DNA of 41,551 nt from Actinomycetota bacterium (GTDB lineage: Bacteria; Actinomycetota; Acidimicrobiia; Acidimicrobiales; Ilumatobacteraceae): positions 1-41,551 of the forward strand of contig SYAZ01000071.1 in assembly GCA_005788815.1 (NCBI GenBank), read 5' to 3'. How positions within the stretch are numbered: position 1 is the stretch's first letter; every line of letters begins with the position of its first letter. Under the pieces are notes generated by a model. It saw nothing but the letters and a program-made list of their open reading frames with translations, searched no databases and was not told the origin of the DNA. Both the position numbers and the translations under genes were made by a program. Positions 1 through 41,551 of this stretch are shown piece by piece.

Positions 1-42
1 ATTGATCTGAATAATTGCGCGGCCTTTCATGGTGTCCATCAT
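1..42 (-). CDS. N-terminus of an unidentified protein, cut by the window edge
   Basis: On the minus strand the stop codon of the upstream mannosyltransferase gene overlaps an ATG (ATGA), which opens a frame reading MMDTMKGRAIIQIN to the window edge. The overlap is the same translational-coupling arrangement seen elsewhere in this window, so I read it as the next gene of the operon. Fourteen residues are too few to assign a family. In mycobacteria a small START/SRPBCC-like protein lies near pimB and the sequence would not contradict that, but this is only a guess. Confidence 0.4.
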   Translation of the reverse strand, partial: MMDTMKGRAIIQIN

Positions 43-1160
43 TGCCCGACCTTCAAGACATTTCCTAAACGCCCTGCCAAAACTTCATAGTCAAACTCAG
101 TTTCTGCACGTTCACGTGATGCACGAGCCATAGATACACGCAATGCATCGTCATCCAAAATGGCTGCAATCCTGGCTGCTACCGCCGCAACATCTGTGGG
201 GTTATCAAGGACGAATCCGGTAACACCATCGAGCACTGCTTCTGCTGCACCACCACTGCGTCCAGCAACTTGCGGCACTCCACACGACGCAGCCTCGACA
301 AACACGATGCCAAACCCTTCTTGTTCAAGACCGCCCCATCGATTGCGGCACATCATGGAAAAAATATCGGCACAACCATAGAGAAGTGGAAGGTCATCGT
401 GGTCAACTCGACCAAGAAATGAAACAGGCGCACGAGTCTCTTTGGCAATTTTTTTTAATCGTGATTCATCGCGACCAGTACTCGCGATGACCAATTGCAG
501 CTTGGGGCGATGCGGCGCAAGTTGTTCAACAGCCTTAATCAATGTGTCGAAACCTTTTCGTGGCACAAGACGGCTGATGCCCAGCACCACTTCTGCGTCT
601 TCTTTCATTCCAAACTTCACCCGTGCGTCACGACGTTGCTCAGTTGAAAGCGGCACGAACCGTTTAGTGTCTACGCCCGGTGGCACAACAGTGGACGGCA
701 ATGCTCGACCAGCAGCATGCATGCCTTCTTGATCGGGATAACCACCAGCAGAAATGATGTGCTGCGCTCCACGCAAAACGTGACCAAGCACTTGTTTTGA
801 GCCCGGCAACCGCCCAGGCACCGTGACCTCTGCGCCATGTAGCACCACCATGTACGGCAGTTTCAAAGACGGGCCGACAAGACCAAGTGGCAATGCTGGG
901 TCGAGTACGACAAAGTCTGCACCGAAGTCTGCAGCCATTAAATTGATGCGTTGCACCATCCACGGATGAGGCAACAAGACTGGCTCACGCGTGCGTTCGA
1001 TGCGATATGGCTGGGCAGCATCGAACTCTGCTGCGTTGGTGTGTGGGCTAGTGAGAACTGCAAATGAATCTGGCGGAAGTCGTCGCCACCATTCCCACAA
1101 CAACGACTGGATGCCACCGATCTTTGGCGGAAAATCATTGGTGACAAGAAGGTGCTTCAT
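39..1160 (-). CDS. pimB: GT4 glycosyltransferase, PimB-like mannosyltransferase
   Basis: A 373-residue GT-B glycosyltransferase of family GT4. The N-terminus (VTNDFPPKIGGIQS) matches the opening of mycobacterial PimB' (Rv2188c), which adds the second mannose from GDP-mannose to phosphatidylinositol mannoside at the cytoplasmic membrane face. The C-terminal nucleotide-sugar site is visible as EGFGIVFVEAASCG, the E-x7-E signature, and the linker SRLVPRKGFDTLI is also PimB-like. Length fits the family. The ATG overlaps the queG stop codon by 4 bp, so the two genes are translationally coupled. The exact acceptor cannot be read from sequence; related actinobacterial GT4 enzymes use other lipid acceptors. 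Confidence 0.8.
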   Translation of the reverse strand: MKHLLVTNDFPPKIGGIQSLLWEWWRRLPPDSFAVLTSPHTNAAEFDAAQPYRIERTREPVLLPHPWMVQRINLMAADFGADFVVLDPALPLGLVGPSLKLPYMVVLHGAEVTVPGRLPGSKQVLGHVLRGAQHIISAGGYPDQEGMHAAGRALPSTVVPPGVDTKRFVPLSTEQRRDARVKFGMKEDAEVVLGISRLVPRKGFDTLIKAVEQLAPHRPKLQLVIASTGRDESRLKKIAKETRAPVSFLGRVDHDDLPLLYGCADIFSMMCRNRWGGLEQEGFGIVFVEAASCGVPQVAGRSGGAAEAVLDGVTGFVLDNPTDVAAVAARIAAILDDDALRVSMARASRERAETEFDYEVLAGRLGNVLKVGQ

Positions 1161-2311
1161 AGGTCGTCTCGCAAGGTTGGCAGATGTGACAACTCTTCAG
1201 CAACAACTGGGTCTTCATCGTGTTGTGGCACATACGCCACTAGACCCAAACGCGCAGCTGCCCAAATGGCTTGAGCACGTAGCACTGGTTCGGCACTTGT
1301 TGTGTATTCCTGCAATGCAGCGTGCACCCACGCATCTGTTGGTTGTGCAGTGTTACCCATGATGATGAGTGCGTTTCTACGAATCCATTGCGGATTGCGT
1401 TCATGGATGTACCAACTCTCACATTCCTGCAAGATGTCGGCATCAGACGACTTGAGAATCCACTGCGTCTCTATGGCTCGCCGCACCGGTGAGCGCACAG
1501 TGACAGGCACAGACCACCGTTGCGTATGCGGACACGAGGATTGACAATCATCGCAACCATATATACGACTACCCAGTGCAACACGAAAACGTCTGTCGAA
1601 GACTCCGGGCTTTTGCAAAAGCCACGACAAGCAACGATTTGCATCGATAACTCCGGGAGCCGCAATGGCATCGGTGGGACATGCAGGAATACACCGCGTG
1701 CACGTACCACAAGAATCAGCAACAGGTTCGGACAACGGAAGCTGCGCAGTAGTGACCACACAACCCAAAATAAAATAACTACCCGCCCCTGGAATAAGAA
1801 TATTGGAGTTCTTTCCGAACCAGCCAATGCCGGCGCGGTATGCAATCTCTCTATCAACGATGGCATTGTCATCTGCAAAAACAACCGCGCGATGACCATC
1901 AGTGCGTAATTGGTCTTTCATTGCGGTCAAGGCTTCTCTCATCTGATGATGAGCATCGAACCATGCGTATCGAGCAATATGTGCCGGCGTGCCAAGACCT
2001 TCATCGGCATCTTCTACAAAATAGGAATACGCACCCACGATGATGGTGCGAGCGTCTTGAACTATGAGCGACGGAGTCGTAGAACGAACTGGATTACGAA
2101 ACGTGAACTGCATGTCGTTCACGAAATCGTTGTCAATGCGTTGCTGGATCTGTTCCCTGGCGCGGTCAAGTGGATCTACTGACGTGACCCCGACTGAATG
2201 CAAACCTGCACCAAGTCCGATGGAACGCAAAGATGTCCAGTAGGCATCGCCTGCGGGAACTGGGCCGTCGATAACGCGGCGTTTTTTGCGTTCTGGATTA
2301 ACCGACTGCAC
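1157..2311 (-). CDS. queG: Epoxyqueuosine reductase QueG
   Basis: Cobalamin-dependent iron-sulfur enzyme that reduces epoxyqueuosine to queuosine in tRNA, the last step of queuosine synthesis. Two 4Fe-4S cluster motifs are visible (CGTCTRCIPACP and CDDCQSSCPHT), preceded by a QueG-type block (DREIAYRAGIGWFGKNSN) and followed by a HEAT-like C-terminal tail. The open frame extends upstream to 2419, but the extra residues run across the small CxxC gene on the same strand and look non-protein-like. A GTG at 2311 overlaps that gene's end by 14 bp and gives 384 residues, a normal length. I therefore choose GTG 2311; no strong ribosome-binding site supports it. It is followed directly by the pimB-like gene. 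Confidence 0.85.
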   Translation of the reverse strand: MQSVNPERKKRRVIDGPVPAGDAYWTSLRSIGLGAGLHSVGVTSVDPLDRAREQIQQRIDNDFVNDMQFTFRNPVRSTTPSLIVQDARTIIVGAYSYFVEDADEGLGTPAHIARYAWFDAHHQMREALTAMKDQLRTDGHRAVVFADDNAIVDREIAYRAGIGWFGKNSNILIPGAGSYFILGCVVTTAQLPLSEPVADSCGTCTRCIPACPTDAIAAPGVIDANRCLSWLLQKPGVFDRRFRVALGSRIYGCDDCQSSCPHTQRWSVPVTVRSPVRRAIETQWILKSSDADILQECESWYIHERNPQWIRRNALIIMGNTAQPTDAWVHAALQEYTTSAEPVLRAQAIWAAARLGLVAYVPQHDEDPVVAEELSHLPTLRDDL

Positions 2312-2531
2312 GGTGCCGTAGCGTAGGCACCAAACCCGCCTGAGCGAGCACTCTAATTTCACGAAGTTCTTGCAAGTTGAGAATGACAGCCCCGTCTGTG
2401 GGTTGATCGCACAACACACTCATCATGCAATCACTACATGCGTCTGTGTTTCTCATGACGCATGTATCGCAAGAAATCATGAGAATGGGTTGTTCTGGGC
2501 TCTGACCGGGCATCTGTGGCGTTGTTTCCAT
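2298..2531 (-). CDS. Small conserved actinobacterial CxxC protein
   Basis: A 77-residue protein with cysteines at C21, C24, C32 and C35 (CDTCVMRNTDACSDC), spaced like a small zinc or Fe-S knuckle, then a region ending LAQAGLVPTLRH. I recognise this as a small conserved actinobacterial protein type without known function. It sits between thrB and queG and overlaps the queG start. Its ATG is preceded by AGGG seven bases upstream, but that AGGG forms the 3' arm of a perfect 6-bp hairpin (2538-2553). A role linked to QueG or translation is only suggested by position. C41 is a fifth cysteine outside the motif. Confidence 0.75.
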   Translation of the reverse strand: METTPQMPGQSPEQPILMISCDTCVMRNTDACSDCMMSVLCDQPTDGAVILNLQELREIRVLAQAGLVPTLRHRAVG

Positions 2532-2537
2532 ACCCGT

Positions 2538-2553
2538 ACCCTGACGACAGGGT
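2538..2553 (-). promoter_or_regulatory. Hairpin over the ribosome-binding site of the CxxC gene
   Basis: On the minus strand ACCCTG-TCGT-CAGGGT forms a perfect 6-bp stem with a 4-nt loop, ending 6 nt before the ATG at 2531. The 3' arm contains AGGG, the only Shine-Dalgarno-like sequence for this gene. No U-run follows, so it is not a standard terminator. Confidence 0.4.
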
Positions 2554-2567
2554 GTACCAAAGTTGCC

Positions 2568-3392
2568 CTACAGGACCACGGCTCCGTCGAAATCAATGTG
2601 CAGAATCTCGATGCGACCCCCGTCAGGTAACGCTTTCGAGACATCTGATACTTGTTCTGCGGCACACATAATGGCAACTGTTGGCCCAGAGCCCGACAGC
2701 CAACTACACCATGCTCCAGCGTTCAGCCCAGCGGTGAGTGCTTCTTTGCAAGCAGGCGAAGTAGCGAACCGAATGTCCTGATGAATGCGATCGCGTGTCG
2801 CTTCCTTCAGTAAGCCCACATTGCCAGTGGCAAGCGCGGTGACAAACATGGCGCAATGAGCGATATTGAAGACCGCATCATTGAGTGCAATTGTTGGTCC
2901 GATTTTTCCGCGCGATTCATTTGTTGAAGTGATGAAATCAGGAATCCACATCACAAAGGTGGGAGACAACGACACAGGAACTTGTACAACCGTGTTTTCA
3001 GAGGTGATGACTACCCCACCGTGCAGCGAGGGAGCGACATTGTCAGCATGACCTTCTAGTTCAGTTCCAATTTCTACAGCGCGTGAAGATTCGCGGTTCC
3101 ATGCAGAACCGACTTGCTGAATCTCTGCAGCAATGATTCCGCCAACTCGAACAGCACCACTAAAACCAAGCCCTCGACCCATGGGAATTGCATTTCGCAC
3201 CCAAATGCGACCAACACCGCCGGCATGTGCAAAAGCAATGTGAGCAGGGTGCGTCTCGTCGGCGATCGACGCATCACTTGGCATCGGGTCTGCATCGACA
3301 ACACCAACTTCGGCGTACAACGAGAGTGCTAAACCCAAGGCGTCGAACCCTGGTCCTAAGTTTGCAGATGTTGCGGGAACACGAACGCTCAC
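2568..3392 (-). CDS. thrB: Homoserine kinase (GHMP family)
   Basis: A 274-residue GHMP kinase that phosphorylates homoserine in threonine synthesis. The N-terminus VRVPATSANLGPGFDALGLA is the homoserine kinase signature. The ATP-binding loop is at about residues 72-80 as GRGLGFSGA, in place of the more usual GLGSSAA. The block EGHADNVAPSLHGGVV is also typical, and WLSGSGPTV near the C-terminus is the third GHMP motif. The ATG lies 2 nt after the trpD stop, so trpD and thrB are co-transcribed. Adjacency of a tryptophan and a threonine gene, without thrA or thrC nearby, is notable but not functionally explained. Confidence 0.88.
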   Translation of the reverse strand: MSVRVPATSANLGPGFDALGLALSLYAEVGVVDADPMPSDASIADETHPAHIAFAHAGGVGRIWVRNAIPMGRGLGFSGAVRVGGIIAAEIQQVGSAWNRESSRAVEIGTELEGHADNVAPSLHGGVVITSENTVVQVPVSLSPTFVMWIPDFITSTNESRGKIGPTIALNDAVFNIAHCAMFVTALATGNVGLLKEATRDRIHQDIRFATSPACKEALTAGLNAGAWCSWLSGSGPTVAIMCAAEQVSDVSKALPDGGRIEILHIDFDGAVVL

Positions 3393-3394
3393 GG

Positions 3395-4459
3395 CTAGAA
3401 CACCATTCGCGCTAATTGACGCGAGCTCTCTTCAGCAACAGCATGCAATACCCCAGCAGCTGAACCTGAATCGATGGATGCACGTGCGCGCTCGATGCCA
3501 TCCATGACATCTCCGGCAACGCCAGATACATACAGGGCACAACCTGCATTGAATGTGACGATGTCGCGAACGGCGCCAGCCTTTCCTGCAAAAAGTTCTT
3601 TCATAGTCGCCAAGTTCTGAGCCGCATCTCCACCACGCACATCTTCCAATGTTGACGAGGCGATTCCAAATTCTTTTGCATTGATCTCAAACTCAGTGAC
3701 TATGCCATCTTTTAGTTCAAACACAGTGTTCGGGCCACTCACTGCTAATTCGTCGAGCCCACCGTGGCCGTGAACCACCCATGCGCTCGTGACACCCCGT
3801 GTAGACAGCGCCCCAGTCATCGCAGCCATCATCTTTGGCATGGCAACACCGACCAACATGTTGGCAATCGGCGCTGGATTTGCCATCGGCCCAAGCAAGT
3901 TAAACGCAGTGGGAACTCCAATTTCACGTCGCGATGGCCCCGTGTATCGAAAAGCCGGATGAAACTTCGCGGCTAAACAAAAACCAAAACCAGTCTCAAC
4001 AACACATGCTTCGACGCCGTTTGGGTCAAGTTCAATCGCAACGCCTGCTTCTTCTAACAAATCAGCAGCGCCACATTTTGACGACGCTGCACGATTGCCG
4101 TGTTTGCACACAGGTACTCCTGCACCTGCAACAACGAGAGCAGACATGGTGGACACGTTGACTGTATTGCTGTTGTCTCCACCAGTTCCCACAATGTCGA
4201 TCGCGCGCTCTGCAAGTTCTGGTTTCAGATCTACGCGCATTCCAGCAGAACGAACGGCATGCAACATTCCTTCGAGTTCAACTACCGTCTCACCTTTGGC
4301 GCGCAGAGCAACAATGAACGCAGTCATCTGCGACGGAGTGGCATCACCATTTAAGATTTCAGTGATCGCGGCACCGGCCTGAGAACTGGTGAGGTCGCGG
4401 CGGTCCAAAAGATGCGCCAGAAGCTCAGGCCATCCGTTGAACTTCTCGTCGCGTGTCAT
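3395..4459 (-). CDS. trpD: Anthranilate phosphoribosyltransferase
   Basis: A 354-residue enzyme that transfers phosphoribose from PRPP to anthranilate in tryptophan synthesis. The PRPP-binding motif GTGGDNSNTVNVST and the following KHGNRAASSKCGAADLLE block are diagnostic, and the length fits. No other trp gene is in the window, so this is a stand-alone trpD. The ATG is preceded at exactly 6 nt by GATACT (4466-4471), which overlaps the whiB stop codon and could be a leaderless promoter; a Shine-Dalgarno sequence is not seen. Confidence 0.9.
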   Translation of the reverse strand: MTRDEKFNGWPELLAHLLDRRDLTSSQAGAAITEILNGDATPSQMTAFIVALRAKGETVVELEGMLHAVRSAGMRVDLKPELAERAIDIVGTGGDNSNTVNVSTMSALVVAGAGVPVCKHGNRAASSKCGAADLLEEAGVAIELDPNGVEACVVETGFGFCLAAKFHPAFRYTGPSRREIGVPTAFNLLGPMANPAPIANMLVGVAMPKMMAAMTGALSTRGVTSAWVVHGHGGLDELAVSGPNTVFELKDGIVTEFEINAKEFGIASSTLEDVRGGDAAQNLATMKELFAGKAGAVRDIVTFNAGCALYVSGVAGDVMDGIERARASIDSGSAAGVLHAVAEESSRQLARMVF

Positions 4460-4465
4460 CTACTA

Positions 4466-4471
4466 AGTATC
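4466..4471 (-). promoter_or_regulatory. Possible -10 element of trpD
   Basis: GATACT on the minus strand, with 6 nt before the trpD ATG, the spacing shared by the better leaderless candidates here. The first position differs from consensus and no -35 is apparent. Confidence 0.35.
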
Positions 4472-4710
4472 TACGCCAAGCGACGCCGATGACGAATGAT
4501 TCTTCGTCTTTCTTTATCGGTGGCACCACCCCAGACGCCATCCTTCTCACGAGTGGCTAGGGCGTACTCCAGACAATTAATCCGCACCGGGCACTCAGCA
4601 CAAATGCACTTCGCTTCCTCAGCAGCATCTTCGGAGTCGGGAAAAAACACGCCAGGGTCAAGGCCGTTACAAGCCCCCTGCTGTCTCCATGACAATTCTG
4701 ACCTGGACAT
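4471..4710 (-). CDS. WhiB-like (Wbl) iron-sulfur transcription regulator
   Basis: A 79-residue Wbl protein. The four cluster ligands are C14, C37, C40 and C46, with an extra C35, and the G(V/I)WGG turn is at residues 58-62, followed by a basic tail (KERRRIIRHRRR) expected to contact DNA. Wbl proteins carry a 4Fe-4S cluster sensitive to oxygen and NO and act with the primary sigma factor. The ATG has a purine-rich GAGGGGG upstream. Its position downstream of rubrerythrin and an Fe-S oxidoreductase fits a redox role. Which Wbl subclass it belongs to cannot be decided by eye. Confidence 0.92.
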   Translation of the reverse strand: MSRSELSWRQQGACNGLDPGVFFPDSEDAAEEAKCICAECPVRINCLEYALATREKDGVWGGATDKERRRIIRHRRRLA

Positions 4711-4751
4711 CGCATACCCCCTCGATGTCGGGGCAACGCCCCTTGCGCCAC

Positions 4752-4781
4752 ATCGTATGTGTCCGTGGTCACAGATGTCTA
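4752..4781 (-). promoter_or_regulatory. Promoter of the whiB-like gene
   Basis: On the minus strand TAGACA (4776-4781) and TACGAT (4752-4757) are separated by 18 bp, a good match to a housekeeping promoter. It leaves a leader of roughly 35 nt including a GGGGC/GCCCC inverted repeat before the Shine-Dalgarno sequence. Confidence 0.5.
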
Positions 4782-4791
4782 ATCCAAGGGG

Positions 4792-6102
4792 CTACGGGGT
4801 TTCCCCAGCAATGCCGTAGGCCCGAGCAATGACTTGCAACGGATGCTGCGGTACCTGGCCTGTTTGTTCGATGATCGCGGTGTTTGCAAGATGGCAGTCA
4901 CCCGCGACAATTTCACTGCTGGCAGCTTCAATCTTTTCAGCAAGTTTTTTGGCGACTGGTAACGAGAACTGTTCATTGCCCGCTTTGAATCCCCACATCC
5001 CGTCCACGCCAGAGCACTGATCTATCAACGCGATGTCTGCTCCTGTCATCTTCATCAAGTCACGACTGAGCAGGCCAATGTTTTGCGCACGAAGGTGACA
5101 TGGATTGTGGTACGAAATGGTCTCTGGAATGGTGCCAGTGAAATTCGTATCTAGTTCTGTTCCTTTTTCTGTGTGAAGGTTCATCAGATACTCAGATGAG
5201 TCGTATGTGTGTGCAGCAACAAGTTCCGCATCTGGTCCCCCGACGTAGTCCACATAATCCTTCTTCAAGATGTACCCACATGTTGGCTGTGGCACAACGA
5301 TGTCTTTTCCTTCGCGCACAGCTTGAGCAAGAACAGTTACTTGCTTCTTGGCAACTTTAAGAAAACCGTCCATGTCACCGCTGTGCAGATACGGAGCACC
5401 ACAGCATCTAGTGCCATCTGCAAGTGAACACTCAATGCCATTGCGTTCATACACCTTCACCAAGTCTTGACCGATGCCAGGCTGCAGATACTCAACTGAA
5501 CAAGTAGGAAACACAACTACTGAACCTTGCTTTTTTGTAAGCACCGGGGCTACTCGCTTTGAGAACCACGTGCTGAATCTTTGCTTGGCATACGGCGGTA
5601 ACAAACGCACTGACGAAACGCCCGTAGTTTTTTCAATCAACTTTCGCGCAATGGAACCGGGCTTAGCGCCAATCATCAAGTTTGAAATGGTGCTAACTGA
5701 GGTTGCCAGTATCCCTAATGCATCAGCGTGACCCAGAGTTTGCGTAGCAACACGCTTTCGAAGACTGACTTGACCATTTTCAAGACGCATTGCAGCGTGT
5801 CGAAGCATGAGGCGAGGAAAATCTATGGCGCTTTCGTGCAGCTCGGGAATGTACGGACAATTGTCGTAACACAATTTGCACTGGAAGCACTCGTCGGCAA
5901 CTTGATCTTGCTGAGCCGGCGTCAATCTGCCGGCATCTTGATCTTCGTGCTGTTCTACGTAACTAAACAACGTGGGAAATGAGGAACACAACGTCAAACA
6001 CAAACGGCAACCATTACAGACGTCGTATACACGCGTGAGTTCATCACGAACATCAGCCTCATCGATGTACAGAGGGTGCTTTGGGTCAAAAGTAATTGTC
6101 AT
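4792..6102 (-). CDS. GlpC/HdrD-like Fe-S oxidoreductase (two 4Fe-4S, two CCG-type domains)
   Basis: A 436-residue cytoplasmic electron-transfer protein. Two ferredoxin-type clusters are read near the N-terminus: C29, C32, C35, C39 and C72, C75, C78, C82 (CNGCRLCLTLC and CFQCKLCYDNCP). Two cysteine-rich CCG-type domains follow, one with RCCGAPYLHSGD. This arrangement is that of anaerobic glycerol-3-phosphate dehydrogenase subunit C and heterodisulfide reductase subunit D. The ATG overlaps the rubrerythrin stop by 4 bp. Rubrerythrin next to such a protein is a recurring pairing in bacteria, so it may carry electrons for peroxide reduction; that is inference. glpD is in the window but in a separate operon. 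Confidence 0.8.
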   Translation of the reverse strand: MTITFDPKHPLYIDEADVRDELTRVYDVCNGCRLCLTLCSSFPTLFSYVEQHEDQDAGRLTPAQQDQVADECFQCKLCYDNCPYIPELHESAIDFPRLMLRHAAMRLENGQVSLRKRVATQTLGHADALGILATSVSTISNLMIGAKPGSIARKLIEKTTGVSSVRLLPPYAKQRFSTWFSKRVAPVLTKKQGSVVVFPTCSVEYLQPGIGQDLVKVYERNGIECSLADGTRCCGAPYLHSGDMDGFLKVAKKQVTVLAQAVREGKDIVVPQPTCGYILKKDYVDYVGGPDAELVAAHTYDSSEYLMNLHTEKGTELDTNFTGTIPETISYHNPCHLRAQNIGLLSRDLMKMTGADIALIDQCSGVDGMWGFKAGNEQFSLPVAKKLAEKIEAASSEIVAGDCHLANTAIIEQTGQVPQHPLQVIARAYGIAGETP

Positions 6103-6524
6103 TGTGGCGAGAGCGCTGCGAGTCCTTCACCGAAGCGAAGAGCGTGGCTCTTTTCTGCGCGAGCAAGAGATTCAAACCAGTCAGCAATTTCATCGAAACC
6201 TTCATGACGCGCAATCTGTGCGAAGCCTGGATACATCTGTGTGTATTCATATGTTTCACTGGCAATTGAGGCTTTGAAATTTGCTTCGGTTTCACCAATC
6301 GGCTCTCCGCTCAGTGGGTCACCAACTTCGGCGATGTATTCAAGATGTCCGTGAGCATGGCCCGTCTCACCTTCGGCAATAGAGCGAAACAGCGCTGCTG
6401 CTTCGGGGTGGCCCTCAATGTCTGCTACCTGTGCGAACCAGAGGTACCGACGGTTTGCTTGGCTTTCCCTAGCGAATGCCTCCAGCAAGTTTTGGTGGGT
6501 CTGACTGCCATTGATGCTTTGCAT
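6099..6524 (-). CDS. Rubrerythrin-like diiron protein (no rubredoxin domain)
   Basis: A 141-residue four-helix diiron protein of the rubrerythrin family, expected to reduce hydrogen peroxide. Both halves carry the expected ligands: RESQANRRY and GETGHAHGH in the first, EKSHALRF in the second. There is no C-terminal CxxC rubredoxin module, so it needs an external electron donor, for which the downstream Fe-S protein is the obvious candidate. The frame is open to 6554, but I choose ATG 6524 because AAAGGA lies 8 nt upstream and the family start (MQSINGSQTHQNL) begins there. oxyR lies upstream on the same strand with an 88-bp gap. Confidence 0.88.
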   Translation of the reverse strand: MQSINGSQTHQNLLEAFARESQANRRYLWFAQVADIEGHPEAAALFRSIAEGETGHAHGHLEYIAEVGDPLSGEPIGETEANFKASIASETYEYTQMYPGFAQIARHEGFDEIADWFESLARAEKSHALRFGEGLAALSPQ

Positions 6525-6612
6525 GACCGTGTCCTTTCGATTTGTACACATCACGCGTTACTGAAATAAATGCTACTAGTGCCAATCAAAATCAGTGTCG
6601 CGCACAACAGTT

Positions 6613-7506
6613 CTATTTTTTGTCGGTCAAGAGTTCTGCGAGTTCGGTAAATGCTCGTGAATACGGGGACGATTTACGCCACACGAGGCCCACTGTCCTA
6701 TTTGGAGGGACGCCAACAAACTTGCGTGTCACGATGCCTCGGCCAGGTGCTGCTTCGATCTTTACAGCGCACTCAGGCAGCAATGTCACACCTAAACCTG
6801 CTGCGACCATCTGTGCAAGCGTTGCCATGCTTGTTGCCTGCACCTCACTTGGTTCACTAAACACCAAGCGACACACATTTGTCACTTGATCTCGCAAGCA
6901 ATGGCCCTCCTCCAAAAGAATGACTCGCTCATCACGCAAGACATCTAATTGCAGCGGAGATTTTCCCTTCGCCAATGGATGTGACTCAGACATCGCGAGG
7001 ACAAAGTTGTCTAACCCAATTGATTCTGTTGCGAATTCTTCTGAACCAATTGGCAATGCCAGAAGTCCAAGATCAATAACTCCACGACGAAGAGAATTAA
7101 GAAGATTATTTGTCTGTAGTTCATGAATATGAAGTTCGGCTCTTGGGTGAGTGGCCATTACAAATCGCACAACGTTTGGCAAAACGTACGGAGCAAGTGT
7201 GGGAATGACTCCGAGACCGATTCGCCCGCGCAAATGCTCCCCTTCGTAATGAGTTGTGCCCACGAGGTCGTTCATCTCTCGCAAAATGATGCGAGCGCGT
7301 TCCACCACCTCAGTACCTTGAGTTGTAAGAAGCGCTCCACGAGATGACCGCTCAAACAGAGTGACACCTAGCTTTCGTTCAAGTTCCTTGATCTGAGCGC
7401 TGAGAGCTGGCTGCGAGACGAACTCTTCATCAGCGGCGGCCCCAAATGTGCCGGCATCGGCAATGGCCACGAGGTAACGCAGTTGTTGGAAGGTCGGCCA
7501 TGACAT
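6613..7506 (-). CDS. oxyR: OxyR, LysR-type peroxide sensor
   Basis: A 297-residue LysR-family activator. The N-terminal winged helix-turn-helix covers residues about 5-62 (FQQLRYLVAIADAGTFGAAA). The redox pair is conserved: C203 and C212 in EEGHCLRDQVTNVC, with the same 9-residue spacing as Cys199 and Cys208 of E. coli OxyR, so it should sense H2O2 by disulfide formation. It is divergent from katG with a very short spacer, the classic arrangement for an OxyR-controlled catalase-peroxidase. Rubrerythrin lies directly downstream on the same strand and is likely part of the same response. Confidence 0.92.
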   Translation of the reverse strand: MSWPTFQQLRYLVAIADAGTFGAAADEEFVSQPALSAQIKELERKLGVTLFERSSRGALLTTQGTEVVERARIILREMNDLVGTTHYEGEHLRGRIGLGVIPTLAPYVLPNVVRFVMATHPRAELHIHELQTNNLLNSLRRGVIDLGLLALPIGSEEFATESIGLDNFVLAMSESHPLAKGKSPLQLDVLRDERVILLEEGHCLRDQVTNVCRLVFSEPSEVQATSMATLAQMVAAGLGVTLLPECAVKIEAAPGRGIVTRKFVGVPPNRTVGLVWRKSSPYSRAFTELAELLTDKK

Positions 7507-9740
<2,234 letters not shown>

Positions 9741-9788
9741 CACTTAAAAACCAAGTGCAAGGATAAGACGGGCGAACCATTTGCGCCC

Positions 9789-9794
9789 TAGGCT
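9789..9794 (+). promoter_or_regulatory. -10 element, leaderless glpD
   Basis: TAGGCT with 7 nt to the ATG at 9802. There is no Shine-Dalgarno sequence, so the transcript would start at or next to the start codon. No clear -35. Confidence 0.45.
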
Positions 9795-9801
9795 CGGCAG
9801 T

Positions 9802-11481
9802 ATGCCTTCTCAGCCTTTTGACCGCTCGTCTGCCTTACGGAACCTCGAAAACACCGAGTTCGACATGGTCGTAGTCGGTGGCGGTATCACGGGAGCTGGC
9901 GTCGCTTTAGACGCCGCTTCACGTGGCCTTCGCATAGCTCTCCTTGAACGTGATGACTTTGCGTCAGGCACATCATCGAAGTCGTCGAAATTGATTCATG
10001 GCGGTCTGCGTTACCTCCAACAAGGCGACGTACGGCTCGTGTATCAAGCACTTCGTGAGCGAAAAAGATTGCGCCGCAACGCACCTCATCTCGTTCACGT
10101 ACTCCCCTTCATGATTCCGATCCTTACGAAAGATGGAGTCGTCTCACGCAAGATTGCCCGTGCACTCGGTTCTGCAATGTGGATGTATGACCTCACAGGT
10201 GGATGGCGCATTGGTCGCCTCCATCGTCGCCTCAAGGCTGACAAAGCATTTGCTCATCTCCCCACCATGCCAAGACAAAAACTTGCTTCGGCATATTTGT
10301 ATTACGACGCAGAAGCAGACGACGCACGATTGGTGGTCTCGGTGTTGCGAACCGCAGCAGATAACGGTGCAACTATCGCCAATCGATGCGAAGTAGTAAC
10401 CATCGATTCACCATCACGCACAAGCCATGTGATCACCGCGCGAGACACCATCTCTGGTGCCATACTGCGCATTTCCACACGTTCTGTTGTCAACGCTTCC
10501 GGCGTATGGGCAGACGATGTTCGTGCGCTTGACGAGAACTCTCACCCAGACACCATTCGCCCTGCAAAAGGCGTACACCTCACAGTGCCCTGGGAAAAAG
10601 TGCGCAACGACATCGCAGTCGTCATTCCCGTGCCGCGCGATCGCCGCAGTTTGTTTGTAGTGCCATGGATTGCCAAGGAAGACGGCACATACCAATACAC
10701 ATACATCGGCACAACAGACACCGATTACAAAGGCCCAGTAAACGACCCACAGTGCACACGTGACGACATTGAATATGTCCTTGCAGCATTGAATGCAAGC
10801 GTTACTACCGATGTCACTTTTGAAGATGTCAGTGGTGTGTGGTCGGGACTACGTCCACTTGTAAAGATGGACGACACTTCTGCAAAGGCAGGAAGAACAG
10901 CCGACCTCAGTCGCCGACACAGAGTGTTTACATCGGACAATGGTGTTGTCACCGTGACAGGTGGAAAACTTACGACGTACCGCGAGATGGCTGAAGACGC
11001 AGTTAATGAAGCATGCGAATTACTTAACGTAAAGACCAAGAGTCGAACTCGCCGTCTTTCGCTTCGCGGCGCTAGCGGCAAACGCGCCCGTTCAACACAT
11101 GCTGATCGCCACCTCGATGGACGCTTTGGAAGTGACTCATCAATGGTGAAACAACTCATTGAGCAAGATCCGACACTTGGTCAACCACTCGTTCCTGGCT
11201 TGCCCTACTTGCGTGCCGAAGCAGTGTTTGCAGTGACGCATGAGATGGCTACATCCATTGACGACATCTTGACTCGCCGTACACGTTCTCGTTTATTAGA
11301 TCGCAAAGCATGTGTTGCGGCCACCCCAGCACTTGCAGACTTGGTTGCTCCGTTGCTTTCGTGGACACCCGAACAGCGCGCAGCAAATATTGCAATTTTC
11401 TTAGACGAGTGCGCACGCGAAGATGCAGCAGCACAAGTGACAGAGCAAGAATTCATCGATTCATACGGGGGCACCAAGTGA
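9802..11481 (+). CDS. glpD: FAD-dependent glycerol-3-phosphate dehydrogenase
   Basis: A 559-residue membrane-associated flavoprotein that oxidises glycerol-3-phosphate to dihydroxyacetone phosphate (DHAP) and passes electrons to quinone. The FAD dinucleotide-binding motif is VVGGGITGAGVALDAASRG, followed by the GlpD signature SSKLIHGGLRYLQQGD and, further on, GVWSGLRPLV and TVTGGKLTTYREMAEDA. The open frame begins at TTG 9781, but ATG 9802 fits both the family start and a -10 hexamer 7 nt upstream. The last codons overlap the GTG of the next gene (GTGA), so it leads a three-gene operon with an alkyl-DHAP-synthase-like protein that would use its product. Confidence 0.9.
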   Translation: MPSQPFDRSSALRNLENTEFDMVVVGGGITGAGVALDAASRGLRIALLERDDFASGTSSKSSKLIHGGLRYLQQGDVRLVYQALRERKRLRRNAPHLVHVLPFMIPILTKDGVVSRKIARALGSAMWMYDLTGGWRIGRLHRRLKADKAFAHLPTMPRQKLASAYLYYDAEADDARLVVSVLRTAADNGATIANRCEVVTIDSPSRTSHVITARDTISGAILRISTRSVVNASGVWADDVRALDENSHPDTIRPAKGVHLTVPWEKVRNDIAVVIPVPRDRRSLFVVPWIAKEDGTYQYTYIGTTDTDYKGPVNDPQCTRDDIEYVLAALNASVTTDVTFEDVSGVWSGLRPLVKMDDTSAKAGRTADLSRRHRVFTSDNGVVTVTGGKLTTYREMAEDAVNEACELLNVKTKSRTRRLSLRGASGKRARSTHADRHLDGRFGSDSSMVKQLIEQDPTLGQPLVPGLPYLRAEAVFAVTHEMATSIDDILTRRTRSRLLDRKACVAATPALADLVAPLLSWTPEQRAANIAIFLDECAREDAAAQVTEQEFIDSYGGTK

Positions 11482-12956
11482 GCAAGTACACATTTCAGAC
11501 CGCCACAACTGACCCGATTGAGTTTGGTGGCGACCCTGCACTTGCAACTGCCCACCTCTCCACGAATGCACCTGCACTTTCTCAGGACGACGTGACTGCG
11601 CTGTCATCCATTTGCGATACGAGTACTGACGCAGTCGACCGTGCGAAACATGGCCGCGACTGGTGGCCACTTTCCATGACTTGGTCATTGCGAAATGAAG
11701 TACCGCAGATTCCTCATGTGGTGTGTCGTCCGCGCACAACAAAAGAAGTTTCCTTGTTGTTGGCATATTGCAACGACCGTTCCATCGCCGTCACCCCATC
11801 GGGTGGTCGCAGCGGAGTATGTGGTGCCGCAATTCCACTTTCAGCCGGCGTATCACTCGACATGACATTGATGCAGGGAATCGAATCAATCGATGCCATC
11901 TCAGGCGTTGTTGAAGTTCTCTCTGGCACGTTTGGTCCTGATCTTGAAAAAGCAGTGCGTGAGCACGGCTTAACTATTGGCCACTACCCGCAATCATTCG
12001 ATATCGCCACAGTCGGCGGTTGGGTTGCGTGTCGTGGAGCAGGCCAATACTCGACTCGATACGGAAAAATTGAAGACATGGTGCACGCGCTTGAAGCAGT
12101 GCTCGCAGATGGAACTGTCATCACAACTGGCGGCGCGCCAGCCGGCGCTGTTGGCCCAGACCTGTCTCAACTTTTACTTGGCAGCGAAGGAACCCTCGCA
12201 GTAATCACCCGAGTGTGGCTACGTGCACATCCGCTTCCTGAAGTTGAACGGCGTGGCGCCTACACATTCGACACTTTCTCAGAAGGCATCGAAGCATGCC
12301 GACGCATTATCCGTGCCGGAGCGACACCTGCAGTTCTTCGTTTGTATGACGGAGCAGAAAGCAAACGATCACACGGTGGTGACGGAACACGGGCCACCCT
12401 TCTTGTTCTTGACGAAGGAACGGAATCGATCGTCGATGGAACAATGGCCGTTGTTCACGACACCTGCTCTGACATGGGTGCAGCAACTGGTGACGTGGCA
12501 TTAGTGGAAGCATGGATGCACCATCGCAACGACACAAGCGGCTTGCAAGGTCTCACGCGCAAGGGTTATGTGGTGGACACTATGGAAGTCGCTGCAAATT
12601 GGGGACACCTTGATTCAGTGGTTGAGGCAGTAGAAACAGCCATGCTCGCAATCCCATATGCAAGATCTGCAACATGCCACCTCTCGCATAGCTATATAGA
12701 AGGTGCGTGCGTGTATTTCACATTTGCAGCAAATCCGCCCGCTGAAGAATTCGAATCCACGTACCTTGCATTGTGGAAAGCAGGACAAACCTCAGCGTTG
12801 TCTTCGGGTGCAAACTTGTCGCATCACCACGGAGTCGGATACAGCCGTGCTGCATTTATGGAACAAGCACTCGGTTCATCGCTCGGAGTTTTGCGGTCCG
12901 TAAAGAAGGCACTTGATCCTCGAGGAATCTTGAACCCAGGCAAACTTGGGCTATGA
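11478..12956 (+). CDS. FAD-binding oxidase, alkyl-DHAP synthase (AGPS)-like
   Basis: A 492-residue flavoprotein of the vanillyl-alcohol-oxidase fold. The FAD-binding loop reads PSGGRSGVCGA, the second FAD region is GGWVACRGAGQYSTRYG, and near the C-terminus are SHSYIEGACVYFTF and a triple histidine, LSHHHGVGYSR, both hallmarks of alkyldihydroxyacetone-phosphate synthase. The true enzyme swaps the acyl chain of acyl-DHAP for a fatty alcohol to make ether lipids; actinobacterial relatives are mostly uncharacterised. The GTG start overlaps the glpD stop, and its own stop overlaps the kinase ATG. The longer open frame back to 11310 is an artefact inside glpD. Whether it makes ether lipids or oxidises another substrate is open. 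Confidence 0.75.
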   Translation: MSKYTFQTATTDPIEFGGDPALATAHLSTNAPALSQDDVTALSSICDTSTDAVDRAKHGRDWWPLSMTWSLRNEVPQIPHVVCRPRTTKEVSLLLAYCNDRSIAVTPSGGRSGVCGAAIPLSAGVSLDMTLMQGIESIDAISGVVEVLSGTFGPDLEKAVREHGLTIGHYPQSFDIATVGGWVACRGAGQYSTRYGKIEDMVHALEAVLADGTVITTGGAPAGAVGPDLSQLLLGSEGTLAVITRVWLRAHPLPEVERRGAYTFDTFSEGIEACRRIIRAGATPAVLRLYDGAESKRSHGGDGTRATLLVLDEGTESIVDGTMAVVHDTCSDMGAATGDVALVEAWMHHRNDTSGLQGLTRKGYVVDTMEVAANWGHLDSVVEAVETAMLAIPYARSATCHLSHSYIEGACVYFTFAANPPAEEFESTYLALWKAGQTSALSSGANLSHHHGVGYSRAAFMEQALGSSLGVLRSVKKALDPRGILNPGKLGL

Positions 12957-14413
12957 GATCACTTGTTATTGATGTGGGCACAAGCGGACTGCGTGCCGCT
13001 GTCGTTGAAGCCGATGCATCAGTAAGCAATCTGCACTACGAAGAGTGTGCGCCGCACTCACCTGTCGGCGGACTTGTTGAGTTTGATGCAGTTGCCATGT
13101 ACACCGCTGTCAAACGAGTATCACTACTCGCACTGCAGTCAGGCCCCGTGCAATCAGTCGGCATCACTAACCAGCGTGCTTCTGCAGTTGCATGGAGAGC
13201 ATCTACTGGTCAACCAATTGGGCCGGCCATCGGTTGGCAAGACTTGCGCACTGTTGGCGAATGCATCATGGCTCGCATCGAACACGGCTTCACCTTGGCT
13301 CCAAATCAATCTGCAACAAAATATGCATGGATGCTTGCTAACTACATTGCCGACGAATCAGAACGCAGTAGCGACGACATCCTGATGGGAACAGTTGAAT
13401 CATGGATCGTATGGAATCTCACGCAAGGTAAACACCACGTCACCGACCATACAAATGCTGCAGTAACAGGACTCACCGTTCCCACTGGCACATCATGGAA
13501 TCAGAACGTCATCGATGTTCTGAAACTTCATACACATCAGTTGCCACGCATTGTCGACACCATGGGTTACATCGGCGACGCCACCGACCTTCCAGGTGCG
13601 CCACCGATTCACGCAATGGTGGGTGATCAACAAGGCTCGCTTGTCGGCCAAGGTTGCATCTCTCCTGGCATGACCAAAATTACTTTTGGTACTGGCGGAA
13701 TGCTGAATGTCTTCACTGGGGACCGTGCGCCCGATTCTGCGCGTCGTAACGAAGGTGGGACATTTCCCATCGTCGCATTTAGCCAAAACGGTGCACTGTC
13801 GTACGCCACGGAAGCAATCATGTTGTCGGCAGGAACCAACATCGAATGGCTTCGCGATGACATGGGCCTGATTTCTTCTTCTGCAGAGTCTCACGACATA
13901 GCGTCACAGTGTGAGACCACCGATGGTGTCGTCTATGTTCCAGCGCTTCTCGGTCTCGGCACCCCCTTTTGGGATTACGGCGCACGTGGATCATTGTTTG
14001 GAATCACTCGAGGCACCACGCGTGCACACATCGTGCGAGCTGTTGTAGAAGGAGTAGCCCACCGCGGCGTCGATCTTGTAGATGCCGCAGAGAAAGACTC
14101 TGGACTTTCCATTGCTGAACTGCGTATTGATGGCGGCATGAGTCGTAACCCCACGTTTGTTCAGTCGCTTGCCAACGCATCTGGACGACCCGTGCGCGTC
14201 TCGCCCATCACTGAGGCAACCACCCTTGGCGCAGGCTTTCTTGCCGGCACCGCAGCAGGACAATGGTCACACCTAGAAGAGGCAACGAACGCCTCAACTG
14301 GCGCAACCGTTGTTTCACCATTAGGAACTCCAGGCATCTCCCGACAACAATGGGGAGAGGCGGTTTCTCGAAGCCGTTCTTGGATACCCGACCTCTCTGC
14401 GCTGGACTTCTAG
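12953..14413 (+). CDS. FGGY-family carbohydrate kinase, glycerol-kinase-like with altered pocket
   Basis: A 486-residue FGGY kinase, overall closest to glycerol kinase. The phosphate-binding start DVGTSGLR and the catalytic block GDQQGSLVGQG (D225, Q226) are intact, as are FGTGGMLN and LRIDGGMSRN. However, the glycerol contacts change: the NQRE of E. coli GlpK is NQRA here (A76 instead of the glutamate), and the pocket tyrosine in DPYFSGTK is replaced in APNQSATK (N118). About a dozen residues just before that block are missing. The fold and catalytic base suggest an active kinase, but glycerol may not be its substrate. It ends a tight operon with glpD and the AGPS-like gene. Confidence 0.8.
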   Translation: MRSLVIDVGTSGLRAAVVEADASVSNLHYEECAPHSPVGGLVEFDAVAMYTAVKRVSLLALQSGPVQSVGITNQRASAVAWRASTGQPIGPAIGWQDLRTVGECIMARIEHGFTLAPNQSATKYAWMLANYIADESERSSDDILMGTVESWIVWNLTQGKHHVTDHTNAAVTGLTVPTGTSWNQNVIDVLKLHTHQLPRIVDTMGYIGDATDLPGAPPIHAMVGDQQGSLVGQGCISPGMTKITFGTGGMLNVFTGDRAPDSARRNEGGTFPIVAFSQNGALSYATEAIMLSAGTNIEWLRDDMGLISSSAESHDIASQCETTDGVVYVPALLGLGTPFWDYGARGSLFGITRGTTRAHIVRAVVEGVAHRGVDLVDAAEKDSGLSIAELRIDGGMSRNPTFVQSLANASGRPVRVSPITEATTLGAGFLAGTAAGQWSHLEEATNASTGATVVSPLGTPGISRQQWGEAVSRSRSWIPDLSALDF

Positions 14414-14456
14414 TCTTAGAGAGCGAATAACGCCGAAACGATAAAGGATGCCCCCC

Positions 14457-15026
14457 GTGGACAATCACCAAGTTGAATCCCCAGAGTCGTCAGTGACCAC
14501 ACGTCGCCGCCTCCTCTCTGCCCTAGTTGCTGGTGGCGCTCTTGCGTCTGCTGCGCCAATACTTGCCGGCCGAGCATCTGCTGCCGGAGATGGAACCAAT
14601 GCTCCATCTCGCGACCCTCGCGACAACAATGCGCTCAACAACGCTCTTGCACGTGAAGCACGAATGGTCGGCACGTATCGCTTGGCAGTTGCTGCAGCAG
14701 CCGCCGATGATGAAGTAGCTGGCTTAACGTTGATTCTCGATCATCACATTGCCTATGTACAGGCGATCAAGGGCTACCTCGGACCAGATGCAGAGGCCGC
14801 TCCGGAAACTCCATTGTCAAATCCGTCAGGTTCAGTCAAGTCGATGGCATCTTCGTTGGCACAACTTGAAGACCAAACCGCAACAATCCACACCGATATT
14901 CTTGCAATTCTTTCTGGCATGGGTGGCGCAAAAATAATTGCATCTATTGTCATCGTCGAAGCACGACACGCAGCAGCACTCAGCGTGTTCTCTGGTCTGA
15001 CCCCACTTGCAGCATCTGGAAACTAA
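14457..15026 (+). CDS. Tat-exported ferritin-like protein
   Basis: A 189-residue secreted protein. The N-terminus has a twin-arginine signal (TTRRRLLSALVAGGALA) with an AXA cleavage region near GRASAAG. The mature part is a four-helix ferritin-like domain with YRLAVAAAAADDE and LDHHIAYVQ in the first half and an E-x2-H pair (VEARHAAAL) in the second, so some metal ligands are present. I choose GTG 14457 because AAAGGA (14443-14448) lies 8 nt before it; the ATG at 14448 overlaps that site. It is followed 12 nt later by a second ferritin-like gene, so the pair is probably co-expressed. Function is unknown. Confidence 0.75.
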   Translation: MDNHQVESPESSVTTRRRLLSALVAGGALASAAPILAGRASAAGDGTNAPSRDPRDNNALNNALAREARMVGTYRLAVAAAAADDEVAGLTLILDHHIAYVQAIKGYLGPDAEAAPETPLSNPSGSVKSMASSLAQLEDQTATIHTDILAILSGMGGAKIIASIVIVEARHAAALSVFSGLTPLAASGN

Positions 15027-15038
15027 GGAATCGACATC

Positions 15039-15815
15039 ATGACGAACTCCACCCCACACAACATCAACCGTCGCACCTTGTTGCGCTCCACTGGCATCAT
15101 CGCTGCATCAGGCGCAGTTCTTGCCGCGTGCGGCTCAAGCAGTGCTTCAAAGACAATTACTCGCATTGGTGAAACACCTGAAATCACAAAACTCGGCGAT
15201 GCCACTGTTACAGATGTCGTACTGCTTCGAACAGCAATGTCTGTTGAAACTATGGCTCGCATCATTTTGACTGACACAACTTTTGCATCGTTGGCCGAAA
15301 AGACTTCTGCTGCTGTTGTTGCTGGTTTTGCCAGAGCTCACACAGCACACCTGACAAATCTTCGCTCACTCATTTCTTCACGTGGCGGCGAAGCGTATGA
15401 AGAGCCAAACGAAAAGCTCATGGCCTCATATGGAACACAAGCACTTGGTCTTGTTGCCGACGGAAAAAATCCCGACGATGTCCTCCCTCTCACCCTTGCG
15501 ATTGAAACCCTCGTTGCATCTATGTACCAATACTTCGTTTCACTCACAAACGAGCCAGCACTTCGTGCCAGCATGATTCGCATGGGAGCCCAGTCGTCAC
15601 GTGCAGCAGCAGTAACAGCACAGTTGATTAATCCAGGTATCGGCGCATTTGCTCCGGGCGTCGATAAAGACGGTGTGGCAACGGTTGCAACCCTTCCGAG
15701 CGCATTTGGAGCACTCAACGCAGTGCAAGTTCAACTCGGGCCAGTGAATCCTGAAACAGGAAGTCGCACCACTGTCTCGATGGACACTCCAAGCCTCAAC
15801 AGCTTTATTTACTAG
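15039..15815 (+). CDS. Tat-exported ferritin-like lipoprotein
   Basis: A 258-residue exported protein. The twin-arginine signal NRRTLLRSTGIIAASG runs into a lipobox, VLAAC, so it is probably anchored on the outer face of the membrane through the cysteine. The remainder is predicted helical and ferritin-like, but the E-x2-H metal signatures are weak or lost: the first half reads ARAHTAH and the second MGAQSSRAAA. It may be a metal-free partner of the preceding protein. AAGGA ten bases before the ATG is the ribosome-binding site. Function is unknown. Confidence 0.72.
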   Translation: MTNSTPHNINRRTLLRSTGIIAASGAVLAACGSSSASKTITRIGETPEITKLGDATVTDVVLLRTAMSVETMARIILTDTTFASLAEKTSAAVVAGFARAHTAHLTNLRSLISSRGGEAYEEPNEKLMASYGTQALGLVADGKNPDDVLPLTLAIETLVASMYQYFVSLTNEPALRASMIRMGAQSSRAAAVTAQLINPGIGAFAPGVDKDGVATVATLPSAFGALNAVQVQLGPVNPETGSRTTVSMDTPSLNSFIY

Positions 15816-15835
15816 ACCTTTCCCTCCAGGTTCCT

Positions 15836-15851
15836 TTGACATTCGTGTCAA
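15836..15851 (+). terminator. Hairpin after the ferritin-like pair
   Basis: TTGACA-TTCG-TGTCAA is a perfect 6-bp stem with a TTCG loop, 20 nt after the stop codon. It has no U-run, so termination would be weak or Rho-dependent. The left arm resembles a -35 but is too far from the rnpB -10. Confidence 0.35.
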
Positions 15852-15874
15852 GCCAATAGTGCTGTTCGTAGTCG

Positions 15875-15880
15875 TACACT
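15875..15880 (+). promoter_or_regulatory. -10 element of rnpB
   Basis: TACACT, followed by 6 nt and then the first base of the P1 stem of RNase P RNA (15887). The RNA's 5' end, fixed by base pairing, therefore calibrates -10 to start distance in this genome at 6 nt. No good -35 at 17-18 bp. Confidence 0.65.
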
Positions 15881-15886
15881 CATCTC

Positions 15887-16235
<349 letters not shown>

Positions 16236-16237
<2 letters not shown>

Positions 16238-16823
16238 ACCCCACGGGCCGTAGATGGGCGGTCTCATTGAATCCCGACAGTGATGCACCACGTGCTGTCA
16301 CTGCGACCCTGCAAATTGATGCTCGATCAAGATGCATTCGCCATGTTGTTTCAGGTCCAGTTCCCAACGCCCAAGTCACTGCACTTTTGATGGGAGACAC
16401 ATGACTCACAATCACAATGTGACGTTGTGTCGCTTCTTCACGCAACTCTTCTAATGCGGGTTGCACTCGTTGGTCGAGTTCCACCAACGTTTCACCGTTC
16501 GGTGGGCGAAAATGTGGATCCATTCTCCACTTCCCCCATTGCGACTGATCAATCGCAGACATTGCAACGCCATCCCATGACCCATAATCCAGTTCAATGA
16601 ATCGTTCATCAATAACAACATTGGGTGAAATGGCTAAAGCGGTTTGCTGTGCACGAACGAGCGGGCTACTGACAATGCGAGCATCTGGAAAATGATGTCG
16701 AACATATTGCCCACACAGATCAGCTTGCTGTTGACCGATGCCATCGAGGTCAAGATTCATTCGTCCTTGCAAAAGAGACTGGGCATTCGCCGATGTCTGA
16801 CCGTGTCGTAACAAAATAAACAT
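16236..16823 (-). CDS. Histidine phosphatase family protein (phosphoglycerate mutase-like)
   Basis: A 195-residue cytoplasmic phosphatase of the histidine phosphatase superfamily. The catalytic RHG motif is in ILLRHGQTSANAQ near the N-terminus, SSPLVRAQQTA carries the second arginine, and VSHVSPIKSAV the second histidine. The substrate cannot be told; related proteins act on small phosphorylated metabolites. The open frame extends to 16913, but ATG 16823 starts directly at the family N-terminus, 2 nt after the previous stop. Its end overlaps the rnpB 3' end on the other strand. Confidence 0.85.
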
Positions 16824-16825
16824 TC

Positions 16826-17308
16826 TCAGCGCTCGATCAGTCGAAGGTGTCCGGTACGCATGAACTCGCGACGAACAGATGGCGTGGATAAGGAGTTCTC
16901 TCGCCACACCCATGCAATCAACAACGCCCCAATAATCTCAAAAATGAGGCTGAGGATTGGTCGATCCAAACTGGGAATTGGCGCGCCGTCAAAACCAATC
17001 CCAGCAAACGGCCACCAGAACACTTTCGTATTGTTAAAAGCGCCATCAAAGACGAGGTGAAAGAGCATGCCGATGGGTAACGCCAGCCATCGACGCCTTG
17101 TCAATGACCCTCGCCGTGCAGTCGCCATGACCACACCCAGCACAACAACGCTTCCTAATACTGAGTGAAAGACCCACGCGCCGCCACTCCACACGTCGAT
17201 AATGTCTGGCGCAACAGAACCAAGTGCAAGAACTCGAAAATCAAAACGATCATCGCGAAACACGAAAAGTACCGCCACGGTGGCAGTGCCAATAAACCAG
17301 AGAAACAT
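16826..17308 (-). CDS. DUF457/YdjM-like membrane protein
   Basis: A 160-residue integral membrane protein with about four hydrophobic segments, and histidine/aspartate motifs within them (APDIIDV, VFHSVLGS, MLFHLVFDGAF). These resemble the membrane-bound metal-dependent hydrolase-like family DUF457 (YdjM), whose activity is not established. ATG 17308 has AAGG 8 nt upstream; the GTG one codon earlier is possible. It lies between the PBP and histidine phosphatase genes in one operon. Confidence 0.65.
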   Translation of the reverse strand: MFLWFIGTATVAVLFVFRDDRFDFRVLALGSVAPDIIDVWSGGAWVFHSVLGSVVVLGVVMATARRGSLTRRRWLALPIGMLFHLVFDGAFNNTKVFWWPFAGIGFDGAPIPSLDRPILSLIFEIIGALLIAWVWRENSLSTPSVRREFMRTGHLRLIER

Positions 17309-17329
17309 CACTGCAACCTTAGAGAGTTG

Positions 17330-19627
17330 TTAACCCGCGGGCGTGGTCTTGACTGTCGCTGGGATTCCTTTGGCGCAGTTATAGACATAAAAACGATACG
17401 GATCTACCCCAACGACGGGAGTGGCTGGGTTCGTATCGGTCGGGGCAATTGTGGTCCCCGGGTCAACGATGCTGACAACAGGACCCTTAAACACCGTTGT
17501 TGTGGGCGCCACCACTGGTGCTCCCGCAATTGTGGTGGTGGTTGCTACTTGGGGCGCAACGGTCGTTGTAGTTGGCACCACATTGGCAACTGCTCCGGTT
17601 GCGGATTTAGGAAGTTTTCCAGACACCAATTCTGCAATGCAGTCAACTCCGGGAAGATACAGACGTGTTGGATTACGAGTTGGGGGCGCTGGAGCATCCC
17701 AATTAAGAATTGGCAAGTCACTGTGTGCTGCATCCATGAAGGCTTTCCAGATCTTGACGGGGTATGCATTTCCTGTCACCTTTGCCACGCCATCGGCTTT
17801 GAACTCAGGAATGTTCACCATGGGCGTATAACCCTTGGGGTCTCCCACCCACACAGCAGTGGTCAATTGTTTTGTAAAGCCAACAAACCACGCATTGGTA
17901 TTTTCATCTTGCGTTCCCGTTTTGCCAGCCGCTGGACGCTTGTTTGCGAGTGGATCGCGCCGAGCAGTACCCACAGTCAAAGTTTTTTTCAGAATGTCGA
18001 CTTCTGCGTCGGCGACTTCTTTTGAGATCACTTGTGATGGTGCTGCTTGGTGCTGAAACAGAACTCCACTTGGTCCTTCAATCTTTTCAATGAAATAGGG
18101 CTCGTGATGAACACCGCCGTTAGCAATAGTTTGAGCACCCGATGCCATGTCGTATGCACTGAACTCATTTGCTCCGGTGGAGAAACTTGCATACGGCTGA
18201 ATCTTGTAATTGTCGCGCGTGAGATACGGCGATGACATCACACGGTACGAAAGATTGACCACTCGATTGAGGCCCACAATTTGGGCAAGTCGTGCGTATG
18301 CGCAGTTGATGGAAAGCCACGTTTGTTCTGCCAATGGAGACACCGGATGGCTGACACCCTTCGTTATTTTGAAAGGTTCTTCTGGTAAGCCAGGATTGGG
18401 CAAAGTGCAAGGAAGCGTTCCATCAATCAGATCGCTTGCCTGCACGCCTGCTTCGAGCGCAGCTGTTAACACAAACATCTTGATGACCGAACCAGTTTGG
18501 CGACGACGCAATGCGAGATTCACCTCAGTTCGTCCGGGCACAAATCCGGGCCCGCCTACTAAGGCTCGCAGCGCACCAGTTGAGGTTTCAAGAGAAACGA
18601 GCGACGATTGAATTCCCGTTCGGTTTGCTGGCAACTTTTCTTTGGCGGCTTTCTCTGCTTTAGCTTGAGCCACTGCATCAAGAGTCGTGGTCACCGTTAT
18701 CCCACCACGATAAATAGCGTTGTAGCGCTCTTGATACGTGGAACCCAACGCAGAAAAATACTTGGGGTCATTCAACAATGCATTACGAACCATCTCTGTG
18801 AAATACGTACGGCTCGTTGGTCGTTCGGGCGCATCGGTCACAGACTCTGGCGGCTCCCATGCTGCAAATGTTGTGTCTCGTTCATCTGTGGTCATTAGAG
18901 CAACATCCACGAATCGATCAAGAACCTGAGCAAAACGCCGGCGTGACTGCTCTGGACGACGGATGGGATCAAACGTCGTCGGTGCCCGGACCAGTCCCGC
19001 AAGAAACCCCGCTTCAATCAATGTCAGATCGGCCACTTTCTTTTGAAAGTACACATCAGCAGCGGCTTGTATTCCATACGCATTGTTTCCGAAGTACACG
19101 GTATTGAGATACCGCTCCACAATCTTTTCTTTCGACACAGTCTTTTCAAGCATCACCGCATAGCGCGCCTGCAACACCTTGTATCGACCATCTCGAGGTA
19201 AGCCCACGAGATATTCGTTCTTTACAACTTGCTGGGTAATGGTGGAAGCACCTTGCCGACCACTAGAGAATTGGAAGTTAGAAAGTGCGGCTCGTACCAA
19301 TGCACGCAGGTTGACGCCTTTATGGTTTTTGAATCCTGTGTCCTCCACTGCAAGAAGTGCGGCCACCACATGCGCGGGGACTTGTTCAATCAGAAGTGGC
19401 TGGCTGTTCTCTAATTCAAAAACACCCACTTGTTGACCATTAAAGCCAAGGATCTGAGAGCGAGTAGCAAGACCACCAAACCCTCCGAGCTCCACAGGCA
19501 CCTCTTCATGAGCATTCACGATTCTCCAGGCCTGAGGTGCCATGCCAACGATGGCGCCACTCAGCAGCATGGCGCTTGCCACCAATGCAACAACAAATCG
19601 AAGCGTCCAGTTCGCGGGAGAATTCAC
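17330..19627 (-). CDS. Class A penicillin-binding protein (GT51 transglycosylase plus transpeptidase)
   Basis: A 765-residue bifunctional peptidoglycan synthase. A single N-terminal membrane anchor (about residues 11-29) precedes the GT51 domain with the catalytic glutamate in EDTGFKNHKG (E95) and QGASTITQQ. The transpeptidase domain has all three motifs: S380-V-I-K383, S439-I-N441 and K569-T-G571. The C-terminus ends in a threonine/proline/valine-rich stretch with TTTTVAP-like repeats, a likely disordered wall-spanning tail. The start is GTG; on the minus strand TACGGT lies 9 nt upstream, so the leader would be very short. It heads an operon with the DUF457-like and histidine phosphatase genes. 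Confidence 0.92.
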   Translation of the reverse strand: MNSPANWTLRFVVALVASAMLLSGAIVGMAPQAWRIVNAHEEVPVELGGFGGLATRSQILGFNGQQVGVFELENSQPLLIEQVPAHVVAALLAVEDTGFKNHKGVNLRALVRAALSNFQFSSGRQGASTITQQVVKNEYLVGLPRDGRYKVLQARYAVMLEKTVSKEKIVERYLNTVYFGNNAYGIQAAADVYFQKKVADLTLIEAGFLAGLVRAPTTFDPIRRPEQSRRRFAQVLDRFVDVALMTTDERDTTFAAWEPPESVTDAPERPTSRTYFTEMVRNALLNDPKYFSALGSTYQERYNAIYRGGITVTTTLDAVAQAKAEKAAKEKLPANRTGIQSSLVSLETSTGALRALVGGPGFVPGRTEVNLALRRRQTGSVIKMFVLTAALEAGVQASDLIDGTLPCTLPNPGLPEEPFKITKGVSHPVSPLAEQTWLSINCAYARLAQIVGLNRVVNLSYRVMSSPYLTRDNYKIQPYASFSTGANEFSAYDMASGAQTIANGGVHHEPYFIEKIEGPSGVLFQHQAAPSQVISKEVADAEVDILKKTLTVGTARRDPLANKRPAAGKTGTQDENTNAWFVGFTKQLTTAVWVGDPKGYTPMVNIPEFKADGVAKVTGNAYPVKIWKAFMDAAHSDLPILNWDAPAPPTRNPTRLYLPGVDCIAELVSGKLPKSATGAVANVVPTTTTVAPQVATTTTIAGAPVVAPTTTVFKGPVVSIVDPGTTIAPTDTNPATPVVGVDPYRFYVYNCAKGIPATVKTTPAG

Positions 19628-19680
19628 AACATAAACACCGTAGTTCTCGCTTCTCTCAGCACTGCGTCACCCTTAGTTGG

Positions 19681-19686
19681 TACGGT
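19681..19686 (+). promoter_or_regulatory. -10 element, leaderless LLM gene
   Basis: TACGGT with exactly 6 nt before ATG 19693 and no Shine-Dalgarno sequence. Same geometry as rnpB. Confidence 0.55.
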
Positions 19687-19692
19687 TAATTC

Positions 19693-20634
19693 ATGTCATC
19701 TTTCCCACATCGCGGTTTTCGCTTCGGCGTTCAAGTATCAAAAGAAACGTCAGCACGTGGCTGGGCCGAACTTGCCCGTCGTGCAGAGGGCACTGGGTAT
19801 GACGTCTTTACGATGCCTGACCACTTCACCGATCAACTGGCCCCAATCCCCGCCCTGATGGCCGCTGCAGATGCCACTACGAAATTGCGCATTGGCGCTC
19901 TCGTTTTTGATAACGATTACAAACACCCAGTGGTACTCGCCAAAGAATTGGCAACGATGGACCTTCTCTCAGACGGTCGCGTCGAAATAGGTCTTGGTGC
20001 AGGCTGGATGATTAGCGATTACGAAGAAGCAGGAATGCCATACGACTCGCCAAAAATTCGCATCGATCGATTCATTGAAGGAGTTGCTGTGATTCGCGGC
20101 GCAATGGCCGATGGTCCATTTTCTTTCTCCGGTGACCATTACAACATCACCAATTACAACGGCCAGCCAAAACCCGTTCAAAAACGCCCTCCCCTTCTCA
20201 TCGGTGGCGGCGGCAAGCGAGTGTTGTCCTACGCAGCACGCGAAGCAGACATCATCGGCATCAATGGAACATTGACAGCTGGCGTCGTGGGGCCAGAAGC
20301 ACTCTCCACCATGACTGCAGAATCTGTCGACGAAAAAGTAGCCATCGTGGCTGCCGCCGGAGCACATCGACTGAACGACATCGAGATGAATATCCGAACT
20401 TTCTTCGTAAAGGTCACAGACGATCGTGAAAAGACTATTGAAGGCATCTCTTCCATGTTTGGTGTCGCGAAGGAAATGATTGACGCATCGCCGTTCGCTC
20501 TCATCGGCTCCGTGGAATCATGCATCGAGCAATTGCTTGAACGACGTGAGCGTTGGGGCTTTAGTTACACAATTGTTGGTGCCGAAAACATCGACGAATG
20601 TGCACCCATTGTTGCTGCACTTAGCGGCAAGTAA
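19693..20634 (+). CDS. LLM-class F420-dependent oxidoreductase, TIGR03621-like
   Basis: A 313-residue TIM-barrel oxidoreductase of the luciferase-like superfamily. Motifs include FRFGVQ, GYDVFTMPDHF, HPVVLAKELATMDLLSDGRVEIGLGAGW and PLLIGGGGKRVL. It most resembles the F420-dependent branch common in actinobacteria (TIGR03621 type), which uses reduced F420 rather than FMN; the substrate is unknown. The gene is transcribed divergently from the PBP gene. Its stop codon directly abuts the fhs stop codon on the other strand. Confidence 0.82.
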   Translation: MSSFPHRGFRFGVQVSKETSARGWAELARRAEGTGYDVFTMPDHFTDQLAPIPALMAAADATTKLRIGALVFDNDYKHPVVLAKELATMDLLSDGRVEIGLGAGWMISDYEEAGMPYDSPKIRIDRFIEGVAVIRGAMADGPFSFSGDHYNITNYNGQPKPVQKRPPLLIGGGGKRVLSYAAREADIIGINGTLTAGVVGPEALSTMTAESVDEKVAIVAAAGAHRLNDIEMNIRTFFVKVTDDREKTIEGISSMFGVAKEMIDASPFALIGSVESCIEQLLERRERWGFSYTIVGAENIDECAPIVAALSGK

Positions 20635-22332
20635 TTAGAACAAGCCCACCACTCGCCCATCAGGGCCAATGTCTATATGCAGTGCTGCTGGGTCTGAACC
20701 TAGACCAGGCATTGTGCGCATAGCGCCACAAATGGGATAGATAAATCCGGCACCGACAGAGGCGCGAACCTCACGGACCTGCAAAGTGTGACCCGTCGGT
20801 GCGCCCTTTAATGTTGGGTCACCACTGATGCTGAGATGAGTCTTAGCAATACACACGGGCAAGTGGCTAAAACCATTGGCATCAAACATGGCTAATTGTT
20901 CTTCTGCGACTGGCGAGTACTCCACATTGGCGGCACCATAAATGCGGGTTGCAACTGCATAGATTTTTTCTTTTAGCGATGCGTCGTCTGAATACAAGAA
21001 CTCGAAGTGGCTTTCTTCATCACATGCCGCCACAACCGCCTGTGCCAACTCCACTGCGCCTGCACCACCGTCTGCAAAGTGCGTGCAGATTGCGACGCGT
21101 GCACCAAGGGCCTCAGCGATTTCTTTAATGGCCGCATGCTCACTTGCGTGATCGGTAGGAAAAGCATTGATTGCAACAACTGGTGAAACACCGTGAGCCT
21201 TTACATTCTCAATTTGCTTTGCCAGATTCGCAGCACCTGCACGCACATCATCTGGGCTTTCTTGCAACATCTCTGGGGGCAACGGCTTTCCAGCCACCAC
21301 TTTGTATTGACCAGAGTGCGCCTTCAGTGCGCGAACCGTTGCCACCAGTACTGCAGCATCAGGCACCATGCCCGAGACTCTGCACTTGATATTGAAGAAT
21401 CGTTCAGCGCCCATGTCTGCGCCAAAACCTGCTTCTGTAATCAGATAGTCACACATGTGAATTCCCAATTTGTCTGCAATGACAGACGAGTTCCCAGTTG
21501 CAATGTTTCCGAATGGCCCCGTATGAATAAGCGCTGGGGTATTTTCCAACGTCTGCATCAGGTTTGGTTTGATGGCATCTCGCAAAATGACGGCCATTGC
21601 ACCAGCGCAACCAATTTGCTCTGCAGTAACAGCAACCTTGCTATCGGTGTACCCCACAACGATGCGTCCAAGGCGCGCCCGCAAGTCTTCCATCGAAGTT
21701 GCGAGCGCAAGTAGAGCCATTACTTCTGACGCAGCAGTGATATCGAAACCTGATTCCCGCTCTATTCCATCTTCCTTTGGACCAAGACCAATGATGACGT
21801 TACGCAACGAACGATCATTGACATCAAGCACTCGTTTCCACGTGATGTTCTTTAGCGAAAGACCAAGTGCGTTTCCATGATGTAGATGATTATCAACCAT
21901 GGCAGCCAAAAGATTGTGCGCAGCTGTTACCGCATGAAAATCTCCCGTGAGATGCAGATTCAAAATCTCCATCGGAATCACCTGGCTATACCCACCACCG
22001 GCAGCACCACCTTTGATTCCAAACGTTGGACCCATTGAAGGTTGACGAAGAGCAAGTAGCCCCACTTTGCCAATGTGTTTCATCGCTTGAGCGAGCCCAA
22101 CAGATGTAGTTGTCTTTCCTTCACCTAAAGGCGTAGGGGTGATAGCTGTAACAACCACATATTTTCCACGCGGCCGATTCTGCACTTGTTGCAACGCAGT
22201 CAAATCAATTTTGGCCACGGTGCGACCATACGGCTCAAGTACATCGTCTCCGAGTCCAAGCTGCGTGGCAATCTCTGAGAGCGGAGCAATGTGAGCCGCT
22301 TGGGCTATTTCTAAGTCTGAAGGAAATGACAC
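20635..22332 (-). CDS. fhs: Formate-tetrahydrofolate ligase
   Basis: A 565-residue ATP-dependent enzyme that joins formate to tetrahydrofolate, giving 10-formyl-THF for one-carbon metabolism. The P-loop TPLGEGKTTTSVGL and the blocks GIKGGAAGGGYSQVIPME and TEAGFGADMGAERF are diagnostic, and the length fits. The ATG is preceded by GAGG at 6 nt. It is monocistronic, convergent with the LLM gene without any intergenic base, and divergent from the lldD-like operon. Confidence 0.95.
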   Translation of the reverse strand: MSFPSDLEIAQAAHIAPLSEIATQLGLGDDVLEPYGRTVAKIDLTALQQVQNRPRGKYVVVTAITPTPLGEGKTTTSVGLAQAMKHIGKVGLLALRQPSMGPTFGIKGGAAGGGYSQVIPMEILNLHLTGDFHAVTAAHNLLAAMVDNHLHHGNALGLSLKNITWKRVLDVNDRSLRNVIIGLGPKEDGIERESGFDITAASEVMALLALATSMEDLRARLGRIVVGYTDSKVAVTAEQIGCAGAMAVILRDAIKPNLMQTLENTPALIHTGPFGNIATGNSSVIADKLGIHMCDYLITEAGFGADMGAERFFNIKCRVSGMVPDAAVLVATVRALKAHSGQYKVVAGKPLPPEMLQESPDDVRAGAANLAKQIENVKAHGVSPVVAINAFPTDHASEHAAIKEIAEALGARVAICTHFADGGAGAVELAQAVVAACDEESHFEFLYSDDASLKEKIYAVATRIYGAANVEYSPVAEEQLAMFDANGFSHLPVCIAKTHLSISGDPTLKGAPTGHTLQVREVRASVGAGFIYPICGAMRTMPGLGSDPAALHIDIGPDGRVVGLF

Positions 22333-22414
22333 GCCTCAGTCTCACCCAGAAGAGCTCGCCACAGCAAAGCGAAGCCCTTTGCCATCGTTAGCATTGTCCT
22401 CGTGCGGAGGTGCC

Positions 22415-23638
22415 ATGGGACTCATTAAGACATTGCGGTCCGTGGCTAGTTTTTCAGTCCCCACCCTCTCGCGCCGCAAACGACGCTTTAATCGTGCAGC
22501 CAATATTGCAGACCTTCGTCTCATTGCACAGGCTCGATTACCCCGAGGGATTTTTGACTACATCGATGGTGGCGCCGAAGACGAGATCACAATGGCTTGC
22601 AACAGCAGCGATTTTGCAAAGTATGAATTTGTCCCGCGGATTCTTCGCAACGTTGCCGACATCAGCACGACGACAACTTTTCTTGGCAGAGCACTAGAAA
22701 CACCCATCATTTTCTCGCCCACCGGATTTACACGCATTGCTCACTCACAGGGTGAACTGAGTGTTGCGCGCGTTGCCGCAAAACATCAATCTCCATATTG
22801 CCTCTCCACACTGTCCACACGATCCATCGAAGAAGTTGCACAAGTGAGCAACGGCCCAAAGTGGTTTCAGGTGTACGTATGGCGTGATCGCGAGATGCTG
22901 AAAGACATGTTGTCACGCGCTGAGCAGTGCGGTTACGAAGCCATCATGTTGACAGTAGATACGGCAGTGCTCGGGCGTCGCGAGCGCGATGTGCGACGCG
23001 GCTTCACACTTCCTCCCACGCTTGGTCCCGGCACCATCATCGACGGCATCACGCATCCGTCATGGACATGGGATTTCATTCGTCACGAGCCCATTACTTT
23101 TTCAAACATCAAGGCATCGTCTGACAACAAGAACGGCACTGCAGTCACATTGTCGGCGTTCATCGCCGAACAGTTCGACCAGTCTTTGTCATGGGACGAC
23201 ATCGAATGGTTTCGTGCGCATTGGAAAGGCCCCATCATTTTGAAGGGCATTCAATCTGTTGCTGATGCCACCGAAGCAGTCGCTCACGGAATCGACGCCA
23301 TCGCAGTCTCTAACCATGGTGGTCGTCAACTTGATCGTTCACCATCACCCATCAGCCTCATCGCCCCAATAGCCAACGCCATCTCAGGCGCTGTACCAAT
23401 TATTTGCGATGGAGGCATTCGTCGTGGAGCAGACATTGTGACTGCTCTTTCTCAAGGAGCCACTGCATGCACAATGGGCCGTTCGTACCTTTACGGACTT
23501 GGTGCAGCCGGCGAGCAAGGTGTGGAGCGTGCATACGACATGTTGGTCGAGGAGATGCGTCGCACAATGGCGTTGTGCGGTGTACGTACCATTGCCGAGA
23601 TTGATCCAACTCTCACTACGTACCATCATCGATCATGA
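22415..23638 (+). CDS. FMN-dependent alpha-hydroxy acid dehydrogenase, LldD-like
   Basis: A 407-residue FMN TIM-barrel enzyme of the lactate/glycolate oxidase family, close in type to actinobacterial LldD2. FDYIDGGAEDE near the N-terminus, TVDTAVLGRRERD in the middle, and the active-site SNHGGRQLD with catalytic histidine and arginine are intact, followed by CDGGIRRGADIVTALSQGA for phosphate binding. The most likely reaction is oxidation of L-lactate or a similar 2-hydroxy acid. The frame is open to TTG 22379, but ATG 22415 follows a strong GGAGG four bases away. It starts a four-gene operon with overlapping stops and starts. Confidence 0.85.
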   Translation: MGLIKTLRSVASFSVPTLSRRKRRFNRAANIADLRLIAQARLPRGIFDYIDGGAEDEITMACNSSDFAKYEFVPRILRNVADISTTTTFLGRALETPIIFSPTGFTRIAHSQGELSVARVAAKHQSPYCLSTLSTRSIEEVAQVSNGPKWFQVYVWRDREMLKDMLSRAEQCGYEAIMLTVDTAVLGRRERDVRRGFTLPPTLGPGTIIDGITHPSWTWDFIRHEPITFSNIKASSDNKNGTAVTLSAFIAEQFDQSLSWDDIEWFRAHWKGPIILKGIQSVADATEAVAHGIDAIAVSNHGGRQLDRSPSPISLIAPIANAISGAVPIICDGGIRRGADIVTALSQGATACTMGRSYLYGLGAAGEQGVERAYDMLVEEMRRTMALCGVRTIAEIDPTLTTYHHRS

Positions 23639-24018
23639 GTAATTTCTCTTACGTCTCAGGCGAACGACGCCCAGTTGAAGTACTTGTATTTCGAATGGAC
23701 CCAACAGTGGTGAATGAGTTCATTCGCATTGATCACGATGTGTGGACAATGCGCGAAGCCTTCATGGATGGGCTAGCCAGAATTCCATTCCTCTCCAAAG
23801 AGGTGTGGCTCGACGATTCCAAACCAGGCGAAGTCACCATCGTGTTTGTGTGGGATACACAGGCCGATTGGGATCAAGTAGGAGCCATTGAGTTTCAGCA
23901 AAAATTGCAGGCCGAGTTCGACGCCCTATTCCCCCACCCTGTTGAGTTAATCGCAGCACCCCATGAGGATTCACATTTTGGCATTCACCGTGTCACACGA
24001 TTTGAAAGAATTGACTAA
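23635..24018 (+). CDS. TIGR03792-like small protein of unknown function
   Basis: A 127-residue protein whose core (VEVLVFRMDP, IDHDVWTM, FLSKEVWLDDSKPGEVTIVFVW) resembles the TIGR03792 family, probably a dimeric alpha-beta barrel-like fold; the family has no assigned function. The ATG overlaps the lldD-like stop by 4 bp and its stop overlaps the next ATG, so it is made together with the two neighbouring oxidoreductases and may act on the same substrate. Confidence 0.7.
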   Translation: MSNFSYVSGERRPVEVLVFRMDPTVVNEFIRIDHDVWTMREAFMDGLARIPFLSKEVWLDDSKPGEVTIVFVWDTQADWDQVGAIEFQQKLQAEFDALFPHPVELIAAPHEDSHFGIHRVTRFERID

Positions 24019-24920
24019 TGCCCGAACAACTAGATGTTTCATCTCCACGCACAATTAGCTCTCTCGGTGAAGTCGGGGCTCTTGCCTTCGGGTGCTGGCG
24101 GCTCACTGGTTCTGACTCTGAGAACTCTGCAGTTGTTCTAGCCGCCGTCGATGCCGGCATGACTCTCATCGATAACGCAGACGTGTATGGCCTGGATTGG
24201 GGCGGCACTCATTTTGGGGCGTGCGAGGAAGCTCTCGGGCGCATCTTTGTTAGTTCGCCAGGATTACGCAATCGCATCACCCTCGCGACAAAGGGTGGCA
24301 TCATCCCAGGTGTTCCGTATGACTCATCAGGTGAATACATCGTGAAAGCCTGCGAGGCTTCACTGTCACGAATGGGCGTCGAACATGTTGATCTGTATCA
24401 AATCCATCGGCCAGACCACTTCACCCACCCAGAAGAAATTGCTGAGGCGTTTCACTCATTGCACGCACGCGGACTTGTTCGTGAATTCGGAGTTTCTAAC
24501 TACACGCCAAGCCAGACACTTGCACTGAACTCATTTGTGCATAACGGAATAGCCACCACACAACCACAATTCTCAGCTGCGCACTTAGCGCCATTGCGAG
24601 ATGGCACTCTCGACCTTTGTATGGAAGCTGCCATTACGCCGCTTGCCTGGAGCTCGCTCGCCGGCGGCGCTCTTGCCACAGGTGCAAACATGCGACCAGA
24701 ACTCATCGCTACTCTTGATCAATTGGCACAACGTGAAAATGTCACACGATCGGCCATCGCTATCGCCTTCGTGTTGGCGCACCCATCAAAACCAATTGCG
24801 CTTATTGGGACACAAAACCCAGCACGAATCCAACAAATAACGGCCGCACAGACGGTCAACCTTTCACGCACAGATGTGTACAGCATTATTCAATCAAGCG
24901 ATGGTGAACCACTGCCATGA
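24018..24920 (+). CDS. Aldo/keto reductase
   Basis: A 300-residue NADP-dependent reductase of the AKR superfamily. The catalytic tetrad is complete: D52 and Y57 (IDNADVYG), K92 (ATKGG) and H130 (YQIHRPD). GLVREFGVSNY and the C-terminal ALIGTQNPARIQQ fit the family, closest to the YdhF-like subgroup that reduces ketones and aldehydes. TAATG overlap with the upstream gene and ATGA overlap with the downstream one put it firmly in the operon. The physiological substrate is unknown. Confidence 0.87.
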   Translation: MPEQLDVSSPRTISSLGEVGALAFGCWRLTGSDSENSAVVLAAVDAGMTLIDNADVYGLDWGGTHFGACEEALGRIFVSSPGLRNRITLATKGGIIPGVPYDSSGEYIVKACEASLSRMGVEHVDLYQIHRPDHFTHPEEIAEAFHSLHARGLVREFGVSNYTPSQTLALNSFVHNGIATTQPQFSAAHLAPLRDGTLDLCMEAAITPLAWSSLAGGALATGANMRPELIATLDQLAQRENVTRSAIAIAFVLAHPSKPIALIGTQNPARIQQITAAQTVNLSRTDVYSIIQSSDGEPLP

Positions 24921-25966
24921 GTGAAATCAGTTGGTTCAGCGCCCTCTGCGATGACGACTACGAACAACTTGGTGTTCCTCAACTGAATCTGCGCAGTAGT
25001 TGGGAACATTGCTCAGACATCGTGCGAACAGCGCAACTGGGTGGTTTCGACAATGTCTTGTTGCCGTCGGGATATGACCTTGGTATCGACACTTTGGCAT
25101 TTGCCTCTGCGATTGCCCCCACCATCACCACAATGAAGCTTCTCGCTGCGATTCGTTGTGGTGAAATGTGGGTGCCTCAACTTGCGCGACAGTTAGCCAC
25201 AATTAATCAAATTCTCAACGGACGCCTTTCCATCAACATCATTTCTTCTGAAATGCCAGGAGAAACACTCGACGGCCCCAGTCGCTATGCACGAACATTA
25301 GAGACGATGACAGCATTGCGCACTTTATTGAGCGGCCAACGACTCGACATTGACGGCGAACATCTACAACTCCATGTTGACGCACCGCGAATCTGCAGAG
25401 ATTCACCGAGCGCTCCGCCGTTTTACTTTGGCGGCTTGAGTAACGAGGCGCGTGATGTAGCGGCAGCAGGCGCAGATGTCTACCTCATGTGGCCCGACAC
25501 CGAAGACGTCATTGCAGAAACCATTACAGACCTGCAAACACGAGCTTCTTCATACGGCAGAACTCTGAAGTTTGGTTATCGCGTACACATAGTGGTGCGC
25601 GAAACAGAAGACGAAGCTCGAAATGCTGCAGCCCATTTAATCTCTGCAGTCGATGCCGCAACAGGTGATGCAATTAGATCGCGTTCACTCGACAGCAGGA
25701 GTGTTGGCGTGCGCCGACAGGCCGAACTCCGTGAGTCAGCCGGCACCGACGGATTCGTGGAACCACACTTGTGGACCGGAATCGGAAAAGCACGTAGCGG
25801 CTGCGGTGCTGCCATTGTGGGCACCCCGCAACAAGTCATCGACAAGATCCATCGCTACGAGGCCATGGGCATTGAAGCCTTTATCTTCTCGGGCTATCCA
25901 CACAAGGATGAAGCACAACGCTTTGCAGACTTGGTTCTTCCGCATCTCAGTCACCGCCCACTCTAA
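24917..25966 (+). CDS. SsuD-like flavin-dependent monooxygenase
   Basis: A 349-residue LLM-class enzyme that aligns over most of its length with alkanesulfonate monooxygenase SsuD, which cleaves alkanesulfonates to aldehyde and sulfite using FMNH2. Shared blocks include PPFYFGGLSNEA, FGYRVHIVVRETEDEA, LWTGIGKARSG and FSGYPHKDEA with the conserved histidine, arginine and tyrosine. The cysteine at the SsuD active-site entrance is absent (SGYDLGID). No flavin reductase or ssuABC transporter is nearby, so the substrate may not be a sulfonate. It is the last gene of the four-gene operon. Confidence 0.8.
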   Translation: MSEISWFSALCDDDYEQLGVPQLNLRSSWEHCSDIVRTAQLGGFDNVLLPSGYDLGIDTLAFASAIAPTITTMKLLAAIRCGEMWVPQLARQLATINQILNGRLSINIISSEMPGETLDGPSRYARTLETMTALRTLLSGQRLDIDGEHLQLHVDAPRICRDSPSAPPFYFGGLSNEARDVAAAGADVYLMWPDTEDVIAETITDLQTRASSYGRTLKFGYRVHIVVRETEDEARNAAAHLISAVDAATGDAIRSRSLDSRSVGVRRQAELRESAGTDGFVEPHLWTGIGKARSGCGAAIVGTPQQVIDKIHRYEAMGIEAFIFSGYPHKDEAQRFADLVLPHLSHRPL

Positions 25967-25975
25967 AAAACCGTC

Positions 25976-25981
25976 TACAGT
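25976..25981 (+). promoter_or_regulatory. -10 element, leaderless DUF3237 gene
   Basis: TACAGT with exactly 6 nt before ATG 25988 and no Shine-Dalgarno sequence. It sits only 10 bp after the preceding stop codon, so this gene may be transcribed separately from the operon. Confidence 0.55.
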
Positions 25982-25987
25982 CGCACC

Positions 25988-26416
25988 ATGAGCGACATCA
26001 CATCCCTGCCCGTTGAATTCCTGTGTCATATTCATGCCACGCTGAACCCACCCATTGTTGTCCCAGGCGGACCGCAAGGCACTCGCGTGATCGTTCGCGT
26101 TACTGGCGGCACGGTGACCGGACCACGCATTAATGGCACCGTTGAAGACTTAGGTGCAGACTGGCTCACTATGCGTGCAGATGGCACCGCACAACTTGAC
26201 GTACGGATTGTGATTAACACCGACGACGGTGAAGCGATTCATGTTGCTTACAAGGGAATCATGTCGCCAGATGCCAATGGGAATCGGCGAATCATTACAG
26301 CGCCACTCTTTGAAACAGGTGCGGAGAATTACACCTGGCTAAACGGCATTCAAGCAATCGCAGTGGGAGCCCCAGGCGCAGGGACCGTGGATTACGACCT
26401 GTACCGATTGGTTTAA
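25988..26416 (+). CDS. DUF3237 family protein
   Basis: A 142-residue beta-rich protein matching DUF3237: FLCHIHATL at the start, PGGPQGTRVIVRVTGGTVTGP, then DLGADWLTMRADGTAQLDVR and a C-terminal TGAENYTWLNGIQAIAVG. The family has a small barrel fold and no proven function. The stop codon shares its TTAA with the stop of the convergent TetR gene. A promoter-like hexamer sits 6 nt before the ATG. Confidence 0.82.
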   Translation: MSDITSLPVEFLCHIHATLNPPIVVPGGPQGTRVIVRVTGGTVTGPRINGTVEDLGADWLTMRADGTAQLDVRIVINTDDGEAIHVAYKGIMSPDANGNRRIITAPLFETGAENYTWLNGIQAIAVGAPGAGTVDYDLYRLV

Positions 26417-27006
26417 ATCAACGAGCGCAATACTCGAGAAATTAACTGATTCCACTCACTCAGATCAATGTGATGTGACGAAGCATCGTTAACAACTAGT
26501 CCGAGGCTGTACGCCTGAATGAAAACGGCGATGGCTTCAGGAGAGATATCCGGAGACACCCACATTTTGGATTGCATTTCACGAATCAAGTCAGCAAATG
26601 CAGCAGTTACTCTTTCCTGAACTGGACCTAAAGCAAGTCTCATTTTTTCGGAGTGTCGCGCAGTGCTGATGATTTCCAATCTGTCGGCGCGTCGCTCACT
26701 TCTTTCGTCACCATGAATGATTTGAGTCAACATGTCAAAACGCTTCAGCATGTCTTCCTGAGAAGTGGAGGCGAGCAATACTTCTGTAATACCAGTGACG
26801 TCTTCCTCGACATACTTAGCGAATCGTTCTACCTGCGCCGCAATAATCACGTCATTAAAATCCTCAAAGTGGTGATACAAGGACCCCTTTGAAATTTTGG
26901 ACATCTCAAGCAATTGGTCAACAGTGAAGCCTTGAGGGCCATGCTCGTTAATGAGTGACACAGTGGTTGCAATGAGATGGGCCTTCGTAGGATGTTTGTC
27001 ACGCAC
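26413..27006 (-). CDS. TetR-family transcription regulator
   Basis: A 197-residue one-component repressor. The helix-turn-helix lies at about residues 24-46 (FTVDQLLEMSKISKGSLYHH). The C-terminal ligand domain is not recognisable. It starts at GTG 27006, and TTAAAT on the minus strand lies 6 nt upstream. It is divergent from the VIT transporter with a 46-bp spacer, so it may control that gene, but no operator palindrome is evident. Confidence 0.85.
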   Translation of the reverse strand: MRDKHPTKAHLIATTVSLINEHGPQGFTVDQLLEMSKISKGSLYHHFEDFNDVIIAAQVERFAKYVEEDVTGITEVLLASTSQEDMLKRFDMLTQIIHGDERSERRADRLEIISTARHSEKMRLALGPVQERVTAAFADLIREMQSKMWVSPDISPEAIAVFIQAYSLGLVVNDASSHHIDLSEWNQLISRVLRSLI

Positions 27007-27052
27007 CCATTCATTTAACCATTTACTGGCGGATTAGTGGCAAGATAGAGAC

Positions 27053-27745
27053 ATGGTTCATTCAGAACGACATTCGGCGCATCGCATCGGCCTTCTACGG
27101 GCAATGGTGCTGGGCGCAAACGATGGCATTATTTCTACCGCTTGCCTCATCCTGGGTGTTGCTGCGGCAGATTCAACCAGAAATGCGATCCTCACTGCAG
27201 GTATGGCCGGTCTCGTCGCCGGAGCAGTCTCCATGGCTCTTGGCGAATACGTATCTGTTAGCTCGCAACGCGATGCCGAACAATCAGATATTGCAAAGGA
27301 AAAGTGGGAACTTGAAACCATGCCAGAACATGAACTGGAAGAACTCACTGCTATCTATGCAAACAAAGGCCTCCCACAGGCACTTGCACACGAAGTTGCA
27401 GTAGAACTCACAAAGAAAGACGCACTTGCCATTCATCTCGCTGAAGAGTTGGGAATCACTGAACTTACTTTGGCAAACCCCATACAAGCTGCGGTTGGTT
27501 CTGCAGGTGCCTTCACCGTTGGCGCTGCTATCCCTCTCATCACAGCAGCCGTGGCCTCTGAGTCCAGCCGCATAATGGCAACTATTCTCGTTGTCGCCGT
27601 TGCCCTTGCCGGGCTTGGGTACGGCGGTGCGCGTTATGGCGACGCTTCTCCCGCAAAGCCAACCTTGCGTGTTGTAGTCGGTGGCCTGGCTGCCATGGCT
27701 ATCACCATTGGGGTCGGCGCACTTTTCGGCGCAGCCATCAACTAA
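27053..27745 (+). CDS. VIT1/CCC1-family metal transporter
   Basis: A 230-residue membrane protein of the vacuolar iron transporter family. The signature LLRAMVLGANDGIISTACLILGV opens the protein, followed by AGAVSMALGEYVSVSSQRD, a charged cytoplasmic metal-binding segment (about residues 75-130, rich in glutamate) and three further membrane helices. Relatives move Fe2+ or Mn2+ out of the cytoplasm. In this bacterium it is probably an exporter at the plasma membrane. The neighbouring TetR gene is a plausible regulator. Confidence 0.85.
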   Translation: MVHSERHSAHRIGLLRAMVLGANDGIISTACLILGVAAADSTRNAILTAGMAGLVAGAVSMALGEYVSVSSQRDAEQSDIAKEKWELETMPEHELEELTAIYANKGLPQALAHEVAVELTKKDALAIHLAEELGITELTLANPIQAAVGSAGAFTVGAAIPLITAAVASESSRIMATILVVAVALAGLGYGGARYGDASPAKPTLRVVVGGLAAMAITIGVGALFGAAIN

Positions 27746-27784
27746 ACCCAACCCCCCGCTTTGCGCTTTCCAGTCTCCACAGGC

Positions 27785-27790
27785 GAGACT
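27785..27790 (+). promoter_or_regulatory. Possible -10 element, leaderless acyl-CoA dehydrogenase gene
   Basis: GAGACT with exactly 6 nt before ATG 27797. The first base differs from the T of the better matches, but the same hexamer and spacing recur before the aldehyde dehydrogenase gene. Confidence 0.35.
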
Positions 27791-27796
27791 GTTTCC

Positions 27797-29008
27797 ATGA
27801 GCACAACAGCAGTTGACCCCGACCTTGCCCGCATCGATGCCGAACTAGACGCACTTCTTTCAGAATGTGATCCGAAAAAAGTAGACAATGCCACTTTTCG
27901 TGGAGCGCGATTCGATCGTGGACTTGCATGGGTGCACTTTCCAGTAGGCCACGGCGGTCTCAACATGCGTCCCGACCTCAATCGTCGTGTTGAAGAGCGT
28001 CTTCGTGCAGCAGGTGCTGCACCACAAGACCCTGCAACATTCTTCATTGCTCTTGCCGGTCCAACAATCGTCACTCACGGCAGCGAAGAAGTAAAGAAAC
28101 GATTCTTGCGTCCCATGTTCACTGGCGAAGAAGTGTGGTGTCAGTTGTTTTCAGAACCAGGCGCTGGGTCAGACTTTGCAGGACTCGGCACTAAAGCAGT
28201 GCGCGATGGTGATGAGTGGATCGTGAACGGACAAAAAGTGTGGAACACGCTTGCTCACCTCGCCGACTGGGGCATGTTGGTAACTCGTACTGACCCAGAC
28301 GCACCAAAGCACAAGGGCATGACGTACTTCGCACTCGACATGCGCTCAGCAGGAGTGGAAGTTCGTCCGCTTCGTCAAATCACCGGTGAAGCAGAATTCA
28401 ATGAGGTGTACATGACCGATGCGCGCGTCCCAGATGCGCATCGCATTGGCGACGTAGGCGAAGGCTGGCGTGCGGCTCTCACCACACTTATGAATGAGCG
28501 CACTGCAATTGGCGGTGGTGGCGGTGGCAACTCCAAGCGCCGTGGACCAATTGATGACGCCATCAAAGTGTGGACCGACAAGCCTGTCAACCAACGAAAC
28601 GCTGCAGATAAAGACACACTTATGCAGTTGTTCTGCAAGAGCGAAGTGTTACGCCTCACCAACATGCGTGGTGCGCAAGCTGCAAAAGCTGGCAACCCCG
28701 GACCTGAAGGTTCGATTGCAAAATTGATGCTTGCAGAGTTCAACAAGAAAGTCACTGAGTTCACACTGAACCTCATGGGCGCCGAAGCAATGGTTGATTA
28801 TGACTTCACATTCCGTCGCCCAGACAGCCTCTCTGTAGATGGCTCGTTCGGCGGTGTTCGTCATTCATTCTTGCGAGTGCGAGCCAACTCTATTGAAGGC
28901 GGCACAAGCGAGATCATGCGCAACATCTTGGGTGAGCAAGTTCTCGGCCTGCCTGGCGAACCACGTGTTGATAAAGACATCTCGTGGAGCAAAGTGCCAC
29001 GTAGTTAA
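27797..29008 (+). CDS. Acyl-CoA dehydrogenase
   Basis: A 403-residue FAD enzyme that introduces the alpha-beta double bond in acyl-CoA. The FAD-binding signature CQLFSEPGAGSDFAGL and the C-terminal IEGGTSEIMRNILGEQVLG, with the usual catalytic-base region, are present. A glycine-rich run (GGGGGGNSKRRG) lies in the middle. The frame is open to TTG 27761, but ATG 27797 fits the family start and a -10-like hexamer. No other beta-oxidation gene is adjacent, so the chain-length preference is unknown. A hairpin terminator follows. Confidence 0.9.
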   Translation: MSTTAVDPDLARIDAELDALLSECDPKKVDNATFRGARFDRGLAWVHFPVGHGGLNMRPDLNRRVEERLRAAGAAPQDPATFFIALAGPTIVTHGSEEVKKRFLRPMFTGEEVWCQLFSEPGAGSDFAGLGTKAVRDGDEWIVNGQKVWNTLAHLADWGMLVTRTDPDAPKHKGMTYFALDMRSAGVEVRPLRQITGEAEFNEVYMTDARVPDAHRIGDVGEGWRAALTTLMNERTAIGGGGGGNSKRRGPIDDAIKVWTDKPVNQRNAADKDTLMQLFCKSEVLRLTNMRGAQAAKAGNPGPEGSIAKLMLAEFNKKVTEFTLNLMGAEAMVDYDFTFRRPDSLSVDGSFGGVRHSFLRVRANSIEGGTSEIMRNILGEQVLGLPGEPRVDKDISWSKVPRS

Positions 29009-29022
29009 ATCCGCACACACAA

Positions 29023-29050
29023 AAGGGCCACTGCCGAAACAGTGACCCTT
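29023..29050. terminator. Bidirectional hairpin terminator
   Basis: AAGGGCCACTG and CAGTGACCCTT pair with one internal mismatch around a 6-nt loop. On the minus strand the stem is followed by TTTTGTGTG, which would end the small membrane protein transcript; on the plus strand it ends the acyl-CoA dehydrogenase transcript. It is the only convincing intrinsic terminator I see in the window. Confidence 0.75.
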
Positions 29051-29076
29051 CCGTGAAGGTACTAATTAGTAGTGAA

Positions 29077-29397
29077 CTACGCGGCGCGAACGCTCGTGAG
29101 TCCCTTATTAATGAACGACACAATGGCATCCTTGACAGGAATCATGCCGTAGACGATGCAACCGTCAACACAGATGGTCATCCATGATTCCCGCATGCTG
29201 CCGGTCATGGTTGTGACGATGCTGAGGTTAAGTGCCCATACAAGTCCGATGCTGACAGCCAAGGTGACGTGGTCACTCAGAACTGGGATTCGGTTGATGA
29301 TGCCGTCGATCTTCAACGTGCGGGTCAGCGAGTGAAACACTGGCATAACCGCTCCGAGAAGGATGGATAGGAGGATAAGTGATCCAAGGGTGTACAT
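29077..29397 (-). CDS. Small membrane protein of unknown function
   Basis: A 106-residue protein I do not recognise. It has a hydrophobic N-terminal helix (LGSLILLSILLGAVMPVF), a second one (VTLAVSIGLVWALNLSIV), and a weaker third segment near the C-terminus. The ATG is preceded by AAAGAGG at 6 nt, a strong ribosome-binding site, and the gene ends just before a terminator hairpin, so it looks like a genuine single-gene unit. Upstream lies the spacer with stacked palindromes. Confidence 0.65.
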   Translation of the reverse strand: MYTLGSLILLSILLGAVMPVFHSLTRTLKIDGIINRIPVLSDHVTLAVSIGLVWALNLSIVTTMTGSMRESWMTICVDGCIVYGMIPVKDAIVSFINKGLTSVRAA

Positions 29398-29527
29398 GAG
29401 TTGCCTCTTTCGAGTCAGACTCCGCCTACCGAGAATGTAACTAATGTCACACCACTAGTGGTGGATATCCACAGGGTGTGGAAAACTCCTGTCCGGACAG
29501 GGTTTCGTGGCGGTCTATGGTTCATTC
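29398..29527. promoter_or_regulatory. Divergent spacer with stacked palindromes and DnaA-box-like sequences
   Basis: A 130-bp non-coding spacer. It contains direct repeats AATGTAAC (29434) and AATGTCAC (29443), and perfect palindromes CACCACTAGTGGTG (29450-29463), GTGGATATCCAC (29461-29472) and CCTGTCCGGACAGG (29488-29501), plus the inverted repeat CCACA-GGG-TGTGG (29469-29481). ATATCCACA (29465-29473) and TTTTCCACA on the minus strand (29477-29485) are each one base from the DnaA box TTATCCACA. The last palindrome lies just upstream of the VOC gene -10 (29516-29521). Confidence 0.6.
29516..29521 (+). promoter_or_regulatory. -10 element, leaderless VOC gene
   Basis: TATGGT with exactly 6 nt before ATG 29528. 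No Shine-Dalgarno sequence. A 14-bp palindrome occupies the region where a -35 would be. Confidence 0.55.
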
Positions 29528-30202
29528 ATGATTCGTCTTCGCCAGATTGCCCTTGTCGCAGCGGATCTTTCTGCAGCAACGGAGGAGATTTCTCGGGCAT
29601 TGGACGTGGACGTCGTATATCGCGATCCCGGAGTGGAATTTTTCGGATTACACAATGTGCTCTTTTGTATTGGCGATCAATTCCTAGAGATCGTCTCGCC
29701 CTTGCGCGAAGGAACTACCGCAGGACGACTATTGGAAAAACTCGGTGACGACGGCGGATACATGGCGCTGTACGAAGTCGACGACCTAGATGAGCGAATG
29801 AACCTGATGAGAGACAAAGGCGTACGCAGAGTCTGGGAAGGTGGCACTCCCAACATTCAAGGTCGCCATTTGCACCCACGCGACACTGGCGGAACTTTGG
29901 TCTCTCTTGATCAACCAACAGTTCCTGGCGAGTGGGCTTGGGGTGGGCCAACATGGAGAACGCACCGAACATCTTCGGTAGCAAGTTCCATACGTTCATT
30001 CACAGTCACTGTGCCAGACGCCAAGGCCGCTGAAAGTAAATGGAATGAATTGGGCATCAACTGTGCAGTGGAATTCAATGAAGATCCCTTACGACCAGAA
30101 GGCTTGTCTGGAGTGACACTTGATTGTGCTGATCCATCGCGCGACGGAGAAACCATGACACTCGTTGGCATCACGTTTACGCTGAAGACCGCACAGTCTT
30201 AG
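29528..30202 (+). CDS. VOC (glyoxalase/dioxygenase-fold) family protein
   Basis: A 224-residue protein with two vicinal-oxygen-chelate-like modules: an N-terminal IRLRQIALVAADLSAATEEI and a second from about residue 145 (SIRSFTVTVPDAKAAESKWNELG). FLEIVSPLREGTTAGRLLEK and the LHPRDTGGTLVSLDQP block fit the glyoxalase-like group. The substrate and metal are unknown. ATG 29528 is preferred over an upstream in-frame ATG at 29507 because of the -10 hexamer between them. Its stop overlaps the convergent amidohydrolase stop as TTAG. Confidence 0.75.
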   Translation: MIRLRQIALVAADLSAATEEISRALDVDVVYRDPGVEFFGLHNVLFCIGDQFLEIVSPLREGTTAGRLLEKLGDDGGYMALYEVDDLDERMNLMRDKGVRRVWEGGTPNIQGRHLHPRDTGGTLVSLDQPTVPGEWAWGGPTWRTHRTSSVASSIRSFTVTVPDAKAAESKWNELGINCAVEFNEDPLRPEGLSGVTLDCADPSRDGETMTLVGITFTLKTAQS

Positions 30203-31839
30203 TTCATCTGCACAGTGCCACCAAGCACTGTTGCAATCACTTGAATGTCTTTGATTTCCATGGGGTCTACAGCACATGGGTCTGCAGATAACACTGTGAA
30301 ATCGGCAAATTTGCCCACTTCTATTGACCCATACTCTTCATCGCAGTTCAACAAATAAGCAGACCCAATAGTGACGGCACGCAATGCATCTATCGCTGAA
30401 ATTCGCTCTGCTTCACCCAGAACGTGACCACTTGAAGTGATGCGATTCACTGCACACCACATTGTAAAAAGTGGTGCAAGTGGAGTCACGGGTGCATCAC
30501 TATGAATAGAATGCGGGATACCCATACGCACTACTGTTCCCACCGCATCAAGATGTCGAGCCTTTGCGGGACCCATTGTGTCGTGTCGGTGGGTGTCTCC
30601 CCAGAAATACACATGGTTTGCAAACAAGTTCACACAAATACCAAGTGACTTCATGCGGCGAAACATTGCATCAGATGCCATCTGTACATGTTCAAGGCGA
30701 TGACGATGATCGAAACGTGGATGCGTTTCTAACAAACGATGAAAGACACCTACCCCAGCCTCAATTGCTTCGTCACCATTTGCATGCATCGCAATCTGGT
30801 ACCCAGCTTTGTGGAATGGCAACATTTGTTGATACAAAACTTCTGGATCGCCCATCCACAGACCATTTGGTGAACCACAGCAATAACCCGGCCAACGCAT
30901 ACGTGCTGTGCGGCCTTGAATTGACCCATCAGAAATAAACTTCAGTGGCCCCATTGCAAATTTCTCGGTGGAGAATTTCTCAAGTTCTTGCACCTGAGCA
31001 AACACTTGCTCAGGTGACTTACGAATTGACATAAATGTAATGAGCGGCGCAAAGCGAACACGCACAGGAAACTGTGGGTTGTTTACAACTGCGGCATACG
31101 CCTCGGTCTCGCCTTTTGCCGGGCGAAAGGCAAGCTCTGTCACCATGGTGCAACCCGCCTGGCGTGAGAGATGGCCACCATCCCAAATAGATGCTTCACC
31201 ACCATCGTTCAAATTCACATGTTTGCCAAGAAACAATGCAAGCGATAATTCACGAATCTCACCAGTGAGGTCACCGGTCTCATCACGGTGAACACCCTCT
31301 TCAGTATTCGAATCGTCAACACCAGCCTTGTTGAGCATTGCAGTGTTTGCATGACCAACATGACCATTGCTTTGCATCACCCAAATGGGCCGAGACTCTG
31401 AAATTGCATCGAGCATGTGACGAGTAATTGTTGCATCGCCCACCATTGATTTGTCAAAGCCCACTGCAACCAAAGTCTCAGATGGATCCTTCAATTCTTC
31501 GTGAGCTCTATGTAATCGCGCAATCACGTCATCAATAGTTGGGCACCCTGGTTGAAATGAACCATCGACCGCACGACGGGGGTATGCACCCACCCATGGG
31601 TATCGAGCCAGTGCACCTTCACCTTGAATATGACTATGCGCCTCAATGAACCCTGGAACGATGACCTGGTCTGCAAACTGCTCATTCACTACAAGGTCTT
31701 GGCCCTGCAGATCAGCCAATACTTCTTCGAGACGCCCAGTATGCAGAACACGTCCGTCTTGGACGGCCACAGCATTGGCAAAATCCACAGCTGAGTCGAG
31801 GGTGACCACAGAACGGGCCACAAAAACAGTGATTGACAT
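30199..31839 (-). CDS. Amidohydrolase, YtcJ-like
   Basis: A 546-residue metal-dependent hydrolase of the YtcJ/AepA-like amidohydrolase group. VIPGFIEAHSHIQGEG carries the first metal-binding HxH, QIAMHANGDEAIEAG and HRLEHVQ the later histidines, and IHSDAPVTPL the aspartate. A C-terminal block (GSIEVGKFADFTVLS) closes the small beta domain. Substrates of this group are mostly unknown N-acyl or amide compounds. ATG 31839 is preferred; on the minus strand TAGGAT lies 9 nt upstream. A GTG three codons earlier is possible. It is divergent from the aldehyde dehydrogenase. Confidence 0.83.
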   Translation of the reverse strand: MSITVFVARSVVTLDSAVDFANAVAVQDGRVLHTGRLEEVLADLQGQDLVVNEQFADQVIVPGFIEAHSHIQGEGALARYPWVGAYPRRAVDGSFQPGCPTIDDVIARLHRAHEELKDPSETLVAVGFDKSMVGDATITRHMLDAISESRPIWVMQSNGHVGHANTAMLNKAGVDDSNTEEGVHRDETGDLTGEIRELSLALFLGKHVNLNDGGEASIWDGGHLSRQAGCTMVTELAFRPAKGETEAYAAVVNNPQFPVRVRFAPLITFMSIRKSPEQVFAQVQELEKFSTEKFAMGPLKFISDGSIQGRTARMRWPGYCCGSPNGLWMGDPEVLYQQMLPFHKAGYQIAMHANGDEAIEAGVGVFHRLLETHPRFDHRHRLEHVQMASDAMFRRMKSLGICVNLFANHVYFWGDTHRHDTMGPAKARHLDAVGTVVRMGIPHSIHSDAPVTPLAPLFTMWCAVNRITSSGHVLGEAERISAIDALRAVTIGSAYLLNCDEEYGSIEVGKFADFTVLSADPCAVDPMEIKDIQVIATVLGGTVQMN

Positions 31840-31893
31840 AGTGAACACATCCTAGAAGATGAGTCCACTTGGGATGTCAATGGGCATTCCTGA

Positions 31894-31899
31894 GAGACT
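31894..31899 (+). promoter_or_regulatory. Possible -10 element, leaderless aldehyde dehydrogenase gene
   Basis: GAGACT with exactly 6 nt before ATG 31906, identical in sequence and spacing to the element before the acyl-CoA dehydrogenase gene. Confidence 0.35.
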
Positions 31900-31905
31900 G
31901 TACAC

Positions 31906-33306
31906 ATGACTATGCAGTTAGATCCACACACAGACATTGCCTCCATCTCACGTACGGTGGCCACGCTCCGAGCAACCTTTCAATCGCGAGCCACTCGTCC
32001 CCTCGCATGGCGCAAGGAACAACTTCAGCGCATGATTGCCATGTTGGAAGAAAACGAAACAGATTTTCTTGACGCACTTGCTCTAGACCTCGGCAAACCA
32101 AAAGCAGAAGGATTCATTACCGACCTTGCGTTCGTTACGAGCGAAATCAAGTTGATGCTCAAGAACCTAAAGAAATGGAATAAGGCAGAAAAAGTTCCGA
32201 CGCCCGTGGTTGCCATGCCTGCAAAATCGTTCCGCATTCCTGAGCCACTTGGTGTTGTTTGTGTTATTGCTCCATGGAACTACCCAGTTCAACTACTCCT
32301 TGTGCCTGCAGCGGGAGCAATTGCTGGCGGCAACACGGTTGCACTCAAGCCATCGGAAGTGTCACCAAACGTTTCGGCCGTACTTGCTCGACTCGTGCCT
32401 CAGTATCTCGATCAAACAGCAGTTGCACTTATTGAAGGTGGAGTTCCGGAAACCACAGAACTCCTCGCCCAGAAGTTTGATCACATCTTCTATACAGGTA
32501 ACGGAAAAATTGGTCGCGTTGTAATGGCAGCTGCTGCTGTCAACCTCACTCCTGTCACGTTGGAACTCGGCGGCAAGAGCCCAGTCATAATTGATAAAAG
32601 TGCAAACATCAAGGTCGCAGCTCGTCGCATTGCGTGGGGCAAATGGTTGAACGCTGGTCAAACATGCGTGGCACCTGATTATGTTTTGATCGATGAAACA
32701 GTTCAAGATGCATTTGTCGATGCACTGCGCACATCGTTGATTGATTTTTACGGAGAAAATCCGCACACAAGTGATAGCTACGGTCGCATTGTGTCGCCAC
32801 GACATTTCGATCGTCTAGTGACACTCATGAGTGGCGGCACACCAATCATCGGTGGCGAATCTTCCGCTGCAGACCGGTACATCGCACCTACGGTTCTTGG
32901 CAACGTCAGCCTGCAATCACCCTTGATGAATGAAGAGATCTTTGGTCCCCTGCTTCCCATCATCGGCATCAAGAACACCGCAGAAGCAATTCAGTTCATT
33001 ACTGAGCGCGACCATCCGTTGGCGCTCTACGTATTCGCAGAGAAATCTTCTGTTGTTGACGAGGTTCTCGACAGAACAACTGCCGGAGGTGTCACCGTGA
33101 ACGGCACTCTCTTGCACCTCACTAGCCCTCACCTTCCCTTCGGTGGCGTTGGCGAAAGCGGCATGGGCGCGTACCACGGCGTTTCTGGTGTGCGAGTCTT
33201 CCAACACATGAAGCCCGTGCTGAAGCGTGGAACAAAGATTGACCCCAAACTCCCGTACCCGCCATACACCGAGCGGAAACTGAAGATTTTCCGCAAGGTT
33301 CTATAA
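31906..33306 (+). CDS. Aldehyde dehydrogenase, class 3-like
   Basis: A 466-residue NAD(P)-dependent aldehyde dehydrogenase. The general base is E220 (LELGGKSP) and the catalytic cysteine C254 (NAGQTCVAPDYV); APWNYPVQL is the cofactor-domain motif. The shorter length, the PDYV after the cysteine and the C-terminal LPYPPYTERKLKIFR place it with the ALDH3 group, which prefers medium- or long-chain and aromatic aldehydes. An LLM oxidoreductase follows 22 nt downstream on the same strand and is probably co-transcribed. Confidence 0.9.
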   Translation: MTMQLDPHTDIASISRTVATLRATFQSRATRPLAWRKEQLQRMIAMLEENETDFLDALALDLGKPKAEGFITDLAFVTSEIKLMLKNLKKWNKAEKVPTPVVAMPAKSFRIPEPLGVVCVIAPWNYPVQLLLVPAAGAIAGGNTVALKPSEVSPNVSAVLARLVPQYLDQTAVALIEGGVPETTELLAQKFDHIFYTGNGKIGRVVMAAAAVNLTPVTLELGGKSPVIIDKSANIKVAARRIAWGKWLNAGQTCVAPDYVLIDETVQDAFVDALRTSLIDFYGENPHTSDSYGRIVSPRHFDRLVTLMSGGTPIIGGESSAADRYIAPTVLGNVSLQSPLMNEEIFGPLLPIIGIKNTAEAIQFITERDHPLALYVFAEKSSVVDEVLDRTTAGGVTVNGTLLHLTSPHLPFGGVGESGMGAYHGVSGVRVFQHMKPVLKRGTKIDPKLPYPPYTERKLKIFRKVL

Positions 33307-33328
33307 ATCAATCACCAGAAAGTTCACC

Positions 33329-34201
33329 ATGAAATTTGCCATCGCATTCGCCAACACTGGACCCTTCATCAACCCTGACAAGGCAGTTGCCATGGCCCAG
33401 GCGGCAGAAGCTGCGGGGTTTGAATCTTTGTGGACAGTGGAACATGTCGTTGTTCCTGCTGATTACCAATCTCCATACCCATATAGCGACACAGGCAAAA
33501 TGCCTGGCGGAGATGATTCCCCTATCCCAGATCCTCTGATCTGGCTGACGTACATCGCTGCGGCAACCAAGGAAATCAACCTTGCAACAGGAATTCTCAT
33601 TTTGCCGCAACGTAATCCAGTAGTGCTTGCCAAAGAACTAGCAACTCTCGACTTCATGTCAAACGGACGCATGCTGCTTGGTACAGGCGTTGGCTGGATG
33701 AAAGAAGAGTTTGATGCAATCGGTGTGCCGTTTAATGAACGAGGAAAGCGCAACGATGAGAACATCGCTGCGATGCGTGCCCTATGGAAAGAAGACAAGG
33801 CGTCGTACCATGGCGAATATGTGAACTTTGATAACTGCATTTTGCGACCACAACCAGTCAAAGGATCTATCCCAATTCACATTGGTGGCAGTACGGATAT
33901 CGCAGCGAAGCGCGCTGGTCGTCTGGGTGATGGCTTCTTTCCTGCAGGTGGTTCACACGAGGAAATTGGGCGCATCATCGGCGTTACTCGCGAATCAGCC
34001 ATCAAGCACGGCCGCAATCCACACGATGTCGAGATAACAACTGGCGGCAACGGCGCAATTGGCCCGAACGCACTAGAAGAGGTCAGCGCCCTCGAAGCTC
34101 TCGGCGTTGATCGAGTCATTGTGCCTGCGTTCTTGTTCTACCGTGGCACCAAAGACACTCTTGCTCAATACGGCGAAGAAGTCATCAGCAAAGTCAACTA
34201 G
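33329..34201 (+). CDS. LLM-class F420-dependent oxidoreductase, TIGR03619-like
   Basis: A 290-residue luciferase-like TIM-barrel enzyme. FAIAFANTGPF, GFESLWTVEHVVVP, LATGILILPQRNPVVLAK and LGTGVGWMKEEFDAIG are typical of the TIGR03619 F420-dependent group, whose substrates are mostly unknown. AGAAAG lies 6 nt before the ATG. It sits behind the aldehyde dehydrogenase, so the two may act in one oxidation route. Its stop codon shares the palindrome CTAG with the stop of the convergent EthA-like gene. Confidence 0.82.
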   Translation: MKFAIAFANTGPFINPDKAVAMAQAAEAAGFESLWTVEHVVVPADYQSPYPYSDTGKMPGGDDSPIPDPLIWLTYIAAATKEINLATGILILPQRNPVVLAKELATLDFMSNGRMLLGTGVGWMKEEFDAIGVPFNERGKRNDENIAAMRALWKEDKASYHGEYVNFDNCILRPQPVKGSIPIHIGGSTDIAAKRAGRLGDGFFPAGGSHEEIGRIIGVTRESAIKHGRNPHDVEITTGGNGAIGPNALEEVSALEALGVDRVIVPAFLFYRGTKDTLAQYGEEVISKVN

Positions 34202-35670
34202 ACGAGCGACTTCGCCTTAGAAAACTTCATCACACCATCATCAATTGGTGAATCACGGAATAGTTTTCTATCCCGCTTGTAATCCTGTGGGTTAATCCAC
34301 GGCTCCCTGTCACCTTGGCGTGGGAACTGATGCATGACCCGCTCCATGTAGCCGGCAGTGAAATTGTCAATCCATGGACGTTCAGGCATTTCAGCGTCTG
34401 AGGCACGAAGTTCAGCTACACACTTTTGCGTTCCAGTTTTCTCCATGTGATTCAACACACGGCACACATATTCACAGGTGAGGTCTGCTCGCAATGTCCA
34501 TGAAGCATTGATGTAGCCAAAACTTGAAGCGAGGTTTGGCACACCGGAATACGACAGGCCCTTGTAGGTCCATGTCTTTGAGAAATCAACGGCCGTACCA
34601 TCAACAACAAAATCCATCTCGCCAAGTGTCACCAGATTCAGACCAGTCGCAGTCACGATGATGTCTGCATCAATGCGATTGCCAGACTGCAGAACAATTC
34701 CAGTCGCGTCAATCCGATCAATATGGTCTGTCACAACCGAAGCACTTCCATCTTTGATGGCAGTAAAGAGGTCACCGTTCGGCACAAGGCAGAGGCGCTG
34801 ATCCCATGGGTTGTACGAAGGCGTGAAGTGAGTATCGACGTCGTATTCAGGTCCAAGAGCATCTCGTACGCCCTTCAATAAAGCATCCTTTACTTGTTGT
34901 GGCTTTGTTCTGGTTCGCTTGTAGACAAGTTGCTGCATCGACGTGTTCTTCCAACGCGTCAGGTTGTATGCCATCTTTGAAGGCAAGAATTTACGCAGCA
35001 CATCAGCTATGGCATCATGATCAGGACGTGCGACTACGTACGTTGGTGACCGCTGCAACATGGTGACATGCGCAGCAGTATTCGCCATTGCGGGAACCAA
35101 AGTCATAGCCGTAGCGCCAGACCCAATGACAACGACGCGCTTGCCGGCATAGTCAAGGTCTTTCGGCCACGACTGAGGGTGCACCACTGTTCCGTTGAAA
35201 TCTTGCAGCCCGGTGATTTCAGGGGTGTACCCACTCTTGTAGCTGTAATACCCAGAGCACATGAACAAGAAATTGCACGTGTACGTCACAACTGTATTGC
35301 TGTCTTTTTGTGTTGCGGTCACAGTCCACTGCGCGTGTTCTGACGACCATTCCGCTTTTGTCACCAAATGCTTGAACCGAATGTTCTTATCAATACCAAA
35401 CTCAGAAGCTGTCTCACGCAGGTACGCCAAAATGTTCGGCCCGTCAGCGATTGACTTAGCGGCTGTCCACGGCTTGAAACTGTAACCCAAGGTGTGCATG
35501 TCGCTATCAGAGCGCACTCCTGGATATCGAAAGAGGTCCCACGTGCCACCCATATCGTTGCGACCTTCCAAGATCACATACGAACGATTCGGTGAGTCCT
35601 TTTGCAAAAAGTACCCAGCACCTATTCCTGAGATTCCGGCACCTACGACAACTACATCAAAATGTTCCAC
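34198..35670 (-). CDS. Flavin-containing Baeyer-Villiger-type monooxygenase, EthA-like
   Basis: A 490-residue FAD/NADPH monooxygenase. The N-terminus (HFDVVVVGAGISGIGAGY) is the FAD motif, GGTWDLFRYPGVRSDSDM and FNGTVVHPQSWP cover the Baeyer-Villiger fingerprint, and VVVIGSGATAMTLVP is the NADPH motif. Much of the length resembles mycobacterial EthA, which oxidises ketones and activates thioamide drugs; EthA has 489 residues. The frame is open to 35688 and has an ATG at 35676, but I choose GTG 35670: TACAGT lies 6 nt upstream, and the resulting start and length match EthA. No EthR-type repressor is adjacent. Confidence 0.87.
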   Translation of the reverse strand: MEHFDVVVVGAGISGIGAGYFLQKDSPNRSYVILEGRNDMGGTWDLFRYPGVRSDSDMHTLGYSFKPWTAAKSIADGPNILAYLRETASEFGIDKNIRFKHLVTKAEWSSEHAQWTVTATQKDSNTVVTYTCNFLFMCSGYYSYKSGYTPEITGLQDFNGTVVHPQSWPKDLDYAGKRVVVIGSGATAMTLVPAMANTAAHVTMLQRSPTYVVARPDHDAIADVLRKFLPSKMAYNLTRWKNTSMQQLVYKRTRTKPQQVKDALLKGVRDALGPEYDVDTHFTPSYNPWDQRLCLVPNGDLFTAIKDGSASVVTDHIDRIDATGIVLQSGNRIDADIIVTATGLNLVTLGEMDFVVDGTAVDFSKTWTYKGLSYSGVPNLASSFGYINASWTLRADLTCEYVCRVLNHMEKTGTQKCVAELRASDAEMPERPWIDNFTAGYMERVMHQFPRQGDREPWINPQDYKRDRKLFRDSPIDDGVMKFSKAKSLV

Positions 35671-35676
35671 ATTCAT

Positions 35677-35682
35677 ACTGTA
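35677..35682 (-). promoter_or_regulatory. -10 element, leaderless EthA-like gene
   Basis: TACAGT on the minus strand, with ATGAAT (6 nt) between it and the GTG at 35670. The ATG directly after the hexamer would be upstream of the expected transcription start. Confidence 0.5.
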
Positions 35683-35729
35683 AGCCAACGGCCTCCGTCA
35701 CCAAGAACGCAGCCCACTGGAAACAATTC

Positions 35730-37601
35730 TCAACCGATGTCGGTGGCTGCGCCAGCAAACTGCGATTGATACAGGCGGTAATACGCGCCGTGCGCTGCTA
35801 GCAATTCCTCATGCGAACCTTGCTCAACAATGCTTCCATGCTCCATTACCAAAATGATATTTGCATCACGGATAGTGGACAAACGGTGCGCAATCACAAA
35901 ACTTGTTCGTTGACTACGTAATGCAACCATGGCGCGCTGAATGAGGACTTCAGTACGAGTATCAACAGAACTTGTTGCCTCGTCCAGAATCAAAATGCTG
36001 GGGTCTGCCAAGAATGCACGTGCAATAGTGAGCAACTGTTTCTCGCCAGCGCTTACAGCACCACCGTCGTTATCGAGAACCGTGTCATAACCAAGCGGTA
36101 ACGAGCGAACGAATCTGTCAACATACGCAGCCTTTGCAGCGGCACGGATTTGTTCTTCCGTAGCAGAAGGATTTCCATAGGCAATGTTGTCTCGAATAGT
36201 CCCACCGAATAACCACGTGTCTTGAAGAACCATGCCGATGTTTTGGCGTAACTCACGGCGTGCCATCTGAGAAATATCTCGACCATCCAAGGTGATACGG
36301 CCAGAATTCAATTCATAAAAGCGCATGACCAGGTTCACGAGTGTTGTCTTACCTGCGCCAGTGGGCCCCACAATGGCAACAGTTGTGCCGGGTTCGGCAA
36401 CCAATGAGAGATCCTCTATGAGAGGCCGGTCGGCATCGTAGGAGAAGTTCACATGCTCAAACACAACTCGACCCTGCACAGAAGCAGTGGCAGACATCTC
36501 GGGCTCTACTGTTTCATCTTCCGCATCCAGTACATCAAACACGCGCTCGGCGGATGCCACCCCAGATTGCAACACATTCATCATTGATGCTGTTTCCGTG
36601 AGTGGGCGGCTAAACATTCGGGAGTATTGAATGAATGCCTGAACATCACCAAGACCCATAGAGCCTGATGCCACGCGGAGTCCGCCAATGATTGCAATAG
36701 CTACATAGTTCAAGTTTCCAATAAACATCATGATTGGCTGGATAGAACCAGAAATGAATTGAGCGCCAAAACCAGCTGTGTATAGCTTTTCATTCGTCTC
36801 AGCGAAACGCTGCTCTACTTCCTTCTGCCGCCCAAACGTCTTTACGATTGCATGCCCAGTAAATGTCTCTTCCACGAGCCCATTCATTGCCCCTGTATGA
36901 GCCCATTGAGCGATGAATTTCTGCTTCGACCGACCCGCTATCTGTTTCATGGTTCCGATTGAAATAGGCACAGTGATGACGGCCACCAATGCCAACAACG
37001 GCGAGATCCAAATCATGATTAAAAGGACGCCGACAATTGTGAGCAATGAAGTGATTAATTGGCTGAGGGATTGCTGCAGACTCTGCGAAATGTTGTCGAT
37101 GTCGTTTGTAACTCGACTCAGTAAGTCGCCACGCGAATGACGGTCGATATAACTGAGAGGGAGACGATGAATCTTTGCCTCAACTGATGCGCGTAGCGAA
37201 AACATGGTTCTTTGAACCACTCCAGCAAGCATGTACGTCTGCATATACGAAAGAAGGAAAGAGAAAAAGTAGACGATAATCGCAAAAATAAGAGTGCGAT
37301 GTAATGCAGAGAAGTCCACTCCGTCTCGGCCTTCACGTTTCAAAAGCCCATCAAACAAAATATCTGTGGCGTGCCCGAGCACCTTTGGCCCAATGACCAC
37401 CAAGAAAACGCTGACAATAGCGAGCACAAGAATGCACACAACCAGCACCATCTCTCCCGCCATCAATCGCCCGAGGCGCTTGGATGTGGCTACAAAGTTC
37501 TCAGACTTCTCAGCCGGCATACCCACACTGCTCATACGAGTACTGCGGAGTTCTGAACCTGGAATATGTTGTGGTTTCTTGTCGTCAGTTTCTTCGCTCA
37601 T
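35730..37601 (-). CDS. ABC exporter half-transporter, catalytic-type subunit (TM288-like)
   Basis: A 623-residue type IV ABC exporter subunit: a roughly 45-residue hydrophilic N-terminus, six membrane helices and a nucleotide-binding domain. Walker A is at 412-420 (GPTGAGKTT), Walker B ILILD with catalytic E541, and the switch H572 (AHRLST) is intact. The signature loop is degenerate, VSAGE at 516-520 rather than LSGGQ. The ATG overlaps the stop of the partner gene by 4 bp, so a heterodimer is expected. Its degenerate signature should face the partner's degenerate Walker B site. Substrates of such exporters are drugs, lipids or peptides; none can be named here. Confidence 0.9.
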   Translation of the reverse strand: MSEETDDKKPQHIPGSELRSTRMSSVGMPAEKSENFVATSKRLGRLMAGEMVLVVCILVLAIVSVFLVVIGPKVLGHATDILFDGLLKREGRDGVDFSALHRTLIFAIIVYFFSFLLSYMQTYMLAGVVQRTMFSLRASVEAKIHRLPLSYIDRHSRGDLLSRVTNDIDNISQSLQQSLSQLITSLLTIVGVLLIMIWISPLLALVAVITVPISIGTMKQIAGRSKQKFIAQWAHTGAMNGLVEETFTGHAIVKTFGRQKEVEQRFAETNEKLYTAGFGAQFISGSIQPIMMFIGNLNYVAIAIIGGLRVASGSMGLGDVQAFIQYSRMFSRPLTETASMMNVLQSGVASAERVFDVLDAEDETVEPEMSATASVQGRVVFEHVNFSYDADRPLIEDLSLVAEPGTTVAIVGPTGAGKTTLVNLVMRFYELNSGRITLDGRDISQMARRELRQNIGMVLQDTWLFGGTIRDNIAYGNPSATEEQIRAAAKAAYVDRFVRSLPLGYDTVLDNDGGAVSAGEKQLLTIARAFLADPSILILDEATSSVDTRTEVLIQRAMVALRSQRTSFVIAHRLSTIRDANIILVMEHGSIVEQGSHEELLAAHGAYYRLYQSQFAGAATDIG

Positions 37602-39334
37602 AACTCATCCCCATTTACAGCCGCTTGAGAGTCCACAATTTCTTGATATGTCGGGCACGTTGCAGTGAGTTCGTCGTGTGTTCCAAGGCCCACGCATTCG
37701 CCGTCTTCAAGTACCAGAATCTGGTCTGCATCACGAATGGTAGATACTCGCTGTGCAACTACCAGTACCACTGCATTTTGCGCCAACGGCTTGAGGGCGG
37801 CCCGTAATTGTGCATCAGTTGTTAAGTCCAAGGCCGAGAAAGAGTCATCGAACAAATAGATCTCTGGATGACGAATCAGTGCTCGCGCAATCGCGAGTCG
37901 CTGGCGTTGGCCGCCAGACACGTTTGTTCCACCTTGTGCAATGACTGCATTCAGACCGCCAGGCATCGCACGTACAAAATCTTCCGCTTGAGCGACACGC
38001 AAGGCCTCCCACATTTCCTCTTCGGTGGCATCGTCTTTTCCGTATTGCAAGTTGCTAGCAATTGTTCCCGAAAACAAATACGGCTTCTGCGGAACGATTC
38101 CCACTCTTGACCACAGTGCTTCAGGCGCCAAGTCGCGCACATCGACACCGTCGAGAACTACAGAGCCTGCCGTGGCATCAAACAATCGGGTCACAAGATT
38201 GACAAGTGTTGTTTTTCCAGAGCCGGTACTACCAATCACTGCCATGGTTTGTCCGGCTCGTACGGTGAAGTTGATATCTTTCAGAACAGGCTCTTCTGCG
38301 CCTGGGTAATGAAAACCCACATTATTGAAGTTCAACTCTGCAGTACGCGATAACTCGGTGATTGCTGAAGCACTGATGACAACAGACGATGGAGTGTGTA
38401 GAACCTCTTGAATACGCTCAGCACTGACTGATGCACGTGGCAATAGTGCTGCCATCCAAGTAGCCATCATCACAGACATCAAAATTTGTGTGAGATATGT
38501 GAGGAAAGCGATCATCGCGCCCGGCTGCATAACGCCCTCAGCGATTCGGTCGGATCCAAACCACACCACAGCCACGCTTGAGATATTGATGAACAACGTT
38601 GCCGTAGGAAACATAAGGGACTGCAAACGACCGCCCCGAAGTGCCGTTTCAGTGACGGCTTGATTAGCCAAACGAAACCTTTCAGTCTCTTCGGGTTCAC
38701 GCACAAATGCCCGAAGGACTCGAATGCCAGTGAGTTGTTCGCGCAGAATCACATTGATGCGGTCGATGCGCTCCTGCATGAGTCGAAATGTAGGAACCAT
38801 ACTCATGATGATGGCTGCCAATGTGATCGCCAAAATAGGCATGGCAACAACAAGAATTCGCGACAAACCAAGATCTTGCTGCATAGCTAACACCACACCA
38901 CCAATCGTGGTGAATGGTGCGGCCAGCAACAAAGTGCACGTCATCAGTACAAGCATTTGTACTTGCTGAACATCATTTGTAATGCGAGTGATGAGTGATG
39001 GCGCTCCAAACTGAGCTACTTCTCTCGACGAAAAATCGTTTACTTGGTGAAAGAGACTGCGGCGCACGTCTCGGCCAAAGCCCATTGCCACTTTTGAGCC
39101 GTAATAGACAGCACCAATCGAGAAAGTGATCTGCACGATGGTGACCGCCAACATGACGCCACCCATCTGCCAGATATATGGAAGATCATTCTTGACGACG
39201 CCATTGTCAATAATGTCGGCATTTACGGTGGGCAGATACAGACCCGCAATGGACTGGACTGCCTGAAAGGCAACAACAAGCCATATATACCTCTTGTACT
39301 TGGCCAAGACCGTAGACAAGAGTTCCTTCAACAT
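37598..39334 (-). CDS. ABC exporter half-transporter, degenerate-site subunit (TM287-like)
   Basis: A 578-residue ABC exporter subunit with six membrane helices and one nucleotide-binding domain. Walker A (GSTGSGKTT, 368-376) and the signature VSGGQ (472-476) are intact, but the Walker B glutamate is an aspartate (YLFDD, D497) and the switch histidine is a glutamine (VVAQRVST, Q528). Both changes are typical of the degenerate half in heterodimeric exporters such as TM287/288. The frame opens at TTG 39358; ATG 39334 (MLKELLSTVLAKYKRY) fits the family start, with TACAAT ten bases upstream. It is translationally coupled to the second half-transporter. Confidence 0.9.
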   Translation of the reverse strand: MLKELLSTVLAKYKRYIWLVVAFQAVQSIAGLYLPTVNADIIDNGVVKNDLPYIWQMGGVMLAVTIVQITFSIGAVYYGSKVAMGFGRDVRRSLFHQVNDFSSREVAQFGAPSLITRITNDVQQVQMLVLMTCTLLLAAPFTTIGGVVLAMQQDLGLSRILVVAMPILAITLAAIIMSMVPTFRLMQERIDRINVILREQLTGIRVLRAFVREPEETERFRLANQAVTETALRGGRLQSLMFPTATLFINISSVAVVWFGSDRIAEGVMQPGAMIAFLTYLTQILMSVMMATWMAALLPRASVSAERIQEVLHTPSSVVISASAITELSRTAELNFNNVGFHYPGAEEPVLKDINFTVRAGQTMAVIGSTGSGKTTLVNLVTRLFDATAGSVVLDGVDVRDLAPEALWSRVGIVPQKPYLFSGTIASNLQYGKDDATEEEMWEALRVAQAEDFVRAMPGGLNAVIAQGGTNVSGGQRQRLAIARALIRHPEIYLFDDSFSALDLTTDAQLRAALKPLAQNAVVLVVAQRVSTIRDADQILVLEDGECVGLGTHDELTATCPTYQEIVDSQAAVNGDEL

Positions 39335-39406
39335 GCGAAATTCAATTGTACTTGGCAACTACTGGAGACCTAGAGGCGAGAACGCTTGTCACAGGGGCAC
39401 GCCCGA

Positions 39407-39412
39407 TACTGT
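39407..39412 (+). promoter_or_regulatory. -10 element, leaderless Ddn-like gene
   Basis: TACTGT with exactly 6 nt before ATG 39419. A weak -35-like TTGTCA is at 39386-39391 with 15-bp spacing. No Shine-Dalgarno sequence. Confidence 0.55.
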
Positions 39413-39418
39413 CTGTTT

Positions 39419-39844
39419 ATGCCTAGTGACCTCGCTCTGAAGACCATGAACTTCGTCCACAAGACCATCCTCGTGGTCTCTCGTGGAAAGAAAGGCTGGA
39501 GCGCAGGCAATATGCCCGTTCTAAAACTCACAACTACAGGTCGCCAATCTGGGCAACCTCGTGAAGTGATGTTGACATCGCCCTACCAATCTGGAACATC
39601 ATTTGTCATCGTCGCATCACGCGGCGGAGACGACCACCACCCCGCATGGTTTGTGAATCTTCGTGCGAACTCAAAGGTGTGGGTAGAAACTGTCGACGAA
39701 CCGCGACACGAACGCACAGCACGCATCGCATCAGCAGATGAACGAGCAACACTGTGGCCACAGATTGTGGAGAAGTATGCAAACTACGGCGGTTACCAAT
39801 CAAAAACTGATCGCGAAATTCCACTTATCTTTCTCGAAAAGTAA
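39419..39844 (+). CDS. Ddn-like F420-dependent nitroreductase-family protein
   Basis: A 141-residue split-barrel protein of the deazaflavin-dependent nitroreductase family. LKLTTTGRQSGQPREVMLT and VIVASRGGDDHHPAWFVNLRAN are the family's F420-binding blocks, as in mycobacterial Ddn and its relatives, which reduce quinones or other substrates with F420H2. The frame opens at TTG 39386, but ATG 39419 fits both the family and the -10 hexamer. The stop overlaps the next ATG (TAATG), so the two genes are coupled. Confidence 0.85.
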   Translation: MPSDLALKTMNFVHKTILVVSRGKKGWSAGNMPVLKLTTTGRQSGQPREVMLTSPYQSGTSFVIVASRGGDDHHPAWFVNLRANSKVWVETVDEPRHERTARIASADERATLWPQIVEKYANYGGYQSKTDREIPLIFLEK

Positions 39845-40824
39845 TGAGCCCCACTCGCATTGATCTTGTTACTACGCCTACCCCTCTGGAAAATGGTGGC
39901 GCGCTTCCAGGAGGCGCTCGGTTATGGGTAAAACGAGATGACCTCACTGGTTTAGGAGTTGGCGGTAACAAGGGCCGCAAACTGGAATTCCTGTGTGGCG
40001 AGGCTCAAGACGCAGGCGCAGATTGCCTGGTCACAGTTGGGGCGGCTCAATCCAACCATTGCCGCATGACTGCTGCAGCGGGCGCGAAACTTGGTCTTGA
40101 AACTCATCTTGTTTTGTCGGGTGATGAACCTGAGACTCTCGAAGGGAATCAACTGCTCTCGCAAATGTTTGGAGCAATTCAACATCACACGGGAATCAAA
40201 GCAAACGACTGGGAATCTCTCGAGAACTTTCGCCAGAAACTCACGCAGCAACTGCGCACAAAGGGACGCACTCCCCATTCCATACCTATAGGTGGTTCCA
40301 CTCCAGTGGGTGCACTTGGGTATCACCGTGCTTATGGCGAACTTATGCAGCAGTGTGTTGCAATTGGTTTCACGCCAGACGTGGTTGTTCATACATCTTC
40401 CAGTGGCGGCACACACGCAGGGCTTGTTGCTGGGCTCGTTGAATCTCGTGCAAACGGCACGCCACACTGCCCCGTGATTGCAATCGGTGTCGCCAAAGGA
40501 GTTGCGTTGCATGCAGAAAGCATTCGACAACTCAGCGACAACACTTTGCATCTCCTCGGGTTATCGCACCGAACACTTATGCAAGACGTCGTCATTGACA
40601 AACGCTTTCTCGGACAGGACTACGCAGTTCCCACTCAAGGCGCAACAGATGCTGCACATTGGGCGGCCCATCGGGGCGCATGGATTCTTGATCCTGTGTA
40701 CACCGCCAAAGGTTTCTCTGGACTACTCGGAATCGATGCTGAAGGTGGATTCGAAGGCTTTCACAATGTTGTCTTCATCCACACTGGGGGTCTGCCGTCA
40801 GTGTTTGCGACCAATAGCCATTAA
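39844..40824 (+). CDS. PLP-dependent D-cysteine desulfhydrase / ACC deaminase-like protein
   Basis: A 326-residue fold-type II PLP enzyme. GVGGNKGRKLEFL carries the PLP lysine, VGAAQSNHCRMTAAAGAKLG binds the carboxylate, and HTSSSGGTHAGLVAGL binds the cofactor phosphate. This pattern belongs to D-cysteine desulfhydrase and 1-aminocyclopropane-1-carboxylate deaminase; sequence alone does not separate them reliably, though desulfhydrase is the commoner activity. It is translationally coupled to the Ddn-like gene. Confidence 0.82.
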   Translation: MSPTRIDLVTTPTPLENGGALPGGARLWVKRDDLTGLGVGGNKGRKLEFLCGEAQDAGADCLVTVGAAQSNHCRMTAAAGAKLGLETHLVLSGDEPETLEGNQLLSQMFGAIQHHTGIKANDWESLENFRQKLTQQLRTKGRTPHSIPIGGSTPVGALGYHRAYGELMQQCVAIGFTPDVVVHTSSSGGTHAGLVAGLVESRANGTPHCPVIAIGVAKGVALHAESIRQLSDNTLHLLGLSHRTLMQDVVIDKRFLGQDYAVPTQGATDAAHWAAHRGAWILDPVYTAKGFSGLLGIDAEGGFEGFHNVVFIHTGGLPSVFATNSH

Positions 40825-40843
40825 CGCAAAGCACCACTACACC

Positions 40844-40849
40844 TAGTAT
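40844..40849 (+). promoter_or_regulatory. -10 element, leaderless dedA-like gene
   Basis: TAGTAT with 7 nt before GTG 40857; TTAACG 17 bp upstream is a partial -35. Confidence 0.5.
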
Positions 40850-40856
40850 TGATTTT

Positions 40857-41468
40857 GTGATTAATTGGGCAACAGACATTATTGACTCCATTGGATTGAT
40901 TGGAGTTGCTTTTCTCGTTGCAATCGAGAATGTGTTTCCGCCCATCCCTTCTGAACTAATTCTTCTTCTCGCCGGATTCAATGTCAGCGAAGGCCGATTC
41001 GATTACGTCAGTGGTGTCATTGCTGCAACAATCGGATCCGTTATTGGCGCGTACTTCCTGTACGGAGTTGGTCGATTATTAGACGATGAACGAATGGAAC
41101 GATTCCTCGCAGGTATTGGTCGCTTCGTTGGTCTAAAGAAGTCCGATGTGCATAAAGGCTTCGTGTGGTTTGAGCGATACGGAAACTACGTGGTGTTTTT
41201 CGGTCGACTCATTCCTGTCGTTCGCTCGGTGGTTTCTATCCCTGCAGGCGGCGACCGAATGCCACTTGGCAAATTCACTCTCTTAACCGCTGCTGGGTCC
41301 CTCATTTGGAACATGATCTGGGTGGCTCTCGGATGGACTCTTGGTGACCAGTGGGAAAAGGCCGGCGCATGGGGCGATTACCTCCAATACGGGGTGGTGG
41401 TCATTGTGGGCCTTGGTCTTGTTGCCCTCATCGTTCGAGCCCGCCGCACCAGAGGTGGTCAGGAATAA
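40857..41468 (+). CDS. DedA-family membrane protein
   Basis: A 203-residue membrane protein of the DedA/VTT superfamily. IENVFPPIPSELILLLAG holds the conserved acidic and proline residues of the first re-entrant segment, and FFGRLIPVVRSVVSIPAGGDRM is the DedA signature with the functionally important arginines. Family members act as lipid carrier flippases or scramblases and support membrane potential. It starts at GTG, with a -10-like hexamer 7 nt upstream. A tRNA gene follows on the same strand. Confidence 0.9.
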   Translation: MINWATDIIDSIGLIGVAFLVAIENVFPPIPSELILLLAGFNVSEGRFDYVSGVIAATIGSVIGAYFLYGVGRLLDDERMERFLAGIGRFVGLKKSDVHKGFVWFERYGNYVVFFGRLIPVVRSVVSIPAGGDRMPLGKFTLLTAAGSLIWNMIWVALGWTLGDQWEKAGAWGDYLQYGVVVIVGLGLVALIVRARRTRGGQE

Positions 41469-41477
41469 GTCTGACTG

Positions 41478-41483
41478 TATGAT
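41478..41483 (+). promoter_or_regulatory. Possible -10 element of tRNA-Gly
   Basis: TATGAT, 16 nt before the first base of the tRNA, which would leave a short 5' leader to be removed by RNase P. Confidence 0.4.
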
Positions 41484-41499
41484 GAATAATCACAAATAC

Positions 41500-41551
41500 G
41501 CGGGTGTAGTTCAATGGCTAGAATCTCAGCCTTCCAAGCTGATTATGCGGG
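41500..41551 (+). tRNA. tRNA-Gly(TCC), 3' part cut by the window edge
   Basis: The 5' acceptor strand GCGGGTG, a D-arm (TAGTTCAATGGCTAGAAT... type) and the anticodon arm TCAGC-CTTCCAA-GCTGA with anticodon TCC are visible. The window ends in the variable/T-arm region, so the 3' half is missing. Confidence 0.9.

Follow-up and report, generated by a model that had tools for sequence, protein, structure and literature searches.

Which substrate is phosphorylated by a kinase that resembles glycerol kinase (GlpK) in sequence, is encoded together with GlpD and an AGPS-like enzyme, and departs from GlpK at the residues that hold glycerol? The locus raising this question lies in a stretch of 41,551 nt (the window) from a member of the Ilumatobacteraceae, order Acidimicrobiales (contig SYAZ01000071.1). 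The original prediction was that two glycerol-contacting residues had been lost and that the kinase acts on another polyol, a ketotriose or an alkyl-glycerol type substrate, perhaps in an undescribed pathway.

Results

Operon and genome context

The kinase is encoded by an ORF of 486 aa with an ATG start (12953–14413, forward strand) and consists of FGGY_N and FGGY_C domains. Its predicted association with GlpD and an AGPS-like enzyme is borne out by overlapping genes on the same strand: the GlpD-type glycerol-3-phosphate dehydrogenase (9802–11481; DAO and DAO_C) shares the motif GTGA (11478–11481) with the GTG-started AGPS-like FAD enzyme (11478–12956; PF01565 and PF02913), which in turn shares ATGA (12953–12956) with the kinase. 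Two ferritin-like proteins (PF13668 by domain search; 14448–15026 and 15039–15815, forward strand) are frequent neighbours in the clade, a part of the former in the pathway being unlikely. A family search of the operon neighbours in the window assigned the upstream regulator as LysR/OxyR-like, and no fatty-alcohol genes were found among the neighbours searched (the two ferritin-like genes and this regulator).

A canonical GlpK gene is present elsewhere in the source genome, outside the operon, which rules out that the genome is missing GlpK and renders the operon kinase dispensable for plain glycerol. The operon GlpD, by residue alignment, keeps the ordinary glycerol-3-phosphate pocket and is the only GlpD detected in the source genome, which is 68% complete. 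It is thus not obviously specialised, and ordinary glycerol 3-phosphate is probably among its substrates.

Pocket residues

We aligned the kinase with E. coli GlpK from NC_000913.3 (GlpK numbering without Met). As predicted, R83 (R75) and the catalytic pair D245-Q246 (D225-Q226; codons 13625–13630, all codon positions computed from the ORF start, forward strand) are kept, as is W103 (W95). E84 of the NQRE motif is replaced by A76 (NQRA; R75-A76 codons 13175–13180) and Y135 by N118 (13304–13306), both changes being confirmed by alignment and in orthologues. A third pocket change, F270 to M250 (GTGCF to GTGGM; 13700–13702), had been missed. The short deletion noted before N118 is real, since the span from W95 to N118 comprises 24 residues versus 33 in E. 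coli GlpK, with 9 residues missing. Three of the five GlpK signature residues are therefore changed, the five positions reading R, A, N, D and M. According to PMC3245297, GlpK clusters do not differ from one another in the signature (R83, E84, Y135, D245, F270), the group has stayed remarkably constant in these residues during evolution, and the residues altered here are those hydrogen-bonding to or packing on free glycerol.

These changes exceed chance drift, since an alignment of 28 sequences (the window kinase and 27 orthologues) shows no variation at R75, W95, N118, D225, Q226 or M250 and a conservation of at least 90% at A76. Assembly error as their cause is ruled out by the orthologues sharing these residues. 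The kinase scores 374 bits against TIGR01311, below the family cut-off of 590.35. A structural model compared by Foldseek and VIA-align matched FGGY folds with GlpK as the nearest solved structures (Z about 46 over about 470 residues); these searches gave no substrate hint.

Distribution in the order

Among the matches listed, the kinase occurs in 68 of 81 relatives' genomes including its own (E < 1e-100, counted by eye). Kinase and AGPS-like gene (E < 1e-70, by eye) occur together in 62 of the 81, the kinase only in six, the AGPS-like gene only in three and neither in ten. Two kinase-only cases (G012, G049) end at contig edges and four (G032, G043, G044, G062) do not, while two AGPS-only cases (G014, G035) lie at contig edges, the third being G046. 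The four relatives have the kinase with neither an AGPS-like gene nor a close GlpD, and the kinases of G043 and G044 (L119, L116) keep the pocket signature. Retention of the kinase in these four genomes counts against the reaction sequence proposed below. A second GlpK-like match of 36–43% identity is found in at least 63 of the 68 kinase-bearing genomes, with a single match in G056, in both cases among the matches listed. The kinase is conserved beside true GlpK across an actinobacterial order. Of 33 kinase loci on genome contigs, 30 have an AGPS-like gene upstream and 29 have GlpD. G080 carries the kinase on a different contig from glpD-AGPS, and the G313 kinase comes after GlpD at a site lacking an AGPS-like gene; both cases count against the proposed sequence as well.

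Linkage of the pocket change to the AGPS-like gene

Homologues in glpD-AGPS operons share the change at the E84 position, which is A, S or T in 61/61 GlpK-type kinases encoded no more than 5 kb from an AGPS-like gene and changed in six more from further regions. N118 is not universal, as G, Q, V, A and S occur there outside Acidimicrobiia; Tyr at Y135 was found in 0/61. Left out of the 61 were the XylB-type kinases L103, L105, L137 and L138. The L026 kinase, which has no N-terminus, is unscored at E84. Also excluded from the counts were the Arthrobacter locus L101, where kinase and AGPS each lie in two frames, and L140, an AGPS-adjacent kinase of Enterococcus gilvus that is too divergent for alignment at the pocket and was omitted from the second tree as well. 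Where the stretch contains no AGPS-like gene, E84 is present in 50 of 58 GlpK-type kinases, replaced by A in 7 and missing through truncation in 1; kinases away from AGPS that carry A include L162, L163 and L166. Such kinases, and AGPS-like genes that lack an adjacent metabolite kinase (L139, L141, L219, L220), are observations against the proposed pathway.

On the kinase tree two changes suffice to explain the E84 position, with one relatedness-corrected independent pair for the AGPS link, none against and five uninformative, so that the link is not significant after relatedness correction. Within the canonical GlpK clade the small residue has an origin of its own, in a group to which the AGPS-linked kinases from Microbacterium and L087 belong. 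The tree places neither E84 nor a small residue as ancestral for the kinase family; the residues therefore differ from GlpK as predicted, but to call them lost implies a direction that the tree does not show.

The AGPS-like partner

AGPS works through FAD-DHAP adduct chemistry. The Arg, Tyr and HHH of AGPS, which we take to be its catalytic residues, were located by alignment to 2uuu and 4bby and are kept in 29/29 aligned sequences, making it likely that this chemistry is intact in the AGPS-like enzyme. A search limited to the GPAT_C family found GNPAT/PlsB-type acyltransferases absent from 80 of 81 genomes, including the 68%-complete source, with a positive E. coli control, which counts against forward ether-lipid synthesis by the classical route.

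Related operons in other bacteria

The trio, as adjacent same-strand AGPS-like, GlpD and FGGY genes of the PA3026–PA3024 type, recurs in proteobacteria. An AGPS-like query from a Halieaceae genome found nothing in 229 genomes class-wide at E 1e-60 and matched 125 of 390 genomes order-wide at 1e-30, many of these matches probably being other FAD oxidases. Of eight regions examined from this order, six pair the AGPS-like gene with a neighbouring FGGY kinase, whose E84 position reads S, G, A, A, A and A, and in the other two (L219, L220) no metabolite kinase was recognised beside it. AGPS-like genes occur in 95 plasmid records, and in 11 of 14 examined some type of FGGY kinase is adjacent, L136 having another kinase and L139 and L141 no metabolite kinase. 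In ten actinobacterial AGPS regions with no FGGY neighbour, a YegS/DagK lipid kinase directly follows AGPS in L093, L094 and L096 and lies within 2.5 kb in L088, L090 and L091; L086, L092, L095 and L097, outside the family-search set, have no confirmed YegS/DagK. The operon neighbours in Paracoccus jeotgali (an aldehyde dehydrogenase, an iron alcohol dehydrogenase and enoyl-CoA hydratases) and in L214 (an AMP-ligase and a CoA-transferase) fit with a freed alcohol. GlpK-like kinases with an altered pocket also occur in transketolase operons (L182, L183). These kinases, which we presume to be of the apulose type, keep E84, with M or L at Y135 and DS at D245-Q246 (REWM/LDSS versus RAWNDQM in the window kinase).

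Discussion

We tentatively propose, with somewhat less than even confidence, that a 1-O-substituted glycerol is handled in turn by the kinase, GlpD and the AGPS-like enzyme, probably being cleaved to DHAP, and that the genome does not simply have two glycerol kinases. Its substrate, the order of the steps and their direction we infer from residues and gene neighbourhood, since the absence of the glycerol-gripping residues, together with an ether-lipid-type operon partner, suggests that it probably acts on a substituted glycerol, for example one with an alkyl chain. Acting on a glycerol already substituted at O1, most probably a 1-O-alkyl (or aryl) ether, the kinase would phosphorylate the unoccupied sn-3 end; GlpD would then oxidise C2 to yield 1-O-substituted DHAP, the substrate type of AGPS, and the AGPS-like enzyme may swap or hydrolyse the O1 group via an FAD-DHAP adduct, giving DHAP and an alcohol. 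Also in favour are the altered E84 position of kinases near AGPS-like genes, its separate origin in the Microbacterium group, the probably intact AGPS chemistry, the YegS/DagK gene that fills the kinase position in L093, L094 and L096, and the joint rise of the Pseudomonas aeruginosa trio with a phospholipase C and a YegS kinase (PMC8151288); the non-significant link after relatedness correction, the unspecialised GlpD and the lack of fatty-alcohol genes among the window neighbours searched weigh against it. The predicted non-glycerol substrate thus agrees with the altered pocket and the canonical GlpK elsewhere, and the alkyl-glycerol type fits the neighbours best; a ketotriose or other polyol is less probable. 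A wider claim, which we regard as doubtful, is that glycerol-ether cleavage without an oxygenase is widespread in bacteria, by an open-pocket FGGY kinase, GlpD and an ether-cleaving AGPS-like flavoenzyme yielding DHAP and alcohol, and that related cassettes built on other kinases and dehydrogenases (XylB-type, or four-carbon acid sugar kinase with PdxA) would share this final reaction while acting on different compounds.

The same three steps could instead lead toward ether lipids, where a monoacylglycerol kinase would form 1-acyl-G3P, GlpD 1-acyl-DHAP, and AGPS would swap the acyl group for a fatty alcohol, providing acyl-DHAP without GNPAT. This direction accounts for the missing GNPAT/PlsB-type enzyme, the conserved AGPS residues and the lipid-kinase alternative beside AGPS, and a lone kinase could survive as a salvage enzyme, but no fatty-acyl reductase came to light incidentally among operon neighbours, the surroundings in P. 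jeotgali and L214 look catabolic and the literature yielded no lipid data on these organisms, so that we consider it quite unlikely. We judge similarly improbable an ordinary glycerol kinase isoenzyme whose changed pocket still works on glycerol and feeds GlpD, the role printed for PA3024. GlpK as closest family, the shared operon with GlpD and the published assignment (PMC8151288) speak for it; the canonical GlpK in the genome, the invariance of N118 and M250, which is not drift, and the score far under the TIGR01311 cut-off speak against it.

If the kinase instead acted on dihydroxyacetone, or on some other small polyol or ketose, and its AGPS-like and GlpD neighbours belonged to no common pathway, this would suit the four relatives that have neither gene close by, as DHA phosphate needs neither, and the altered pockets in transketolase operons. 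The latter kinases keep E84, however, and the glpD-AGPS-kinase order is kept and found again in other phyla, the genes overlapping here, leaving this substrate unlikely. Three differing signature residues could also point to a catalytically weak or regulatory paralogue, which is very improbable given the catalytic Asp, the overall fold and the conservation of the gene across the order. If our preferred alkylglycerol substrate is correct, alkylglycerol kinase would gain a gene in bacteria, the operon would point to a breakage of glycerol ethers other than by alkylglycerol monooxygenase, and the published glycerol assignment of the Pseudomonas operon type would be corrected.

Comparison with known systems

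GlpK (TIGR01311; PDB 2dpn, 3g25, 3ezw) shares with the window kinase the fold, the catalytic Asp-Gln and the pocket Arg and Trp, whereas the replaced E84, Y135 and F270, the deletion and the sub-threshold score place the kinase family next to GlpK. In erythritol metabolism the FGGY kinase EryA and the GlpD-like EryB form one operon, in which we know of no AGPS-like enzyme. EryA is listed in PMC3245297. The ether-lipid operon MXAN_1676–1674 of Myxococcus likewise contains an AGPS homologue in a short operon (PMC9131029). In the sections consulted of that paper and of PMC7911779, the activity of alkylglycerol kinase (EC 2.7.1.93) is named and no gene is; this would be the reaction of the window kinase if our proposal holds. 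The abstract of PMC7911779 also calls alkylglycerol monooxygenase the only known enzyme breaking glycerol ethers. In the open-access literature we found no direct match for a bacterial alkylglycerol kinase or a kinase-GlpD-AGPS pathway.

The pathway is nevertheless not undescribed as an operon type, since PA3026-PA3025-PA3024 of P. aeruginosa (GliR regulon), likewise encoding an AGPS-like enzyme, GlpD and an FGGY kinase, has already had its regulation investigated (PMC8151288). It differs in gene order, an AraC regulator and an adjacent YegS kinase (PMC8151288). The six AGPS-adjacent kinases from the order of the Halieaceae genome carry S, G or A at E84. PA3024 was assigned to glycerol phosphorylation without assay, as the enzymes are unassayed, and deletion of the operon gave no growth phenotype in the conditions tried, while the trio rises with phospholipase C and the YegS kinase under GliR overproduction (PMC8151288).

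Results

The genome totals 1.53 Mb at 68% completeness, and its contig 62 holds the kinase ORF (12953-14413, + strand), which encodes 486 residues; both FGGY domains were found in these. Its best curated model is TIGR01311 glycerol kinase, at 374 bits well under the 590-bit cut-off, and the predicted structure (mean pLDDT 88.9) matched glycerol kinases best (Z about 46; xylulokinase, gluconate kinase, AI-2 kinase and rhamnulokinase gave 34-39). Most contigs holding close relatives bear titles with Ilumatobacteraceae, Acidimicrobiaceae, Actinomycetota or acIV. According to Zhang et al. (PMC3245297), the GlpK signature comprises R83, E84, Y135, D245 and F270, of which four bond glycerol hydroxyls while F270 packs against the glycerol backbone, and is said to be identical among GlpK clusters. 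From alignment with E. coli GlpK, the equivalents here are R75, A76, N118, D225 and M250; W103 is kept as W95, and the W95-N118 interval is nine residues shorter. Among 28 aligned kinase sequences R75, W95, N118, D225, Q226 and M250 were invariant and A76 was conserved to at least 90%. Since the residues align as read and are conserved in these sequences, we could confirm the pocket proposed in the original prediction, with E84 replaced by A76, Y135 by N118, a short deletion before N118 and retention of R75 and D225-Q226; the exchange of F270 for M250 constitutes an additional change.

The same genome encodes on contig 59 a 490-residue GlpK with the complete signature. Counted by eye among the matches listed, the window-type kinase is present in 68 of 81 genomes searched (its own included), and at least 63 of these 68 hold a further GlpK-like match (identity 36-43%). 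All 15 fetched copies of canonical GlpK from the window's class read REWYDQF (positions R83, E84, W103, Y135, D245, Q246 and F270), from which other FGGY paralogues of this class (L164, L165, L166) differ. Across 296 genomes of the phylum, every match above 43% identity to the kinase belonged to the window's class, and GlpK-like matches at about 35-41% came next.

Linkage was assessed on the fetched loci, which contain 123 distinct kinase genes; an AGPS-like gene within 5 kb counted as linkage, and four linked XylB-type kinases were kept apart. That AGPS-linked homologues share the pocket change holds for absence of the GlpK residues: E84 is replaced in 61/61 linked GlpK-type kinases and none has Tyr at Y135, while A76 itself is found in 56, the others carrying S (4) or T (1). 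The 58 kinase genes without AGPS in the stretch show E (50) or A (7) at E84, one being cut off there, and Tyr at Y135 in 47. Six kinases adjoining AGPS-like genes in the order of Halieaceae carry S, G, A, A, A and A at E84. On a 67-row tree, built after removal of both trait columns, the E84 residue needs at least two changes. One of these falls inside the clade of canonical GlpK (SH-aLRT 98%), within a group supported at 99% that unites the AGPS-linked kinases of Microbacterium and L087 with the unlinked L162 and L163. The latter two loci (6035-7759 and 5556-7154, respectively) encode GlpK-like kinases with A at both E84 and Y135 in an AGPS-free neighbourhood where, by eye, Fe-S protein and acyl-CoA-dehydrogenase-like ORFs are present. 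As independent pairs gave only one case for, none against and five uninformative, the link is without significance, and long branches leave the deep branching order unsure. The linkage is a strong pattern built on few independent events.

glpD (9802-11481) and the AGPS-like gene (11478-12956) overlap by GTGA, the latter and the kinase by ATGA. In the named genome collection the AGPS-like gene precedes the kinase in 30 of 33 loci, together with GlpD in 29; of the three exceptions, two start within the kinase gene and one, from Halieaceae, holds a canonical GlpK. The trio also occurs in Paracoccus jeotgali and Novosphingobium, with the kinase first in Cupriavidus metallidurans and Burkholderia arboris, with one intervening gene on a Microbacterium plasmid, and in full in four of eight regions (L214, L215, L217, L218) from the order of a Halieaceae genome. 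On an Arthrobacter plasmid (L101) kinase and AGPS-like gene are each split across two frames. Contigs L036, L037, L039 and L053, titled Bifidobacterium breve, carry an Acidimicrobiales-type operon (kinase identity 58-76%), and the name looks wrong. L045 (5558-5962) and L050 (5561-5986) have a membrane-like protein of 135-142 residues inserted between AGPS and kinase, with a weak DUF3792 match in L045.

Two ferritin-like proteins (PF13668; 14448-15815) follow the kinase and accompany this operon at numerous loci of the Acidimicrobiales. The stretch just upstream of glpD (an oxyR-like gene and katG, the latter by eye and with a KATG match) spans 6613-9740; in its place, L045 and L050 have rubrerythrin, an Fe-S protein and, by eye, a Fur/PerR-like gene. 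Such peroxide defence adjoining a GlpD/GlpO-type enzyme may mean that the enzyme makes H2O2.

The AGPS-like protein is nearest by sequence to the solved alkyl-DHAP synthases 2uuu and 4bby, and the Arg, Tyr and His-His-His which we take to be catalytic are kept in 29/29 aligned sequences, even where the partner kinase is of a quite different type. Six GlpD pocket positions, picked from the E. coli structure, are kept in 26 of 27 further sequences, the exception (L096) reading X at two of them.

A metabolite kinase adjoins the AGPS-like gene in 12 of 14 plasmid regions opened (of 95 records); none was found beside it in the Roseovarius and Rhodococcus plasmid regions, nor in L219 and L220. In actinobacteria, a YegS/DagK lipid kinase directly follows the AGPS-like gene in L093 (where GlpD and an alpha/beta hydrolase also lie alongside), L094 and L096, and is located within 2.5 kb in L088, L090 and L091. 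Elsewhere the AGPS-like gene accompanies an XylB-type kinase and sugar ABC transporter (Paracoccus contaminans, Roseibium, Shinella), PdxA and a four-carbon acid sugar kinase (Methylobacterium), or another FGGY kinase and glycerol dehydrogenase (Enterococcus gilvus). The PdxA or XylB-type arrangements at L136 (5947-9562), L103 (7031-9989) and L105 (6995-9944) are possibly sister cassettes for other substrates; the AGPS-like proteins of L136 and L103 keep the catalytic residues.

By eye, 62 of the 81 genomes hold both kinase and AGPS, six the kinase alone, three AGPS alone and ten neither; four of the nine discordant genomes (G012, G049, G014, G035) end at contig edges. Genome searches of the kinase-bearing G032, G043, G044 and G062 found neither AGPS nor a close GlpD. 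The lone kinases of G043 and G044 keep the pocket signature, and that of G043 still adjoins the ferritin-like pair. In G080 kinase and glpD-AGPS lie on different contigs, and in G313 the kinase follows GlpD at a locus without AGPS. In some genomes the kinase must therefore be useful without these partners, either for salvage or together with another route.

Discussion

A kinase and a dehydrogenase adjoining an AGPS-like gene could yield a DHAP-like phosphorylated ketone, and AGPS chemistry acts on substrates of this type. With a glycerol pocket opened on the O1 side, followed by GlpD and AGPS, a 1-O-substituted glycerol would fit, and the final step would be cleavage to DHAP and an alcohol. 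A real rival is that the operon runs in the synthetic direction, starting from monoacylglycerol. We prefer cleavage, since the classical acyltransferase domain GPAT_C was found in only one of 81 genomes, with E. coli as positive control, and since the neighbouring genes in proteobacteria look catabolic in several cases. Trio neighbours include an aldehyde dehydrogenase, an iron alcohol dehydrogenase and enoyl-CoA hydratases in Paracoccus jeotgali, an AMP-ligase and a CoA-transferase in L214, and a G3P antiterminator, a thioesterase and an AMP-ligase in Cupriavidus.

This operon type has been published for P. aeruginosa, where (PMC8151288) GliR overproduction induces the trio with a YegS kinase and phospholipase C, the kinase is assigned to glycerol, and few copies came up among 1748 genomes in a search that also covered the regulator gene. 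Among the open-access papers we surveyed, none was seen to describe the absence of these residues, the order-wide presence or the reassignment. New in comparison with the published system are the systematic absence of glycerol-binding residues from AGPS-operon kinases, the order-wide presence of these kinases in the Acidimicrobiales and the reassignment proposed as a result.
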